DNA of 64,000 nt, taken from the NCBI GenBank assembly GCA_028753945.1, contig JAPNXP010000002.1:7192001-7256000 (forward strand), given 5' to 3'. The position numbers were made by a program, and so were the translations under genes. Source of the stretch: Hexactinellida sp. DTS-2022 (taxonomy: Eukaryota; Porifera; Hexactinellida). Shown here piece by piece: positions 1 to 64,000 of the stretch. The notes beneath the pieces are model-generated. The model did not search any database. It was not told where the DNA came from and saw only the letters and a list, made by a program, of their open reading frames with translations. The stretch's first letter is position 1, and each line of letters starts with the position of its first letter.

Positions 1-29
1 AAGAAATCAAAGAAGTGTACATAAATGTT

Positions 30-235
30 ATAGAAAGGGGGGTCAATCGCAATACCCGATTTACCAACCTTCCAAAAAACTTTTTGTGACCCTAACTAGC
101 TCCGTATTCAAATTGATCATATATGGCATAAAATGTGCCCATTTTTGATTATTTAGAAAATTTACCACTATAGAACTATAAACTCTAGAGCTTAGCATTG
201 GATTTTTAATTACATCGTTAAATATTACATAGTCA
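30..235 (+). repeat. Dispersed repeat, family with CATATATGG and CTAGAGCTTAGC motifs
   Basis: This stretch shares order and wording with 46060-46270 and, reversed, with 18965-19305. Shared landmarks are the phrase TTTGTGACCCTAACT, a CATATATGGCATAAAATGTG block and a CTAGAGCTTAGC block. No coding potential is seen. It is a fragment of an interspersed element of unknown class. Confidence 0.7.
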
Positions 236-651
236 TATTCAGAATAATGAATCCATTATCCCAGGGTTCGGAAATTATGTTTCACTATTACCCATTTCAG
301 TGCACAGCACATCACTGTTACCCCGAATCCAGTAACTAAATTGATAAACACAAAGAAGAAGCTGTTAACAACCATATTCCCTATAAGGTTTTGCTTTTCA
401 TCTGAGTATCGGACCATTTTTCCCTGCAAGTTTAAGTCGTTGATACAAAAAAAGGGCCTAATTGGATTTGATCCAAACCTCACCAAAGTTAGTCTATCAA
501 TGGATATATAATATATAAAAAATTTGGAGAGGGCTTTTTTGCAATTGATTTTTACATGACGAATATTCTCTGCGTAGTCAACTTAAGAGAACATTATTTC
601 TTTAGCAAATCTCCTTATTTTTTTATTCACTCAAACTTGTAATACAATATA
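236..651. other. AT-rich stretch without recognisable content
   Basis: I see no convincing gene. A 76-codon minus-strand reading frame (256-486) has a hydrophobic middle but no recognisable domain and no supporting context. Confidence 0.5.
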
Positions 652-709
652 CAGTCGACTCCGCTTAATTGGGTCACATCGGGACCAGGTCATTTTGACC
701 CGAATAAGG
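652..709 (+). mobile_element. Left part of pogo/Tigger-type MITE, interrupted by the RAG1-like element
   Basis: It begins TA|CAGTCGACTCCGCTTAATTG, the terminal type also seen at 15208 (reverse) and 43219. It continues to position 709, where the RAG1-like transposon starts. The sequence resuming at 6915 probably contains the rest of the target. The TA before CAG fits the TA target of Tc1/mariner/pogo elements. Confidence 0.6.
705..709. repeat. 5-bp target-site duplication TAAGG, left copy
   Basis: TAAGG directly precedes the CACAGTG end at 710 and is repeated at 6915-6919 directly after the opposite CACTGTG end. Five base pairs is the known duplication length for Transib and RAG-type transposition. 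Confidence 0.85.
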
Positions 710-746
710 CACAGTGGGCATTTCAGGGGGGGTAAGTGGAAATAGG
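710..746 (+). repeat. Left terminal inverted repeat of the RAG1-like element (RSS-like)
   Basis: The order is heptamer CACAGTG (710-716), a 19-nt spacer that includes a run of G, then GTGGAAATAGG (736-746). The same heptamer and the same 11-nt inner block occur at the right end with a 9-nt spacer. The shared spacer start is GGCATTT. Confidence 0.85.
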
Positions 747-938
747 AAAACTATGCTAGATACACTCAAAAATAGTATTATTGACATATAGGTTATCTAC
801 CCTTCTAAATAGTTTTTTTTTGATTAAAAAATTATCATCCCCCTCATTAATTAATTATGACGTCATTGGAATTCTTTCATTGGCTAATTCAATAAGCAAC
901 TCCATAAAAAGAATTATACAATGTAGTAACAAAATATC

Positions 939-3067
939 TCATCTAGATATGCAAGTTAGAAATGAGAAAAGCGATTCATGTTCAAAATGAGAAATGCTAT
1001 CTCCAATAACGTGCAGACATGTAGGATCTGATACAACACATTTTTTACACTTTGTCACTTTTCTAAAAGTGATCAAAATATGATCGCTGTTACACAATAG
1101 ACGTATAAATATGTCACGCGTGTTAGTAGAGAAAGAAAAAAAATTCGCTAGGTGCTCGCGATATTTTCTTATCAATTTGTTGCAAACCTCAACAGCCTCT
1201 TCTGAAAAATCTTTCATTCCATGACAATTGTTACATGATCGAATGAGCTCTGAACAATGAGCTAATAATTTGTGCAGAGAGGGTGTAATATTTGCCCATG
1301 GGAAATGAATTACGATGGATTCGTATGTTTCCTTGCACAAAACGTCAAGCCTTTCGGTGTTTATTTCTCTGTCACTGTTATAGAGACGTAATATCACTGA
1401 GAGGTTTGTGTGAATCATTTTCAGATTATGATGATGTTCTGAGGGTATTAAAGAGTTTACCCAGAAAAGAAATTCGTTCTTATCCAGAAAACAAAGACGA
1501 GCATTATTCCCAGTGGATGTTGTGCCACCATCACTACTGGGCTGTTCAATCTTCATGCCTCTCTTTTCCATCAATAAACTGGAAGTAAACTTCATGGATT
1601 TCTTTATTCCAATTGATGATGGTGACTATTTCCTTGATCCAGATTGCAAGTGGTAGACTAGTATCATAAACATCTAAAAACGCAGGTATAAGCATGTAAT
1701 GGCGATGCACAAATTATATCTATATCTGATACAGGTTCGTGTGTTAATCCAAAATGATCATTGGAAGCTAGAGATAGAAATTCTTCCTTGTTAACAGAAT
1801 CAAATATTTCATTAGCAGCAGAAATTGATCGATTTATAGGAAAACCTTCTCTGATTAGTTCAAGATCATGTAACTGTTTGAAGGTAGCTGTACAAAGCTG
1901 ACAAGGATCTCCGCCTGCTCCAGATAGTATTCCAGCCATTTTGCCATCAAACATGCTTCTAACCAGTTTGACTTTTACAATCCCTTGTGGTAAAGTTAAC
2001 CCATTCTCCTGTAATTCTGAGACTAGTGGGTTAATATAGATATCCATAAGATGACGAACGTTGTCTTCATTCTCTTTAGCAGCTAATAAGGCAACAGGCC
2101 TAATCTGAAATTGAGAATTAGGTGTTTGGTTACTCCAAATCTGGGTATCATCACAATCTCGAATAGAGAGGGGTTTGAAGGCGAATAGAATAAAGCTTTT
2201 GCAATTAAATTGTGGAGTCTCTTGGAGCTGGTTGTAGATCTGATGGGAACCAGATCCATCCAAACCATCTGATGCAGTAAATGTCAATGGAAATTGAATA
2301 TCCATCACAGGAGATAATGTTTGGAGTAATCTGGATATTTTTTGCCTCATGATTGAAATGTATGATATTCCAATTCCTATTGGCAACTCCGTCGTATTAC
2401 TTTTCAATATAAACTCCTTGTCAAGTGTGATCTGGGAACGAAACTGGGAGATATCTTTGTATTTCGAGAAAATAACACCCTCTGATTTGCACACTCGTTT
2501 GAGGTCAATGTATTTACGCTTGCCGATTTCCAGCTGTGCAAGAAGGAATGTAGACTTTTCAATAGGGATATTCCGAATAGTGTCCTTTTGAAATGTACCT
2601 GTGCTTACTATTTCTTGACAAAACGAACTGGTAGAATAATCACCTGCTGACGCCGAAACTAGTTGTAGAGCTAGAGCTGCTAGGGTTTTACAATTAATAT
2701 TTTCCTTCTCTGCTAGAGAACTCATGAAGGAAATAAGTGGTTCAAGAAGAACTCTTTGTCCCTTTATAGTCATTTCAAGAAGTGGTTTGCGAATCTCTCT
2801 AGCCTTTTCTGTCTCGAAGACTTCACCATCAGACGAGAGTCGTCTTTTCACTCCTGGCGTATTGCTGTCATGAAACAAGAATTCTTCCCAAGTACTGAGG
2901 TCATTTTCTTTCCGATACAACTGCCTACTAGCCTTCAATTCGATAAATTTATTTCGGATTGTATGATATTGGCCAGCTCCCAAATGATAGTCATCCATAA
3001 AGTAACTGGTAGCATCTCTAATAGACGTTTTGGATGTGAGAAATTCAAGAGCTTCTCTATTGTTCAT
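939..3067 (-). pseudogene. RAG1-like transposase core, decayed
   Basis: Two minus-strand blocks (1664-3067, 467 aa; 939-1595, 218 aa) together resemble the RAG1 core. Block one has SDGLDGSGSH with a candidate first catalytic Asp at residue 267, then PNS and RPVALLA segments, SMFDGKM with candidate Asp 374, and a CQLC zinc pair (389-392). The 107-residue spacing of the two Asp matches the 108 between mouse RAG1 D600 and D708. Block two has HKLLAH followed by SEEAVEVCNK, whose Glu 136 matches the place of RAG1 E962. The blocks are separated by one apparent 1-base shift near 1675 and one premature TAG near 1630. A possible upstream exon lies at 3193-3303. In the family this protein cuts and joins DNA next to CACAGTG-like ends; here it looks inactive. 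Confidence 0.85.
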
Positions 3068-3192
3068 AATGCTATAAATCTAATGATAATAAAGTGTTAG
3101 AGCTCTTTGTAAAATAAAATGTTCAGTGCGCCTCCGTGCGGGGTAAATACTTTTGTAATTTGAATATTAGTATATAAGCAACATTTTAAAAC

Positions 3193-3303
3193 TATACAGA
3201 TTTCACAGCAGGGCACAGCACTATAAGTCCCATCGCTTTTTACATGGCGACCTAAATGATATTTTTTGTCCGAAGCTGAAGTATAAGAAAAAGTCGGGAC
3301 CAA
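3193..3303 (-). CDS. Possible 5' exon of the RAG1-like gene
   Basis: A minus-strand open segment starting at ATG 3303 encodes about 37 residues, including a His/Cys-rich stretch ending CCEIC. A GT-type donor-like sequence follows, and the main RAG1-like block begins downstream at 3067 after a short AT-rich gap with AG acceptor-like sites. Position and strand suit a first exon, but no homology is recognised, so this is tentative. Confidence 0.3.
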
Positions 3304-3601
3304 TAAACAAAATATGTTGAAAGAGTTTCAATCATTTAAATTGATGTAGTTATATATATAGTTATAAAATATTGTTGAAATCAATCAATCAAATTACTAA
3401 TAGTGTACATATTATATTGCAATGAACATACTCATTTTGATAAACCGCAAAATTAAATTCCTACTTTTCAAATGCCTTTGGCAATCATCACCATAACAAC
3501 AGATTTGATAGTTAGATTTGAATGAAAATTTGCATGACTATGTTTGAAAGTATGCTGAATTGAATGGAGGAAATTATAAAGTGATTTGGGATTACAAAAA
3601 A

Positions 3602-3628
3602 ACAGCCTATTTCCACCTAAATGCCCAC
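3602..3628 (-). repeat. Right terminal inverted repeat of the RAG1-like element, split by hAT
   Basis: Read on the minus strand with the last bases 6911-6914, this gives CACAGTG, a 9-nt spacer GGCATTTAG, then GTGGAAATAGG. The hAT-like element was inserted between position 3628 and the terminal TGTG and duplicated ATGCCCAC (3621-3628 and 6903-6910). Confidence 0.85.
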
Positions 3629-3991
3629 TAGGGTGTCCCCTCAATTTCATTTTTTCGAATTTACTCTTGAGACAGGCTCCAAAAGTTGCCTCTACTGATT
3701 TAATTAGAGTTTTGATTCCTAAAAATTCTAGATATACCACGCTACAGGTTCCTATTTTTCTTCGAAGTTTACTGAAAAATGCGTAAAATCAATTTTTTTT
3801 ATTTGTTTGCGAATTATTCATATTATAATTTAATTAATTCCTTCAATTATGCAACCAATTTATCAATCAATCTATTTGAAATGATTATATTTCAAAAATT
3901 AGATCATTCGAACCAATATTTACAGAACTACCCTTAGTTTTCCAAGTTGTCGGACAAAATCCCGATTTTTCCTAAAATGACTATTTACCAA
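3629..3991 (+). repeat. Left long inverted repeat of the hAT-like element
   Basis: About 362 bp, complementary to 6541-6902. The inner limit is CCTAAAATGACTATTTAC, mirrored at 6541. Confidence 0.9.
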
Positions 3992-4062
3992 GTATTATCC
4001 TTTCTATAGCTCTTTTGTTTTAATGATAGTCCATATTTGTCATAATAATTAGTCAAGTTTAC

Positions 4063-6288
4063 TTAATTAACTACAAAATCCTTTTTTGACTGAAAAGTTT
4101 TGTAATCACACCTACTCTTCACTTTATTTAAAATATAGCCATGTCGTGCTTCATATCCGTACACTGAATTACTTGATTCTGTTACTAATTTTACTCCTCT
4201 TTCAACTGCTTGTGTGTGACAAGGTATTAATTGAATGCTTCTTTGTGTGTCAACATTGGATCTGAGTTGATCGTCTGTATATTCACTTAGTAAAGGTGGT
4301 GGCGTCACGCTTTCACACTCTGCCATCGTGAAATAGTTTGATGCATTCCAATCTATCTTAGAATCTATCTTAAATTTTCTCAACTTTGATTCTTGTTCAT
4401 TTCTAGCATATTCTCTGGCGAGAATGACTTTGGAAATAGCATCTTGTCTATTGGAAATGTCATTATCATGTATTTGACATAACAGAATGTTTTCTGGATG
4501 TGCCCAAAATGAGTTACGTTGAAGGACTGGTCTAACTACTTCCTGAATTTGCGGTGGTTGTTCCTTTAGTAACTGTAATATGAAGAAGAAATTCTTGGCA
4601 CCATCGATACAACTAGAGTGTTCCTTGATGTGAAACCAGATGGGGGCATAGAATGTCAGAATAAAGGATGATATCATGATCAATTCTTTAGATGGATTTG
4701 GGGAAGAGATATAGAATCTTAATATCCTGTTTGCTTTGGTAAGCCATCTAGCTTGATTCAGGACACCTGGAGAATTACTTGTCACATTGTGATATAGTAG
4801 ATACTCTCGGCCATGTTGAACTGTCATACATATATGGTATAGAAAAGATTGATCAGTACTAAGCTCTGAGATAATTATCTCTGGTAGTTTGTTAACACAC
4901 CCATTTAAAGTTTGAAAGTTGGCAATGGGCAACAGTCGGAGGTCCTCGTTGATGGCTTTGCCAATTGGACCTTTGAAGGATGTAGGACCAGCAGTCATTC
5001 CATCCAAAACCTCAAATACATGTTTCAATGGGAGTTCATTCAAATGAAGCATGCACACCAGCCATTGTAACGGGCGATCTAGAGCCACTTCGATATTTCT
5101 GATAATTCCAGAATGTTTGCCCGTGTTGGTTGGACAACCATCACATCCCAGAGCTTGGAGGCTATTGGAAGATTCATTATCATGAATGAATGAAAGCAAC
5201 TCTTTAGCTATATCATTAGCTTTTCCAGAAATAGGAATTAAATGATCGACATACCTAGATCCAGGTTCTTCAATAATAGTATAATGTTCTTCTATCTCAG
5301 TGCCTTTTATTTCCTTGGGTTGAAAATCATCTGGATTTATATTCTCGCTGCAAACTCTGGTTTTATCACGCCTACCATCAAACATTAAGCAAGAAAAACT
5401 ATGGTGAGTCTTGGAAGAAAGTTCTTTGGCAATATTTCTTGCTCGTTGCCTCTCACGGTATACCTTGGAGTGAATTAAGGAATTGTCTGTAGTCAAAAGG
5501 TTGAGATCTTTCAATGCAGCATTAACAAGAGCTGCAACTTCGCGATTAGAAGAATTAAACCTATCTGCCATTTCAGCAAGTGTGGGATATTTATTATTAT
5601 TTCTGTTTAACGTTCTGGTGAAATTTCCTGCTTCAGGTATTGATAGGTCTTCCAATGTTTCATAGTCTTCATTTTCGGGTATTTCTAAATCTGTATTCGC
5701 CAATTCTAGATCATCAATTTTCGGTTTTTTCAGCGTTAATTTCTTACGATCATCAAATAATTGAGCTCTTTCATTGCGCTTTTGTAGAACTATAGACATA
5801 TGCTGGTCAACACCAGAAATTACCATATTACGTTCGGTTTTTTGATCCACATAAAATTCCCATTCATAGATAGGTATTTTTATTGGGCATCGGCAATCTT
5901 CACGGTCAATATTTACATCATAACATTTACATGGTGTCACATCGAAGAGTGAATCGAAAGTCGCAATGTCGGTGTTAAATGTGTCGTTTACCCGTTTATT
6001 TGTAGGTAGTTTACTTGCTTTTTGATATCTTTCAACAAGTCGCTGAATCTTCTTAGTGACGATGGAAACTGACATTGTTGGGAGTCCTGCAAATTCCCAT
6101 ATGGAAATTACCTCATCAGCAACTCGATTAGCAATAAAGCAAGTAGTTGAATTTCCATGCATAATGCGTCTTTGGTAATGGTAACAATTGACTACATTAC
6201 GATTTGTCGCCAATTGTCGTAGTGGGAGAGGTGCTGGGAAACCTAGAATTGACTCAAATTGGCTCCGCGTTTTAGGAATAGACACCAT
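4063..6288 (-). CDS. hAT-like transposase, 741 aa
   Basis: This is an uninterrupted minus-strand gene from ATG 6288 to stop 4063, wholly inside the hAT-like element. A Cys cluster (C120, C122, C132, C134) could bind zinc. The RNase-H-type catalytic core is suggested by FDGRRDKT (D304), LGCDGCPTNTG (D383), a conserved LQWLVCMLHLNELPLKH stretch (about 408-423) and QAVERGVKLVTE with E696 near the C terminus, the place of the hAT Glu. Similar unnamed proteins are common in arthropod and cnidarian genomes. The 8-bp target duplication and TAGGG termini support hAT. It would cut and reinsert the element. The family is close to that of the remnant at 38098-39282. Which hAT lineage it belongs to is not clear. 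Confidence 0.75.
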   Translation of the reverse strand: MVSIPKTRSQFESILGFPAPLPLRQLATNRNVVNCYHYQRRIMHGNSTTCFIANRVADEVISIWEFAGLPTMSVSIVTKKIQRLVERYQKASKLPTNKRVNDTFNTDIATFDSLFDVTPCKCYDVNIDREDCRCPIKIPIYEWEFYVDQKTERNMVISGVDQHMSIVLQKRNERAQLFDDRKKLTLKKPKIDDLELANTDLEIPENEDYETLEDLSIPEAGNFTRTLNRNNNKYPTLAEMADRFNSSNREVAALVNAALKDLNLLTTDNSLIHSKVYRERQRARNIAKELSSKTHHSFSCLMFDGRRDKTRVCSENINPDDFQPKEIKGTEIEEHYTIIEEPGSRYVDHLIPISGKANDIAKELLSFIHDNESSNSLQALGCDGCPTNTGKHSGIIRNIEVALDRPLQWLVCMLHLNELPLKHVFEVLDGMTAGPTSFKGPIGKAINEDLRLLPIANFQTLNGCVNKLPEIIISELSTDQSFLYHICMTVQHGREYLLYHNVTSNSPGVLNQARWLTKANRILRFYISSPNPSKELIMISSFILTFYAPIWFHIKEHSSCIDGAKNFFFILQLLKEQPPQIQEVVRPVLQRNSFWAHPENILLCQIHDNDISNRQDAISKVILAREYARNEQESKLRKFKIDSKIDWNASNYFTMAECESVTPPPLLSEYTDDQLRSNVDTQRSIQLIPCHTQAVERGVKLVTESSNSVYGYEARHGYILNKVKSRCDYKTFQSKKDFVVN

Positions 6289-6540
6289 AGCTAAATGAAT
6301 TGGATTAATAGAATTGTATTAAGACATATTTAGTCAGTATTATATATCAAAATATATTTTCAGACATTCCATTGTGTCAAAATTACTTAATAGTATCAAA
6401 TTTCAGAAAATATATTAGTAAACATAACTATTACTATAAAGTGTAGTCATCCCAACATTGTAGTGCCGCTTAAGATGCAAACTTCAAGGTATATCTATTT
6501 CAATAACTAAAAAAATAGGAAACGCGTCATTGAGCTGTTT

Positions 6541-6902
6541 ATAGTAAATAGTCATTTTAGGAAAAATCGGGATTTTGTCCGACAACTTGGAAAACTAAGG
6601 GTAGTTCTGTAAATATTGGTTCGAATGATCTAATTTTTGAAATATAATCATTTCAAATAGATTGATTGATAAATTGGTTGCATAATTGAAGGAATTAATT
6701 AAATTATAATATGAATAATTCGCAAACAAATAAAAAAAATTGATTTTACGCATTTTTCAGTAACTTCGAAGAAAAATAGGAACCTGTAGCGTGGTATATC
6801 TAGAATTTTTAGGAATCAAAACTCTAATTAAATCAGTAGAGGCAACTTTTGGAGCCTGTCTCAAGAGTAAATTCGAAAAAATGAAATTGAGGGGACACCC
6901 TA
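6541..6902 (-). repeat. Right long inverted repeat of the hAT-like element
   Basis: Mirror image of 3629-3991, ending GGACACCCTA directly before the duplicated ATGCCCAC at 6903-6910. Confidence 0.9.
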
Positions 6903-6919
6903 ATGCCCACTGTGTAAGG

Positions 6920-7433
6920 GGGACACTTAGTGAATTTTCAACATTCTAATTTGAGAAAGTTGAAAGAGCCATTAATTTTCTCTATACCTATCTAGTAAAT
7001 ATCCATAATACTAGAAGTTATGAATTCATATATCCTAGGTTATAGCTAATTCAAATTTCTATACTATACTGATCCATACTAGCCAGGAAAAATGAATTCA
7101 CTATCTAGAATTATTTTTTCGAATAGGAACATCAATTATGAAATGTTCCTTACTCTATTTAGCTGTTCCCATAGGAATCACAATTTTGATTTTATAACTC
7201 TATTTTTCTAAATTTATCTTTTAGTATTTTTGTTGAAAATTATATTTATTTTTCACTGAAAAAAAGATTTCTCAATAAAAATTTATTAAAATACAAATTC
7301 TGCTCCCAATGGGATCTAGTACTGGTACTTATATGCCTTTTTTGCAATATATGTCTGTTTCAAAAAATTATAGATTTCTCTGAATCATCTTTTCTGAAAA
7401 TAGTCCAGCGTCATAGCATAAAAATTTCACAAT
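6920..7433. other. AT-rich spacer without recognised content
   Basis: Between the RAG1-like element and the 6.6-kb element I see only AT-rich sequence with many stops in all frames. The first bases continue the interrupted pogo-type target. Confidence 0.5.
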
Positions 7434-7862
7434 ATTGTCCATTTTTTTGATAAAAGCACCAAAATTTGTACACATGTATACTTTGATATAGTGCGAACAA
7501 TTTTGGATATTGAGGCAATTGAAAGAGTGCCTATGTCGGCCATGACAGCTCCCCAAAGTTACCACGTCCGATAGTGTTCGTCGGACTTGTCCCCCGATCT
7601 AAACTTGTTCAAATTATGTTATATCGTTTTTTTATTGTTGAATTCGGGTTCAGAGTAAATTTCCGATAATTTGATATATCACATGGCCATATTTAGAACA
7701 TTTTTTCCATAGCAACGCTCGAATATGTCAGGAATATGTCAAAAATTCCATTCTCCAATAGTGTCCTTACCCAAGCAACTGACCCCTCTTTCAACTCTAT
7801 ACATCTACCGGAGTATAATTATACACATACCGACACTGTAAAATGTGATTTGAGAAAATTAT
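7434..7862 (+). repeat. Left inverted repeat of the 6.6-kb element
   Basis: Complementary to 13594-14019 through landmarks such as the run before GATAAAAGCACC, CCACGTCCGATAGTG, and CGACACTGTAAAATGTG near the inner limit. Confidence 0.88.
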
Positions 7863-7908
7863 TATGTTTTATTGACTATTAATCGTATTTTCATAAATTT
7901 ATTCATAT

Positions 7909-10753
7909 TTGAAGCTAGCAGTCGTTAGAGCGATGTCGAAAAGTTTCAAACTCTTTAGGCCTTGCGGACTACCTAGTTTCCCACAGTCAGATAATACAAA
8001 CTGGGAACTTTGTGTCGTATGTGAGAAGCAGACATCAGAGTCCCTTACTTCTCCTACTCTCTCAAGACGGAACGACATTGGAAGAGGGTACAAATCTCTT
8101 GCTGAAAATTTAGTCAAGTTTAATGAATTGGGTAAATTACCAAAAGTTTGCAGTTAAACAGAATAGATGAAGGACAAGGTATTGAAACAGCTCTAATTGA
8201 CAATGACGCCAAGTGGCATCATACTTGTTTCCTGAATTATAATAAAACAATGGTGCAAAGAGCAGAGAAGAGGAAGGAAGAAACCCTTATAGATATCACG
8301 AGTGATGAACTTCCCCCCAAACGTAATAGATTGCGGTCTTTCAGTACAGGCGCATTTCCTAGTGAGGAATCTTGTTTCTTCTGTGGAAAATCAGCTGGTA
8401 CAGACATTCTTCACCAGGCATCAACATATCAGATTGACCACCGTGTACGGGAGAGTGCTGAACTTGTTGAGGACAATTTGCTCTTAGCCAGACTTAACAT
8501 AGGAGACATGGTAGCCTTGGATGCCAAATACCATACCAAGTGCTTATTGGCTCTTTACAATCGTGCAAGGCAGGTTAGGACAAATGAACACCAACTTACA
8601 GATACTGAACATCAAATATCTGGGATTGCATTTGCAGAACTTGTCATGTACATAGAGGAAACTCGTTTTGAAGCAAGTACTGCACAAGTTTTCAAACATG
8701 CTGATCTTGCACAACTCTACATGTCTAGGATGGAACAGTTTGGAGTAGTGGGTAACAGGGTGAATACAACTCGACTGAAACAAAGACTGTTGGCACAAAT
8801 TCCTGATTTGCGAGCTCACATTAAAGGGAGAGATGTATTGCTGGGTTTTGAGGAAGATATTGGTGCTGCAATAGGAAGAGTATGTGCCCATGACATTGAC
8901 AGTGATGCTGTGCACCTTGCGCGTGCTGCACAAATTGTACGTCGACACATGTTTGAAGTTACAAAACACTTCAATGGAACATTTGAAGAAGAATGTCAGG
9001 AAAATCTGTGCCAAACTTGTTACTTGCACTAGTGAATATGTTGCTGGATGGCCCTAGTATCAAAAACCAAATTCACGAGTGTTCAACACCCGCAGCACTT
9101 TCAATTGCTCAGATTATAAAATATAACTGTGTCAAGCACATGCGCACACAGACCAACAAAAGCTCATTCGTGAGACATAGCTCTTCACAAGAAACACCAG
9201 TTCCTATCTACATTGGACTAATGCTGCATGCACAAACTCGGAAGAAGGAAGTGGTGGACAGGATGTTCAGTCTAGGAATCAGTATCTCTTATGACCGTGT
9301 GCTACGCCTTTCAGCGGAGATAGGAAACACTGTTTGTCAACACTTTCACATGGAACAAGTTGTTTGTCCACCTACTATGCGGAGTGGGGTATTCACAACG
9401 GCTGCTGTGGATAATATCGACCACAACCCCAGTGCTACCACAGCCAAGAATTCATTCTATGGAACTGGAATCTCGTTGCAGCAGCATCCCACTTCTGTTG
9501 ATGCAGGATTGCGTCGTGAAATTATTACTATTGGAAGTAATGATGGCTCAAAGAAAGTTGGTCCTCTACCATATATCTATACTAATGTACCACCGGTTGC
9601 ATCAAGTGTTAAACACTCACCTGTTCCTACTACCAGTCTTACCTACTTGAAACGGAATGACTTCAAGAAGTACGCTGAGGGAGACTACAGATGGTTGGTA
9701 AACGCTCGATATCTTATTGAACAAAGTTCTGATAAAACCAGCGAAGACATATCATCGGCCGCATACCATACAAGGTACCAGGATCCAGGAGACCGAATCA
9801 TAACACGTACTGCCTTACTTCCACTATTCCAGGAAAGTGCTCATACGGTAGCAATGATTAAACATTCAATGGATGTTGTCAAGAGTGCTGTTGAACATTT
9901 AAATCCTGGACAAACTCCAGTTCTGACTTTTGACCAGCCACTCTATGCTTTAGCTAAACAGATTCAGTGGAAGTGGCCCAATAAGTATGGAGAAAATCTA
10001 TTTGTAGTAATACTTGGTGGACTGCACATCGAAATGGCAGCTCTGAAGACCATTGGTGACTGGCTTCAAGGAAGTGGATGGACGCATGCACTAGTGCAAG
10101 CTAATATTACAACAGTTGGAAAAGCTGATTCTCTATGCCGAGCAACGCACGTTTGCGTACAAGAAAGGCACATCAAATTACTGTTGTTGCTTTGTACATT
10201 CTGCAACATCGTGCATATGACCAATACAGTCTTAATTAATAGTGCACAAAAAGGTCACACTCCTTTGAATTTTGAGGTTTGGTGTAATATGAGAAAACAA
10301 TGTTGCCCTCAGTTTCATTACTGGAAGACAGTTTTGCAGCTAGAAGTTTGCATTCTCACTTATGTTCGTTCACTAAGGGAGGAACATTTTCTTGTGTATC
10401 TTGATGCCCTCACAGAACTCTCACCGTGGTTTTATGCATCAGACCACACTAACTATGCCCGCTGGATTCCAGTACATCTGAAAGATATGACTGAATTACC
10501 CAAGAATCACCCAGATGTTTTTAGGGAATTCAATTCTGGTCACTTTACAGTGCAAAAGACCAAGCGAGTGTTCTCAGCCATCCCCATTGATCAAGCGCAT
10601 GAGCAGAACAACGCTTGTGTCAAGGGTGATGGAGGTGCAGTTGGTCTCTTAGATGACCCTGGTGCCCTGCGGAGATGGATGGTTGCTGGGCCAGAGATTG
10701 CAAGATTGATAGAGGAATTTGAAATACAAACCTGCACTGGAGCAAAGGAGTAG
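7909..10753 (+). pseudogene. First gene of the 6.6-kb element: zinc-cluster protein with transposase-like core, decayed
   Basis: Three consecutive blocks (7909-8157, 8148-9032, 8993-10753) cover one long protein in two frame changes. The N-terminal part has paired Cys and His motifs: CVVC, WHHTCF, CFFCG and YHTKC, suggesting zinc binding. The longest block (586 aa) contains FDQPLYALAKQIQW, GGLHIEMAALKTIGDWL, then IPIDQAHEQNN and GDGGAVGLLDDP near its end. The spacing of acidic residues in these conserved blocks suggests a DDE-type nuclease core, but this is inference. The block stops at 10753, just at the insertion point of the nested 915-bp element. I recognise the family as a widespread unnamed invertebrate protein; its biochemical role is not known to me. 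Confidence 0.7.
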
Positions 10754-10756
10754 ACA

Positions 10757-11671
10757 TGTTGCAGTGCATATGCACTTTTGGTGTACATGCGTGTACACCA
10801 GTGCACATGCATGATGCATGTACACTGATAAGTTGATGTACATGCATGTACACCGGTGTATATGCACTTTATGAACTATATTGGCTACAAGTGTATATAC
10901 ACCGGTGTATACGCACTTTTATCCATTTTTTATGCAAATGGGTGCTTATGAATTTAAACTAGTATATTGTGAATTCCTGTGTATCTATCGAGCTATCTAG
11001 TTATGATTCAGTCGAAACAGGTTTTTCTAATCCCAGTTTTTCGTGCCTAATCGTTTTCTATTTATTCTAAATGTGTAAGAAATTCCAATTTTGTTTTATC
11101 TTCAATCGGTTTATTCTAAATATCGGATTTTTCTTACTTTATTTCCATGAAATGAATTGTTTAGAATAAACCGGTTTCGACTGTATAACATTTGATTCTA
11201 ATTGATAAGATACAATTATAATTATGCAATGCATTTCAATAAACCCAAATTCTTTGATGGCAATTCTAATTATATTCCCAGCAATGCATCCTACAATTGC
11301 ATGTGTGAAAATCTAATCGATTGCAATTTTATCAAAGTAATTTACACGCGCCGTATGTCATAATTATAACATGCGTATGTATAATACTAGCTATATAACA
11401 TCGAGGGAATATATGTACAATTTCAGAATCAATGTTATATCATAACTTAGATACACAGGAATTCACAATATACTAGTTTAAATTTCTAAGCACCCATTGA
11501 CATATTAAATGGATAAAAGTGCGTATACACCGGTGTATATACACTTGTAGCCAATATAGTTCATAAAGTGCATATACACCGGTGTACATGCATGTACACC
11601 AACTTATCAGTGTACATGCATGTGCACTGGTGTAGATGCATGTACACCAAAAGGGCATGTACACTGCAACA
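10757..11671. mobile_element. Nested 915-bp element with palindrome-rich ~230-bp inverted repeats, GACA duplication
   Basis: It starts TGTTGCAGTG and ends CACTGCAACA and is flanked by GACA at 10753-10756 and 11672-11675. Arms run 10757-10988 and 11449-11671. The arms contain repeated GGTGTACATGC, GCATGTACACC and TATACACCGGTGTATA palindromes. No transposase is encoded. It separates the two coding regions of the 6.6-kb element. The superfamily is open: a 4-bp duplication is used by some Chapaev-type and related elements, but the termini do not settle it. Confidence 0.8.
11009..11183. mobile_element. 175-bp pogo-type MITE inside the nested element
   Basis: The ends CAGTCGAAACAGG and CCGGTTTCGACTG are complementary, with TTTATTCTAAA-type inner sequence. 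The right end is followed by TA and the left preceded by TT, so a TA target is likely but altered. This is the third level of nesting here. Confidence 0.7.
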
Positions 11672-11672
11672 G

Positions 11673-13430
11673 ACACACATCACCATGACCAAACAGAAAG
11701 TGTACAGATATCTTTTACAAAAGATGTTCGCTCTCTCGTGACTGTCTTTGAAGATATGGGAAACCCGTTTATGGAGGAAAGCCAAGACTTGCTTGTACTT
11801 GATACCAAGGATATTGCTGGGCCTAAAGCAGTGAAGACTGTCCTTACTGCAAAGAAGATAGGCCAGGAGCAGTTAGATGAATTCACAAAGGAATGTCTCA
11901 TAGAGAGGACCAAGTCTATACATGATATTATACTTCGTAACAAGCTACCACTATTTGGCACCTCTGTATGCAGAGTACACAAAGGAAAACAACAACTGAA
12001 CAACCTGAAGAATAAAGTAGAACTCTTCTCGCGATTATATATCGGCTGTCAGAATCGTGATGGAAATCTAGCTGAATTCTTTCAACATTAAAATCAATCA
12101 TGTCCCCCATCACTCTCCGATATAGGAAGACTCCACATAGGTACAAAAAGTGATCTCCTGGTGTGTTTAGAGGACATTTCCGAAGCACAATCTGAAGCAC
12201 CAAGTGTCACCATTGTAGTCCTTGATGGCGCTGCAATCATTCAGATGCTGAAACCAGGTGCGGCCAAGACATTTGAGGAATATGCCAATCAAGTGTTTCT
12301 CCCATATATCTCAGGACAATTTCAACACCATTCACGGGTAGATCTAGTATGGGACAGCTATGTCGTTGGCACTTTGAAAGCAACAGCCAGGGAAAAACGA
12401 GGTAAGGGGGTGCGCCGACGTGTTGTTGAGTCAGCACCTTTACCAGGAAACTGGCATAACTTCCTGCGTGTGGACCTTAACAAAAAGGAGCTCTTCAGCT
12501 ACCTCTCGAAAACGCTCATACGGTCATTTGCTCATGAAGGCAAAGAACTTGTTGTGACTGATGGAGATCAGGTTCTTTGTGTACCCCCAAAGCAAAACAC
12601 AATCTCACTTGCTCCATGTAGTCATGACTAAGCAGACAGTCGCATGATGTTGCATGTAGCACATGCTGTACAACATGGCCATCACCAGACACTTGTTCGT
12701 ACTGTTGACACTGATGTGGTGGTGTTGGCTGTAATGATAGCTGAGACACTGCCGGTGGAAGGTACATTTTAGATTTCATTTGGAACAGGAAAGAGTTTCC
12801 GATACTTGGCAATCTACCAAATAGTTGCCTGTCTGGGGCCTGATAAGTCACGCGCCATTTCGATGTTTCATGCACTTACTGGATGTGATACTGTATCAGC
12901 CTTTGTTGGACATGGAAAGAAAAGTGCATGGGGCACCTGGAACTCCTTCCCAGAACTTACAAATGCACTGCAGAACCTACCACAATCACCAACTGAGATA
13001 CCAGAACATTGTATGCAGACCATTGAGAGGTTTGTCATCCTTCTATATGACCGAACAAGCACCTGCACTGATGTAAACAAGGCCAGAAAAAAAACTTTTG
13101 CGAAAACATCTTCTGTACAAAGACTTCCGCCAACAAATGCTGCTCTGGAGCAGCATGTCAAGAGAGCTGTTTATTAGGGTGGTCATGTCTGGGGTCAAGC
13201 TACTATCCCACAACCTGTACTTCCTTCTCCAAACAGTTGGGGTTGATTCAAGACTGACGAAGAACTATATGAACCACTTTGGACTACACTCCCGGAAGCA
13301 TCCAAAATCTGCTATGAGTTGATTTGTTGTAAATGCCAGAAAGGATGTCGTAATCGGTGTAAATGTAAAAAGGCTTCACTACAATTTAAAGCTCTATGCC
13401 TGTGTGAAGGAGAATGTCCCATCAACTGAA
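11673..13430 (+). pseudogene. Second gene of the 6.6-kb element: PIN/FEN-like nuclease domain plus Cys-rich tail, decayed
   Basis: Coding resumes right after the nested element with a region containing FMEESQDLLVLDTKDI. A block at 12161-12631 has VVLDGAAIIQ, then TFEEYANQVFLPYI and RVDLVWDSYVVGTLK, then VVTDGDQVLC. The next part gives RTVDTDVVVLAV and, at about 12866-12940, FHALTGCDTVSAFVGHGKK. Acidic clusters in this order fit the PIN/FEN (XPG-like) nuclease fold. The C terminus, about 13305-13420, is Cys-rich (CYELICCKCQKGC and RCKCKK), suggesting metal or DNA binding. Frame changes or stops occur near 12090, 12640, 12770 and 13175. Known relatives are multi-copy invertebrate proteins without an assigned function. 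Confidence 0.7.
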
Positions 13431-13593
13431 TCAAGAAGTATTTAGGCACAAATGTAAAATAGATATAATATATTAGGGCTATTATTTTATTAACAGTTTT
13501 GGTTAGTTATTGTAAATTAGCGAGTGAAAAACCATATCCACTTAAAAAGAATTCTCTAAATTCGATACTTATGGTAAATCACGGTAAATCTCG

Positions 13594-14019
13594 AATAATT
13601 TTCTCAAATCACATTTACAGTGTCGGTATGTGTATAATTATACTCCGGTAGCTGTATGGAGTCGAAATAGGGGTCACTTGCTTGGGTAAGGACACAATTG
13701 GAGAATGGAATTTTTGACACATTCCTGACATATTCGAGCGTTGCTATGGAAAATTTTCTAAATATGGCCATGTGATATATCAAATTATCGGAAATTTTAC
13801 TCTGAACCCAAATTCAACAATAAAAAAACGATATAACATAATTAGAACAAGTTTAGATCGGGGGACAAGTCCGGCGAACACTATCGGACGTGGTAACTTT
13901 GGGGAGCTGTCATGGCCGAAATAGGCACTCTTTCAATAGCCTCAATATCCAAAAATGTTCGCACTATATCAAAGTACATGTGTACAAATTTTGGTGCTTT
14001 TATCAAAAAAATGAACAAT
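13594..14019 (-). repeat. Right inverted repeat of the 6.6-kb element
   Basis: Mirror of 7434-7862. Short reading frames in both repeats encode near-identical peptides beginning MVTLGSCHG only because the repeats themselves match. Confidence 0.88.
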
Positions 14020-14141
14020 TGTATGGTTGTGCCGCTGCACTAAAAGTGTATTTTATTAATATTGAAATTTTTTATTTATTTTTCCAAAACAATCAGAATG
14101 ATCAAAATTAACAACAATTGTGGCATAATTTTTTTAAAATA

Positions 14142-14887
14142 CAGTAATACCTCGTTTTACGCGGTTTTTTTTACGCGTTTTCGTTTACGCGGAACAATTT
14201 TTTATAACCAAAACTTTTTTTACGCGATCCTCAACTCGTTTACGCGGTTTATCTATAATTTTCATACAATTAATTCTCTTTTTTATGGAGATTTTAGATA
14301 ATTTTTAATATTTAGTCGATCAAAGCGATTCTACATTTCCAAAAAAACAAAAAATGATTATTTAGTGATAGTAGATAGTTAGCGATATGTATTTGTCATA
14401 TAGTAAGTTCATCCAAATATATTATTGGTCAAATTGATACATATTTGCTTCACTATACACACTAAATATACCCGGTTGTGGGAGGTACCCGAAGGTGTAG
14501 GGTTGCGGTGTGAAGGGAATTTTAATTCCCTTCACAACACAATTCCCTTTCTGTGGGAATTCCCAAATATTCTCACAAGTTGGTTTCTTTCAGGATTCTC
14601 ATAGGTTAAAATAATTTCCATTCAAATCCCATGTTGGAAATCCCATGGGAATTCCCATGGGATTAACATACACACGTAAACCTTGGCTATCTGAGGGGTC
14701 CGGTTGTTGGAGGTTTGAGTGTTTAAACACTAGGTATTTAAAATTTTATTCGATGTTGATAATTTTTGGAAACGCATCTATTGGTTTAATATGTGATACT
14801 ATGAGAATATACCGTTTTTTTTACGCGATTTCGTTTTACGCGGGCTTTTCAAGGAACGCATCTACCGCGTAAAAGGAGGGATACCAG
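14142..14887. mobile_element. Tigger/pogo-type MITE, copy 1
   Basis: The ends CAGTAATACCTCG and CGCGTAAAAGGAGGGATACCAG are partly complementary and lie between TA dinucleotides (14140-14141 and 14888-14889). Sub-terminal TTTTACGCGG blocks recur. A close copy lies at 54175-54939 and a larger relative with transposase sequence at about 43979-45642. No coding capacity of its own. Confidence 0.85.
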
Positions 14888-15059
14888 TAATTTTATATTT
14901 TTTTTTAATTTTTTTTATTTTTTTCCCAAAAGTGACCTCAAAGGTGAAATTAAAAAAAATATATTCGGATTCGTTTTCTTGACTTATTTTCGGACTTTAT
15001 CTATTGTATATTGGCAATTGAAATATTTCTTCCTTTTACCGTGAGATACCCTGAAATTC

Positions 15060-15208
15060 AATAAGTGTTCCCCTTATAAGCGGAGAAACCGATTAACCGA
15101 AAATATTTTAAGCCAAACTGTAATTCCGTCCCATGAATCCGGTGAAATTTTGACCTTATTAAGCGGAGAAACCGATTAAGCGGTGTCCCGATTAAGCGGA
15201 GTCTACTG
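15060..15208. mobile_element. Pogo-type MITE fragment with AAGCGGAG repeats
   Basis: It ends GATTAAGCGGAGTCTACTG|TA, the complement of the end at 652. Inner sequence repeats AAGCGGAGAAACCGATTAA. The same family occurs at 43219-43402. Confidence 0.65.
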
Positions 15209-15548
15209 TATATTATTATATTAAATGTTAGAAACTTTATCTAATGTATTTCTTTGAATAGAAAGTAGCCTTACTCACGTTATAGCTCTATAGGGAGGCT
15301 AAAGATTAATAATCACTCGGGCTATTCGAGTAAATACGGTACTGATAAATTTTTGACAACATTTTTCTTTTGTATATTTGTAAACTGTTTTAGTACGTTA
15401 TATTATTGTGTCGACTACTAATTAGTGGGCCAGTTTGAAATCATTTTACACCAATCTCAACTGGATTTATTTACTGTAACAAAAAACATATAGTATACAA
15501 CTTATCAAATATTTGTAAACACAATTACTTAATTCTCAATTATTATCA
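15209..15548. other. AT-rich spacer
   Basis: No gene is recognised. At 15318-15345 a GGGCTATTCGAGTAAATACGG fragment resembles the ends of the MITE at 34333-34576. Confidence 0.5.
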
Positions 15549-16476
15549 TTAGCTAGTCCAATTTTTCCATTTCTTGAGAATTACACTTAACTCCTCTTTC
15601 GTAATGGTATATTGACGACTATTTTCGGATAATGGTGATGGTGTCTTTATCTTAGTCAATATATTGTTGCAAGGAATCCAACATTTGACATCCTTAGTGG
15701 GCCATCTGAAGGTTTTAGTTCCTGGATTGAACTGCATCAATTTAATTTCTGCATCTAATTGATCTTCAGATAGCTATTCAACCATACCAATCCACCAATT
15801 ACTATCAAAGATGCATGGAACATAAATGAGATTAATGAAAGTTTTTCCTCATCAGCATTATCTAAATTAAATGTTAAGGGACAATCATCCTGCTCACTTG
15901 TTCGCATAATCTCGAGAATTGAAGAACCAATTGGTTTTAATCGATGGTAACTTCTTGTTCCTGGTATTCACTTAGCATAGGAATATCTTCTTCGTAAAGT
16001 AGCTCGTACCTCATTGATTTCTTCCTTAGAAATGTAAAGAATGTGATGTTGCTAAAATGTTGTTTGTAAAATATATACATTTCTTTATGATGTAGAATTT
16101 GGTTATGGTTGATTCGTTTTTGACTTTCTATCGCTGTAATACGTTTGATATTGCCTCCAATACCATCACATGGAGACTTTCCATGTGCAGTTGCGAAAAA
16201 ATTCCACTCTGCATCAAACCCAAAGTCATGTTTATGCATACACAAATTTGCAAAATTTTATTTATTCTTGTATTGTGCTGCGCATCCATCGGAAAAGAAC
16301 TCAATTTTGGGGACATTAGGGAGAATTATTTTAATATACACTACCAGGACAAAGGTATTCGACCACCCAACATTTCCCATTGAAAATAGTACTTTAGTGG
16401 GGTTAACAATGGAAGTTGGTATTTTAAAACTACATGAGATATTGCTATTTCGATTACATATTCGTATTTTGCACAC
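15549..16476 (-). pseudogene. Decayed transposon-type gene, FFSDGCAAQYKNK family
   Basis: Minus-strand fragments occur in the right order. Block 16258-16476 ends in KIEFFSDGCAAQYKNK. Block 15937-16245 has DFGFDAEWNFFATAHGK followed by CDGIGGNIKR. Block 15549-15740 has RWPTKDVKCWIPCNNIL and a tail. These motifs are shared by a large family of unnamed multi-copy invertebrate proteins that I take to be transposase-derived. Several frame changes separate the blocks, and no terminal repeats could be fixed. Function is inferred only from the repetitive nature of the family. Confidence 0.6.
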
Positions 16477-16499
16477 GTCAACAATTTAAGGTTTTAAAC

Positions 16500-17310
16500 C
16501 GAAATCTCTCACACCTCGACAAGTTATGACGTCATTGTCACATTTCCGGAACCTCGAAAATTCACTTAATAACGCCAATTTTAATTTCCAGAAATTTCAC
16601 GATAACTTCGTTTAGTTACCTCGAACTTACTGGGTTACTTGAAATTACTATAAATTCCAAATTTTGTGTTGTATGTAAACATTTGGTTGGTTAGCTCATA
16701 GCCTACTAAAGACAGGCCTCACAGTAGAATTGTGTTTTTGGACCAGGGATGCGATCGAAGCGGAACAATGAAGTATACTTTATATCATGTTTGGTCGCAA
16801 ATTAAAATGCATTGTGGTAGAAAAACACTTTCAATCCGCGGATGTATAGGCGTAGAAGGTATTAATTGAAAATCCCATTTTCACTTTCAATTTTAATTGA
16901 AAGTGAATTAACTCCCGGTTTACAATTCACATTCCTGGGCATTGGTTAATTAATTAATTAACTTGTTAAATTGCCCAAAACTGATGTTTACATTTTAAAA
17001 TAAACTGGCTAATCTGATTTACATGTGTAATACATTAAAAACCTATCAGTAAAGCACTGATTACTAATACAATTCAAATTAAATCAATAGTATATAATTT
17101 TTAATTCATAGTTATAAGTTAATAACTAACATCTACAATGAATCAATGATGATTAAACAATTAAAACTACAAACAATTACATAGTATAGATATAATCTTA
17201 TAATCAATCAAACAACATACTATATTGAGGTTTGGAAGGGATTGTGTAAGACTGGCCGCGCTTAACTTCAGAATTAAATAGAAATAAATTAAATTAGAAT
17301 ATTAATAGAT
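16500..17310. other. Non-coding AT-rich stretch with a short hairpin
   Basis: No gene is recognised. At 16880-16907 TTCACTTTCAATT is followed two bases later by its complement AATTGAAAGTGAA, a near-perfect hairpin. Confidence 0.5.
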
Positions 17311-17313
17311 GAA

Positions 17314-18052
17314 TTAAGAGTTGAATTTCTTTAGCTTTCGTTTTTCATTTCCTTTACTGACAACAATTGAATCATAATTTATTTCATTTGCTAATAAGCA
17401 ATTTCCAGCAACGAATAACAGCCTAAGCAGAATTGAAACTCTAAAGACATCGCAAGGACATGTATTGCTCCAAAGGCTAGAATAATGGTTATCCACTATA
17501 GAACCTAGAGCCAGATCAACTAGAATTTTCCTCGCTGGACCTTCGACTAATGCAGACATCAATTCGCCATTATTTTTGGAAGATAGAGAATATCTTTCAG
17601 AGATTGACTATTGATTCCAAAACAACGACCGATTGATATTTATGGTTCCCAAGATCAGAGAGTTATAAAAGCTTATACTGAGAGTCTAAGGATTCATCAA
17701 CTAGTAAATATTTATCGATGGTTAATATATCAAGACATAAGCGACATGCTGGATTTCGTTTAACGTACTGGTGAGTAGAGTGTCCTGCAATGAAAGCTAA
17801 CGATTGGAGAGTTGGTGTATCGCAATCAATAATTGAAAGGTCTGATATTTCATCAAAGAAAGGCTCAAGGTTAACACGACTTTCGGAAAAGGAACCCTCT
17901 TTAGATGAAAAGGACTGAATAAATTCTTGAAGAGAATAATTATCAGAATCAGGCAGGTTGGAAAATAGTTTCAATATGTTCGAAACCTTCAGACGCCGCT
18001 CGCTTTCTAAGCTTTGAAGATAGTTAGCATGAGAATTAGCACCTGACATCAT
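17314..18052 (-). pseudogene. C-terminal part of a transposase, possibly P-superfamily, decayed
   Basis: Block 17663-18052 (129 aa) has TPTLQSLAFIAGHSTHQYVKR followed by CRLCLDIL. Block 17314-17562 has a Leu-rich segment and ends in a basic KRKLKKF tail. This AGH/AGY-plus-CxxC arrangement and the basic tail resemble C-terminal regions of P-like or THAP9-like transposases in invertebrates, but the match is from memory of motif style. A short shifted and interrupted segment separates the blocks. No terminal repeats were found. Confidence 0.5.
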
Positions 18053-18960
18053 GCGATATAGTCCAAAATGATGTTCTAAAGGGTCTGTTTGTAAGAAAGA
18101 TGTAAAGAGGAGAGAATAGCCATGCTTTTCTATTAGATAATTTGTTATCTAAGGTAACACAAGGCAAGCGTCTCTAAGGCTAGTGAAGGTTTGTTTACAT
18201 AATTTCCCATCTTACCCCGGAAGTGATTGCCAAGCTTTTAGCTAATAGAATATTCTAGTCAAAAAAAGAGAAGCGCTCATCATTGAATGTAAATGGTCGA
18301 GATAATGGGTCATTTAACGGTGTCCGGGGATAGGAATTTTTGATTAATGAAAGGATTATCCAAATGAGCATTTATTTCCATTAGTGAAGTATCACTGAGG
18401 GCTGGGGTGAGCATAACTTAGAAGTCAGTAATAGACTTCTAGAACAAATTTTTGTGGCTAAGTATAGATACTTTCAATATTAGAATAAGAGCGTCTATCT
18501 ATATAACATAGTTTAAATGCATTAGTAAACTGATTCATACTTGTACTATAATGTTCTAATTCAATACTTAACTTCTAATAGGTCTATTATTACCGCCCCA
18601 TTGACTCAGGTAGCGATTAATTACTTTTATGAGGCAATAATTAATTATGAAGGCTCCGGAGTCCTAAAAGGATGTATTTATCAACGAAATTTCATTGTAA
18701 GCGCATTATCTCCATGAAATATTGCTGATTTCTGCGAAAAAAAAAATTCGGGCTTGAAGGTAAGTGTCATTCATTGTGTATAAAATTTTTTGAGTCTTAA
18801 TCGATTGTATCTTTCACAAAAAAGTCTGGCATTTAGTCCGGCATCTGGTCAATCCAAATATTCGTGGAAAAATGGTAAAGAGGGGTTGCAATCTTGTGGA
18901 AAATTGTTTTATACCTTATAAAACTTTACCTTCAAACTTGCAATAGATCATTGATATTTC
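18053..18960. other. Non-coding stretch
   Basis: No gene is recognised. At 18312-18330 the phrase CATTTAACGGTGTCCGG recurs near 59160, suggesting a shared dispersed repeat. Confidence 0.45.
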
Positions 18961-18964
18961 TGGG

Positions 18965-19305
18965 AAGTTAGAGCTAAGCTCTAGCAAATTAATTAATTTG
19001 AGGGTTTATGGGCACAGTGTTGAGAGGACACCACCATATATGGGTATGTGAATTTATAGGAATGTAACTAATTGGATAATGGTCTCATTTGTTATTCCAA
19101 TGAGTTTGTATTGGGATATTGATGTGATTATATGTTTAGTACTAAGTTCTAGAGTTTATACTTTAGGAGATAAGAAATTTGCTGTGTCATCAAAAATGGG
19201 CACATTACATGCCCATATATGGACCATTTTGAAAACGGTGCGTGTTAGGGTCACAAAATGTATTATTGACGGATAGGAAGTCGGGTATTGCGAGTATTTT
19301 GAGAC
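18965..19305 (-). repeat. Dispersed CCATATATGG / GAGCTAAGCTCTAG repeat
   Basis: Reverse-orientation relative of 30-235 and 46060-46270, with AGAGCTAAGCTCTAGC at the left, two CCATATATGG sites and AGGGTCACAAAATGTATTAT at the right. An open frame at 19079-19276 lies inside it and is not supported as a gene. Confidence 0.65.
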
Positions 19306-19369
19306 GTTAAAATTGATTATAGCACCTCGGGTGTCTGAGATAGAAAATTGAGAAGAAAACGTACCCTCG

Positions 19370-19505
19370 AATGTGATTATAGGCCATAAAAGTCTGAATT
19401 TTCACTTTTTTATTATTTTTTTTGATCAATTGTTGATTATTTTCGTCAGTGATTGCTTGGATAGAGTAATGATATCGCCACTCCTACCATTGTTGAGGAA
19501 TACAT
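19370..19505 (+). repeat. Dispersed repeat, inverted copy at 23750-23860
   Basis: A block around GATTATTTTCGTCAGTGATTG and TTGGATAGAGTAATGAT is found reversed at 23750-23860. Its class is unknown. Confidence 0.6.
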
Positions 19506-19639
19506 TACAGATAATCGTTAAAAGTGCTGAAACCAGTGATTCGCAGTACAAAATAGCTCATAACTCTGAATATACGCTTTTTAGAGATTCTAAACTATGT
19601 ACAAACGTTAGTTATCGTCCTTCTGCCGTGCTTGGTCAA

Positions 19640-20347
19640 TAAATAAATATTTGAATTCACTGTTTTTCTTACGGATATTTCCCATTATTCTCCTTCCATG
19701 GACACCCTTAAACGAAAATGCTTACATGGCACATTTACATTGAAAGTTTTCCATAAAGAGAGTAGAATGTCAACGAATTCTGAAGTGTTACTACTAAATG
19801 CTGAACAACGTTGATCGTTTTGAATAGCTAGTGCAGTAACTGTAGACTCGTGAATTACTTTAAAACTAACTTGACATTATGTCGTACTAAACTAGAATGA
19901 TGACAAGATTTCAAAGTCAAGCGTGGAGCTAGTTTCGCCAAACTTGCTTTCTCAGAATTACAGAGTGTACGAATATCATTAAAAGAAGCACACATCAAAC
20001 TTAGAGGGTATTAACAAGAATAAATTTGGATGTCCATTAAATTAGATAAATGAAATTTTACTATGAGACTTCAATTTAAACAATAGTTTCGAATAGTTTT
20101 TTATATGTGTGCAAAATGAAAGGTAAGAAACAACACTCTATGAATATCACAAGGATGAAGAATTTGAAATTCCAGTTTAACATTAGGAGAGAATAGCTTG
20201 AAAGGTTTCACGTTGAGAGGATAGTTGTTTGTCGAGATTATCTGAACGACCAAGCCACAAGCCTCAACATCTCGAATACATGACTTAACTATGGCAAATA
20301 TTTTCTCTGCAGATAAAGACTCACAAGGCAAGAGGCGAACAACACAG
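19640..20347. other. Non-coding stretch before the hAT fragment
   Basis: No gene is recognised. A 76-codon minus-strand frame (20101-20331) shows no known motif. Confidence 0.45.
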
Positions 20348-21353
20348 CAGTGGCGTAGCCACGGAGGGGCAAGGGGGGCACTTGCCCCCCCTTCCTATTC
20401 TAAACTTACGTTTTTCCCCCGCCTTTAGTGGAGTTCCTAATTCAACAAAATACTGCGATCCGGAATTAATTCTGATTTGCCACCAAATTAATTAACTATT
20501 ATATTATGCAATGGTATTCGAAAATAGTTTTATTATATTATTATTGTATATTTATCAAATGGAGAGATTAAGAAGATGTAACTGCATCGAATTTGAGTAT
20601 AGAGATCCATGTGAAGAACCCCCTAAAGATCACATAAAATTTAAGCATTATGTTAGACATGGTCCTTTAAAACCTCTTTCAGGGCATTCAAAACATGAAG
20701 GAAGATCTTTCCGAATTGAATGGTATTCTATTTTCCAATGGTTAGAATATAGCTTACGCATGCAAACAGCATTAAATTTCTTTCGCAGATTGTTCAGTTA
20801 TTCGTCTGCTTCACTTTTTGGTGGGCATGCAGACAACGCATTTTCTGAAACCGGTTTCAACAATTGGAAAAAGCTTTAGAAAAAGATCTTGGATTTCATT
20901 CACATGAACATTGTATACTCACTCTGATTCTGAAAGATCGTATTTAACTTTAATGTGCTCTAAGCCGATTGATACACTACTAACAAATGAAATTGCTCAA
21001 CAACAAACAAATCGAACACTCGCTATTATACGAAATAGAAAAATGATCGGAAAGTTATTCAGTATTGTGAAGCTTTAGGGAAGCTATCGTTACCTTTTCG
21101 TGGTCATGATGAAAGTATTAACTCAAATAATAGAATTTGTACATTTTTTGGCAAGGAATGGAGATGATGTCCTGAATGAGGACTTAACAAGATCAAGTAG
21201 GATTCCAATGTAACTTAGTCCACAAATTCAGAATGAAATGATTTCGATTATTGGGAATGAAATCAGAAGAAAAATTGTTGGTTATATTAAGGATGCTTCG
21301 GATGAAAATTCTGTGTTTTTAGAGTTAAAATTCAAAAGCGAGTTTTTATTTTG
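20348..21353 (+). mobile_element. Broken hAT element (ZMYM/ZBED-like transposase lineage)
   Basis: It begins CAGTGGCGTAGCCACGG, a well-known hAT terminus, with the usual G-rich then C-rich sub-terminal palindrome. A transposase remnant follows. No right terminal repeat was found, so the end given is that of the recognisable coding sequence. Confidence 0.75.
20511..21353 (+). pseudogene. hAT transposase remnant
   Basis: The open block 20511-20879 carries the N-terminal domain seen in this hAT lineage: RSFRIEWYSIFQWLEYS, then FFRRLFSYS, then FSETGFNNWKKL. After a frame change, remnants continue with TNRTLAIIRNRKMIGKLF, VVMMKVLTQ, FVHFLARNGDDVLNEDL and PQIQNEMISIIGNEIRRKI, the order known for these transposases. 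The catalytic C-terminal half is missing. At least three breaks are present. Confidence 0.75.
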
Positions 21354-21549
21354 AAATGAATGTAATATATTATGGAACTATGTGGGAAGTGAAATTTTTT
21401 GAAAATTATTTGCCGAAAGTCATCAGAATGTCAGTTACATGACGTCATTATTGATGATTTAGCACTTTCAATATCGAAATTGACATTCTTTGACACTTTT
21501 ATGTAATATATCGTCCACTTAAATACTTCAATTATATAAACTAACATTA

Positions 21550-21640
21550 TTTAGGACATACGTATATCTCAGTGGTTAGCATATATGGCCATCATTGAGT
21601 CGATCATGGGTTCGAATCCCTAATCTGCATGTACCGTATT
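21550..21640 (+). ncRNA. tRNA-like sequence with pol III A and B boxes (SINE head or tRNA pseudogene)
   Basis: A-box-like TATCTCAGTGGTTAGC (21565-21580) and a perfect B box GGTTCGAATCC (21609-21619) are spaced as in a tRNA gene. The expected T stem pairs only three bases and no proper acceptor stem forms, so a functional tRNA is unlikely. A tRNA-derived SINE or tRNA pseudogene is the best reading. No A-rich tail or second copy was spotted. Confidence 0.5.
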
Positions 21641-21659
21641 TATCTCTACTTATTGCATT

Positions 21660-22040
21660 ACCATGTAATTATTTGGCTATGTCATATTTCAAATCAATTA
21701 TTATGTATATTAGTGTATACACGCTGTATCCCAGCTAGCGTAGACATATTAGTCATACCATAACATTAATCACGACGATATTCCTGGATTATTTCCGGAA
21801 AAAGATGTCCGAATAGAAACCGGACAACGATGATTTGGCAGCGTCTTGCTTATAATTCGATTAATTATAGCTAATTATAGATTTAATTGATTAAGCAAAC
21901 GATAGTTTAATTAACTGATGTTCCAAGAACGAGATGAAACATATTCTTATTGAGGATATATTTGCCAAATCTCAACAAAACTTCAAACGTAATTATCTCA
22001 AAACATAGAAATTATTACTTCTGAGAATTTTAATTCGAAA
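21660..22040. other. AT-rich spacer
   Basis: I see no gene or repeat boundary here. Confidence 0.4.
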
Positions 22041-22044
22041 TCTC

Positions 22045-22330
22045 AGGCGCTGATCCAGGGGGAGTGGATAGGGTGGCTAGCCACCCCCCTTAGCTCTCTA
22101 TTAACAATATCAGATTAAAGAAAAATTTAAGAATAATTAAAATAAGAAATATTTTTCGAAATGGAATCCACTGGAGGGCAGAACAATGCACCCCCCAAAC
22201 CCAGGTAAGTCGCCACGGTAGGCATAGGGGGACAATGGCCCACTTATAAATCCTCGCACCGAGGCTATGCCACCCCTGTTAAAAATCCTCGCCCCGGAGC
22301 AATGCCCCCCCCCCCCCCTGGTCAAAGATT
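22045..22330. repeat. hAT-type terminal fragments with G/C palindromes
   Basis: It includes CCAGGGGGAGTGGATAGGG, the palindrome GGGTGGCTAGCCACCC (22069-22084), CCTCGCACCGAGGCTATGCC, and a run of C near 22308-22318. Such G-rich/C-rich hairpin ends with CCTCG phrases are typical of hAT non-autonomous elements; a similar piece lies at 52840-52960. Confidence 0.5.
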
Positions 22331-22344
22331 TGTTAACTATTTCA

Positions 22345-23159
22345 TTCCTCTGATCCATCCCTGTACACGAGGATCCAATTTTCCCTTGTACATTGGCCAA
22401 GATCCTTGGACACCAAAAATTCTTTCTCGCTCCCTCCGCTCTCTCGTCTAAAATGTAGATCTACACTTATACCGAAATGAATTACACAACCCAATTCTTT
22501 GTATTATATTTTTCAACAAATACACGCGATCATGTTATTTAGACTTACTCAGTTTGATATATATACAGTGAATCTCTGTACGCTTGAATAGGGTATTAAT
22601 TTACACAAAACAAACTTATAAATATTAGGGTTAGGCATTTTAAGGTATTATTCGACAAACAATCAATAATTTTTGCAAAGAAGCAATTCATATACAAATT
22701 TATTACATCCTGTAAGTCTGTACAGAAAAACCATATACGTGTAGTTGAAATCCCTGTACTGTTGACAACAATGGTCTGTTAGTAATCTAGTTGAGTGTTT
22801 AGGATATTCCTAGTTATTTTGTAAATTTTGGTACTGACATCTAATCAACTGTTTTACAAACCCAATACATTTGTACACCTTTTACTTTAGACATGTTACC
22901 TGTCAAAATTGACTTACAACTGTCATTATAGCTAGTAGTTTTTAAGCTGTAGTATTACCTAGGGTTGCAAAAGTTTTGTTAATGTTTTGATTTTTGAAAT
23001 GCTACAATTCATATTTTGCAGAACATTAAATTAAAAAGTTTCAACCTCATCGCCTAGTTTTTGGTAACGTAAACAACTACATCTTCCACCAATAGAATGT
23101 TTCCACCCCGAGGCAAATTCTATGCCCCCCCTAGGTGAAAGATCCAGGCAACGTCCCTG
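22345..23159 (-). mobile_element. hAT-like non-autonomous element, longest of several copies
   Basis: Its terminus GGCAACGTCCCTG (ending 23159) is the complement of CAGGGACGTTGCC at 61769. Shared inner phrases are GTGAAAGATCCAGG-type sequence, CGCCTAGTTTTTGGTAA, and on the other side CTTGTACATTGGCCAAGATCC with CTCGTCTAAAATGTAG. Shorter copies lie at 39415-39718 and 61769-62715. No coding sequence. Confidence 0.6.
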
Positions 23160-23264
23160 CCGGCCCCCAGCTGAGTGATTATCACCCTCCTTAATCAACA
23201 CTTGAACTAGTGTGGTAACTTTGTGAGAGTGCCTCATATATTTTCAGTCAGGTATAGGAATTTA

Positions 23265-23430
23265 GTATTACGTAATATGGAACTATACTCAATCACTCGA
23301 GCGAATATTATTAGAAATCAATTTAGACCGTGGATTTGTAAGCAGTATAGAGTAGGCTTTCACTGATATAATTAGGAACAAGTAATATAACATTGTTGAT
23401 TGAGGTTTGGGTCGATCCTTAACTTGATAT
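23265..23430 (-). repeat. Dispersed repeat, reversed copy of 57320-57485
   Basis: Shared landmarks are AATATGGAACTATACTCAAT with CACTCGAGCGA, and CAGTATAGAGTAGGCTTT with their complements at 57470 and 57390. Class unknown. Confidence 0.6.
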
Positions 23431-23904
23431 CTAATATATAAACTTCTAGGGGAATGTTGGCGCAAACTCACTTTGTCCGTTTCAATGATCTTTAGAAAAA
23501 TTCGTCTTAATAGGAGTTATGGGGCGTCGTAAATGGAATTCTCAACATTAGAATTTGATGGTGTCCTTGCAAAGAAAATAATTGGAAATTTACATTAGAA
23601 TACAATGAACCCAATTTTTATAAATTGGACAAGTGCTCAACAGGACCATAACTGACGTTTTACATCGTTATGAGACTTTTCCAAACGTATTTTCTCAAAA
23701 ATGAACTATTTTATAAAGTGAATCACTGGTTTCACAATTTTAACGAATCTCAGTACTCTATTCATCAACAAAGGTAGGATTGATGGTATCATTACTCTAT
23801 CCAAGCAATCATTGACGAAAATAATCGACAATTGATCAAAAAAAAATTCAAAGATTTTCAATTTATTCAAAATAATGAATAAAATCCAAATTCAAGGAAC
23901 GTTA

Positions 23905-24450
23905 ATATCTAATTCAAATTTTTCGAATTTTGAAATTCTGAGTATCTACGTCCTTCTCAGAATAATTAGTACTGTTCAAAAACGCAATAATAATTGGGGG
24001 TTATCGGGTGTCGAAAATCAACCGGTCTATCTCCTTAATTATTATTTCTATAGATTTTCAAATAATTGCTTAAATTTACCAATATTTGGCTCAGATTAAT
24101 TATTAACTCAATAACTTTGTATTACAGTTGATAATCAACACAGCGAATCTTGTAGGTCTACTAATAAGGATCATTTTTGAAGAATAGTTTTTTTCTCTCT
24201 TACTTATACTTTTTGAGATATCCCTTACATAATCAATGTCACACCCCGGAAATACTTACGGAATGAATTTGTACAAAATGACGGTGATTTTGAACTTTAT
24301 TGACGTCAAAAAGTTAGAAAAAATGTCCTAATCAATTTTAGTTTTGGATTTGGATAGATAGCATGTCAAAGTATAGCGAGGTGTATTTTTCATAGATTAT
24401 TTGGATCCAGCGTTCGAAGGACAAATCGACCGGTCTATCTACTTAAATAA
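23905..24450. mobile_element. Diverged relative of TTAA element family D
   Basis: Blocks such as CTGAGTATCTACGTCCTTCT, AATAATTGGGGGTTATCGGG and CCGGTCTATCTCCTTAA match 45407-45545. Another block around GACGGTGATTTTGA matches the middle of family D in the reverse sense. It is rearranged compared with 44673-45542, and exact ends are not fixed. Confidence 0.55.
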
Positions 24451-24629
24451 CATAATGCAATTCTGACATTGTTATATTGTAAAGAATAAATAATTGGCAA
24501 ATGTAATTCTAATTCGTATTGAATGTAGCGTCTTTCTACTCACCATTTTATCCAATACTAATACAGTTCAACGTTGGTATTCAACAATTGTATCCATAGT
24601 TATAGAGAGTACGTATTTGTCAATGTTCT

Positions 24630-24705
24630 TCTCGTCCTTCTTATCCTTCTCATTCCCGCCCTCCTTGTCCTCGTCCTTGTCCTCGTCCTCCTTCTCGTAT
24701 GCGTT
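24630..24705 (+). repeat. Pyrimidine-rich microsatellite (CTCGTC/CTTGTC type)
   Basis: Degenerate repeats of TCCTCGTCCTTGTCC and TCTTCTCG. The Ser/Leu-rich open frame across it is a by-product. Confidence 0.75.
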
Positions 24706-24984
24706 GTCGTCTAAAAGTAGATATTGAGGATAAAGAGTGTGTTGTGTCTCTCTTGTTGTCTTTTCTTCATAATGTCTTTGGATTTGAATGGTTCCCGCGC
24801 CTTTTTACGGGTGGCTGCGTCCCAGTAATACCCCCCTGCTTTTCTCTGTTGTCTAATGCGGTCTTGTCAGCCATGGTGTGGCAAATAATGGTTGTCTATT
24901 ATAAGAGGGGGCTGCATCCCCCCTTACACTACGCTACTTTTTGCTTACGCGAGAGCAGTGTTGTGCGACACGAGTGGAGATGTA

Positions 24985-25160
24985 TCCGGCCACGAAGTGT
25001 CTACTAACCGGCCACGAAGTGTCTACTAACCGGCCACGCAGTGGATACTATCCGTAAACGAAGTGGATAGTGTCCAGTGACACGTAGTGTCTGTTCTTCT
25101 GAGGACACGCAGTTTCTAGTGGACGAAGTCTACTGGTTGAAGACAAGTAGTGTTTGTTAG
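24985..25160 (+). repeat. Short degenerate tandem array, CACGAAGTGTCTACT unit
   Basis: A 22-bp unit, CCGGCCACGAAGTGTCTACT plus AA, occurs nearly unchanged twice, then decays through CACGCAGTGGATACT and CACGTAGTGTCTG. More distant CACTTAGTGTCTAGT-like words continue to about 25400. There is no spacer/leader structure of a CRISPR array. Confidence 0.7.
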
Positions 25161-25499
25161 CTCTGTCAATGGCTTTTCTTCTTAATATTTTTGGATTTCG
25201 AATGGTTCCTGAGATTTCTTTTTAGGGGTGGCTTCGCCCCCTAAGATCCCCATACTTTTGCCGTTGGCTACAGCAGTATTGTCAGCTACGAAGTTGCAAG
25301 TAATGAGGACACTTAGTGTCTAGTAAATGGGAAACGGAGTGGCTATTGCTCCGAGAGATACATAGTGTCTTGAGTCTGGGAACAGGCACTGTCTAATTAT
25401 CTTTGTAGTTGTTAACCTAACTTGATTTCGTCACACTCCGTGACATTAGCCCCCTAACTCCGCCTGATAATTTTATTGAGATATCCTCGATCAAAGTTT

Positions 25500-26170
25500 A
25501 CCCCCCCGACGGAAAAATCGATGGAATATATGACATTTTCCGGACCCTTGTTTCGATCGGAAATTGGCAACCAGGGTAATCATAGAGTTTCAAAATGTGT
25601 TGAATGGTAAATTTCATTTTCGAAAATGACACTTTGAGACCTTGTAACAATAAATTGCACATGCCCATATATGGCGCATGGTAATATGACGAATTATGGG
25701 CGAAAATGGTTATTTTCAAAGTTACAGTGTTTTGATGTATTAGTTGTGTATAGTATATCATGGATTGCATACAAAATGCCGTTGAGAGCTAAGCTCTAGC
25801 TCAACGGAATCAAAAGTTAGCAAACACTTTTTAGTTTCTGTTATGACAATATATGGGAGACAAACGCGCATATTGTCAATTTTTGAGAAGCAACATTTTT
25901 GAGTATTATTGGGGTATAGTAATTCGATAATTTATATACTAAAACTGTCGAGATCTGAACTCTAGCACTTCCGCTTCGCCGCGTACTAGATGTCGAAAAA
26001 TACGATTACGAGGATTTCCATATATGGTATTTGTGGTTATAAGTCAGTGGGATGTTGTGATTTACACTTCAAAAATTGTATATATTGTCTACGGAAAATT
26101 TGCTTTCCGAAAATTTGAAAAGCTAAGCTCTAGGACAATAATTCAAAATGACCATATACGGAAAACTAGA
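25500..26170. repeat. Region rich in CCATATATGG and GAGCTAAGCTCTAG palindromes
   Basis: CCCATATATGG (25664), AGAGCTAAGCTCTAGC (25784), CCATATATGG (26017) and GCTAAGCTCTAGG (26130) recur with similar surroundings, suggesting two or more copies of the dispersed repeat seen at 30, 18965 and 46060. No gene is supported. Confidence 0.55.
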
Positions 26171-26492
26171 CGAAATAAGCGGTTTTGAAGACATTTTGAA
26201 TTAGCGACACATATGAAATCATACATTCTAATTATTTTCATAATATAGTTCTAGACGATAAAACTTATATTTCTCTTGAAACAATGGATATTAATAAATT
26301 TTGTCGCATAATTGGCCTTTTTCGAACTTTCTAAGATTTTGAATTGAATTATAAGATTAGGAAGTTGTCTATAATTATGTTTTTGGTATGTGGGAATTAT
26401 CAGGGTCCATATTTACTGCCTATTTTTCATTATAGGTCAGTTTTACTACTATACATACATCAATTTATACATTTACACTCCTTACAGAAAAA

Positions 26493-27620
26493 CTATTCTG
26501 GCAATTTCCTGTTATTCTTGATTCCTACACAGCTGGAGTGGAACCAGTCCTCGCACATATGGCAACCGACCCAGCGATCAAACTCTCGCGTTGTACGAAT
26601 AGGGCAATCCCTCATGTTACATTCGCAGCAGACACTTTCACTCTCGTCGCCACTAGACTGTACCTCGGAGCCGAACTTCCCTGATGAATAGAAGGCCTTC
26701 TTGAGACGTTTTCCGGTGGAGGAGACCGGCTTATCGCGACGCCTTCTTGAGGTTTCAGCCAATTTTGTCTGTGTTACTATTTGCCTTCTACGGCGCTTAT
26801 GTGTTTCTCTTATACGACGCACTCTAGCTTGGTTTCTTCGGCGATCGCGACGATACAAGTAATGAAGTGTTTCATAACTAGGCGTGAGTCTGAGTTCCTT
26901 CATGAGGACAGAATAGGACAACGACCCTTCATTGAAGGCCAGGACCGCCGTTACCGTACTGGCTACAAGGGATTTGTGTCCCACTCTCTTGACCTTGGGT
27001 GCGTTGTGCCACAACATATTGTGTAAACTTTCATTGCTATTCTGTGTCTTCCCTAGGGTGATAGTTTTACAAAAGGAAAGACAGGCGAAGATCAGAAATA
27101 TCTCCGCGATACGACTGGACTCCGCCGGGGTTAGAAATGGTTCTCTGGTAACTGGGAATGGTAAGGAACTGTCCTCCAGATGCTTTGCGACTAATTTTCT
27201 GAAGTAGCACCATGAAGTTGAACCCTCCGGGCAATTATCGTGCTTTTCATTCGTGTGTAGGAGAAGGACCTGCAGGGCTTCATGGATTTCCAGAGGACTT
27301 TCATCCCGGTGCTGGACTATTACCAGAGCGTAGAGGTGAGCTATTCTTTCAGCTTTCCCTTCTGGTAAGCCTTTGAAGGTTTTAGACTTTTACGCAAGTT
27401 CATTTTCCGCGCTTCTGATCGTGTCCTAAACACTCTTCTTTCCTAACCGTTGTTAGGCCATTATAGGGATCTGATCTTACCAAATTCGTATAGGAAGAAG
27501 AATCTCCATCACCGATATAAGTCTCGTACACCAAACCATGACTGGATACTGACCTCTTCCAAATTTCGACAGCGGCCGAGCTCTCCATGGATTGAGAGGA
27601 ACCAGAGTAATTCGCGGTAC
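26493..27620 (-). pseudogene. Mutator-like transposase with C-terminal PHD finger, decayed
   Basis: Reading down the minus strand, 27588-27400 has MESSAAVEIWKRSV, then YIGDGDSSSY and VRKEECLGH, which fit the Mutator-like transposase domain (Pfam family I know as PF20700), where GDGD contributes a catalytic Asp. A middle part has LVIVQHRDESPLEI, HDNCPEGSTSWCY and LGKTQNSNESLHNMLWHNAP. The open block 26493-27017 continues with a basic KRRRRQ region and a Cys/His cluster CCECNMRDC...CHMCEDWFHSSC, a PHD-type finger cut short at the end. At least two frame changes are present. Base composition is clearly richer in GC than the surroundings. A second, better preserved C-terminal copy lies at 62935-63820. 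Confidence 0.75.
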
Positions 27621-27636
27621 AGAGAGATTTATGAGT

Positions 27637-27885
27637 ACTGTTGTGTGGTATTTTGAGACGCCTATATGATACACTCTATACACCATGGATGTGCTATTAC
27701 AAATTAGACTGTGGTATTTTGAGACGCTGTGGTATTCTGAGGCGCAACTATACAAGGCAAATTTTATCCACTCTAACTATAAGTTTACTGAACATTTAAT
27801 GTTATACTAAATTATTAATTTAATAATTAAATTGTGAATTTGATACTTAGTATCCAATCTACTGTGGTATTTCGAGGCGCTGGTA
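27637..27885 (+). repeat. Four scattered copies of TGTGGTATTTTGAGACGC
   Basis: The 18-base motif lies near 27641, 27711, 27729 and 27860 with one or two changes (for example TTCTGAGGCGC and TTTCGAGGCGC). Two copies are adjacent. It could be part of an element end; no gene is seen. Confidence 0.65.
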
Positions 27886-27889
27886 GTGA

Positions 27890-28740
27890 AAAGAATTTTC
27901 TACTTTACAGATTAATTGTAATCCACTAGCTTTATTAAAAGAAGGTGTTTATTAATTAATACGTAGTAGCAACTCAACTTTATTTCATTAATTGACACAA
28001 CAAACATCTAAATAATAAAGCATACAAATTATTCTAGTTTCCAATGATATCCCTCCACTTCTCGGAACCTTCCAGCTAAGTCTCCATGTTTCGCAGTATT
28101 CTACTCTTCTCCCTAATTTTTCTTTTCAATGCATTTCTCTCATCCTGCCATACTCTTCTCTCATTCTTCAGGGATCCTCTGCTCTTAATTAAAAGAATCA
28201 ATTACTTAAAATTGTTCGACTGCATCTTGGCAGCTCGATCTGCTCTTCGGCTGATTCTGTATTTATTCTGTCAACGTCTCGTCCACATAAATCATTGAAA
28301 CCATCCTAATTCAATATTTCTAAACTGTAACCTATTTATAGTTTCTAAGTTTATACATCTTTGATCAAATAGAAAGACTCACGAAGTAATCACGAATATC
28401 ATGTGCATTGATCATTAAATTTGATGTAATCCGAACTAATAGCTTATATTCTTTAATCAAATTCCGGAATTAAATGGATGCGTTAGTTATTTATCACTTA
28501 CGATTACAAGAATGAGGAACTGGTTCCCAAAACGATTACTAACTTCGATATCTTGCAAATCTTAATTTTTTCTATCTAAAGCATTTTGTTGGCTAAATAT
28601 CATATTTATAATTCTTATAATTGAAAGATTTAACTCTCTAATCCACTTACCTTAAAAAAGACATGATCTAGTCAAGCTATAGGCATTTTCCCTTATAGAT
28701 TAATTAATTAAAAAATACCATAAATTAAAATACTAGTAAA
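27890..28740. other. AT-rich stretch with a possible decayed coiled-coil fragment
   Basis: On the minus strand around 28050-28180 a short frame is rich in Arg, Lys and Glu (WQDERNALKRKIREK) and is interrupted by a stop. With the 67-codon minus frame at 28851-29054 (EKEYEEKKMSMM, WEIEKKHLKK) it may be a decayed accessory protein of a transposon. No family is recognised. Confidence 0.3.
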
Positions 28741-28745
28741 GCACA

Positions 28746-28829
28746 ACTTTATTTAATCTTATGAATTAACAAAAAACACATTACAAAACTTTATTTAATC
28801 CTATGAATTAACAAAAAACACATTACAAA
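28746..28829 (+). repeat. 44-bp unit repeated twice in tandem
   Basis: ACTTTATTTAATC(T/C)TATGAATT followed by AACAAAAAACACATTACAAA occurs twice back to back with one base change. Confidence 0.85.
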
Positions 28830-28850
28830 CTAAAGTCTAATACTCTTCTT

Positions 28851-29054
28851 CTAATTAAATAATTCTTTACCTAATCTGAATCTATATCCCCCATTCGTAT
28901 TATCGTTTGTTTTAATTTTCTGATTTTTTTTCAAATGCTTTTTTTCGATTTCCCATTCAGCCCTTTTCATATCTATATACGCTTTGTGTTCATCAATCAT
29001 TTTGCATGTCTCTACCATCATGCTCATTTTTTTTTCTTCGTATTCTTTTTCCAT
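28851..29054 (-). CDS. Short Glu/Lys-rich open frame, possible transposon accessory fragment
   Basis: 67 codons, strongly charged (EYEEKKMSMM, MKRAEWEIEKKHLKK), likely helical. No homology is recognised. Similar charged tails end Myb/SANT-type accessory proteins of Harbinger-like elements, but that is only a resemblance. It may be the last piece of a decayed gene with the fragment near 28.1 kb. Confidence 0.25.
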   Translation of the reverse strand: MEKEYEEKKMSMMVETCKMIDEHKAYIDMKRAEWEIEKKHLKKNQKIKTNDNTNGGYRFRLGKELFN

Positions 29055-29198
29055 CTGTTCAATTAATTGAATATAGTATCTATCTCAAGAATCATCCATT
29101 ATAGTTGTAATTACTTTTGCATATTTCATGTGGTATTTATAGTTGTAAGTTGTAAATCATTGTAGCACAAAACTGAGTCATGAAACATTAAAACGTAA

Positions 29199-29276
29199 TT
29201 TGGGCCAAGTGCACACATTGTGGAAGCTTATGAAACTTGTGTAATTTGCGCCAAGTGCACACATTGTGGAAGCTTA
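29199..29276 (+). repeat. Direct repeat with GCCAAGTGCACACATTGTGG
   Basis: GTAATTTG(G/C)GCCAAGTGCACAC followed by ATTGTGGAAGCTTA is present twice about 44 bases apart. Confidence 0.8.
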
Positions 29277-29289
29277 AAATACTTCCTAA

Positions 29290-30500
29290 GTAACACGATA
29301 TCTAATTTATCTAACTACTAGTTTATTATCTTATTTCTCCACTTTATTTGGCTACAATACATACCTTATTACTCCCTGATTATATTTTTGATTATAAAAA
29401 TTATGTCCAACTAAAAGCAAATTTTATTAAAAATTTACTTTTATCACCCTGTTATTAAGATTAGCCACTATTATGCATTGATATCTTTTATTAATAAATT
29501 TAATGGGAAATATCAGAGTAACAGTTTCAGAAAGATGTTATAAATATACCACATAACTAACGTGTAAAGGATATAAACTAATCCATCAAAATACACAAAT
29601 TCAGGACGGGAACTACTTGTTCTGGCTTGTACAATGTTCAGGCTCGATTCTTCTCGCAGAGTAATAAGATAAAATGTCTTGATAACTGCCTGTTAGTAAG
29701 CTATATGGAAAGATAATTGATTATGCTGTGCGCTGTGAAGTAGTGTTAATTAATTAATTTATTAATGAATAAATAGTAGGTTGGTCCCTCAGGGCTGCAG
29801 CTAGCTACTAAAGAGTAGTTTCACTGTGAGTGTACTTGGAACACACTCTGTACCTTTCCCCAACCGCGAGCCTAACGGTTGAGGGATGCCAAAAGCTTAC
29901 CTGAGAACACCTAACTTATCTCTTGACACCATTAGCGGGACCTAGGCTCAGGACAATTTACCCATTACATGAGACTGAGTGTTTTTATTAAACAGAAGGT
30001 TTAATAAAAACTATGATAAGTTATCACAACGAAAGTTTTAACTTAGCTAACTGAAAGAAATGGAAATTTTGGCTAGTTATTATGTCAGTATTCCACAACA
30101 ACAACCAAATTATAGCCAGACATATGTACTGAAATTAGATACTCTTTTTTATGGCATACGACAGCGCTATATAACAATTATTAATTAATATCGTTTCTAG
30201 CTGCTGTACCTAGTGTAGTATTAGTAAATTAATTATTCTATTTCTTTTTGATTAAAAACCAGTTTGTTTGTAAATTGTTCTAATTTCCTATTATAATTTA
30301 ATCGAGAGTTCGCTATATGTTTATGAAACTGGATAAACGGAAGAATTGGCATGGGAATTTTTGTTGATCTAGTTCCAGGTATTATGAAGAACCCTAAGAA
30401 GGCGAGGCGGTTTCCAATGTACCTAAAACTTAAAAGAAAAAAACGCAAACAATATTAACTACAATTAAAAATATAACTTTAAAACTCACTTGATTCCATA
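29290..30500. other. Stretch without recognised gene
   Basis: A GC-richer patch at 29765-29960 contains CCCCAACCGCGAGCC and AACGGTTGAGGGATGCC and looks unlike its AT-rich flanks, perhaps a short interspersed element. A 71-codon minus frame (30233-30448) is unrecognised; it may belong to the Ginger-like region. Confidence 0.4.
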
Positions 30501-30722
30501 GGTGATATGATATCACTTACCTAGTTGTTGTCATCAATTATTTACCTCGTAGATAACAGCTCGTCTCTCGCTACTGGGGATGTGCCGTTGCAGGTCACGT
30601 TTCCATTATCTGGGGTCACCATGATAGGGATTGCGTTGCCTGAATAACCTCGAGCAGAGGTCCCCACAAAGTTCGATGTACCATGCCTTTGAGCGCTTTC
30701 GAAAGAGTGATGTGAGTTGTTA

Positions 30723-31229
30723 TTACACTGTTAGGACTTCATCTGTTGTATTAGTTCCATACGTTGGGATAGGAGATTTCAGCATTGATACAACAGGTTC
30801 ATAATGTAGGACGAAATTTTTGATGTAAAGATTGACAGTTGGGCTGTTAGTAGATCTGAGCAAGCTCCAACGCACATGACGAATTACAGACTCTGGCATT
30901 CTATAATCGTTGTTAGCAACGTAGATATCGGCATTCAGAATAGCAGAAGCAGCCATAATTTCAACATCACTTCCCCAAATGGTTTCACGATAGATAGCGT
31001 TTTCGTGTGCGAGGTAATGACATGGTGTTGTTTGCTTTGATTTAAAATACCATCCAAGTTTTGTTGTCCCTTCACTGACTATAAATCGGCATATAATGGA
31101 ACGAAGCTGTAGGTGGCTGTTTTCACTCCCAGTAATTATTTTGGAGAGACATCTGAAGAGACAATTGCCATCTCCTTTGATTTCTCTGTCAGCTCTGGTT
31201 CGTATTTGCTTAGTAGCTGTCCAACGAGA
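30723..31229 (-). CDS. OTU-family cysteine protease domain of the Ginger1-like element
   Basis: One minus-strand frame from about 31229 to the stop at 30723 is open for some 168 codons, though its recognisable start is not an ATG. It shows GDGNCLFRCLS with the candidate catalytic Cys, then ITGSENSHLQLR, an IYRETIWGSDVEIMAAS block, ILNADIYVANN, and finally FVLHYEPVVSM with the candidate catalytic His. This is the full order of OTU-domain motifs. In Ginger1 elements such a domain follows the integrase-like transposase; its role in transposition is not established. It must be joined to upstream coding in a way I cannot resolve. Confidence 0.75.
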   Translation of the reverse strand, partial: SRWTATKQIRTRADREIKGDGNCLFRCLSKIITGSENSHLQLRSIICRFIVSEGTTKLGWYFKSKQTTPCHYLAHENAIYRETIWGSDVEIMAASAILNADIYVANNDYRMPESVIRHVRWSLLRSTNSPTVNLYIKNFVLHYEPVVSMLKSPIPTYGTNTTDEVLTV

Positions 31230-32073
31230 TCCGATGGTTGCTTGCTAACTGAATCAAATGTTATCCCCAAGAGAACACATTTACTACTCTGCCAATTCTC
31301 ATCTATAACAATAATTTTTGGGTCATCTGGATAGGCATCTGTAATAACGGTTTGATCTTTTTCGTCGAACGTGTCCCATAGCATCGTATTGAGATACTCC
31401 ATCGCCTAATAAAGGTATATAGGAATCATTAAGTATAATAAAATTACACAATGAATTAGAGCATCCATATAAGGTATCTCAATAATATTGTGTAGAATAC
31501 TTACCACGAAATACAGTATTTTGTGTGTATGTCTAGCACGCTCATTATCTGTAAAACTAGGATAAATATCTGGTGTCCATTCCATTACAGTCTCAATTAT
31601 GTCTCTCTTCTACAGATATATAAATACAATGGATATAAGTTGTATTTACTAATCTAAAATTTTCTAATTTATACTCGGTTAGACTTACAATTTTATCTTC
31701 TTTTTCACCATTCAAAAACTGAAATAAATAGGTGTTGGGAGTATAGATGTGTTGTTTGTTTAAGCTTCTGTACAATTTCTCATGTAAAGGAGTCGCGAAG
31801 GTTCCTTGGAGAATATTCTGTTTTAGAATTTCCTAGAAATTCAAAAAAATGATGAAGTAATCATTATTGCCTGAAGTTTGTGAGATAACTGAAATTGACT
31901 CAATTGGAGAAGTAAATTGATAGAATAACAATCACTTCTCAACAATAATTCAGGAATGTAAAGAGAATGGAATCCTTACTTTGAAAGTAGTTAGATGTGT
32001 AAATATAGATACTGCTGTAAATCCATAGAGATTCAGGCAAGTCTAAAATTGAATGTTTTCAATGAAATTGACA

Positions 32074-32358
32074 CTAATTTTTATTTAGGTATGATTTGAT
32101 CAATAGTACCAGTGATGTGTCGACACCTATGCTCGAATCAAGGTTTACTTTCTTCTTAGTGTTTCTTACAAAATAAGGACGTGTGATATGGATTGGAATT
32201 TTCTTGTCTTTTTTGGCTCCTATTTCTGTCTGACAAATAGTAACATGACTATCTGTTACTTTTGACACCGTGTAAGGCCCAATATATTTTGATTGCTTCT
32301 TCGTTTTGGGTAAGTGTTTTATCTTTGGCATGTTAGTGTATATGATCTTATCATCCAT
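32074..32358 (-). CDS. GPY-type domain block of the Ginger1-like element
   Basis: A 94-codon minus frame contains KQSKYIGPYTVSKVTDSHVT and KKIPIHITRPYF. The YIGPYTV core fits the GPY/F motif found after the integrase core in gypsy-type integrases and in Ginger1 transposases. It lies downstream of the integrase core on the same strand, as expected. Confidence 0.65.
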   Translation of the reverse strand: MDDKIIYTNMPKIKHLPKTKKQSKYIGPYTVSKVTDSHVTICQTEIGAKKDKKIPIHITRPYFVRNTKKKVNLDSSIGVDTSLVLLIKSYLNKN

Positions 32359-32360
32359 CT

Positions 32361-32636
32361 TCAGAGAGGCACAACAGATGCCATAATGATAATAAATGTG
32401 AGTAAGAAAACATTGTTGAATTTATAAAGCTCAACTAACCGTCCTTCGTTGACCTTCTTATCATACTGCATCTTCTGTTTTATTTGCTCAAAGTTGATAC
32501 TATCCATTGCTGATTGCTGTGTAGAAGTACGAGATTCATCAATACTAGTAACTTCTTCTTGGGGAATGTCAAGTGGTGGAGAAAAGATGTCTGATATTTC
32601 TTCAATATCATCGAGTGGAGGAATGAATTCGCTCAT
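32361..32636 (-). CDS. Linker block of the Ginger1-like element
   Basis: The minus frame is acidic and Ser/Pro-rich at first (IPPLDDIEEISDIF), then has FEQIKQKMQYDKKVNEGRL, the type of helical segment that commonly precedes the GPY domain. It lies between integrase core and GPY block. The hydrophobic end of the frame is probably read into a gap. Confidence 0.45.
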   Translation of the reverse strand: MSEFIPPLDDIEEISDIFSPPLDIPQEEVTSIDESRTSTQQSAMDSINFEQIKQKMQYDKKVNEGRLVELYKFNNVFLLTFIIIMASVVPL

Positions 32637-32699
32637 AATAGCATCATCTATTGCAAAATCTTCTTCAGTGTTGCACTGCAGGTTGTTAATGGTCTATAG

Positions 32700-33460
32700 A
32701 AGATCTTGATGCCTGGACTCTCTTCCCCACATAACCTTGAATGGAGTTTGCCCATGGGACCTTTTAAAGGTAGAATTCATTGTTATTGCAGCAGCTTTTA
32801 GAAGATTTGTCCAATGATCCCCAGTCTGGATCTCCATTTTGTACAGTTTACTAAAAAGTACTTTCATAGTTGGTATATTATCCTAAATCATGCATTCGAA
32901 ATGTTGTTATCATTTACTAGTTAACTAATAACACTACCTTTTGAGAATCTTATTGTGTGCTTCGACTAAACCGTTAGCCATCGGGTGGTATGCACGAGTG
33001 CTACGATTTTCAACTCCTAATTTCCGGTGAAATTCCTGAAATATCTATGAATAATACAAGCAAAATTACTATCAAATACGTACTAATATTAGAAAAAATA
33101 CATATTTAGCAATATGTCACTGATAATATTCGATTAGAATGTAGAAAAATGATTATGCAACTCACATTACTTGTAAACTCCCTTCCTTGGTCGTGCTGAA
33201 TAATATCGGGTAATCCCATATCGAGGTAGATATCCTTAAGATTCTGGATTACTTCTTCTGATGTCTTCGACTTGAGAGCGCGCAATGCAACGTATTTGCT
33301 CAGATAACAAACAGTGACTAAGATGTGTTTATATCCATCTTTGCTCTCAGAGAAATCACATATAAGGTCCATCCCTATATGTTTCCACGTTTTAGATGGA
33401 GGTGGGATTGGTTGGAGCTTCTTTTGCGGTTGTGGTGGCAAGGCCGCTGTCATCTGACAT
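32700..33460 (-). CDS. Integrase-core blocks of the Ginger1-like element
   Basis: Minus-strand blocks carry recognisable gypsy-type integrase-core motifs: WKHIGMDLICDF with the first Asp, a LVTVCYLSKYVALRAL segment, GLPDIIQHDQGREFT with the second Asp, and, in a following block around 32960-33040, RAYHPMANGLVEAHNKIL with the third (Glu) position. The catalytic triad is therefore visible. The blocks are separated by short gaps. A gypsy retroelement fossil is the alternative reading; the OTU domain favours Ginger1. Confidence 0.65.
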
Positions 33461-33489
33461 GTATGGCAAGTCCTTACCTTTAGTATACA

Positions 33490-34118
33490 AGAAAGTAATT
33501 ATAATATGGCATTTTTTAATAATTTTGTATTAGTTACAGCATCGATATCTAATTACACCATTATATAAATTCGTAAATGGTTGATTAAAGTTAATAATTG
33601 TTATCAGATTTTGAAGCAAAAAAATGCAAAATAACCATGAGTCACTGTCTAAGATTCACTTTCAAGATGAATAATTCATAGATTATGCATTAACTTGAGA
33701 GTATTAGAGGTTTAACTTAGACACTAGTATATCTATTGAATAAATAAAGCTGGATCAGCGCTTAATCTTCTGTGGTTTAATTGTTACAACTGGCAACATA
33801 TTTCAGTCAGGTATAGGAATTTAATTACCTAATTAAATAGTTAATTAGTTTAACACCTCCACATAATTCTAAATTCAAAATTTTTGCCATTTTATAATAC
33901 TTTACATATCATTTTATGTAAATTGCTGTGTTGAAGAATCTACCAATGTTATTATGCTCCTAAAAGCCTGAATGTAAAAATACAAATTATTGCTGTTCAA
34001 ATAATTTTGGCCGGTTAGCGTATCCACATACTAATGGAAAGACACGAAGTATGCAATCTGGGGTGTTCGGTTTTGCATTGATCGTTGAAATAAAATCCGT
34101 GAGGGTAAGGGATAATTA
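33490..34118. other. AT-rich spacer
   Basis: No gene is recognised. At 33803-33827 the phrase TTCAGTCAGGTATAGGAATT is shared with 23240-23260, probably the edge of a dispersed repeat. Confidence 0.45.
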
Positions 34119-34122
34119 TTAA

Positions 34123-34720
34123 GGTTAAATTACTGCAGATTCTGGCAAAAAACAATAAATTTCGTTTTGAAGTTAGGTGTTTAATTTTCACATATATCTT
34201 AGAAGAGATTATATTTAGATCCAAAATGAAAACGAAATCAAATTATCTTCGATAAGCTCAATTTTATTGGGAGTGCAGTTTTTTGCTAAAACAAAAGAAA
34301 ATAGTGGATTTCTTCATACTCCACAAGATATGACCGTATTCCCTTGAATAGTAGCCCCCCTTCGAATAATCGCCCCCCCAAATAGGTCTTAATTATTTTT
34401 TGACACCGCCTAGAATAACCGTTGATATCAAATAATCGCCTCCCTTCAATTATTGACTCTCTCAAATGATTATATTCCACAAATATTCGCCATTCTCGAA
34501 AATCAAAACATTTTCTTGGGCCAAAATGGGGCTTGAAATCAATAATCGCCCCGGCTACTATTCAAGGCAATACGGTATGTGGATTTCAAGATCATTTTTT
34601 GAAAAAAGAGATGATCTCTGTTATATATAAGATAGATCATCGCATGGGCAGTTAGTGGCCGGTTTCGAAATTAGATTTGACCTCATTATAAGAAATTGCG
34701 ACCTTTTGAATTGTTGTGTG
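34123..34720 (+). mobile_element. TTAA element family A, truncated copy
   Basis: Begins TTAA|GGTTAAATTACTGCAG like the copies at 48706 and 55048, and keeps family wording up to GCGACCTTTTGAA near 34720. The other end is missing; a GTGTGT-rich sequence follows. A 244-bp MITE is inserted within it. Confidence 0.75.
34333..34576. mobile_element. 244-bp MITE, ACCGTATT...TTGAATAGTAGCC ends
   Basis: Ends ACCGTATTCCCTTGAATAG and its complement CTATTCAAGGCAATACGGT; ATG stands on each side, a possible 3-bp duplication. Inner sequence repeats AATAATCGCC. Partial relatives lie at 15318-15345 and 50645-50725. Confidence 0.7.
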
Positions 34721-35305
34721 TCTGTTTGTGTGTGTGTTTGTCCGGATGTTTTGAAAGTGATGGGGGAATTGAAACCGCATTTATAGATGAAATAAACTAA
34801 CTTCGAAATGTTATAATATTTAAATAAGGTATGCTGAGCACGAATTTCCTATTTATAAATTTCTAATATGAATATTTTTGATGTTGTTTACGAAATACGT
34901 GAACAAATTAACTAAAATTTAAAATGAACCTCTAAGTTTGCTTTCAAAGGGTATTATACTTAAACAAAGATGCTAACACGAATTTCGCATTTAGAAATTT
35001 CAAAATCAACCTATTATTTTGCTTCCAACGGGTATTATTGGTAAATAAGTTAAAACTATGGAAAATGGTAGAAAGGGTTGTATATAACATCCACTACCAT
35101 TTTCCATAATAGCAACAGTGAGGACTAAGGCCGTATAGTGGCCGTTAACTTGAGCGGCGTTAAACGTTGAATTTTAACTTGACCGTCGCAAAGCGACCGA
35201 GACCGATGGGCTCGTATTAGAATAAAACAAAAAGTATTGATTTATTCAACTCTTTCTTATTAAAATCCATAGCCGCCCAACTTCGTACATTTACAGTCCC
35301 TATTG
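34721..35305. other. AT-rich spacer
   Basis: No gene is recognised. Near 35056-35110 GGAAAATGGTAG and CTACCATTTTCC form a short inverted repeat. Confidence 0.45.
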
Positions 35306-35309
35306 TTAA

Positions 35310-35890
35310 CGAACTTATAATCGATTTATCGAACAGAGAAGTTGTTCATGAATTGAGAATCAATTTCATGTATTCAAAAATTAATTTAATAAGTATTTGA
35401 AACGATTTAACGAACTTAGAATCAATTTAATTAGTTTAGAAACGATTTAACGAACTTTGCATCGATTTAACGAACTGAGTGTCGATTTTCGATACTGAGA
35501 ATGCAGTTCATGAAATGAGAATCAATTTCACGTATTCTGAAACTGATTTAATAAGTTTAGAAACAATTTAACGAACTTACCATCGATTTAACGAACTGAG
35601 TGTCGATTTTCGATACTGAGAATGCAGTTCATGAAATGAGAATCAATTTCACATACAGGTAAACCTCCCAAAGCGGCACCTCCGAGAAGCGGCACAAAAT
35701 CATTCTCCCGATGGGTGCCGCTTTGGGAGTTTGCCTTACGAGCAACCTCCCAAAGCGGCAACCTCCGAGAAGCGGCACAAAATCATTCTCCCGATGGGTG
35801 CCGCTTTCGGAGGTTTACCTGTATTCTGAAACTGATGTAATAAGTTAAGAAACAATTTAAAGAACTTAGCATCGATTTAACAACTAGCAA
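35310..35890 (+). repeat. Satellite-like array, ~121-bp unit, about four units
   Basis: ACGAACTGAGTGTCGATTTT occurs at about 35470 and again about 121 bases later, with nearly identical flanks (TGAGAATGCAGTTCATGAAA and AATCAATTTCAC). Outer units are more diverged. A MITE (35656-35821) splits one unit. Confidence 0.85.
35656..35821. mobile_element. 166-bp pogo-type MITE, internally duplicated
   Basis: Ends CAGGTAAACCTCCC and GGAGGTTTACCTG lie between TA dinucleotides. The body is two ~80-bp near-copies of a hairpin unit, each with CCTCCCAAAGCGGCA, CTCCGAGAAGCGGCAC and GATGGGTGCCGCTTT. Confidence 0.85.
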
Positions 35891-35898
35891 GTGTTGAA

Positions 35899-36198
35899 TT
35901 AATCCTTTGCTTCTCGGTGATCCGCACGTTTTCCCCACATTTCCGGATCGACTGATAGGAACTCTTTAGGAAGTTTGAGGGCTAGAAATAAATTTAGAAA
36001 GCGCGATGTAACAAAATCGGTCAACCCCACTGCTAGGAATGTAGCAACTGCTGTTGGGACTACTCGTCGAACGTCATTAGGTTTTGCAGGCTTAGATAGT
36101 CCTGATACTAGCTTGCGCTTTAATTCGATGGGAAGATGGTCGTTAAAAAGAGCAAGACATACAAGGTCTTCGCTCAAACACCAAAGATGACCTCGCAT
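35899..36198 (-). pseudogene. Probable C-terminal end of a hAT-like transposase
   Basis: A 99-codon minus frame has LVCLALFNDHLPIELKRKLV, LTDFVTSRFLNLF and FLSVDPEMW. I recognise this as the usual C-terminal part of the multi-copy arthropod protein group that also contains FDTTASNTG. The N-terminal and core parts of such a gene lie upstream on the same strand at 38098-39282, so both may derive from one element later split by the family A insertion at 37102. The link is inference. Confidence 0.5.
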
Positions 36199-37097
36199 CT
36201 TATGGGTTCCCTCCTGCGAAATTTGGTTGTCAACTTCAGCATACTGTCAAGGATCTGCAAAAGGAGGTCGCTGCTCGGGGTCAACATACTCACATGTGCG
36301 GTTACCCACATTCTGATGTAGATTGTCACTGTAAAAAGTGCAATCCTTCTTAGGCCTTGCAACTCGTGTTTGGAGAGCTTAACTGTAGACTGCCTAATTG
36401 ATACACGTTGTGTCAGGAGGGAAACATGTCGATCAAATCATTCAAATTTCGAGAAAATTCGGATTTAGACATGGTTTTGTATTCTCAATCGATTTCAATC
36501 ATAAAATCAAAATTTTCAGAATTTGTTATGATGACGTAGCATAAAGTGAACTGCTCCACTTCCCACTCTCTTACTTTTGTAGATAAGAAATGTGAAAATC
36601 TCAGCGTGGGAATACCCATAAGAATATAGTAGACTAATCTTATCTTTTTTAGGATATTTGGGTGGACTAATATAGAGTTGTGACAGATATAACTCAAATA
36701 TATGTATATTTTCGTGATCCATGGTTTATCAAATACAGATTTATAATTTTTATGAAAACGACGTAACTTTATTTTCCTGATGCAGAATTGTTCAAATTTT
36801 GAGATCTGATAACTAATATGATAGTCGTATTTGTTCCTGTTTAGAAACAAAGGATTACTTATATATTAACGGCGTTATATCGATTTAAAGAGAAAGTGCG
36901 TGTCATCACTTTTTGTATAAATCCTCGAATAAATATTTTCAAAAATTCTAGCATGTTGATATATTATTGTGCTCTTGTTGGATTTCAAATTTATAGGTTC
37001 TACATACATATTATACACAAAAAACTACAGGTTAAGTTATTTTCCTGAAAATCACACCGGCAGTCTACGGTTAAACTGGTGGCGTAAGGCAAATATT
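36199..37097. other. Non-coding or too decayed stretch
   Basis: Short minus frames at 36174-36362 and 36485-36850 show no known motif. It may include the missing middle of the hAT-like gene. Confidence 0.4.
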
Positions 37098-37101
37098 TTA
37101 A

Positions 37102-37820
37102 GGTTAAATTACCCCACGTGAATGAAAGTTCTTGTATTAATCTGTAATTGTGAGAAATATATACCTAAACGATACAAATCAATAAACCAAAAAGAAAATG
37201 TCCCTATCTATTATACTTTTTATTTATTGTCGGTTTCAAAATTTGGCTAATACAAATCTCCCATAGGGCGATTTCCAAAAGTGGTGGTAGATATTATGCG
37301 GTAATTTAGCAATGCGGCCATCAATGTTTGTTATCAGAATCAATATTTAAAGATTATAAGCGTAAGGAGTTGGTAGACGGTTTAAATTTTTGAATTATGA
37401 CCTGGAATTTTTTTTATCAAGCATTTAATCAAATTTCGCTTAAAAAGATGACCTTTTTATTCATTTTTTGGTTTCAAAAGGTCGCAATATTTTTTATTTA
37501 GATCTTATCAATATTCTAAACCGCCCACCAACCGCCCATAACGATGATCTATCTGATAGATCACACAGTACAGGTCTTTACCAAATAATGATCTTGCAAA
37601 CCACACACTTGTCAGGTGGAGTCTGAAAAAATCTCCCTATGGGACTTTTGTATTAGCATAATACTGCAAGCCCAATAATTTCGAATTTATAGAAGATAAT
37701 TAGATTTCGTTTTCAGTTTCGATATAGCTATAATGTCTTCCATCATATATTCGAAATTAAAACTCCCACCTTCAAAACTAAATTCATGTGTTTTTTGGGT
37801 GAATCTGCCGTAATTTAACC
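37102..37820 (-). mobile_element. TTAA element family A, complete copy (719 bp)
   Basis: GGTTAAATTACCCCACGTG at one end and GCCGTAATTTAACC at the other, flanked on both sides by TTAA (37098-37101, 37821-37824). No coding. Close copies: 48706-49423 and 55048-55770. TTAA duplication is typical of piggyBac and Kolobok-type elements. Confidence 0.9.
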
Positions 37821-38029
37821 TTAAGGCAATATATACCCTTTGCCATCAAACGTGCTTGGTGATATGCACCAGGTGATCTGAAATGGAGTTTATTACTCTT
37901 ATCACCAAGCATAAAAAGAGATAATGTGATGAACTCGCGATAGTCCTATCTTGGCTGAATGTTCAGAATCTGGTGTTGAAGCAGCTTGATTACTGTATGC
38001 CGGTGCTCTAAAAGCCAGGAATACTCTCG

Positions 38030-39282
38030 ATCAGAAAGTGCACTATTTCCAGAGCAACACCATCCAGAGGACAAGCGGCATCTTGATCGATGAATGATCA
38101 CTGTTCCTTAAATCGTTTAAAAAGAGCGATCTCTGGACCTGAGGATACGAAAAAGAAATCAAACACTACAGCCGCTAGTAACTCCAGGATGTGATGGCGG
38201 CAGGCAAAGTACAGAAGCCTTCGGTTGAAAGCTGCTTGGACGACCGTTATTGCCCCACAATGAATACCAGTATTGCTGGCAGTAGTATCAAAGCAGAGAC
38301 TGGCAAGATGTGGAGCGACTCCCGTCCACTCATGCAACAACTGAACTATTTTCCTTCCGATCTGTTCTCCAGAAGTATTAGGCAGGCGGGGGATACCAAA
38401 TAACTTCTCCACACATTTACCCAATACAACTACTGGCATGCGATCGCCCTTTACACCGTCGCAATCCGGAAGCATTTTCCCGTCAAAGTGAACAATGAGT
38501 GAGACTTTCGGGCTAAAGTTCTCCCTCACACTGCTTCCAATAGCCTCTCGTGTGTCCTTGAGAGCTTCATACAGCGATGTTATCGATAACGTGATTGACT
38601 GCAGGTCAACACCCGCCGCAACCAAAGCAGGGGCAACTATGTGCATTGCCTGGCGAGGAGTTGTGTTTGTCCGATCAAGGCTGGCATTAAATAATGCATT
38701 ATCAATAATGAAGCGTTTGTCAAGAATGGGACAAGACAATTCCAATGTATTAAGAGGCGGGTCTGGCGGGATCACAGCGGGTTCTAGCATAATGCGTTTT
38801 CGATGGTTTGAACTGAGCGCGAACACGTCATCCTCATCAGAAGAGTAGGTAGAGGCATCGTCAATATCGGGCTCGCAGCCATCATCGCTCGGTGCTTCAG
38901 TACCATTATCTGTAAGGGATACTTTTCGAGATTCCTCTAGCGGGCTCCTATTCAAATTGTCTTGAAGGCGCTTCATACGTTTTTCATTCTTGACTTTGAA
39001 TTCTCTATCCTCACTTCCCATTGACATTTTCCCTCCTGAACGCTGATCTTCAAGAAAATCAAGATCTTATGGGATTCGAATGAGCTGTGAGCAATTAGAT
39101 CGGGCGATGTCAAATAACATCGCTAGAGGAGCAGTGAATGCACTTTCTAGGAGTTGCTGTCTCTCGTTGCGCCAAAGTTTGTTTCTGCTGAGTGAAACGT
39201 GTTTATTATAAAGTGCTTTTAGCCTTGATACTACATTGGGAAGTTGTGTGGTTGCTATGTTCGCGAGTATCCAAAACTCCAT
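38030..39282 (-). pseudogene. hAT-like transposase, FDTTASNTG group, decayed
   Basis: The main block 38098-39027 (309 aa) starts with an acidic, low-complexity region, then has LIVHFDGKMLPD with candidate Asp 182, SLCFDTTASNTGIHCG with candidate Asp 247, LLYFACRHHILELL and SSGPEIALFKRF. An upstream block (39067-39282) with LKALYNKHVSLSRNK and LAMLFDIARS is in the same frame, separated only by one stop at about 39069. Downstream the frame passes one stop (TGA at 38098, where relatives usually have Trp) and then continues for some 40 codons. The motif order matches that of the intact 741-aa protein at 4063-6288, so both are one superfamily. GC content is higher than the flanks. Confidence 0.7.
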
Positions 39283-39414
39283 GACTTCAACTGAAACCTC
39301 GTTGCAGCTCTGGAATAGATTGAGCTTCTTGATTTGATACTATGATACAGCCGTCTCAAAACAATTCCAGCTGTGGGTAGCTGGGTGGCATTAATGAGTT
39401 CACACTTTCCAATC

Positions 39415-39718
39415 CATTTGAGTCATATCCCTGTATGAGGCTCCAATTTCCCCTGTACATTGGTCAAGATCCCTAGACACCTCAAATTTTTTTCTCGCCC
39501 GCTTCGCTCGCTCGTCTAAATGTAATCTGCACTTATATTGAAACGAATTACACTAACTAATACATTTTCATACTTTGCAGGACATTTAGCTAGAAAGCTT
39601 CATCTTTATCGCCTAGTTTTTGGTAAAGTAAACTGCTAGATCTAACAGCAAAATAATGTTTGCCCCCCCTGGCAATTTCTGTGCTCCCCCTGGGTGAAAA
39701 ATCCTGGCAACGTCCCTG
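39415..39718 (-). mobile_element. hAT-like non-autonomous element, short copy
   Basis: Terminus GGCAACGTCCCTG at 39718, CGCCTAGTTTTTGGTAAAG inside, and CCCTGTACATTGGTCAAGAT with CTCGTCTAAATG at the far side. Same family as 22345-23159 and 61769. Confidence 0.6.
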
Positions 39719-39893
39719 CCTCCAGTCATGCGGGCTATATAAATTGGAGTGTTTTTGAGTATTTGTTTTAAAATTTTGGAGATAAACAGACAATTTCTAC
39801 AATGTATTCTTCGTATGATCGGCCATGTTGAGAATGACCTCTAAGTTCCCACTGATCATAGTCTACCAGATTATCTTTCTCATCCTATGTGCA

Positions 39894-40507
39894 TCAAACA
39901 CTTGGATGTCTTCCCTGCATTATGCCAAATGCCATTAATGCTGCTTTTAGGTCGAGATTGAGACTAACATCATAATCTAATAGAAGTTTCGTTATTTCAT
40001 GACTTGCAAAGATGATTCTTAAATTTTCATAATTTTCAGGGACCTTACTCTGCCAGATTATGACAAGACCAGTAACACTGTTTGAACACAAAGGTTGAAA
40101 AGAAAACTTTAAGGAACTCTTGCCCTAAATCAACAAAAAGTTTGAATTGTCAACATCACCTGATCTATTTAACCACATATTAAGCATCCCAGAGATATCA
40201 GTACAATGTACTGTCCAAACTGGAGAAATATAAATAACTGTTTTTTGTGAAGCTAAATTGAATTGCATTTCTTCAAACTCAAAAAACTGCCCAACAGATT
40301 CATAACGTTCCTTATAATAATATTCCATTGAAGGTGTTTTAACAATATTGCCATATATGGAAATGTGAGAACCGCATAACTTACATTCCACAAATATTTT
40401 AGATAAACCAATATTACCGTTGGACTCCCAAAATATGACTTCCTATGCGACAATAATATATTTCCTTTGTCTAGCATTAGCGGATTACGGGATATCAATA
40501 AGTACAA
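39894..40507 (-). pseudogene. Decayed transposase-like gene, DLKAALMAFGIMQGR type
   Basis: The downstream frame (39894-40091) has SVTGLVIIWQSKVPENYENLR-type text followed by VSLNLDLKAALMAFGIMQG; the upstream frame (40125-40391) has ECKLCGSHISIYG and a Cys pair. A xDLKxxxxxxGIM motif after a VPENY segment is typical of another group of unnamed multi-copy invertebrate transposase-like proteins. Frame changes separate the pieces. Superfamily is not known to me. Confidence 0.45.
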
Positions 40508-40509
40508 TA

Positions 40510-43210
40510 CTGTTTTAGGCCTACGCTAATTTTACCGTAAAACGAAGTTTACAGTCTCTCTATTGAAGAACTCCCTGGTCATACTTATAGAAAATGTTTA
40601 ACTAAATATTATGGGTTGTTAAAAATTGATTATATCCCAGATCTAATCCACTCATTTGTTCACTTCCAAATGTGAATACTAGGTAGACAAGTATGCTGAA
40701 TACGAATTTGACACTCACAAATTTATATTATGTCTATTTGTTTTTGTTATCGACAAAATTGGAAAACAAGTTAGCAAAATATTAGAATTTACCAAGAGAC
40801 TAGACGGTTATTTGAAGTAATTGCATATGCAGTGATATGCTAAATACGAATTTATAATTATCCAATTGCAAATAAGGGCTGTTTGTTGTTAAAGTTGGGG
40901 AATTAATCACTCAGAATAAGATTGGGATTTTAAATTATAAGTAAGTAAGCAAACTTCGCAAATAGATTAATATTGAAGATTGACAAAATGAATACGAGTC
41001 CTTTTGTAAGTTTAGTATAATGCGAGGTTCAAATGTATATAGTATTCCCTACCAAAAGCGAACGAGATTATAGGCTCGTAATAAATATTTATCCGAATCT
41101 ACTCGCGAATTCAAACCATTTCACTCAAGCCACAAGTTTAATCTCCAATACATATCATTTTCAATACATTCACCATAGACAGAACATAATTAATCACGCT
41201 ACATTCTCAAATTAATGTTGAGTTTATTGATGAGCTAGTTGTGTTGTTAGTTGATTTAATAACTGTTTTTGCTGTTAAATCAGCTTATCAATATCACTAA
41301 GTTGAGAATGTATAGCGAGTAAATGAGTAATTACATTCTAATTATGTAGTGAATGTGTTTAAATGTGCATCTATAAATTAACAATACAAAGGCGTAGTAG
41401 GCTCTGGTATGGTTGGTAGGGCCATGGACATACAAAATTTGCCAATTGAATACCAATGTCAATGGCTTCCCAATGTCACCGTAATGGACTAACCTATGTG
41501 CCCTACTAATCCCACTCCGAGTTTACGTCAAACTCCGTAGGTGGGATTTCTCCGAATCTAAGATGTTGAGATTTTTCAGACTACTTTCTCAATATTGGAA
41601 AAGTAGTCTAAAATAACAATTGTTATATTATGCATCCAGAGATGGGGCCAAATCCCTAGGGAATTAGAGTTTTAAAGAATTTAAGATTAATCCCAGTCCT
41701 TTAAGAAGGGATTTGGAATTAATCAGAAAATCTCAAACTCAAGGTCAGTGTGTGGAATTAAGGAACTTCTAAATGATATTATTTCGAAAATGCTCTGAAT
41801 AGGTGATGACAAATAGGACATGTATCTAAGTTATTTTATTTAATGCTGCAATTTACCCCAATTTGCATGTATACAGGGTCTGAAAGTAATTTCGTTTCTC
41901 GTACCTTCAAACACACATACAAATGAATGTGTATTGTAATTATATGTAATAAAAATTATATAATTGTAAATAAATAATTATTTAGAAGCTTCATAATACT
42001 TTACTTTCACTAAGTGATATATAATTTGGACAAGTGCGAAGTTTTCCTTAACCATAGTGGGTGCCAAGTGCGTAGGAGTAAGTATATCCAGCGACCCTAA
42101 TGGGTGCTCAGCAGAAAACCTCTTACACACTAAGAGGCCTTGTTAAATGTTAATTCAGGAGCACTCTCTATAAAAAAGGTGCTATGTAACAACTGAAAAA
42201 GAAATAGCACACTAACACAAATTGACTGTGAATCTAACTAAATTGATTACATTGTTGACTGAGCTTAGCTGTGTCTACGTAATTGCATCTCTTACGAAAA
42301 ATAGCCAAGCCTTAGTATATTGATTATCTTTCTTTTGGATACAAACAACTTGTGACCTTCAGAGGTTCTATATTTTGAACTGGGATTATATTTGTATTGA
42401 GCCAAAGTAAATCCATGTTAATTTAGATAACAATTACTAAAAAGCATTAATATATATATTATACCTATTCTATTATTAGCCAATATATCATGTTTAAATT
42501 AAACACAATATCTGAAAAGTAGATATACTATCAACAAATATTGTGTTGAGTGAAAATATAAATAAATTACAACAGTTATTGAATACTCACATTACGATAA
42601 TTACTAAACAATCGGCGAAATGCAGGCATAAAACATAGAGACAAAGAAGTCGGATATTCTAAACATTTGATATTTGGAATTTTGGACAAATGCCGACATA
42701 CGGAGCCGGACAAATACATGCCCCTCGTTAGTTTTTATCTCAAATTGAGATGCGTTTTTAATCTCCGAATTACATTAATGTAATCCGGACAAACACACAC
42801 ACACTCACAAATAGCTATTGTGCTTTTAATATATAGATTATTGTGGTGTGCTTACGCACTGCCGGATTTGGTAGCCCGCGAGACCATAGGCGGGATAACA
42901 ATAGTCCAATCTTAAGGATTAAGATTATCCACCAGTTGTAATTCTGGTTGTGCAAAAATTGTTTTGCTATCGCGTAGCCAATCTTTTTCAAGAGGTTTTC
43001 ATCCCGAGTCCTGGCTGTACATTAACGGCCACCCCAAATAGTATTATGAGTGGAGAAATGATACCTATTTTAATTTGGACAAACAGACTCAATTCACAGG
43101 TCTAGACTAAATTTGGTTCCCCGGGTGACCGCTTAACCGCTGCTAATATTGGTTAACTGTTACAGATTTAATTGAGCAGTTAACCTGTCTGTTAATCTAG
43201 TTAGATAATA
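40510..43210. other. 2.7 kb of AT-rich sequence without recognised gene
   Basis: Some dispersed-repeat edges are visible: a CACACACACAC patch after ATCCGGACAA near 42790 (similar text at 56790 and reversed at 34730), and CCCGCGAGACCATAGGCGGG near 42878. Nothing is long enough to classify. Confidence 0.45.
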
Positions 43211-43218
43211 TCAATGTA

Positions 43219-43402
43219 CAGTAAACCCCGCTTAGTAGAGTCACCGGTTAATCTGTTTCTCCGCTTAATCGGGTCAAAATTTCACAGGATCTATAGGACA
43301 GAATAACAGTTTGGCTTACAATATTTTCGGTTAATCGGTTTCTTCGCTTAATCGTGTCAAAACAACCTGGTCCCGAGGTGGCTCTATTAAGCGGAGTTGA
43401 CT
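43219..43402. mobile_element. Pogo-type MITE (184 bp)
   Basis: Ends CAGTAAACCCCGCTTAG and TAAGCGGAGTTGACT are near-complementary, next to TA on the left. Inner text has CGCTTAATCGGGTCAAAA and CCTGGTCCCGAGG, as at 652-709. Confidence 0.75.
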
Positions 43403-43978
43403 ATAATTGCGTATATATAACACTAAATTATATAAATTTTGTTAGAATATGGTAATCTTAAATCTATACATTTCCATCGTAGTAAATTCCTATAAACCAA
43501 GGGTGGGGTTGTTTACCGTTCTGAGGCTACAGTTATGATTCGTTTTGTTTATACTACAGTGTAGGACTCAGTATTATAAAGTATTACCCCATAAGTATAC
43601 ATTAACTAATACATTTCGCAATTTGGGCAGGTTATAAGCAGTGTAGTTACAGAAAATATATAATGTGGTCATTGTGGTGATGAGAAATGGATTTATGATC
43701 ATCTTTTCCAACAAAATTCAGATATTTTTAATTATTTATAAGCGCTTCCTCGCTAATCCCAACAGAGGTATTCAGATTCAGAAAGAATTCTGTTTCGATT
43801 AGTGAATTCGTTCGAATTAGTGAAGTAATACATTTTCTATTGGCCTCTATAACATTAGATTCCGATAATTCGGATCAAACTTGTCTAACCCTTTTTAATC
43901 CAAACTAAACATGTAGTATACTACCTAAATAATTGGCTGAGACTTATTAATTTTTAATTCCATTTAAGCAAACAACAA

Positions 43979-44519
43979 TGAATAGAGTTTGGAAAAATAT
44001 TTGGCCCAAATGTGTGAATATTAACAATTTGATTTAAGATATCACTCTAGAAATTGGCGAAATTGCTGGACTAGCACAGAGTGTTGGATTCAATGATGTT
44101 CAGAGCGAGGATGTGATTGAAATCCTAGAGCACAATGAGCAAGAGATAACTTTCGAGGAATTGATTGAGCTGGATAACGAAGACTATCTAACAACAGTAT
44201 TTCCAGAGTCGGTTGAAAATACACAAACGTCCCTGAATGGACTAAGTTTGGCACAGCTGGATAAAGTTTCAGTCTAATAAATGAAGCAAGCGAAATCCTG
44301 ATTGAAAATGATAATTCAATTACAAGAAGCTTTGAAGTCAAACAAATATTGGAAGATTCTATTTTGTGCTATAAGGAGCTTCACAAAGAGAAACAAATGA
44401 AACTGGAACAACCTACTTTACATAAATTCTTTAAAACCTCTGTTAATATACAAAATTCAAATGCCAGTCAATAATTTTCTGACACCGAAGAGGATGAATT
44501 CGAATTATCAGATGTTTGA
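43979..44519 (+). pseudogene. C-terminal part of a Tigger/pogo-type transposase, decayed
   Basis: The frame reads NRVWKNIWPKCV, then EIGEIAGLAQSVGFNDV, DVIEILEHNEQEITFEEL and a later part with FEVKQILEDSILCYKEL and LEQPTLHKFFK. The WxxxWP, LTxEEL and FFK tail features fit Tigger-type transposase C-terminal regions. Stops interrupt it at about 44035, 44276 and 44472. The sequence after it joins the Tigger-type terminal sequence at 45547-45642, so it is probably the gene end of the element from which the MITEs at 14142 and 54175 were derived. Confidence 0.65.
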
Positions 44520-45642
44520 TTGTAGATAAATATATAATAAGAATACCTAGAAACTATTTACAAGTTAGAATGATACGATATCTATTTAATCATTTGGAAT
44601 TTAGAAATGTCAATTAGTAATTCAAAAAATATATGATTTTATAATTAATATGGTACGCATCTATTGTTTTAAGGAGATAGAGGCTCAAATTGATATCTAT
44701 TATTAGATAATGCAAAAATTCTTGTCAAAACATTCCAACTATACTTTGATACACTATCTATCCACTTCCGAAAGAAAAATTCGATTCGGACATTTTATTT
44801 TATTTTTGACAGAACCAAAGGTCCAAATCGTCGTCTTATAGAATAATATGGCCATAGAATAGTCAATTATTGTAAATTAATGAAAAAAGGATTAATTTAG
44901 TTTAGCCACTCCTAGTTATACATTTACATGCCATCTATCCAAATCAGAAAGGAAAATTTGATTCGGACATTCTTTTGACCTTTTTGACGTCACTAAAGGT
45001 CAAAATCACCGCCATTTTGTACAAATACATTCCGTAAGAATTTCCGGCGAGTGACCTTGATTATGTAGGTGATATCTCAAAAAGTTTAAGTCGGAGAGAC
45101 AAAAGATCTCCCTCAAAAATGATCCTTATTAGTAGCGCTACCAGATCTCCCGCGTCGATTTTCAACTGTAACACAAAGTTATAGAGTTGAAAATTAATCA
45201 GAGCCAAATATTGGTAAAAATTGAGCAATTATTTGAAAATCTATAGAAAAAAATAATTAAATTGATTCTGACAAATGTACGTGGCGGATCTGATGTAACT
45301 AATAGTAAATAGTTAAATTAGCACTATTACAGAACTTGCGCCTAATAGAGTAAATTGCTAGCTCTTACATTATCTAGTATGGATTCACTATTAGGCTAAA
45401 CTTTGACTATCAATAACTAATTCAAATTTTTCGATTATTGAAATTCTGAGTATCTACGTCCTTCTTAGAATAACTTGTACTGTCCAAAAACGCAATAATA
45501 ATTGGGGGTTATCGGGTGTCTAAAATTGGAGCCTCTATCTCCTTAATATGTTTTACTATGAGAATGGCCAACTTTTTACGCGTTTTCGTTTTACGCGGAC
45601 TTTTCAAGGAACGCATCTACCGCGTAAAAAGAGGGATGCCAG
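44520..45642 (+). mobile_element. 3' end of the Tigger-type element, split by family D
   Basis: ACGCATCTATTG just left of 44669 and TTAATATG...ACTATGAGAATGG right of 45543 are contiguous in the copies at 14142 and 54175. It ends GAGGGATGCCAG|TA at 45642, the common right end. Confidence 0.75.
44673..45542. mobile_element. TTAA element family D (870 bp)
   Basis: Ends GGAGATAGAGGCTC and GAGCCTCTATCTCC, flanked by TTAA at 44669-44672 and 45543-45546. The empty site is visible in the Tigger-type copies. No coding. A rearranged relative lies at 23905-24450. Confidence 0.9.
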
Positions 45643-46059
45643 TACACAATAATTTTTGGAACTTGCGGTAATATATTTTATTACCTAAAAATCTGCAGAA
45701 AATCGAACTTTAGCATTACGCCTTTGGGAAGCATAATTTAACACTATTGAATCGCATTCCTAAAATATTTTCTAAGTTGTTTTGAATAAAATCCTATTAC
45801 CTTGGATGTTCGATTAAGTCAGTTAGAGATAGTGAACTACTAACAAATTGACTTAATATAGAATTCTCTCTATCGCTAATTCTATCTTCCTCCGAAGCAT
45901 CCTTAAATATACGTACTACATTCATTAGTTTCCACTTGGTTTCAAACAATTAGGATAAAAACTGTGAACGATTTAGCAATTAAAACTTACTGACCATGAA
46001 AACTCATTGGGTGGTCCTTTCACTTGTCTATTTTGAATTTCAGCTACCCGTGGACCAAT

Positions 46060-46270
46060 AAATAAGATTTTGAGAGCAAATTGCTCCCAATACCCGGTTT
46101 ACTATCCATCAATAATACATTTTGTGACCCTAACTCGCACAACTTTTCCAAATGACCATATATGGGCATAAAATGTGTCGATTTTGGATGATTTAGCAAA
46201 TATTTTTCTCGAAAACTATAAACGCTAGAGCTTAGCACTAACTTTGTAATCACATCTATGTACTATTACA
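46060..46270 (+). repeat. Dispersed CCATATATGG / CTAGAGCTTAGC repeat
   Basis: Contains TTTGTGACCCTAACTCG, GACCATATATGGGCATAAAA and CTAGAGCTTAGC in the same order as 30-235. Confidence 0.7.
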
Positions 46271-46371
46271 AACTCATATGAAAACGGCTGAAAGCATTTG
46301 CTTAATAGTTGCAAACATATAAATTCAATTAATTTGAGTCAAAATAGTGGTGTATGTAAAACCTACCATTA

Positions 46372-46703
46372 TAACCTTTGGTCAAGATTCCACAAATTCG
46401 GTTCAATATGTTTGAAAACAAGTTTATATGATTGAATACATATGTATCTTTATAGAATTATGTTTTTTGACACTTCCGACAAAAAGTTTTCCAGTTACAG
46501 CCCTTTGAAGTCAGTCTTCGACTTCCAAACAAAGAAATGTTGTAGTTTGGCAGTTAAAATCTGACTTCAAAGTGATGTAACTGTGAACATTTTTGTCGGA
46601 AGTGTCAAAAAACGTAATTCTATAAAGGTACATATGTATTCATTTATTTAAACTTGGTTTGAAACATATTGAAACAAATTTGTGAAATCTAGATCAAATG
46701 TTA
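46372..46703. mobile_element. Foldback element, ~162-bp arms with almost no loop
   Basis: Left arm words CAAGATTCCACAAATT, CAATATGTTTGAAAAC, ACACTTCCGACAAAAAG and TTTGAAGTCAG are mirrored on the right down to a centre near 46537. Identity is high but not perfect. No clear duplication was fixed. Confidence 0.8.
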
Positions 46704-47415
46704 TGTTCCTTCATTTGAAAATTGACCTTTTGATGATGAGGCACACATTCCTAACCTTTAAAAAGGTCGCAACTTCTAAGATATGAGTCAGAAACACCTG
46801 AAATTTTCAATGCTGGTTTATTTTATAAGGTACTATCCAAAGAGATCATAATTCTCAATCTCATCCATGAGTATAGTGGGGCCTTAAGGCTCTCTGCCTC
46901 TGCAGAAATATTAGGCCAAGTAGTCCACTCTAATCGTGAACCTTAGCAACTTATCCAAATACTAAGCCCAATCCCCCTTGCTATAACCCATTATATTATT
47001 CATACCCCATTTTCTAATTGATTATAAATTAATCTGAGTTTTTCCCCCAATAAATAAAACATTCATTTTCTTCAAATGTATTTCTGAATGTATAAATCTT
47101 TGAACAAACAAATAAATTGGCATTGATGGTATCTCTACACACACTTAAGTAAGTAGTACATAAAAGTTAACAAATGTCTTAATAAGTTAATTTAAAATTT
47201 GTACTCCTTCCCGAAATTTGTATGGCATTTTTTTCTGAAAATGCTTTGAATGAACTTGAAATAGTACACGTTTACCAAGAAATTTCTATTAAGAGTGTTC
47301 GCATTAACATATTAGCAATCATATTTTAACAAGGAGCTTGTCACTAGCCATCCTATTTTTGTTATTCTGCAATTATTGTGTAATTAGAATCAAAATGCTT
47401 CTATGAGAAACAATA
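46704..47415. other. AT-rich spacer
   Basis: I see no gene or repeat boundary here. Confidence 0.4.
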
Positions 47416-47419
47416 TTAA

Positions 47420-48274
47420 GGAGCCAGGAAGTTAAATATGGCCAGTTTCTTTAGAACGTCTCTAGAAAGTTAATCAGAACACTCCAATTTTTATGTCAGC
47501 ATGACTGGAACCACATAAAAAGTCATCAAGAAAATTTCTAGAAGATTCTGATGTATATTCTTGTCAGGATAGATCAAAACGTCGTAAATCCAAAACCTGC
47601 AGGGCCAGCAGGGGGCAGAAAATGACCGTCAGCTATAAGTCCGTCAAATTCAATCATATTGCTTAGCAAATTTGGATTTAGACCTATTTGAATTACTCTA
47701 AACAGTTGAGATACGAAAATTCATATTTCTGCAAATTTTAATTTCTTTGACCATATATGGTCATATGGATGCGCCACTTTTGATGACAGAGCAATTAATT
47801 ATCTCACGAATGAGAAGTCGTTGCGACTAGCTCTAACAATTTAACGATGTCAATTAATCAATACAAATTCACTGGGCAACAAATTGGGACAACATATCAT
47901 GTAGATTTACATTCTATGATTTTTTTTACTATATATGGATGTGTCATGTGGCACAATTTGATGACATAGCAAAAATAAAATCTCTTTTAGAGCTTATTTC
48001 TAACTTCCGGACACTAACAGCTGCAGTTTTTAGACCACTTTACCAGGGTTATGATTATATAACAAGATATTTAGACCCGTTATAAATGACCGAATTTCAG
48101 ACGGATTTTTGGACGTTTTTACTTTCCTGCCTAGAATATACATTAGAATCTTCTAGAATTTTTTTTGATGACTTTTTATGTGCTTCCAGTCATGCTTATA
48201 TAAAAATTGGACTGTTCTGATTAACTTTGTAGAGACGTTCTATAGAAACTGGCCATATTTAACTTCATGGCCCC
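47420..48274. mobile_element. TTAA element family C (855 bp)
   Basis: Ends GGAGCCAGGAAGTTAAATAT and ATATTTAACTTCATGGCCCC with ~190-bp near-complementary arms; TTAA at 47416-47419 and 48275-48278. No coding. A truncated copy lies at 52165-52839. Confidence 0.88.
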
Positions 48275-48278
48275 TTAA

Positions 48279-48522
48279 GTTTAAATTACCCCACATTAAA
48301 AATTTGTTGTAATAATCTGTAATTGTGAGAAATAGATCCCTATACGATACAAATTAAAACCTAAAAGAAAATGTCTCTATCTATTATTTGGTCTCTAAAT
48401 TTGGATAATACATATCTCGAATATGGGGATTTCCAAAAGTGTTGGTCGTTAATATGCTAACTTTTGGCAATGTGGGCATCTATGTTAGTTATCAGAATCA
48501 ATATTTAAACACCTTTAGTGAT
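48279..48522 (-). mobile_element. TTAA element family A, partial copy
   Basis: Starts directly after the TTAA that ends family C (GTTTAAATTACCCCAC) and follows family wording to about 48522, where it stops. Confidence 0.75.
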
Positions 48523-48705
48523 TTCATGTCAATACATATAAGGATTCCAGCAATATATGTATAAATAGTGGAGAACTACAACTCAATACACTAACAAACA
48601 ATAAGTATTTCTCAAAATCATTTCTATGGCGAAAAAGATTGCTACTCGAGCAGAAACTAATGTGTGGTTGGTTGGACAGTTATTACCTAATATATCAGAT
48701 GTTAA

Positions 48706-49423
48706 GGTTAAATTACGGCAGATTCACCCAAAAAACACATGAATTTAGTTTTGAAGGTGGGAGTTTGAATTTCACATATATGATGGAAGAGATTATAGCC
48801 ATATCGAAACTGAAAACGAAATCTAATTATCTTCTATAAATTCGAAATTATTGGGCTTGCAGTATTATGCTAATACAAAAGTCCCATAGGGGGATTTTTT
48901 CGACTCCACCTGATAAGTGTGTAGTTTGCAAGATCATTATTTGCTAAAGACCTGTACTGTGTGAACTATCAGAAAGATCATCGTTATGGGCGGTTGGTGA
49001 GTAGTTTAGAATTTTGATAAGATCTAAATAAAAAATATTGCGACCTTTTGAAACCAAAAAATGAATAAAAAGGTCATCTTTTCATGCGAAATTTGATAAA
49101 ATGCTTGATAAAAAAAATTCCAAGTCATAATTCAAAAATGTAAACCGTCTACCTACTCCGTACGCTTATAATCTTTAAATATTGATTCTGATGACAAACA
49201 TTGATAATTGCATTGCCAAATTACCGCATAATATCGACCACCACTTTTGGAAATCGCCCTATGGGAGATTTGTATTAGCCAAATTTTGAAACCGACAAAA
49301 AATAAAAAGTATAATAGATAGGGACATTTTCTTTTTGGTTTATTGATTTGTATCGTATAGGTATATATTTCTCACAATTACAGATTAATACAAGAACTTT
49401 CATTCACGTGGGGTAATTTAACC
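48706..49423 (+). mobile_element. TTAA element family A, complete copy (718 bp)
   Basis: GGTTAAATTACGGCAG to GGGGTAATTTAACC, flanked by TTAA at 48702-48705 and 49424-49427. The second TTAA also begins element B. Confidence 0.9.
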
Positions 49424-49427
49424 TTAA

Positions 49428-50123
49428 GGTTCAGGTATACTCTACAAAATTTGAAAATTTAGATAAAATCCAAATCATTGTCTATCTCTCTTTTATTGCA
49501 TTTTTGGATTGTATTGATACAAATAAGTACTCTCAAGAGATTTCTAAGAAGAATTCCTATTATTTTCCAGTTTAAGACACTTTGGTCACCTCAATCTAGG
49601 AATAATTGATGAAAATTTTTTTTTCAAAACCCGCTATCGCAAAACTAACATTTTCAGATTTGTGTAGATAAGAAACTTTTTCAGTTTTGCACGTAGAATC
49701 GAAATCTCAACGGTTTCGGATAGATCTCGTCTAGATCCATCCTGTATCGTTTGCGATTTATTAAATTAGAAATATTTGCAGAGCTTTGCGGATTTTGGAT
49801 AGGAAAATTTCGATTAAAAAGTTGACATCACGTAATAATCAAGAAAATTAAAAATATATTAAATTTGAACAATCCCAGACGATGCAGGATAAACAAGATA
49901 TAGATAAACGCATTTAAACAGTATTTACTATTGTAAGGTTCATTATTACTAAAAAATCTCTTACACAAATGAGTAAAATTTGAAAACCTAAAATTTCCCA
50001 GTTACTTGTCATTGAATATTATTGCATTTTTGCAAATAGAAGGATGATTCAAATCCGCAGTAAAAATTTCAAGTTAATGAGGTAAATATTTTTGGTAGAA
50101 GTGCTCTAGAGTATACCTGAACC
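49428..50123. mobile_element. TTAA element family B (696 bp)
   Basis: Ends GGTTCAGGTATACTCTA and TAGAGTATACCTGAACC; TTAA on each side (49424-49427, 50124-50127). The GGTT terminal bases are the same as in family A. No coding. Confidence 0.9.
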
Positions 50124-50129
50124 TTAAGG

Positions 50130-50600
50130 GATTCACGGTGAACGAACTGAACGAACGCCAACATTTTCCGAACGGCAATTGAACGAATTGAACGAACTGT
50201 ACAGAACGAACTAAACTGAATAAAGATAAATTATTAATATAGATCCATTAAATATAATAGGTGACTGCAAAAGTGGTAATTCCTGACATCCATAGTGGAC
50301 TCATGTCTCTTAGCTTAGATTCTAGCTTCTTAACCTGAACTTCAATTTCAGCTTGGAGGATCGAACAGTCTATCATAAACGGAATAGTTCGACCCACTTA
50401 ATGACACTGAACGAACTGAACTAATTGAACGAACTGAACTAACTTAATTGAACGGATTGAACGAACGCGGGTTAGGCGTGAACGAACTGAACGAACGCTG
50501 GTGGAGCTGAAGTTAGGAGGTGAACTTGAACGAACTGAACGTGCGTCAATTTAAGATGAACTGAATTGCGTCAATTCTGTCCGTTCGTGAACCTTTCATT
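50130..50600. repeat. GAACGAACTGAACGAACG-rich element or array
   Basis: Short words GAACGAACTGAAC and AATTGAACGAACTG recur many times, denser at both edges (50135-50220 and 50400-50545), and near 50580 a complementary CGTTCGTGAACC appears. It may be an element with repetitive termini. Confidence 0.55.
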
Positions 50601-50644
50601 CCCTGGTACTAACTTGATTACCTATATAATGTATAGTACTTCTA

Positions 50645-50725
50645 GTATTGATGGACCCATTATTCGGGGGAGTGGGGGGCGATTATTCGAGGTTTGCTGC
50701 TATTCGAGTATATACGGGGTGGTCA
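50645..50725. repeat. Fragment of the ACCGTATT/ATTCGAGTA MITE family
   Basis: GGGGCGATTATTCGAGGTTTG and GCTATTCGAGTATATACGGGG resemble the end of the MITE at 34333-34576. Confidence 0.55.
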
Positions 50726-52160
50726 ATAATGCTCAATATATTATCCCTTAAATTGCCGGAATTAGTTGCTGCCCATGAATTTTACACTATATTGCTGGAC
50801 CATTGGGTACTATAGAATTTGTTCTCAAACGAAGGGTGATAGTAAATTTGGAGCTTTGGCAACATTTAACTCTAATTAATTAGGAGTACACTGAGTATCT
50901 TGCTATAATAAGTTATATTGATAATGCAACTATTCGCATTGGATTCTATTTCCGAAATTCGTATATTAGACGTTTCAAATTTCCAAATCGACATCTGCTA
51001 GGTATAGTATGTCCTTATCAATTTTTATGACTAAGTTGTACACTTGTAAGCAGGATTGTAAACGTACTTCATTTTTTATTCAAATCAAATCATTCAGATT
51101 TCTAATAATTTCAAAGCAAATAAGATACAATCACTGGCCAGTCAAAAACCCCGAATCAAATCAATTTAAATCAAATATTTGAAATATTTGAATCGATTTA
51201 CAACCCTGGTTGTAGGTTGTTCCACCTGTCATTTTCCACCTCAGTTCACCTTGAGAGAGGAAATTTCCTTTCTCACAATCCCTACTTACTATTAATTGTG
51301 TACACCTACTGAATGAGTGATTTCCATCATTTGCACATCTAGAGGTTACAACATCTACTTAGCAATGAGACTTTTATTTATGGCCCCTATGCTAGCATTT
51401 TGTTTCTATTCTATTATTAGTTTTGCTCTCGTTTTTACACATAGTTAATAGTGTTCATTTTTCTCCTTAAACATTTCAAATTAGAGTCAGAATTTATAAG
51501 AGATTCATGAATCATTTGTTATTGTTCGTCAAGTTTCAGGTTTATATTGATTACTTCCAAATAACTAAAGAATAGATAGTGGTTTGTAAATTGAGTAATA
51601 TTTCCGATGAAAATATGATAAATTTAATTACTAAGGAATTAGTATTGTGTTTCAATAGCAAGGTTTGCTCCATATTCCGGTTGCTGTGAACTCAGAAAAT
51701 TCAGTTCCCAATGTACGCAAGATAACAAATTTCTAATAGTAAATCTGAAACTGTATGGTCGATTCGCCCAGGTTAGCCTTTTAAAGCAAGTTTCTAGCAA
51801 AAAATTATATTTTGAAATTGTAAAACAGGTGTAAAATATAATTTACGAAGCCATTGGGGGACCCCTAAATCAGTTCATAAATTCCTGAAATTTTTTCCAC
51901 TATCATTTTATGACACATAGAAACTTCCTAGGGGGTTCCCCATAAACATTTCAAAAATTCGATTTTTTTGGGACACCCTACTCGATAACCCCATTATCTA
52001 ATTCGAAGCACCTCTATACGTATGTTAAATACAAACTGAATTAATCATAATTGAATATGTCAGTGTATCCAATATGAAAGAATATTCTCGGAGAAGTATA
52101 TATAATCACATAATATGTCTTTGTTATGGAATGTGTATTTCCGGTGCCACGTGGTTAGTG
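50726..52160. other. AT-rich stretch without recognised gene
   Basis: I see no gene. No repeat ends could be fixed. Confidence 0.4.
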
Positions 52161-52164
52161 TCCT

Positions 52165-52839
52165 TTTTTCCAGTATTTTAGACGGATTTGGGACGTTTTG
52201 TACTTTCCTAACAAGAATATACATACACTAACCGGCCAAAAGTATTTGCACAGCAATAATTTGAATTCATACATTTGAGGTTATACAGCATAATAATATT
52301 ACTAGATGCTACAAAATGGCTATTAACATGAAACGATATATAAAGTATAATAAAACAGCAAAATCTTTGAATTTACATTTTTATTAAGGCGTTAAACTCA
52401 TTAAATATATAATTAGCTAATTAAATAATATATTATTGATCATTAAGATGCAATGTTAATATTTTAATTCTGATAGCGGATTTGAATTCCATATGGTTAA
52501 ATTACTATAAGTACATAATTTCTAATCAATCCGAATACTTTCTACTCTGATTCAGCCACATTTCCATTTGTGCCACTTATGCCACAAGTGGCACGTGGCA
52601 GAAACACTTGTGCCACTTCGTGGAAATTTTCTAAATTTAATTGAAATCGCAATATTTTGCAATGTAAATCAATAATATGATATTTATAGTCATTTCAGAA
52701 TAGTTTAGATAGCTGTTAATAAGTTACCAGGAGAGTACTGTCTGTGGACTAAAATTCCTATTGTTCAAATACTTTTGGCTGCTTAGTGTACAATATAATC
52801 TTCTAGAAAAGTTTTGATGACTTTTTATGGGCTTCCAGT
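52165..52839. mobile_element. Truncated TTAA family C copy carrying a Tc1-like MITE
   Basis: TTTTAGACGGATTTGGGACG and, after the MITE, AATATAATCTTCTAGAA with GATGACTTTTTATGGGCTTC match 48090-48190. It is cut off by the hAT terminus at 52840. Confidence 0.7.
52226..52788. mobile_element. Tc1/mariner-like MITE (563 bp)
   Basis: Ends CACTAACCGGCCAAAAGTAT and ATACTTTTGGCTGCTTAGTG flanked by TA. Inner sequence with GTGCCACTTATGCCACAAG is shared with 57480-57800. Confidence 0.85.
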
Positions 52840-52960
52840 CAGTGACGTCGCCACGGGGGGGGCATAGTGGGGCAATGCCCCCCCTGGTAGAAATCCTCGC
52901 CCCGGGGCAATGCCCCTCCTTGTAAAATATTTTGAACTATTTTATTCCTCTGATGCTATT
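52840..52960 (+). repeat. hAT terminus and sub-terminal hairpin
   Basis: CAGTGACGTCGCCACGG followed by G-run, CATAGTGGGGCAATGCCCC and CCTCGCCCCGGGGCAATG. Similar wording at 22180-22310. The opposite end is not seen. Confidence 0.6.
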
Positions 52961-53465
52961 GAATTAAATTTAAGTGTGCATCATAGAATACTGGAATATA
53001 ACTGTTAGTTTGAAGTTCAGGCATCTTGTTAGTTATTTGTGTTCTGGCCAGTCTAGCCATACATTTCTGACATTCCATTGTGTTATTTGATATCAAATTA
53101 TTATCAATCAATACAATAAAGTCTCCACATCCCAAAGTTAGGGATCGACTTGTACGTTTCTTAGTGATATTTAATTTTATATTTGGAGTTGGTATATTAT
53201 TACACAGCTTTAATATCTAGAAAATTATCTGTTCAAATTAGCATAAATATCCAAATTATTTATTCTGTCGATATATAAACCGATCACTAGGATCTACGGA
53301 AATAAATACACAACTAGGGGTCTCAAGAACGTCATATAATTTGAAAAGGAACATGCTTGAAATATATGCGAGGGCCGCAGGCCCGAGTACAAGTTGTATG
53401 GACTCGCGTAGAGCAGACGAGCAGCTTTGTACTAATAAATATTTGTGGTTGGGATCTCCGAACTA
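52961..53465. other. AT-rich spacer
   Basis: I see no gene or repeat boundary. Confidence 0.4.
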
Positions 53466-53468
53466 GTT

Positions 53469-53618
53469 TCAATAATCCAATATAACTTGAGCATATTTGG
53501 AATAATCCAATAAAAGTTGAGAATATTTGGAATAATCCAATAAAAACTTGAGTATATTTGCAATAATCCAATAAAACTGGGGTATATTTGCAATGATCCA
53601 ATAAAACTGGAAAATATT
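53469..53618 (+). repeat. Tandem repeat, ~30-bp unit, five copies
   Basis: AATAATCCAATAAAA followed by CTTGAGTATATTTGC-like text repeats five times with small changes. Confidence 0.85.
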
Positions 53619-54055
53619 TACATATAAGTGGAGTATTGTTGATTATATTTGGAAACTTTGAAAAAACTGAGCATTTATGGAATTTTCCCATAATAGTAGG
53701 ATAAATATATATCACTATTTGCCCAACCCAGTAATTTGTTTCCAGGTAAACCTAAATGTACTAAATGTGCGTGAAACTCTAGGATAAATATATGGGAGTT
53801 TATTATTTTTTATAATTAAAAAAAAAATAGAATAGTAGAGGATATATAACAAATACAGTGGAATCCCGCGTATCGGGGCACTCGCGTATTGGGGCACGCC
53901 TCGTATCGGGGCAGTCGGTTGAGAATTTGGTTTTTTCAACCATTAAAAATAACCCCGCGAGTCGGGGCGCCATTCAGTTATCGGGGCACTCCACCGAAGA
54001 TTATTTCTCTTGAGTAACATGCTTTTTACTTTTGAGCAGCTTAATATTCTTTGTA

Positions 54056-54160
54056 ATGGCCGCTAAGCGTCACCCACTCACGCTAGAGACTCGTGCTGAG
54101 GTAATCGGGGGAGTTTTTCAAAAAAAGAATTCCGTGAATATCATAGATTTGTGACTCCTA
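54056..54160 (+). pseudogene. N-terminal start of a pogo-type transposase (CENP-B-like HTH)
   Basis: From ATG 54056 the frame reads MAAKRHPLTLETRAEVIGG and continues for 34 codons to a stop. KRxxLTLExRxEVI is the usual beginning of the CENP-B-type helix-turn-helix of pogo/Tigger transposases, which binds the element ends. The rest of the gene is missing, so this is a fragment kept in a deletion derivative. Confidence 0.75.
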
Positions 54161-54174
54161 GTGTAGGTAAAGTA

Positions 54175-54939
54175 CTGTAATACCTCGTTTACGTAGTTTT
54201 TTTAACGCATTTTCGTTTTACGCAGAACAATTTTTATGACCAAAACTTTTTTTACGCGATCCTCAACTCGTTTTACGCGATCCTCAACTCGTTTTACGCG
54301 GTTTATCTATGATTTTCATACAATAAATTCTCTTTTTTATGGATATTTTCGATAATTTTTAAGATTTAGTGGTAACAAAGCGGTTCTACATTTCCAAAAA
54401 AACAAAAATGATGATTTAGAGATAGTAGATAGTTAGGGATATGTATTTGTCGTATAGTAAGTTCATCCAAATATATTATTGGTCAAATGAATACATATTT
54501 GCTTCACTATTCACACTAGAAATACCCGGTTGTGGGAGGTGCCTGAAGGTGTAGGGTTGCGGTGTGAAGGGAATTTTAATTCCAGTCACAACACAATTCC
54601 CTTTCTGTGGGATTTCCCAAGATTTCTCACAAGTTGATTTCTATCAGGATTCCCATAGGTAAAAATAATTTCCATTCAAAACGATATTGGAAATCCTATG
54701 GGAATTCCCATGGGATTAACATACACACGGAAACCTTGGCTATCTGAGAGGTCCGGATGTTGGATTTTTTAGTGTTTAAACACTAGGTATTTAAAATTTT
54801 ATTCGATGTTTATAATATTTGGAAACGCATCTATTGGTTTAATATGTGTTACTATGAGAATGAACCGTTTTTTTACGCGATTTCGTTTTACGCGGGCTTT
54901 TCAAGGAACGCATCTACCGCGTAAAAAGAGGGACACCTG
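54175..54939. mobile_element. Tigger/pogo-type MITE, copy 2 (765 bp)
   Basis: CTGTAATACCTCG to GAGGGACACCTG between TA dinucleotides. Follows copy 1 (14142-14887) along its whole length with scattered changes and a repeated GCGATCCTCAACTCG. Confidence 0.88.
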
Positions 54940-55047
54940 TATAATGTGAAATTGTAATGTGTAGTACTACTTAAATATCAGCCTTAACTCTAGGTTTTGA
55001 CTATATGTATATGATTTGTTGTGTAGGTGCTAACTTAATTGTTTTAA

Positions 55048-55770
55048 GGTTAAATTACAGCAGATTCACCCAAAAAACACATGAATTTAGTTTTGAAGTT
55101 GGGAGTTTGATTTTCAGATATATGATAGAAGACATTATAGCTAGATTCAAACAGAAAACGAAATTAAATTATCTTCTATAACCTCGATTTTATAGGGCGT
55201 GCAGTTTTATGCTAATGCAAAAGTCTCATGGGGGGATTTCTTTATACTCCCACTGATATGTATGTGGATTTCAAGAATATTATTTGCTTAAGACCTATAC
55301 TGTGTGATCTATCAGATAGATCATCGTTATGGGCGGTTGGTGGGCGATTTAGAATTTTGATAAGATCTAAATAAAAAATATTGCGAACTTTTGGAACCAA
55401 AAAATGAATAAAAAGGTCATCTTTTTATGCGAAATTTGATAAAATGTTTGAAAAATAAATTCCAAGTCATAATTCAAAAATTTAAACCGTCTACCAACTC
55501 CGTACGCATATAATCTTTAAATATTGATTCTGATAACAAACATTGATGGCCGCATTGCCAAATTACAACATAATATTGATCACCACTTTTGGAAATCGCC
55601 CTATGGGAAATTTGTATTAACCAAATTTTGAAACCGACAAAAAATAAAAAGTATAATAGATAATGACATTTTCTTTTTGGTTTATTGCTTTGTATCGTAC
55701 AGTATATGTATCTATTTCTCACAATTACAGCTTAATACAAGAACTTTCATTTAAGTGGGGTAATTTAACC
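55048..55770 (+). mobile_element. TTAA element family A, complete copy (723 bp)
   Basis: GGTTAAATTACAGCAG to GGGGTAATTTAACC, flanked by TTAA at 55044-55047 and 55771-55774. Confidence 0.9.
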
Positions 55771-56069
55771 TTAACCAAACATATTGGAGTTTTCTTAGAA
55801 CCCCGCGTATCGGGGCACTCCCTCGTTTCGGGGCGCTGAGCGCTTGGACGGAGGTGCCCCGATACGCGTGGTTCCACTTTACAACTAATAATAATAAGTT
55901 TTGATGGAATTTCATTGATTCAATTTACCCCCGTAAATTGAAGACAGTATTGTTGGTGGTGTCGAGTTTGTCTCTCAAGGTGAACATTTCCTTCCGTATT
56001 TTCGTCATTCCGAGTCGATTTGACTCAACTTCGGAAACTAGTTGACGAGCAGAAAACGACATTTTTGTT

Positions 56070-56228
56070 GTGGAAGGTGTTGGAAGGTGTTGTGTGGAAG
56101 GTGTTGTGTTGTGTGGAAGGTGTTGTGTTGTGTGGAAGGTGTTGTGTTGTGTGGAAGGTGTTGTGTTGTGTGGAAGGTGTTGTGTTGTGTGGAAGGTGTT
56201 ATGTGTGTGGAAGTGTTGTGTGGAAGGT
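56070..56228 (+). repeat. Minisatellite, GTGTTGTGTTGTGTGGAAG unit
   Basis: About seven to eight copies of a ~19-20-bp unit. Thr/His/Gln-rich and Cys/Val-rich reading frames on the two strands are by-products. Confidence 0.9.
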
Positions 56229-56299
56229 ATAATGAAAAAGGTTTGAATATTCCCTTTATATAACATTTTCATTCCAAATCGGAAAGTCACGATTTCATA

Positions 56300-57315
56300 G
56301 CCGAATTGAGAAGATTATTTAAACTTCCTGTCACATGTGGTTATTGATTCTTAGAAATTTAACCTAAATATCTTTTGTTGTATTCGGTTGTTATATGCTC
56401 TAATCACGATTTTATAGCCGAATTGAGAAGAGAATTTATATTTCCTGTCATGTGATTCTAGAAAATTTCAAGCAAACGTAAATATCTTTAGTTGATTTCG
56501 GTTGCTATAAGCTCCAATAATTATTACAAATGGGATCGTAATGGTGATTACACCATAAGCCCGTTGACCCGTTGAAAGCTAACTTCTGGGTAGAATTTGA
56601 ATTTTCATCAATTTGTTGACCTAATTTAGGAAAACAACAACAACAAATATTCATATTATAAATTTATAATTGCGAAATTCGAAAACAGCATAATTATTTA
56701 CCTATCATAACATTTGTTTACCAATTAAAACTTTGAAAGTTAGTTTATATATCAAATATAAATACGGTTTCTATTCCCCATCACTTTAATACAATCCGGA
56801 CACACACACAACGAGAATTAGTAATACGAGCCCTTCGGGGTCGGTCGCTTCGTGACGGATCACTCTCTCACAAAGGCCGCTTCGCGAACTTTGTTCGTTC
56901 GTGGTGGACATTTTGTAATACAAATAACGGCAGCCTTGCGGCCTTACCCACCGTGAGGTAAACAGAATAGAAAAAACCCTCACAGACGGGATGGGAGTGT
57001 GCTCCTTCTGATTGCACTTCCCCAATGTTTAATTTAACTAGAATTACAATATTCAAATTACATTTCATCTTAGTGTAATAGAATTTATTAATGTTTGAAA
57101 TAATTAAAGATTAACAACCTACTTGTAAATGAACGAAAAGTAAAGATTTCAAGGTATAGTCGACTTTAATAAATAACAAAAAGAAACTAATACATAAAAA
57201 CGACTAAACTAATAAATCTAACGAAACAAACAAATACATAAAAACGACTAAACTAATAAATCTACCGAAACAAACTAACTGGATAAAAACTAAATTAATG
57301 ATAAATTTGTGTAGT
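56300..57315. other. Stretch without recognised gene
   Basis: A direct repeat (GATTT-ATAGCCGAATTGAGAAG at about 56291 and 56409) and a GC-richer patch at 56815-56960 are visible; a GACTAAACTAATAAATCTA unit repeats twice near 57210-57270. No gene is supported. Confidence 0.45.
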
Positions 57316-57319
57316 TTAG

Positions 57320-57800
57320 TCCTCCTTAAGGCTCGAGTATAAAGTTGAAATTTTTTGTTCCATTCAAATCCATAGTTATATCAGTAAAAGCCTACACTAT
57401 ACTGATTACAAATCCACCATCAGAATTGATTTCGAATAATAATCGCTCGAGTGATTGATTATAGTTCCATATTGCGTAATATTAAATACATAATTTCAAA
57501 TCTTTAAGATGCAATGAGAATATAGAACTTCTGATTGCAGATTTGAATTCCACATGTTCGAATAACTCTAAGGTGCATAGTTTCAAATCTTCACGAGTAT
57601 ATTCTATTGAGATACAGCCACATTACCATTTGTGCCACTTGTGCCACAATTGGGACGTGGCAGAGACACTTATGCCACTTCATGGAATTTTTTTTTTATG
57701 ACTTGAAATCACAATTTTTAATAATTTATAACTATAGTAAGATATTTATCGTCATTTCAGAGTAGTTTAAATCTGCTTTTTTGGAAGATATTAGTAAAGC
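57320..57800 (+). repeat. Dispersed repeats shared with 23265-23430 and 52390-52750
   Basis: The left part mirrors 23265-23430. The right part (57480-57800) follows the inside of the Tc1-like MITE, with TTTGTGCCACTTGTGCCAC and GGACGTGGCAGAGACACTT. Confidence 0.65.
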
Positions 57801-58109
57801 TAACCCTCAAGCAAACTTCGCACATTCTATATTTAAGGATTTGCCAAGGACATTCCGTTCTATTTATTATAAGCTTTACGAAAAAAATCTCAGTTACTTA
57901 TTAACTGTATTCCCGGCGGCAATTTGTACTTTTCTATGGGTAGAATCATAAGCATAAGCATAGTCTACTCTAATATGCTAAATAGCACAAATGAATGATG
58001 TTTCTAGAACATATATAGTGGGGTCAAAAATTAAGGTTCCGTGACCAACCTCTGGATAGTTAAGTTTTATGCCTGATTCTGATACTTTAGGATATAACTC
58101 GCGATTTAA

Positions 58110-58986
58110 GCTCCCATGCCGCTCTGGAAAGTTTGGGCAAACTTTTATATAGCGACAAATTCAAAGGCCCTCCGGCAATCATTTTTAAAAATTAAGGCCC
58201 CTCTCTGAACATTTCATAAATTGAGATTAGAGTATTTTTAAACAGTATGCAATAAGTAGTAGCTGCACTGAAAATTTCAACTCAATCGGGACTATACTTT
58301 TAATGTAATAACCTTTTGAAGATTCATAAGTCATTTGTCACCATGGGAGGTCTATTCTTTAAACTATTTTTTTAAGGTATTTGAAGCATATCTCATCATA
58401 TATACATGCACTAACCTTTTAACTCGCTATGTAGTATGTCTCCATGTAAATCTCGGTAATAGACCTAAATTTACCACTTTGACTATACAAAAATTAAAAA
58501 ATCCAGTCATTTGACATCAAAATTGTGATAATTATATATATAAAGTGGCCGAATAAAACGATTATGGGTTAATTTCTTTTGCTTCGTCACCCCCATTGTG
58601 ATCTCCAGAAGAGTCAAAGTGGCAAATTTTGGTCTATTACCGAGATTTACATGGAGACATACTACATAGCGAGTTAAAAGGTTATTGCATGTATATATGA
58701 TGAGATATGCTTCAAATTCCTTAGAAAAGTAGTTTAAAGAAGAGACCTCCCATGGTGACAAATGACGTAATAATCTTCAAAAGGTTATTACATTAAGAGT
58801 ATAGTCCCGATTGAGTTGAAATTTTCAGTGCAGCTACTACTTATTGCATACTGTTCAAAAATACTCTAATCTCAATTTATGAAATGTTCAGAGAGGGGCC
58901 TTAATTTTTCAAAATGATTGCCGGAGGCCCTTTGAATTTGTCGCTATAAAAAAGTTTGCACAAACTTTCCAGAGCGGCATGGGAGC
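58110..58986. mobile_element. TTAA element family E, foldback with ~385-bp arms
   Basis: Ends GCTCCCATGCCGCTCTGG and CCAGAGCGGCATGGGAGC, flanked by TTAA (58106-58109, 58987-58990). Arms run to about 58490 and 58605, highly similar, with a short loop of about 120 bp. No coding. Confidence 0.9.
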
Positions 58987-58990
58987 TTAA

Positions 58991-60405
58991 GGCCTCTGAC
59001 CTTCTGGAATATGGCAACAGGGCCCCTAATTTTTTATGTTAAAATCCATTAGATTATTGTATTTTGCTATATAATCAAAACAAAGTTTGACTCTCAAACT
59101 CATATAGTTTCCAAGTTACAGCAAGGTATGTGAATTTGGGACTAAATGACGAATCATTGTATTTAACGGTGTCCGGATAGGGATTCAGACAAATTACAAT
59201 GGTAAATTTGTATTGCTTCTTCATAACTACTTGTGATTCATAACAAGTATCTTCGAAGGCATTTCTAAGAATAACTGCACTTTTAAAAATTCAAATTTCA
59301 AAATGTAGGAAATTATAAATAGAATTTCTAAAAATGGCTTCTAATTGACCGTAACATAGTCTAATAGTCTATAATCTTTTGTAGAAGCACTTCCCAACTT
59401 CTAACTAGTTGTTGTATAAGAAATTGAGTTTCTTAGAAACCTATCGAACTAGCGATAACAATGAATTTAATTTTTTCTCCTCGATTTTTTTACAGTTTTT
59501 GATTCAAAGTCCACATTTCTTCAATTTATTGGGAAATTTCACACATTCTGTTCCTATATTCAATCCCAAATCATAAATTACTCATTCTACTTCCTATTTT
59601 TTTTCGATATAGTTATGTTATTGACAATGCAGTTGAGTTTGTAAAGATAACTCAATCCATTTCATCAAAACTAAGCTTTCTAAATCAATTTTATTATTCT
59701 TTGAAACAAGCATTTGAAAATTAAGTGTTTATTTGTTCTAATTTCTCAATATAGTCACTTACTAACATTTCATTTTGATTCTAAAGTGTCTTAGTATTCC
59801 CCCCCAATATATTACTTCTAGAAAAAACAAGATAATGTCTACTATTACTCATACTCTACTGTAAAATTTCAATGATATCGGCAAAATTTGTAATCTTTAC
59901 CATATATGGAGGTGTTGCAACGTCATATTGTGACACTTATGAATGACAAAATCAAAATTAAGATTGGAGGACAAATATTTATGTCATTGAGTGTATATTT
60001 ATTTACAGAAAACATCTAATACTTGTTGGGATTTATTTCTTGGGTTGTGTATGTTATATCACTTTTATTTAATAACTAATTTAAAGATTTGTCATTTATA
60101 TGGAGAAGAATGTACTTCCGGTGTTGATATTTCTCAAATTATTTGGAATTTCAGAATGAAACTTTCTGTGAATACTCTAGACTTATAAAGCTTGCTAAAT
60201 ATGCACTAAATATTCAAGTTGTCTACTTTTGGACTTTTTGGGATTTGTGTCTGCAGACTTCGGGTCGAGCCTTAGAAAAATCTCATAAGGTGTTATTAAG
60301 AAATCAATGTTTTCGACTATTACAATTGTGTCCACGACAGCATTTATTTTTGGTATTGGGAAATAGAAATGCTCTCAGAAATTCGTGTTCAATTTAGCCA
60401 AGGTG
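58991..60405. other. AT-rich stretch without recognised gene
   Basis: Two adjoining plus frames (59991-60188, 60143-60397) carry no known motif. One CCATATATGG site lies at 59900. TTTAACGGTGTCCGG near 59165 is shared with 18315. Confidence 0.4.
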
Positions 60406-60409
60406 TCCT

Positions 60410-60425
60410 GGGGGGGGGGGGGGGG
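60410..60425 (+). repeat. Run of 16 G
   Basis: Sixteen consecutive G, followed by TGTCCTGGGTTTCCGG and a GC-rich patch to 60545. Its length may be a sequencing or assembly artefact. Confidence 0.8.
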
Positions 60426-60727
60426 TGTCCTGGGTTTCCGGACAACCACTGCCTCATGGAAATGAAGCGGTTACACCCACTAGAGTCTAGACTACACAGT
60501 GGACACCCAGTACACCCACACCTCATAACACGTGGCGCCGGCAATGAGGTATGTAGCTCTTAGCAGTTCATCAATCAATTCTGTTCAAAAAAACATTAAA
60601 ACAAATCATTGTAATTTAATATAAAGATATCTATATATCATATACCTAGGAATAGTACGGATTACAGTATTTTGAGTCTCTGGTAGAAATGATTTGTAAT
60701 AAAATTTCTTTATAAGAGTACTCGTCA

Positions 60728-61278
60728 CATAGGCGGAAAATTTTGCATAAAATCCTTAAAATTAGGGGTGACGAGTACGATATAAATTTCGAGCTAATTG
60801 AGAATTGATCAGAATAGGAATATATTTACAGTAAAAATTATTTTCCATCCACCCTTAAATCAGGAAAAACTGTTTTGGTAGTCAAAAAACTAGTAGAAAA
60901 GCGAAAATCATATGTTACCTGCAATGCACGATTAATTAATAATATATACCGTAGGTTCAACACTGACAACACATGTTATATTACTTGACAGTAATGGTTT
61001 ACTTGACAGTAATGGTTTACTTGACAGTTGTTGCGTACTTAACATTTAACAGGTTAGATGGCTTCAATGCATTGGGTCACAATTAGATGTATACGTACAA
61101 TAATTCAAAATAATCGCATCGTATATATATCATGACTAATATGCTCATATCGTTAAGAAATGTAGTAGCAAATCCAGAAATATTAATAAAATCTGGGGTG
61201 GCGCGACAATAGTCCGCCACCCTGGTTCAAAATTTGGGGTGGCGCGCCACCCCAGCCACCCCTAACTCGCCGCCTATG
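60728..61278. mobile_element. hAT-type MITE with perfect 8-bp duplication (551 bp)
   Basis: Ends CATAGGCGG and CCGCCTATG, flanked by ACTCGTCA at 60720-60727 and 61279-61286. Inside, TTTACTTGACAGTAATGG is repeated and a GGGGTGGCGCGCCACCCC palindrome lies near the right end. No coding. Confidence 0.9.
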
Positions 61279-61439
61279 ACTCGTCATATTCGTGTTCAAA
61301 TGAAATTTATAATGTATAAAATCCTAACATAATATATTAAGATTTATAGGTAGGACATGTAATGAACTGTTTTGGATCGAATTTAGGGAAGTACCCTTAG
61401 ACTTTGAGATTATAAGCAAACAGTTGTTTCCGTTAATAA

Positions 61440-61707
61440 CACAATCACTACAGATCACTTATCACAATTTGATTGTGTATTTGCCAATTTAGAATGGAAA
61501 TTATATACCAACGCCTATGAATCATACTTCAGAGACCATAAACAGATATTCATATATTTTAATAATAATGCCTATAATCAATGCATAGATAGCCTAAATA
61601 AATATAGCTCTAAAGTATGCGAAGATATCAAAAATGATGGAACAGATGTAATTTCTTATTCTAACAGCGATAATGCAATGGACGTTGACTCAATCATAAA
61701 TATTCTA
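61440..61707 (+). other. Open frame of unknown origin, cut by a hAT terminus
   Basis: A plus frame of about 85 codons (FANLEWKLYTNAYESYF, then DSLNKYSSKVCEDIKN) runs up to the hAT end at 61709; another frame before it also looks coding-like (VPLDFEIISKQLFPLI). I recognise no family. It may be the remnant of an unidentified gene or element. Confidence 0.3.
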
Positions 61708-61708
61708 G

Positions 61709-62715
61709 CAGGGCCGGATTTACAGAGGTGGAGGCCCTGGGGCAAACAGTGTTGTGGAGGCCCCCAACCAGGGACGTTGCCAGGATTTTTCACATAAGGG
61801 GAAATAGAAATTGCCAGGGGGTCAAATATTATATTGGTGTTAGATCTAGCAGTTGACGTTACCAAACACTAGGCGAAAAATATGAAGCTTTCTAGTTAGA
61901 AGTCCTGCAAAGTATGAAAAGTAGCCTACAAAAACAATACATTAACAATAATTTTGCAACCCAAAACATAAACTACAGCTTAACTACTAGCAATAATGAC
62001 AGTAAAAGTCAATTTTGACAGGTAACAGGTCTAAAGTAAAGGTTTATTTGGTTTGTAATACAGTTGATTAGTAATTAGAACAAACCTTTCCAAAAAACTC
62101 CTACAAGGCGTATCTAGATTACTAACAGTCCATTCCTGCCAACCGTACAGGGATTTCGAAACATTTTGGATTTTCTGTACAGGCGTAAGGGTCTAAGGCA
62201 AGGGTGCTCAAACCGTGGCCCGCGAGACCATTCGCTGCGTCCCGCGGATAATTCGCTTCTTTTCAATTATATATACTCTACAAATGCACAAATGTTCCTA
62301 GTTTGAATACAGAATTTAGTAACTATACTTTGCATTTACGAATTCTATCAATTATTAGATATTATTAGAAAACGTAGGAGGCAGAACCTAAATTGAAATG
62401 GCGAGTTCTAGCAGAATACGAGATTACAGTTCAATCTCCTCCCAAATATATCTCGCTCGCTTCGCACGCTCGTCCAGGGAATTATTATACACTTGTTTAA
62501 ATATAGAAACAAAGTTGTGCCTTATGTAGTCAATGCAGAATAAATGGCAGAATTTACTATCACATCTGTAGACATTTTAGGCAATATTTACACATAATTA
62601 GTACATACCTGCCAACATATTTGAGTCGTATCCTTGTACGGAGCTCCAATTTAACCCTGTACATCGGCAAAAATCCATGCACACCCCAAAAGATTTATCT
62701 CGTCATGTAGGGAAA
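61709..62715. repeat. Cluster of hAT-type terminal fragments
   Basis: CAGGGCCGGATTTACAG (61709), CAGGGACGTTGCCAGG (61769) with the family inside wording CGAAAAATATGAAGCTTTC, CAAGGGTGCTCAAACC (62199), and the far-side wording of the same family at 62630-62715. Several old insertions overlap; borders are uncertain. Confidence 0.55.
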
Positions 62716-62934
62716 TTTCCCTACATGAGCAAGACAAACACTATACGCTTGATTAGGAATTGTTACTTTAACGCTACCTACGACTACTATTTTCCCATTT
62801 TTCCAGAAAAAAAATCTTTTGTTCTAAAGTTAACTTTTTGTTTATAGACACCTCTGCCAATTCCTAAGAAACTGGCAAAATCAGATTTATCATATTTGAA
62901 TTTTTTGGCCACATTACTAGTCATAAACTCCAAC

Positions 62935-63820
62935 CAGTGGGCTGGTTATTGTACAGAACAGGGGAAAGAGTCCTGAAGAAATACAGAAAGCTCTCTACGT
63001 CGTTGCCGATCACCTTGTTGAGAACCATGATAACTGTCCTCATACCAGAGATTCGTGGTGCTATATGGGGAAGAATATTGCTGAAGTAAAGGATGACGAC
63101 ACAATTTCACCGGTGAATCTCCGGGCCCCATACCTCACGGCACCAGAACTGGCTCGCCTCTTGGATGTCTTTCAGAAGTTCGCGAGCATTGCTTTATGTT
63201 CCGCCGTAACCCTTGGCAAGACGCAGAACGCGAATGAATCTCTGCACTCCGTCCTATGGCATAACGCGCCGAAAATCAAGCGTGTCGGCCAGAAGTCCCT
63301 CCAAGCCTCTGCAGCGCTGGCGGTCACCACTTTCAACGAGGGCTCTATGTCTCTGGCTAGCGTGCTTACCAACTTAGGAGTAGCCTGTTCACATAAGACC
63401 TTGCTCTATTTCGCGAGAAAGGACAAAGAACGCAACCGGTGTCGTATCAAAGCTGTCTCTGAAACCCAGAAGAGGAGACGAAGGTTACTCCAGTCCCAGT
63501 TTCTGACCGCAGAATCTTCCAGACGCAGGCGGGAAAAGGCTGGGGGAAAGTATAAGTCCAAAGCCTTTGGTAGTGAAGCTTCATCGAGTACCCCTGCGAA
63601 GAAAGCCGTTGCAAAAGCGTCCACTGGTGACGGATCAGACACCGTTTGCGAAGAGTGCCAGTTGCGAAATTGTCCGATCGGAAGAAAGCGGAAGACCGAT
63701 GACTGGGTGTTTTGCGAATTCTGCGACCAGTGGTATCACGCTAGGTGCATGAAAGTGACCCTGAAGGAAGTAGGAGATGAACCATTCCAGTGTTTCGACT
63801 GTGAAGAGCAAGATCCTTAG
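62935..63820 (+). CDS. Mutator-like transposase C-terminal part with complete PHD finger
   Basis: The frame is open from about 62935 (LVIVQNRGKSPEEI, HDNCPHTRDSWCY) through ATG 63065 to the stop at 63820, so the ATG (251 aa) is probably internal. Key parts: LGKTQNANESLHSVLWHNAP (residues 51-69 of the ATG frame), FNEGSMSL (90-97), a basic linker KRRRR and SSRRRREK (136-157), then a PHD finger (195-247) with CEECQLRNC, VFCEFCDQWYHARC and CFDC. The catalytic N-terminal half is not found upstream, where hAT fragments lie. PHD fingers read histone tails; in a transposase this might guide insertion, which is inference. An AATAAA lies about 70 bases after the stop. GC content is clearly above the flanks. 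Confidence 0.75.
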
Positions 63821-64000
63821 ATATATTTGTGTTAGTAACCTTAGATTGCATGTATTTGTCTTGAATTTGTCTTTCTTCCTCATTATCTCCAAATAAATTT
63901 ATTGCAATACTGAATATGAGAGAATCTAGTGAACTCCGAAAGTATTTATAATAGAAACTATAAATTTGGGGGTTATGTAGTATACATATATATGTAAAAC
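63821..64000. other. AT-rich 3' flank
   Basis: Contains AATAAA near 63890, a possible polyadenylation signal of the preceding frame. Nothing else is seen. Confidence 0.4.

Follow-up and report, generated by a model that had tools for sequence, protein, structure and literature searches.

The window, that is, the whole stretch of 64,000 nucleotides analysed here, corresponds to C11:7192001-7256000 in a genome of 112.4 Mb in 18 contigs and has a GC content of 35%; feature coordinates below are window positions. It contains a RAG1-related element at 710-3628 and 6911-6914, the right end of which is split by a second, nested element at 3629-6902. The left end (710-746, plus strand) is the gene-3' end and is of the long type: the heptamer CACAGTG at 710-716 is separated by 19 nt from the second motif, GTGGAAATAGG, at 736-746. 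The right end, on the minus strand, is the gene-5' end and is of the short type. Its inner part (3606-3628) carries the second motif at 3606-3616, as the reverse complement of GTGGAAATAGG, 9 nt from the heptamer, and it was recovered as a short end in the genome-wide end scan. The remnant at 6903-6914 is made up of the nested element's right copy of ATGCCCAC (6903-6910) and the outermost right end, with the heptamer reading CACTGTG at 6908-6914. Reading of the sequence also placed the 5-bp target duplication TAAGG, reported in an initial annotation of this DNA, at 705-709 and 6915-6919. The inverted ends with a CACAGTG heptamer reported there were likewise recovered, since CACAGTGGGCATTT matched exactly at 710-723 (plus strand) and with one mismatch at 6901-6914 (minus strand). 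When up to two mismatches were allowed, the window held three matches to CACAGTGGGCATTT versus 0.41 expected, a number reached in none of 100 shuffles. The third match, at 3619-3632, is most of the true right end, severed from its last four bases by the nested transposon.

The transposase gene of this copy lies on the minus strand in two ORFs. The N-terminal and central part (1664-3079, 471 aa) contains DGLDGSG, MFDGK and CQLC and matched HzTransib at 1.9e-10, and the C-terminal part (939-1625, 228 aa) contains LHKLLAH and SEEAVEVCNK and matched HzTransib at 3e-9 and BbRAG1L at 8e-4. These ORFs hold the RAG1-core motifs described earlier (CQLC, HKLLAH and SEEAVEVCNK), the last of which presumably includes the catalytic Glu. 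The RAG1-like Asp-Asp spacing of 107 had to be corrected: it was counted from the first Asp of DGLDGSG, whereas in the alignment the DG of HzTransib and RAG1L falls on the second Asp, from which the spacing is 104. Neither ORF matched a Pfam family at E up to 1. The ORFs, 3079-1664 and 1625-939, do not share a frame, and a stop bounds each of them; the gene is therefore broken and the window copy is dead.

The nested transposon (3629-6902) is separate from the Transib element. Its inverted repeats of about 360 bp start with TAGGGTGTCCCC and are 99-100% complementary, its ends are TAGGG, and it is flanked by its own 8-bp duplication, ATGCCCAC, at 3621-3628 and 6903-6910, which we take to fit the hAT pattern nTnnnnAn. 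The ORF list assigns it a 751-aa ORF (4063-6318, minus strand), which had no Pfam match at E up to 1 and no PDB match, and its end has two further matches in the genome, both on C14, at 82-85%. The earlier reading of 710-6914 as one transposon thus fails on an element with its own 8-bp duplication inside the span. One could suppose instead a single two-gene composite with the 751-aa gene in RAG2L's place, because the outer ends and TAAGG enclose the whole span, but the long inverted repeats, the duplication and the end relatives elsewhere all belong to the inner element. Moreover, the other complete elements of the family measure 2.9-3.7 kb and hold transposase-like ORFs only, with five exceptions, short or repetitive, in L058 and L059, and two genes between CACAGTG ends were seen in none of 29 elements. 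We consider such a composite extremely improbable and treat the locus as one transposon inserted into another. Another short end of the family (G000:C11:11699262-11699288) has CCTAGTGGG in place of CACAGTGGG, as in the window's interrupted end, and a second element may have inserted there at the same place in a Transib end.

Other features were observed in passing. Two related ORFs of about 298 aa, at 26493-27389 (minus strand) and 62927-63820 (plus strand), carry a C-terminal PHD finger (Pfam PHD, 0.0018 and 3e-6) and probably come from a repeated element. ORFs at 8136-10753 (plus strand), 30723-31244 (minus strand) and 38098-39066 (minus strand) resemble pieces of mobile elements; the one at 30723-31244 has an OTU protease domain (Pfam, 3.7e-9), and the other two had no Pfam match. 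The ends of C18 and C11 (L064 and L065) share a satellite that repeats about every 210 bp, in place of a short telomere repeat. Xenoturbella bocki as the source of this DNA is not supported: its peptide CLVQGCPIG (PMC7181382), back-translated into a pattern, had no match, and its GC content is 43% versus 35% for the window.

The transposase family and its gene content

The genome contains at least 94 protein matches to the first window ORF, a lower bound obtained with 90 of 761 candidates scored, and at least 11 of these lie in stop-free open frames of 700 aa or more. A profile made from 13 long open frames matched HzTransib (PDB 6pqn) at 1.5e-45 over the whole RNase H-type core. It also matched BbRAG1L at 4.4e-19 and RAG1 with values from 1.8e-15, and the nonamer-binding domain of RAG1 (3gna) was matched at 0.0059. 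Pfam RAG1 matched all 13 long copies, with a best value of 1.9e-9. The family therefore falls inside RAG1/Transib, and what was annotated as a RAG1-like transposon is indeed a RAG1-family DDE transposon with RSS-like ends. It sorts, however, with Transib and not with the RAG1L-RAG2L elements, because it has one gene and its best solved relative is HzTransib.

A C-terminal zinc knuckle similar, but not identical, to that of RAG1L was present in 12 of the 23 proteins reaching that far and missing or altered in the other 11, and the window copy has none. In most proteins it has the form Cx2Cx3GHx5C, with 3 or 6 residues before the last Cys in two, and never the 4 of RAG1L, whose knuckle (CTT1) is given as Cx2Cx3GHx4C in the available text of PMC7204232. 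From the ZnC2 CxxC to the LH block, four of the family's own proteins, including the divergent L066, have 64, 64, 65 and 68 residues, compared with 59 in BbRAG1L and 29 in HzTransib. Judged by length and alignment rather than structure, the alpha11-alpha12 region of the zinc-binding domain appears to be kept in these four proteins.

We considered whether the family could be a true RAG1L transposon of the ProtoRAG type that has since lost its RAG2L gene. The 59-68-residue stretch common to its proteins and BbRAG1L, and not to HzTransib, speaks for such an origin, as does the frequent presence of the C-terminal knuckle. In single-sequence comparisons, L043 also aligned with BbRAG1L over about 390 residues (44.6 bits), whereas HzTransib and BbRAG1L aligned over only 74 residues (19.2 bits). 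But whenever a solved-structure search recovered both proteins, HzTransib scored better, reaching 81 bits with L043, and the mean identity of the family's proteins was 26.7% to HzTransib versus 21.8% to BbRAG1L. BbRAG1L searched against the genome gave 62 matches, the best with 64.5 bits and 26% identity, indicating no strong relative, and a RAG2L-like ORF was found in 0 of 29 elements. A ProtoRAG-type origin is thus improbable, and we retain the affiliation with Transib. A 22-row tree grouped the 19 family copies in one clade (97/96) apart from HzTransib and BbRAG1L; these two, which as references represent one Transib and one RAG1L, and L066 stood outside the clade on very long branches in an order that is unsure.

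L066 (C2:3225500-3233000) has an intact ORF of 698 aa at 2216-4312 on the plus strand, which scored 104 bits with HzTransib and 79.5 bits with BbRAG1L. The end scan found no ends at this locus, where the 698-aa ORF was the sole one in the 7.5 kb to reach 100 aa; L066 might be a domesticated Transib gene or belong to another subgroup. Outside this genome, no relatives of the family were found among viral contigs (67 pattern matches) or prokaryote genomes (28 pattern matches).

The 29 elements with both ends hold 47 ORFs of 130 aa or more, 42 of which are transposase pieces. Of the remaining five, two are in L058 (130 aa each, minus strand) and three are in L059, where they overlap and consist of a proline-rich repeat. 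Each element has a single gene, and none of the 29 carries RAG2L, so the earlier statement that there is no RAG2-like gene holds for the elements. A RAG2 profile had no match in the whole genome and was equally silent in 14 of 14 control genomes, so that this result is no evidence of absence.

Element ends, second motif and asymmetry

A first paired-end scan, in which a duplication was not required, gave exact 5-bp duplications in L011, L013, L015, L016, L019, L020, L021 and L023. In a wider scan, both ends had to start with CAC and resemble each other, and a duplication was required that could contain one mismatch at most. In all, both ends were defined for 29 elements from 52 loci (L009-L060), L010 having been added for its exact ends. 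The 23 loci outside the end counts are the window copy (L009) and others that had no candidate or had candidates judged by eye to be due to chance; the candidates set aside differed at 4-5 of 14 positions and did not have CACAGTG at both ends, and one of them (L026) had an exact duplication. CACAGTG starts 56 of the 58 ends, a count shaped in part by this exclusion of weak candidates by eye, and the exceptions are in L051 and L024, one end each. Target duplications were exact in 26 of the 29 elements, had one mismatch in L022 and L056, and were absent in L010 despite its perfect ends. Exact duplications that had not been a search condition were found in the eight loci of the first scan, in L059-L062 and in the window. 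Other copies were expected to share the end sequence, and they do: their ends are identical in start and are accompanied by 5-bp duplications.

We then compared the two ends of each element through the best 10-mer common to both, leaving aside shift 0, which is the heptamer-adjacent block; the gene of L024 was taken to lie on the minus strand, and the orientation of L059 and L060 was assumed. Relative to its position at the gene-5' end, the shared 10-mer was displaced inwards at the gene-3' end, by 9 bp in 19 elements and by 10 bp in 8 (n = 29). As exceptions, L013 had a shift of 14, L050 had no clear shift, and L030, L036 and L024 tied with other shifts. At the level of sequence clusters, a shift of 9 or 10 gave at least 8 matching positions of 10 in 16 of 18, and no other shift from 1 to 15 did so in any cluster. 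The second motifs of the two ends matched at 8.89 of 10 positions within a cluster versus 7.09 across clusters, and the observed total was reached in 0 of 5000 permutations. The second motif, about 10 bp long, is thus subfamily-specific and has changed at both ends together, while its offset stayed at 9-10 bp. At many gene-5' ends, a stretch of A/T some 20 nt away from the heptamer was also noticed by eye.

For the window's subfamily, the pattern CACAGTGGGCATTT-N(0-16)-GTGGAAATAGG had 72 matches in the genome, versus 0 for the reversed control. Fifty of these were 37 nt long, 15 were 27 nt, four were 36 nt, and lengths of 28, 33 and 35 nt occurred once each; a long-end pattern for a second subfamily gave nine matches, all of 36 nt. 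Among ends matching the exact pattern, all eight facing pairs combined one short and one long end. With up to three mismatches, there were 99 short and 167 long ends genome-wide, and pairs were counted among all 99 short and 105 long ends (100 of the 167 plus 5 from the exact pattern) lying at most 8 kb apart. This gave 32 facing pairs, 31 of them short plus long, one short plus short and none long plus long, at distances of 0.9-4.9 kb. The 31 short-plus-long pairs are not independent events, because they are mostly deletion derivatives, about 1.1 kb in length, of shared descent. Of the five among these 31 that were inspected for duplications, the window, L059, L061 and L062 had an exact one and L010 had none. 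The single short-plus-short pair (C14:4075870-4079199) is probably not a normal insertion, because it has no duplication and contains the same gene-5' end twice. Long-type ends of this subfamily outnumber short-type ends, 56 to 16 among exact matches and 167 to 99 with mismatches.

The asymmetry could be inherited without function, the unlike ends of one founder having simply been retained by its copies. The small number of founders, with most facing pairs being the 1.1-kb derivatives, would fit this. However, the motif varies between clusters and yet agrees across both ends (8.89 versus 7.09; 0 of 5000), with the offset kept at 9-10 bp, and drift would not change both ends together, although gene conversion between the ends might. 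Thus, we regard functionless inheritance as unlikely, though less so than the alternatives discussed above. The transposase may enforce the asymmetry of the ends.

Relation to known systems and possible mechanism

We conclude, with a probability of roughly 0.87, that the window element is a dead copy of a large, recently mobile family of Subgroup I-type Transib cut-and-paste DNA transposons, the transposase of which would pair unlike ends. The homology to HzTransib and RAG1, both ends, the duplications, the single gene, the bipartite asymmetric ends with a second motif common to both, and the near-identical copies at different sites can all be read from the sequences. The placement in Subgroup I is suggested by features, namely the single gene, the asymmetric TIRs and the alpha11-alpha12 length set beside the published description, and not by the tree. 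Nine pairs of copies are 98.0-99.4% identical and have different duplications; L015, L016 and L019 are examples of near-identical copies. Between subfamilies, dN was 0.24-0.44 in seven pairs and dS was saturated, as would be expected from selection on a working transposase. Within subfamilies (three pairs, with few changes), dN/dS was not low: dN was 0.006 and 0.007 versus dS of 0.011 and 0.011 in two pairs, and 0.002 versus 0 in the third. Neither these values nor the near-identical copies demonstrate present activity.

Subgroup I Transibs have been described as having asymmetric TIRs, alpha11-alpha12, CTT1 and an NBD (Tao et al. 2022, PMC9435367). The present family resembles them in its single transposase gene, asymmetric TIRs, alpha11-alpha12 equivalent, NBD-like stretch and, in about half of the copies, a knuckle similar to CTT1. 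It differs in that 11 of 23 proteins have an altered knuckle or none and in that CACAGTG starts 56 of 58 ends, a comparison made with the text description. HzTransib, of Subgroup II, shares the RNase H-type core but has 29 residues between ZnC2 and LH as opposed to 64-68 here, and its TIRs are called symmetric in the available text of PMC8289069. According to the available part of Kapitonov and Koonin 2015 (PMC4411706), the copy number of autonomous Transibs is usually one or a few, whereas the window's family is copy-rich, with at least 94 protein matches. The family thus belongs to a described kind, with the hallmarks of Subgroup I, and seems unusually RSS-like and copy-rich.

AanRAGL of Aureococcus (PMC9435367) is similar in its 13-bp and 10-bp blocks, its spacers of 4 and 13 bp (a difference of 9) and its 5-bp duplications; unlike the present family, it carries RAG2L, and its end starts with CACACCCAAACCT. 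In the available text of PMC8289069, ProtoRAG of amphioxus (BbRAG1L, PDB 6b40) shares the CAC ends, the 5-bp duplications and the unlike ends, and has a CTT*-type C-terminus to which the knuckle of about half of the present copies is similar; it differs in having both RAG1L and RAG2L, the heptamer CACTATG and spacers of 27 and 31. The vertebrate 12/23 signals have the same heptamer, CACAGTG, and likewise one short and one long signal, with a difference of 11 compared with 9-10 here. They differ in that no ACAAAAACC nonamer follows after 12 or 23 bp here; in the window's subfamily, a GTGGAAATAGG-like motif follows after 9 or 19 nt. An offset of 9-10 bp corresponds to roughly one turn of the helix, near the 11 bp between the 12 and 23 signals. 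According to the passages available from a 2021 review (PMC8355894), ends of the 12/23 type are found in few Transibs, and RAG1 has no 12/23 preference in the absence of RAG2; the review also ties recognition of signal asymmetry to RAG2. A co-varying second motif together with an exact heptamer across many subfamilies was not met in the literature passages covered.

By analogy with RAG1 and HzTransib, one transposase would pair the short-spacer end upstream of the gene with the long-spacer end downstream, nick and form hairpins at the border of CACAGTG, and integrate with a 5-bp stagger that yields the duplication. It would bind the second motif and prefer unlike ends. In RAG1, the NBD reads the nonamer. 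By this analogy, the likeliest reader of the second motif here would be the NBD-like N-terminal region, since the motif persists in subfamilies that lack the C-terminal knuckle. The knuckle itself was considered as the reader and is disfavoured on the same grounds. We tentatively propose, at slightly less than even odds, that a RAG2-free Transib transposase enforces a 12/23-like rule, in which an exact RSS heptamer is combined with a second site one helical turn further in at one end, and that this second site has co-evolved with the transposase through many subfamilies. If this is true, end asymmetry is older than, and independent of, RAG2.

The family is related to the enzyme that shuffles antibody genes, and the origin of the one-short/one-long rule of V(D)J recombination is an old question. 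Here, RAG2-free elements combine the RSS heptamer with an asymmetry of 9-10 bp that is kept in 16 of 18 clusters, and the family includes near-identical copies that are intact. Such RAG2-free asymmetry makes the question of the V(D)J signal rule testable with one protein and two DNA ends.
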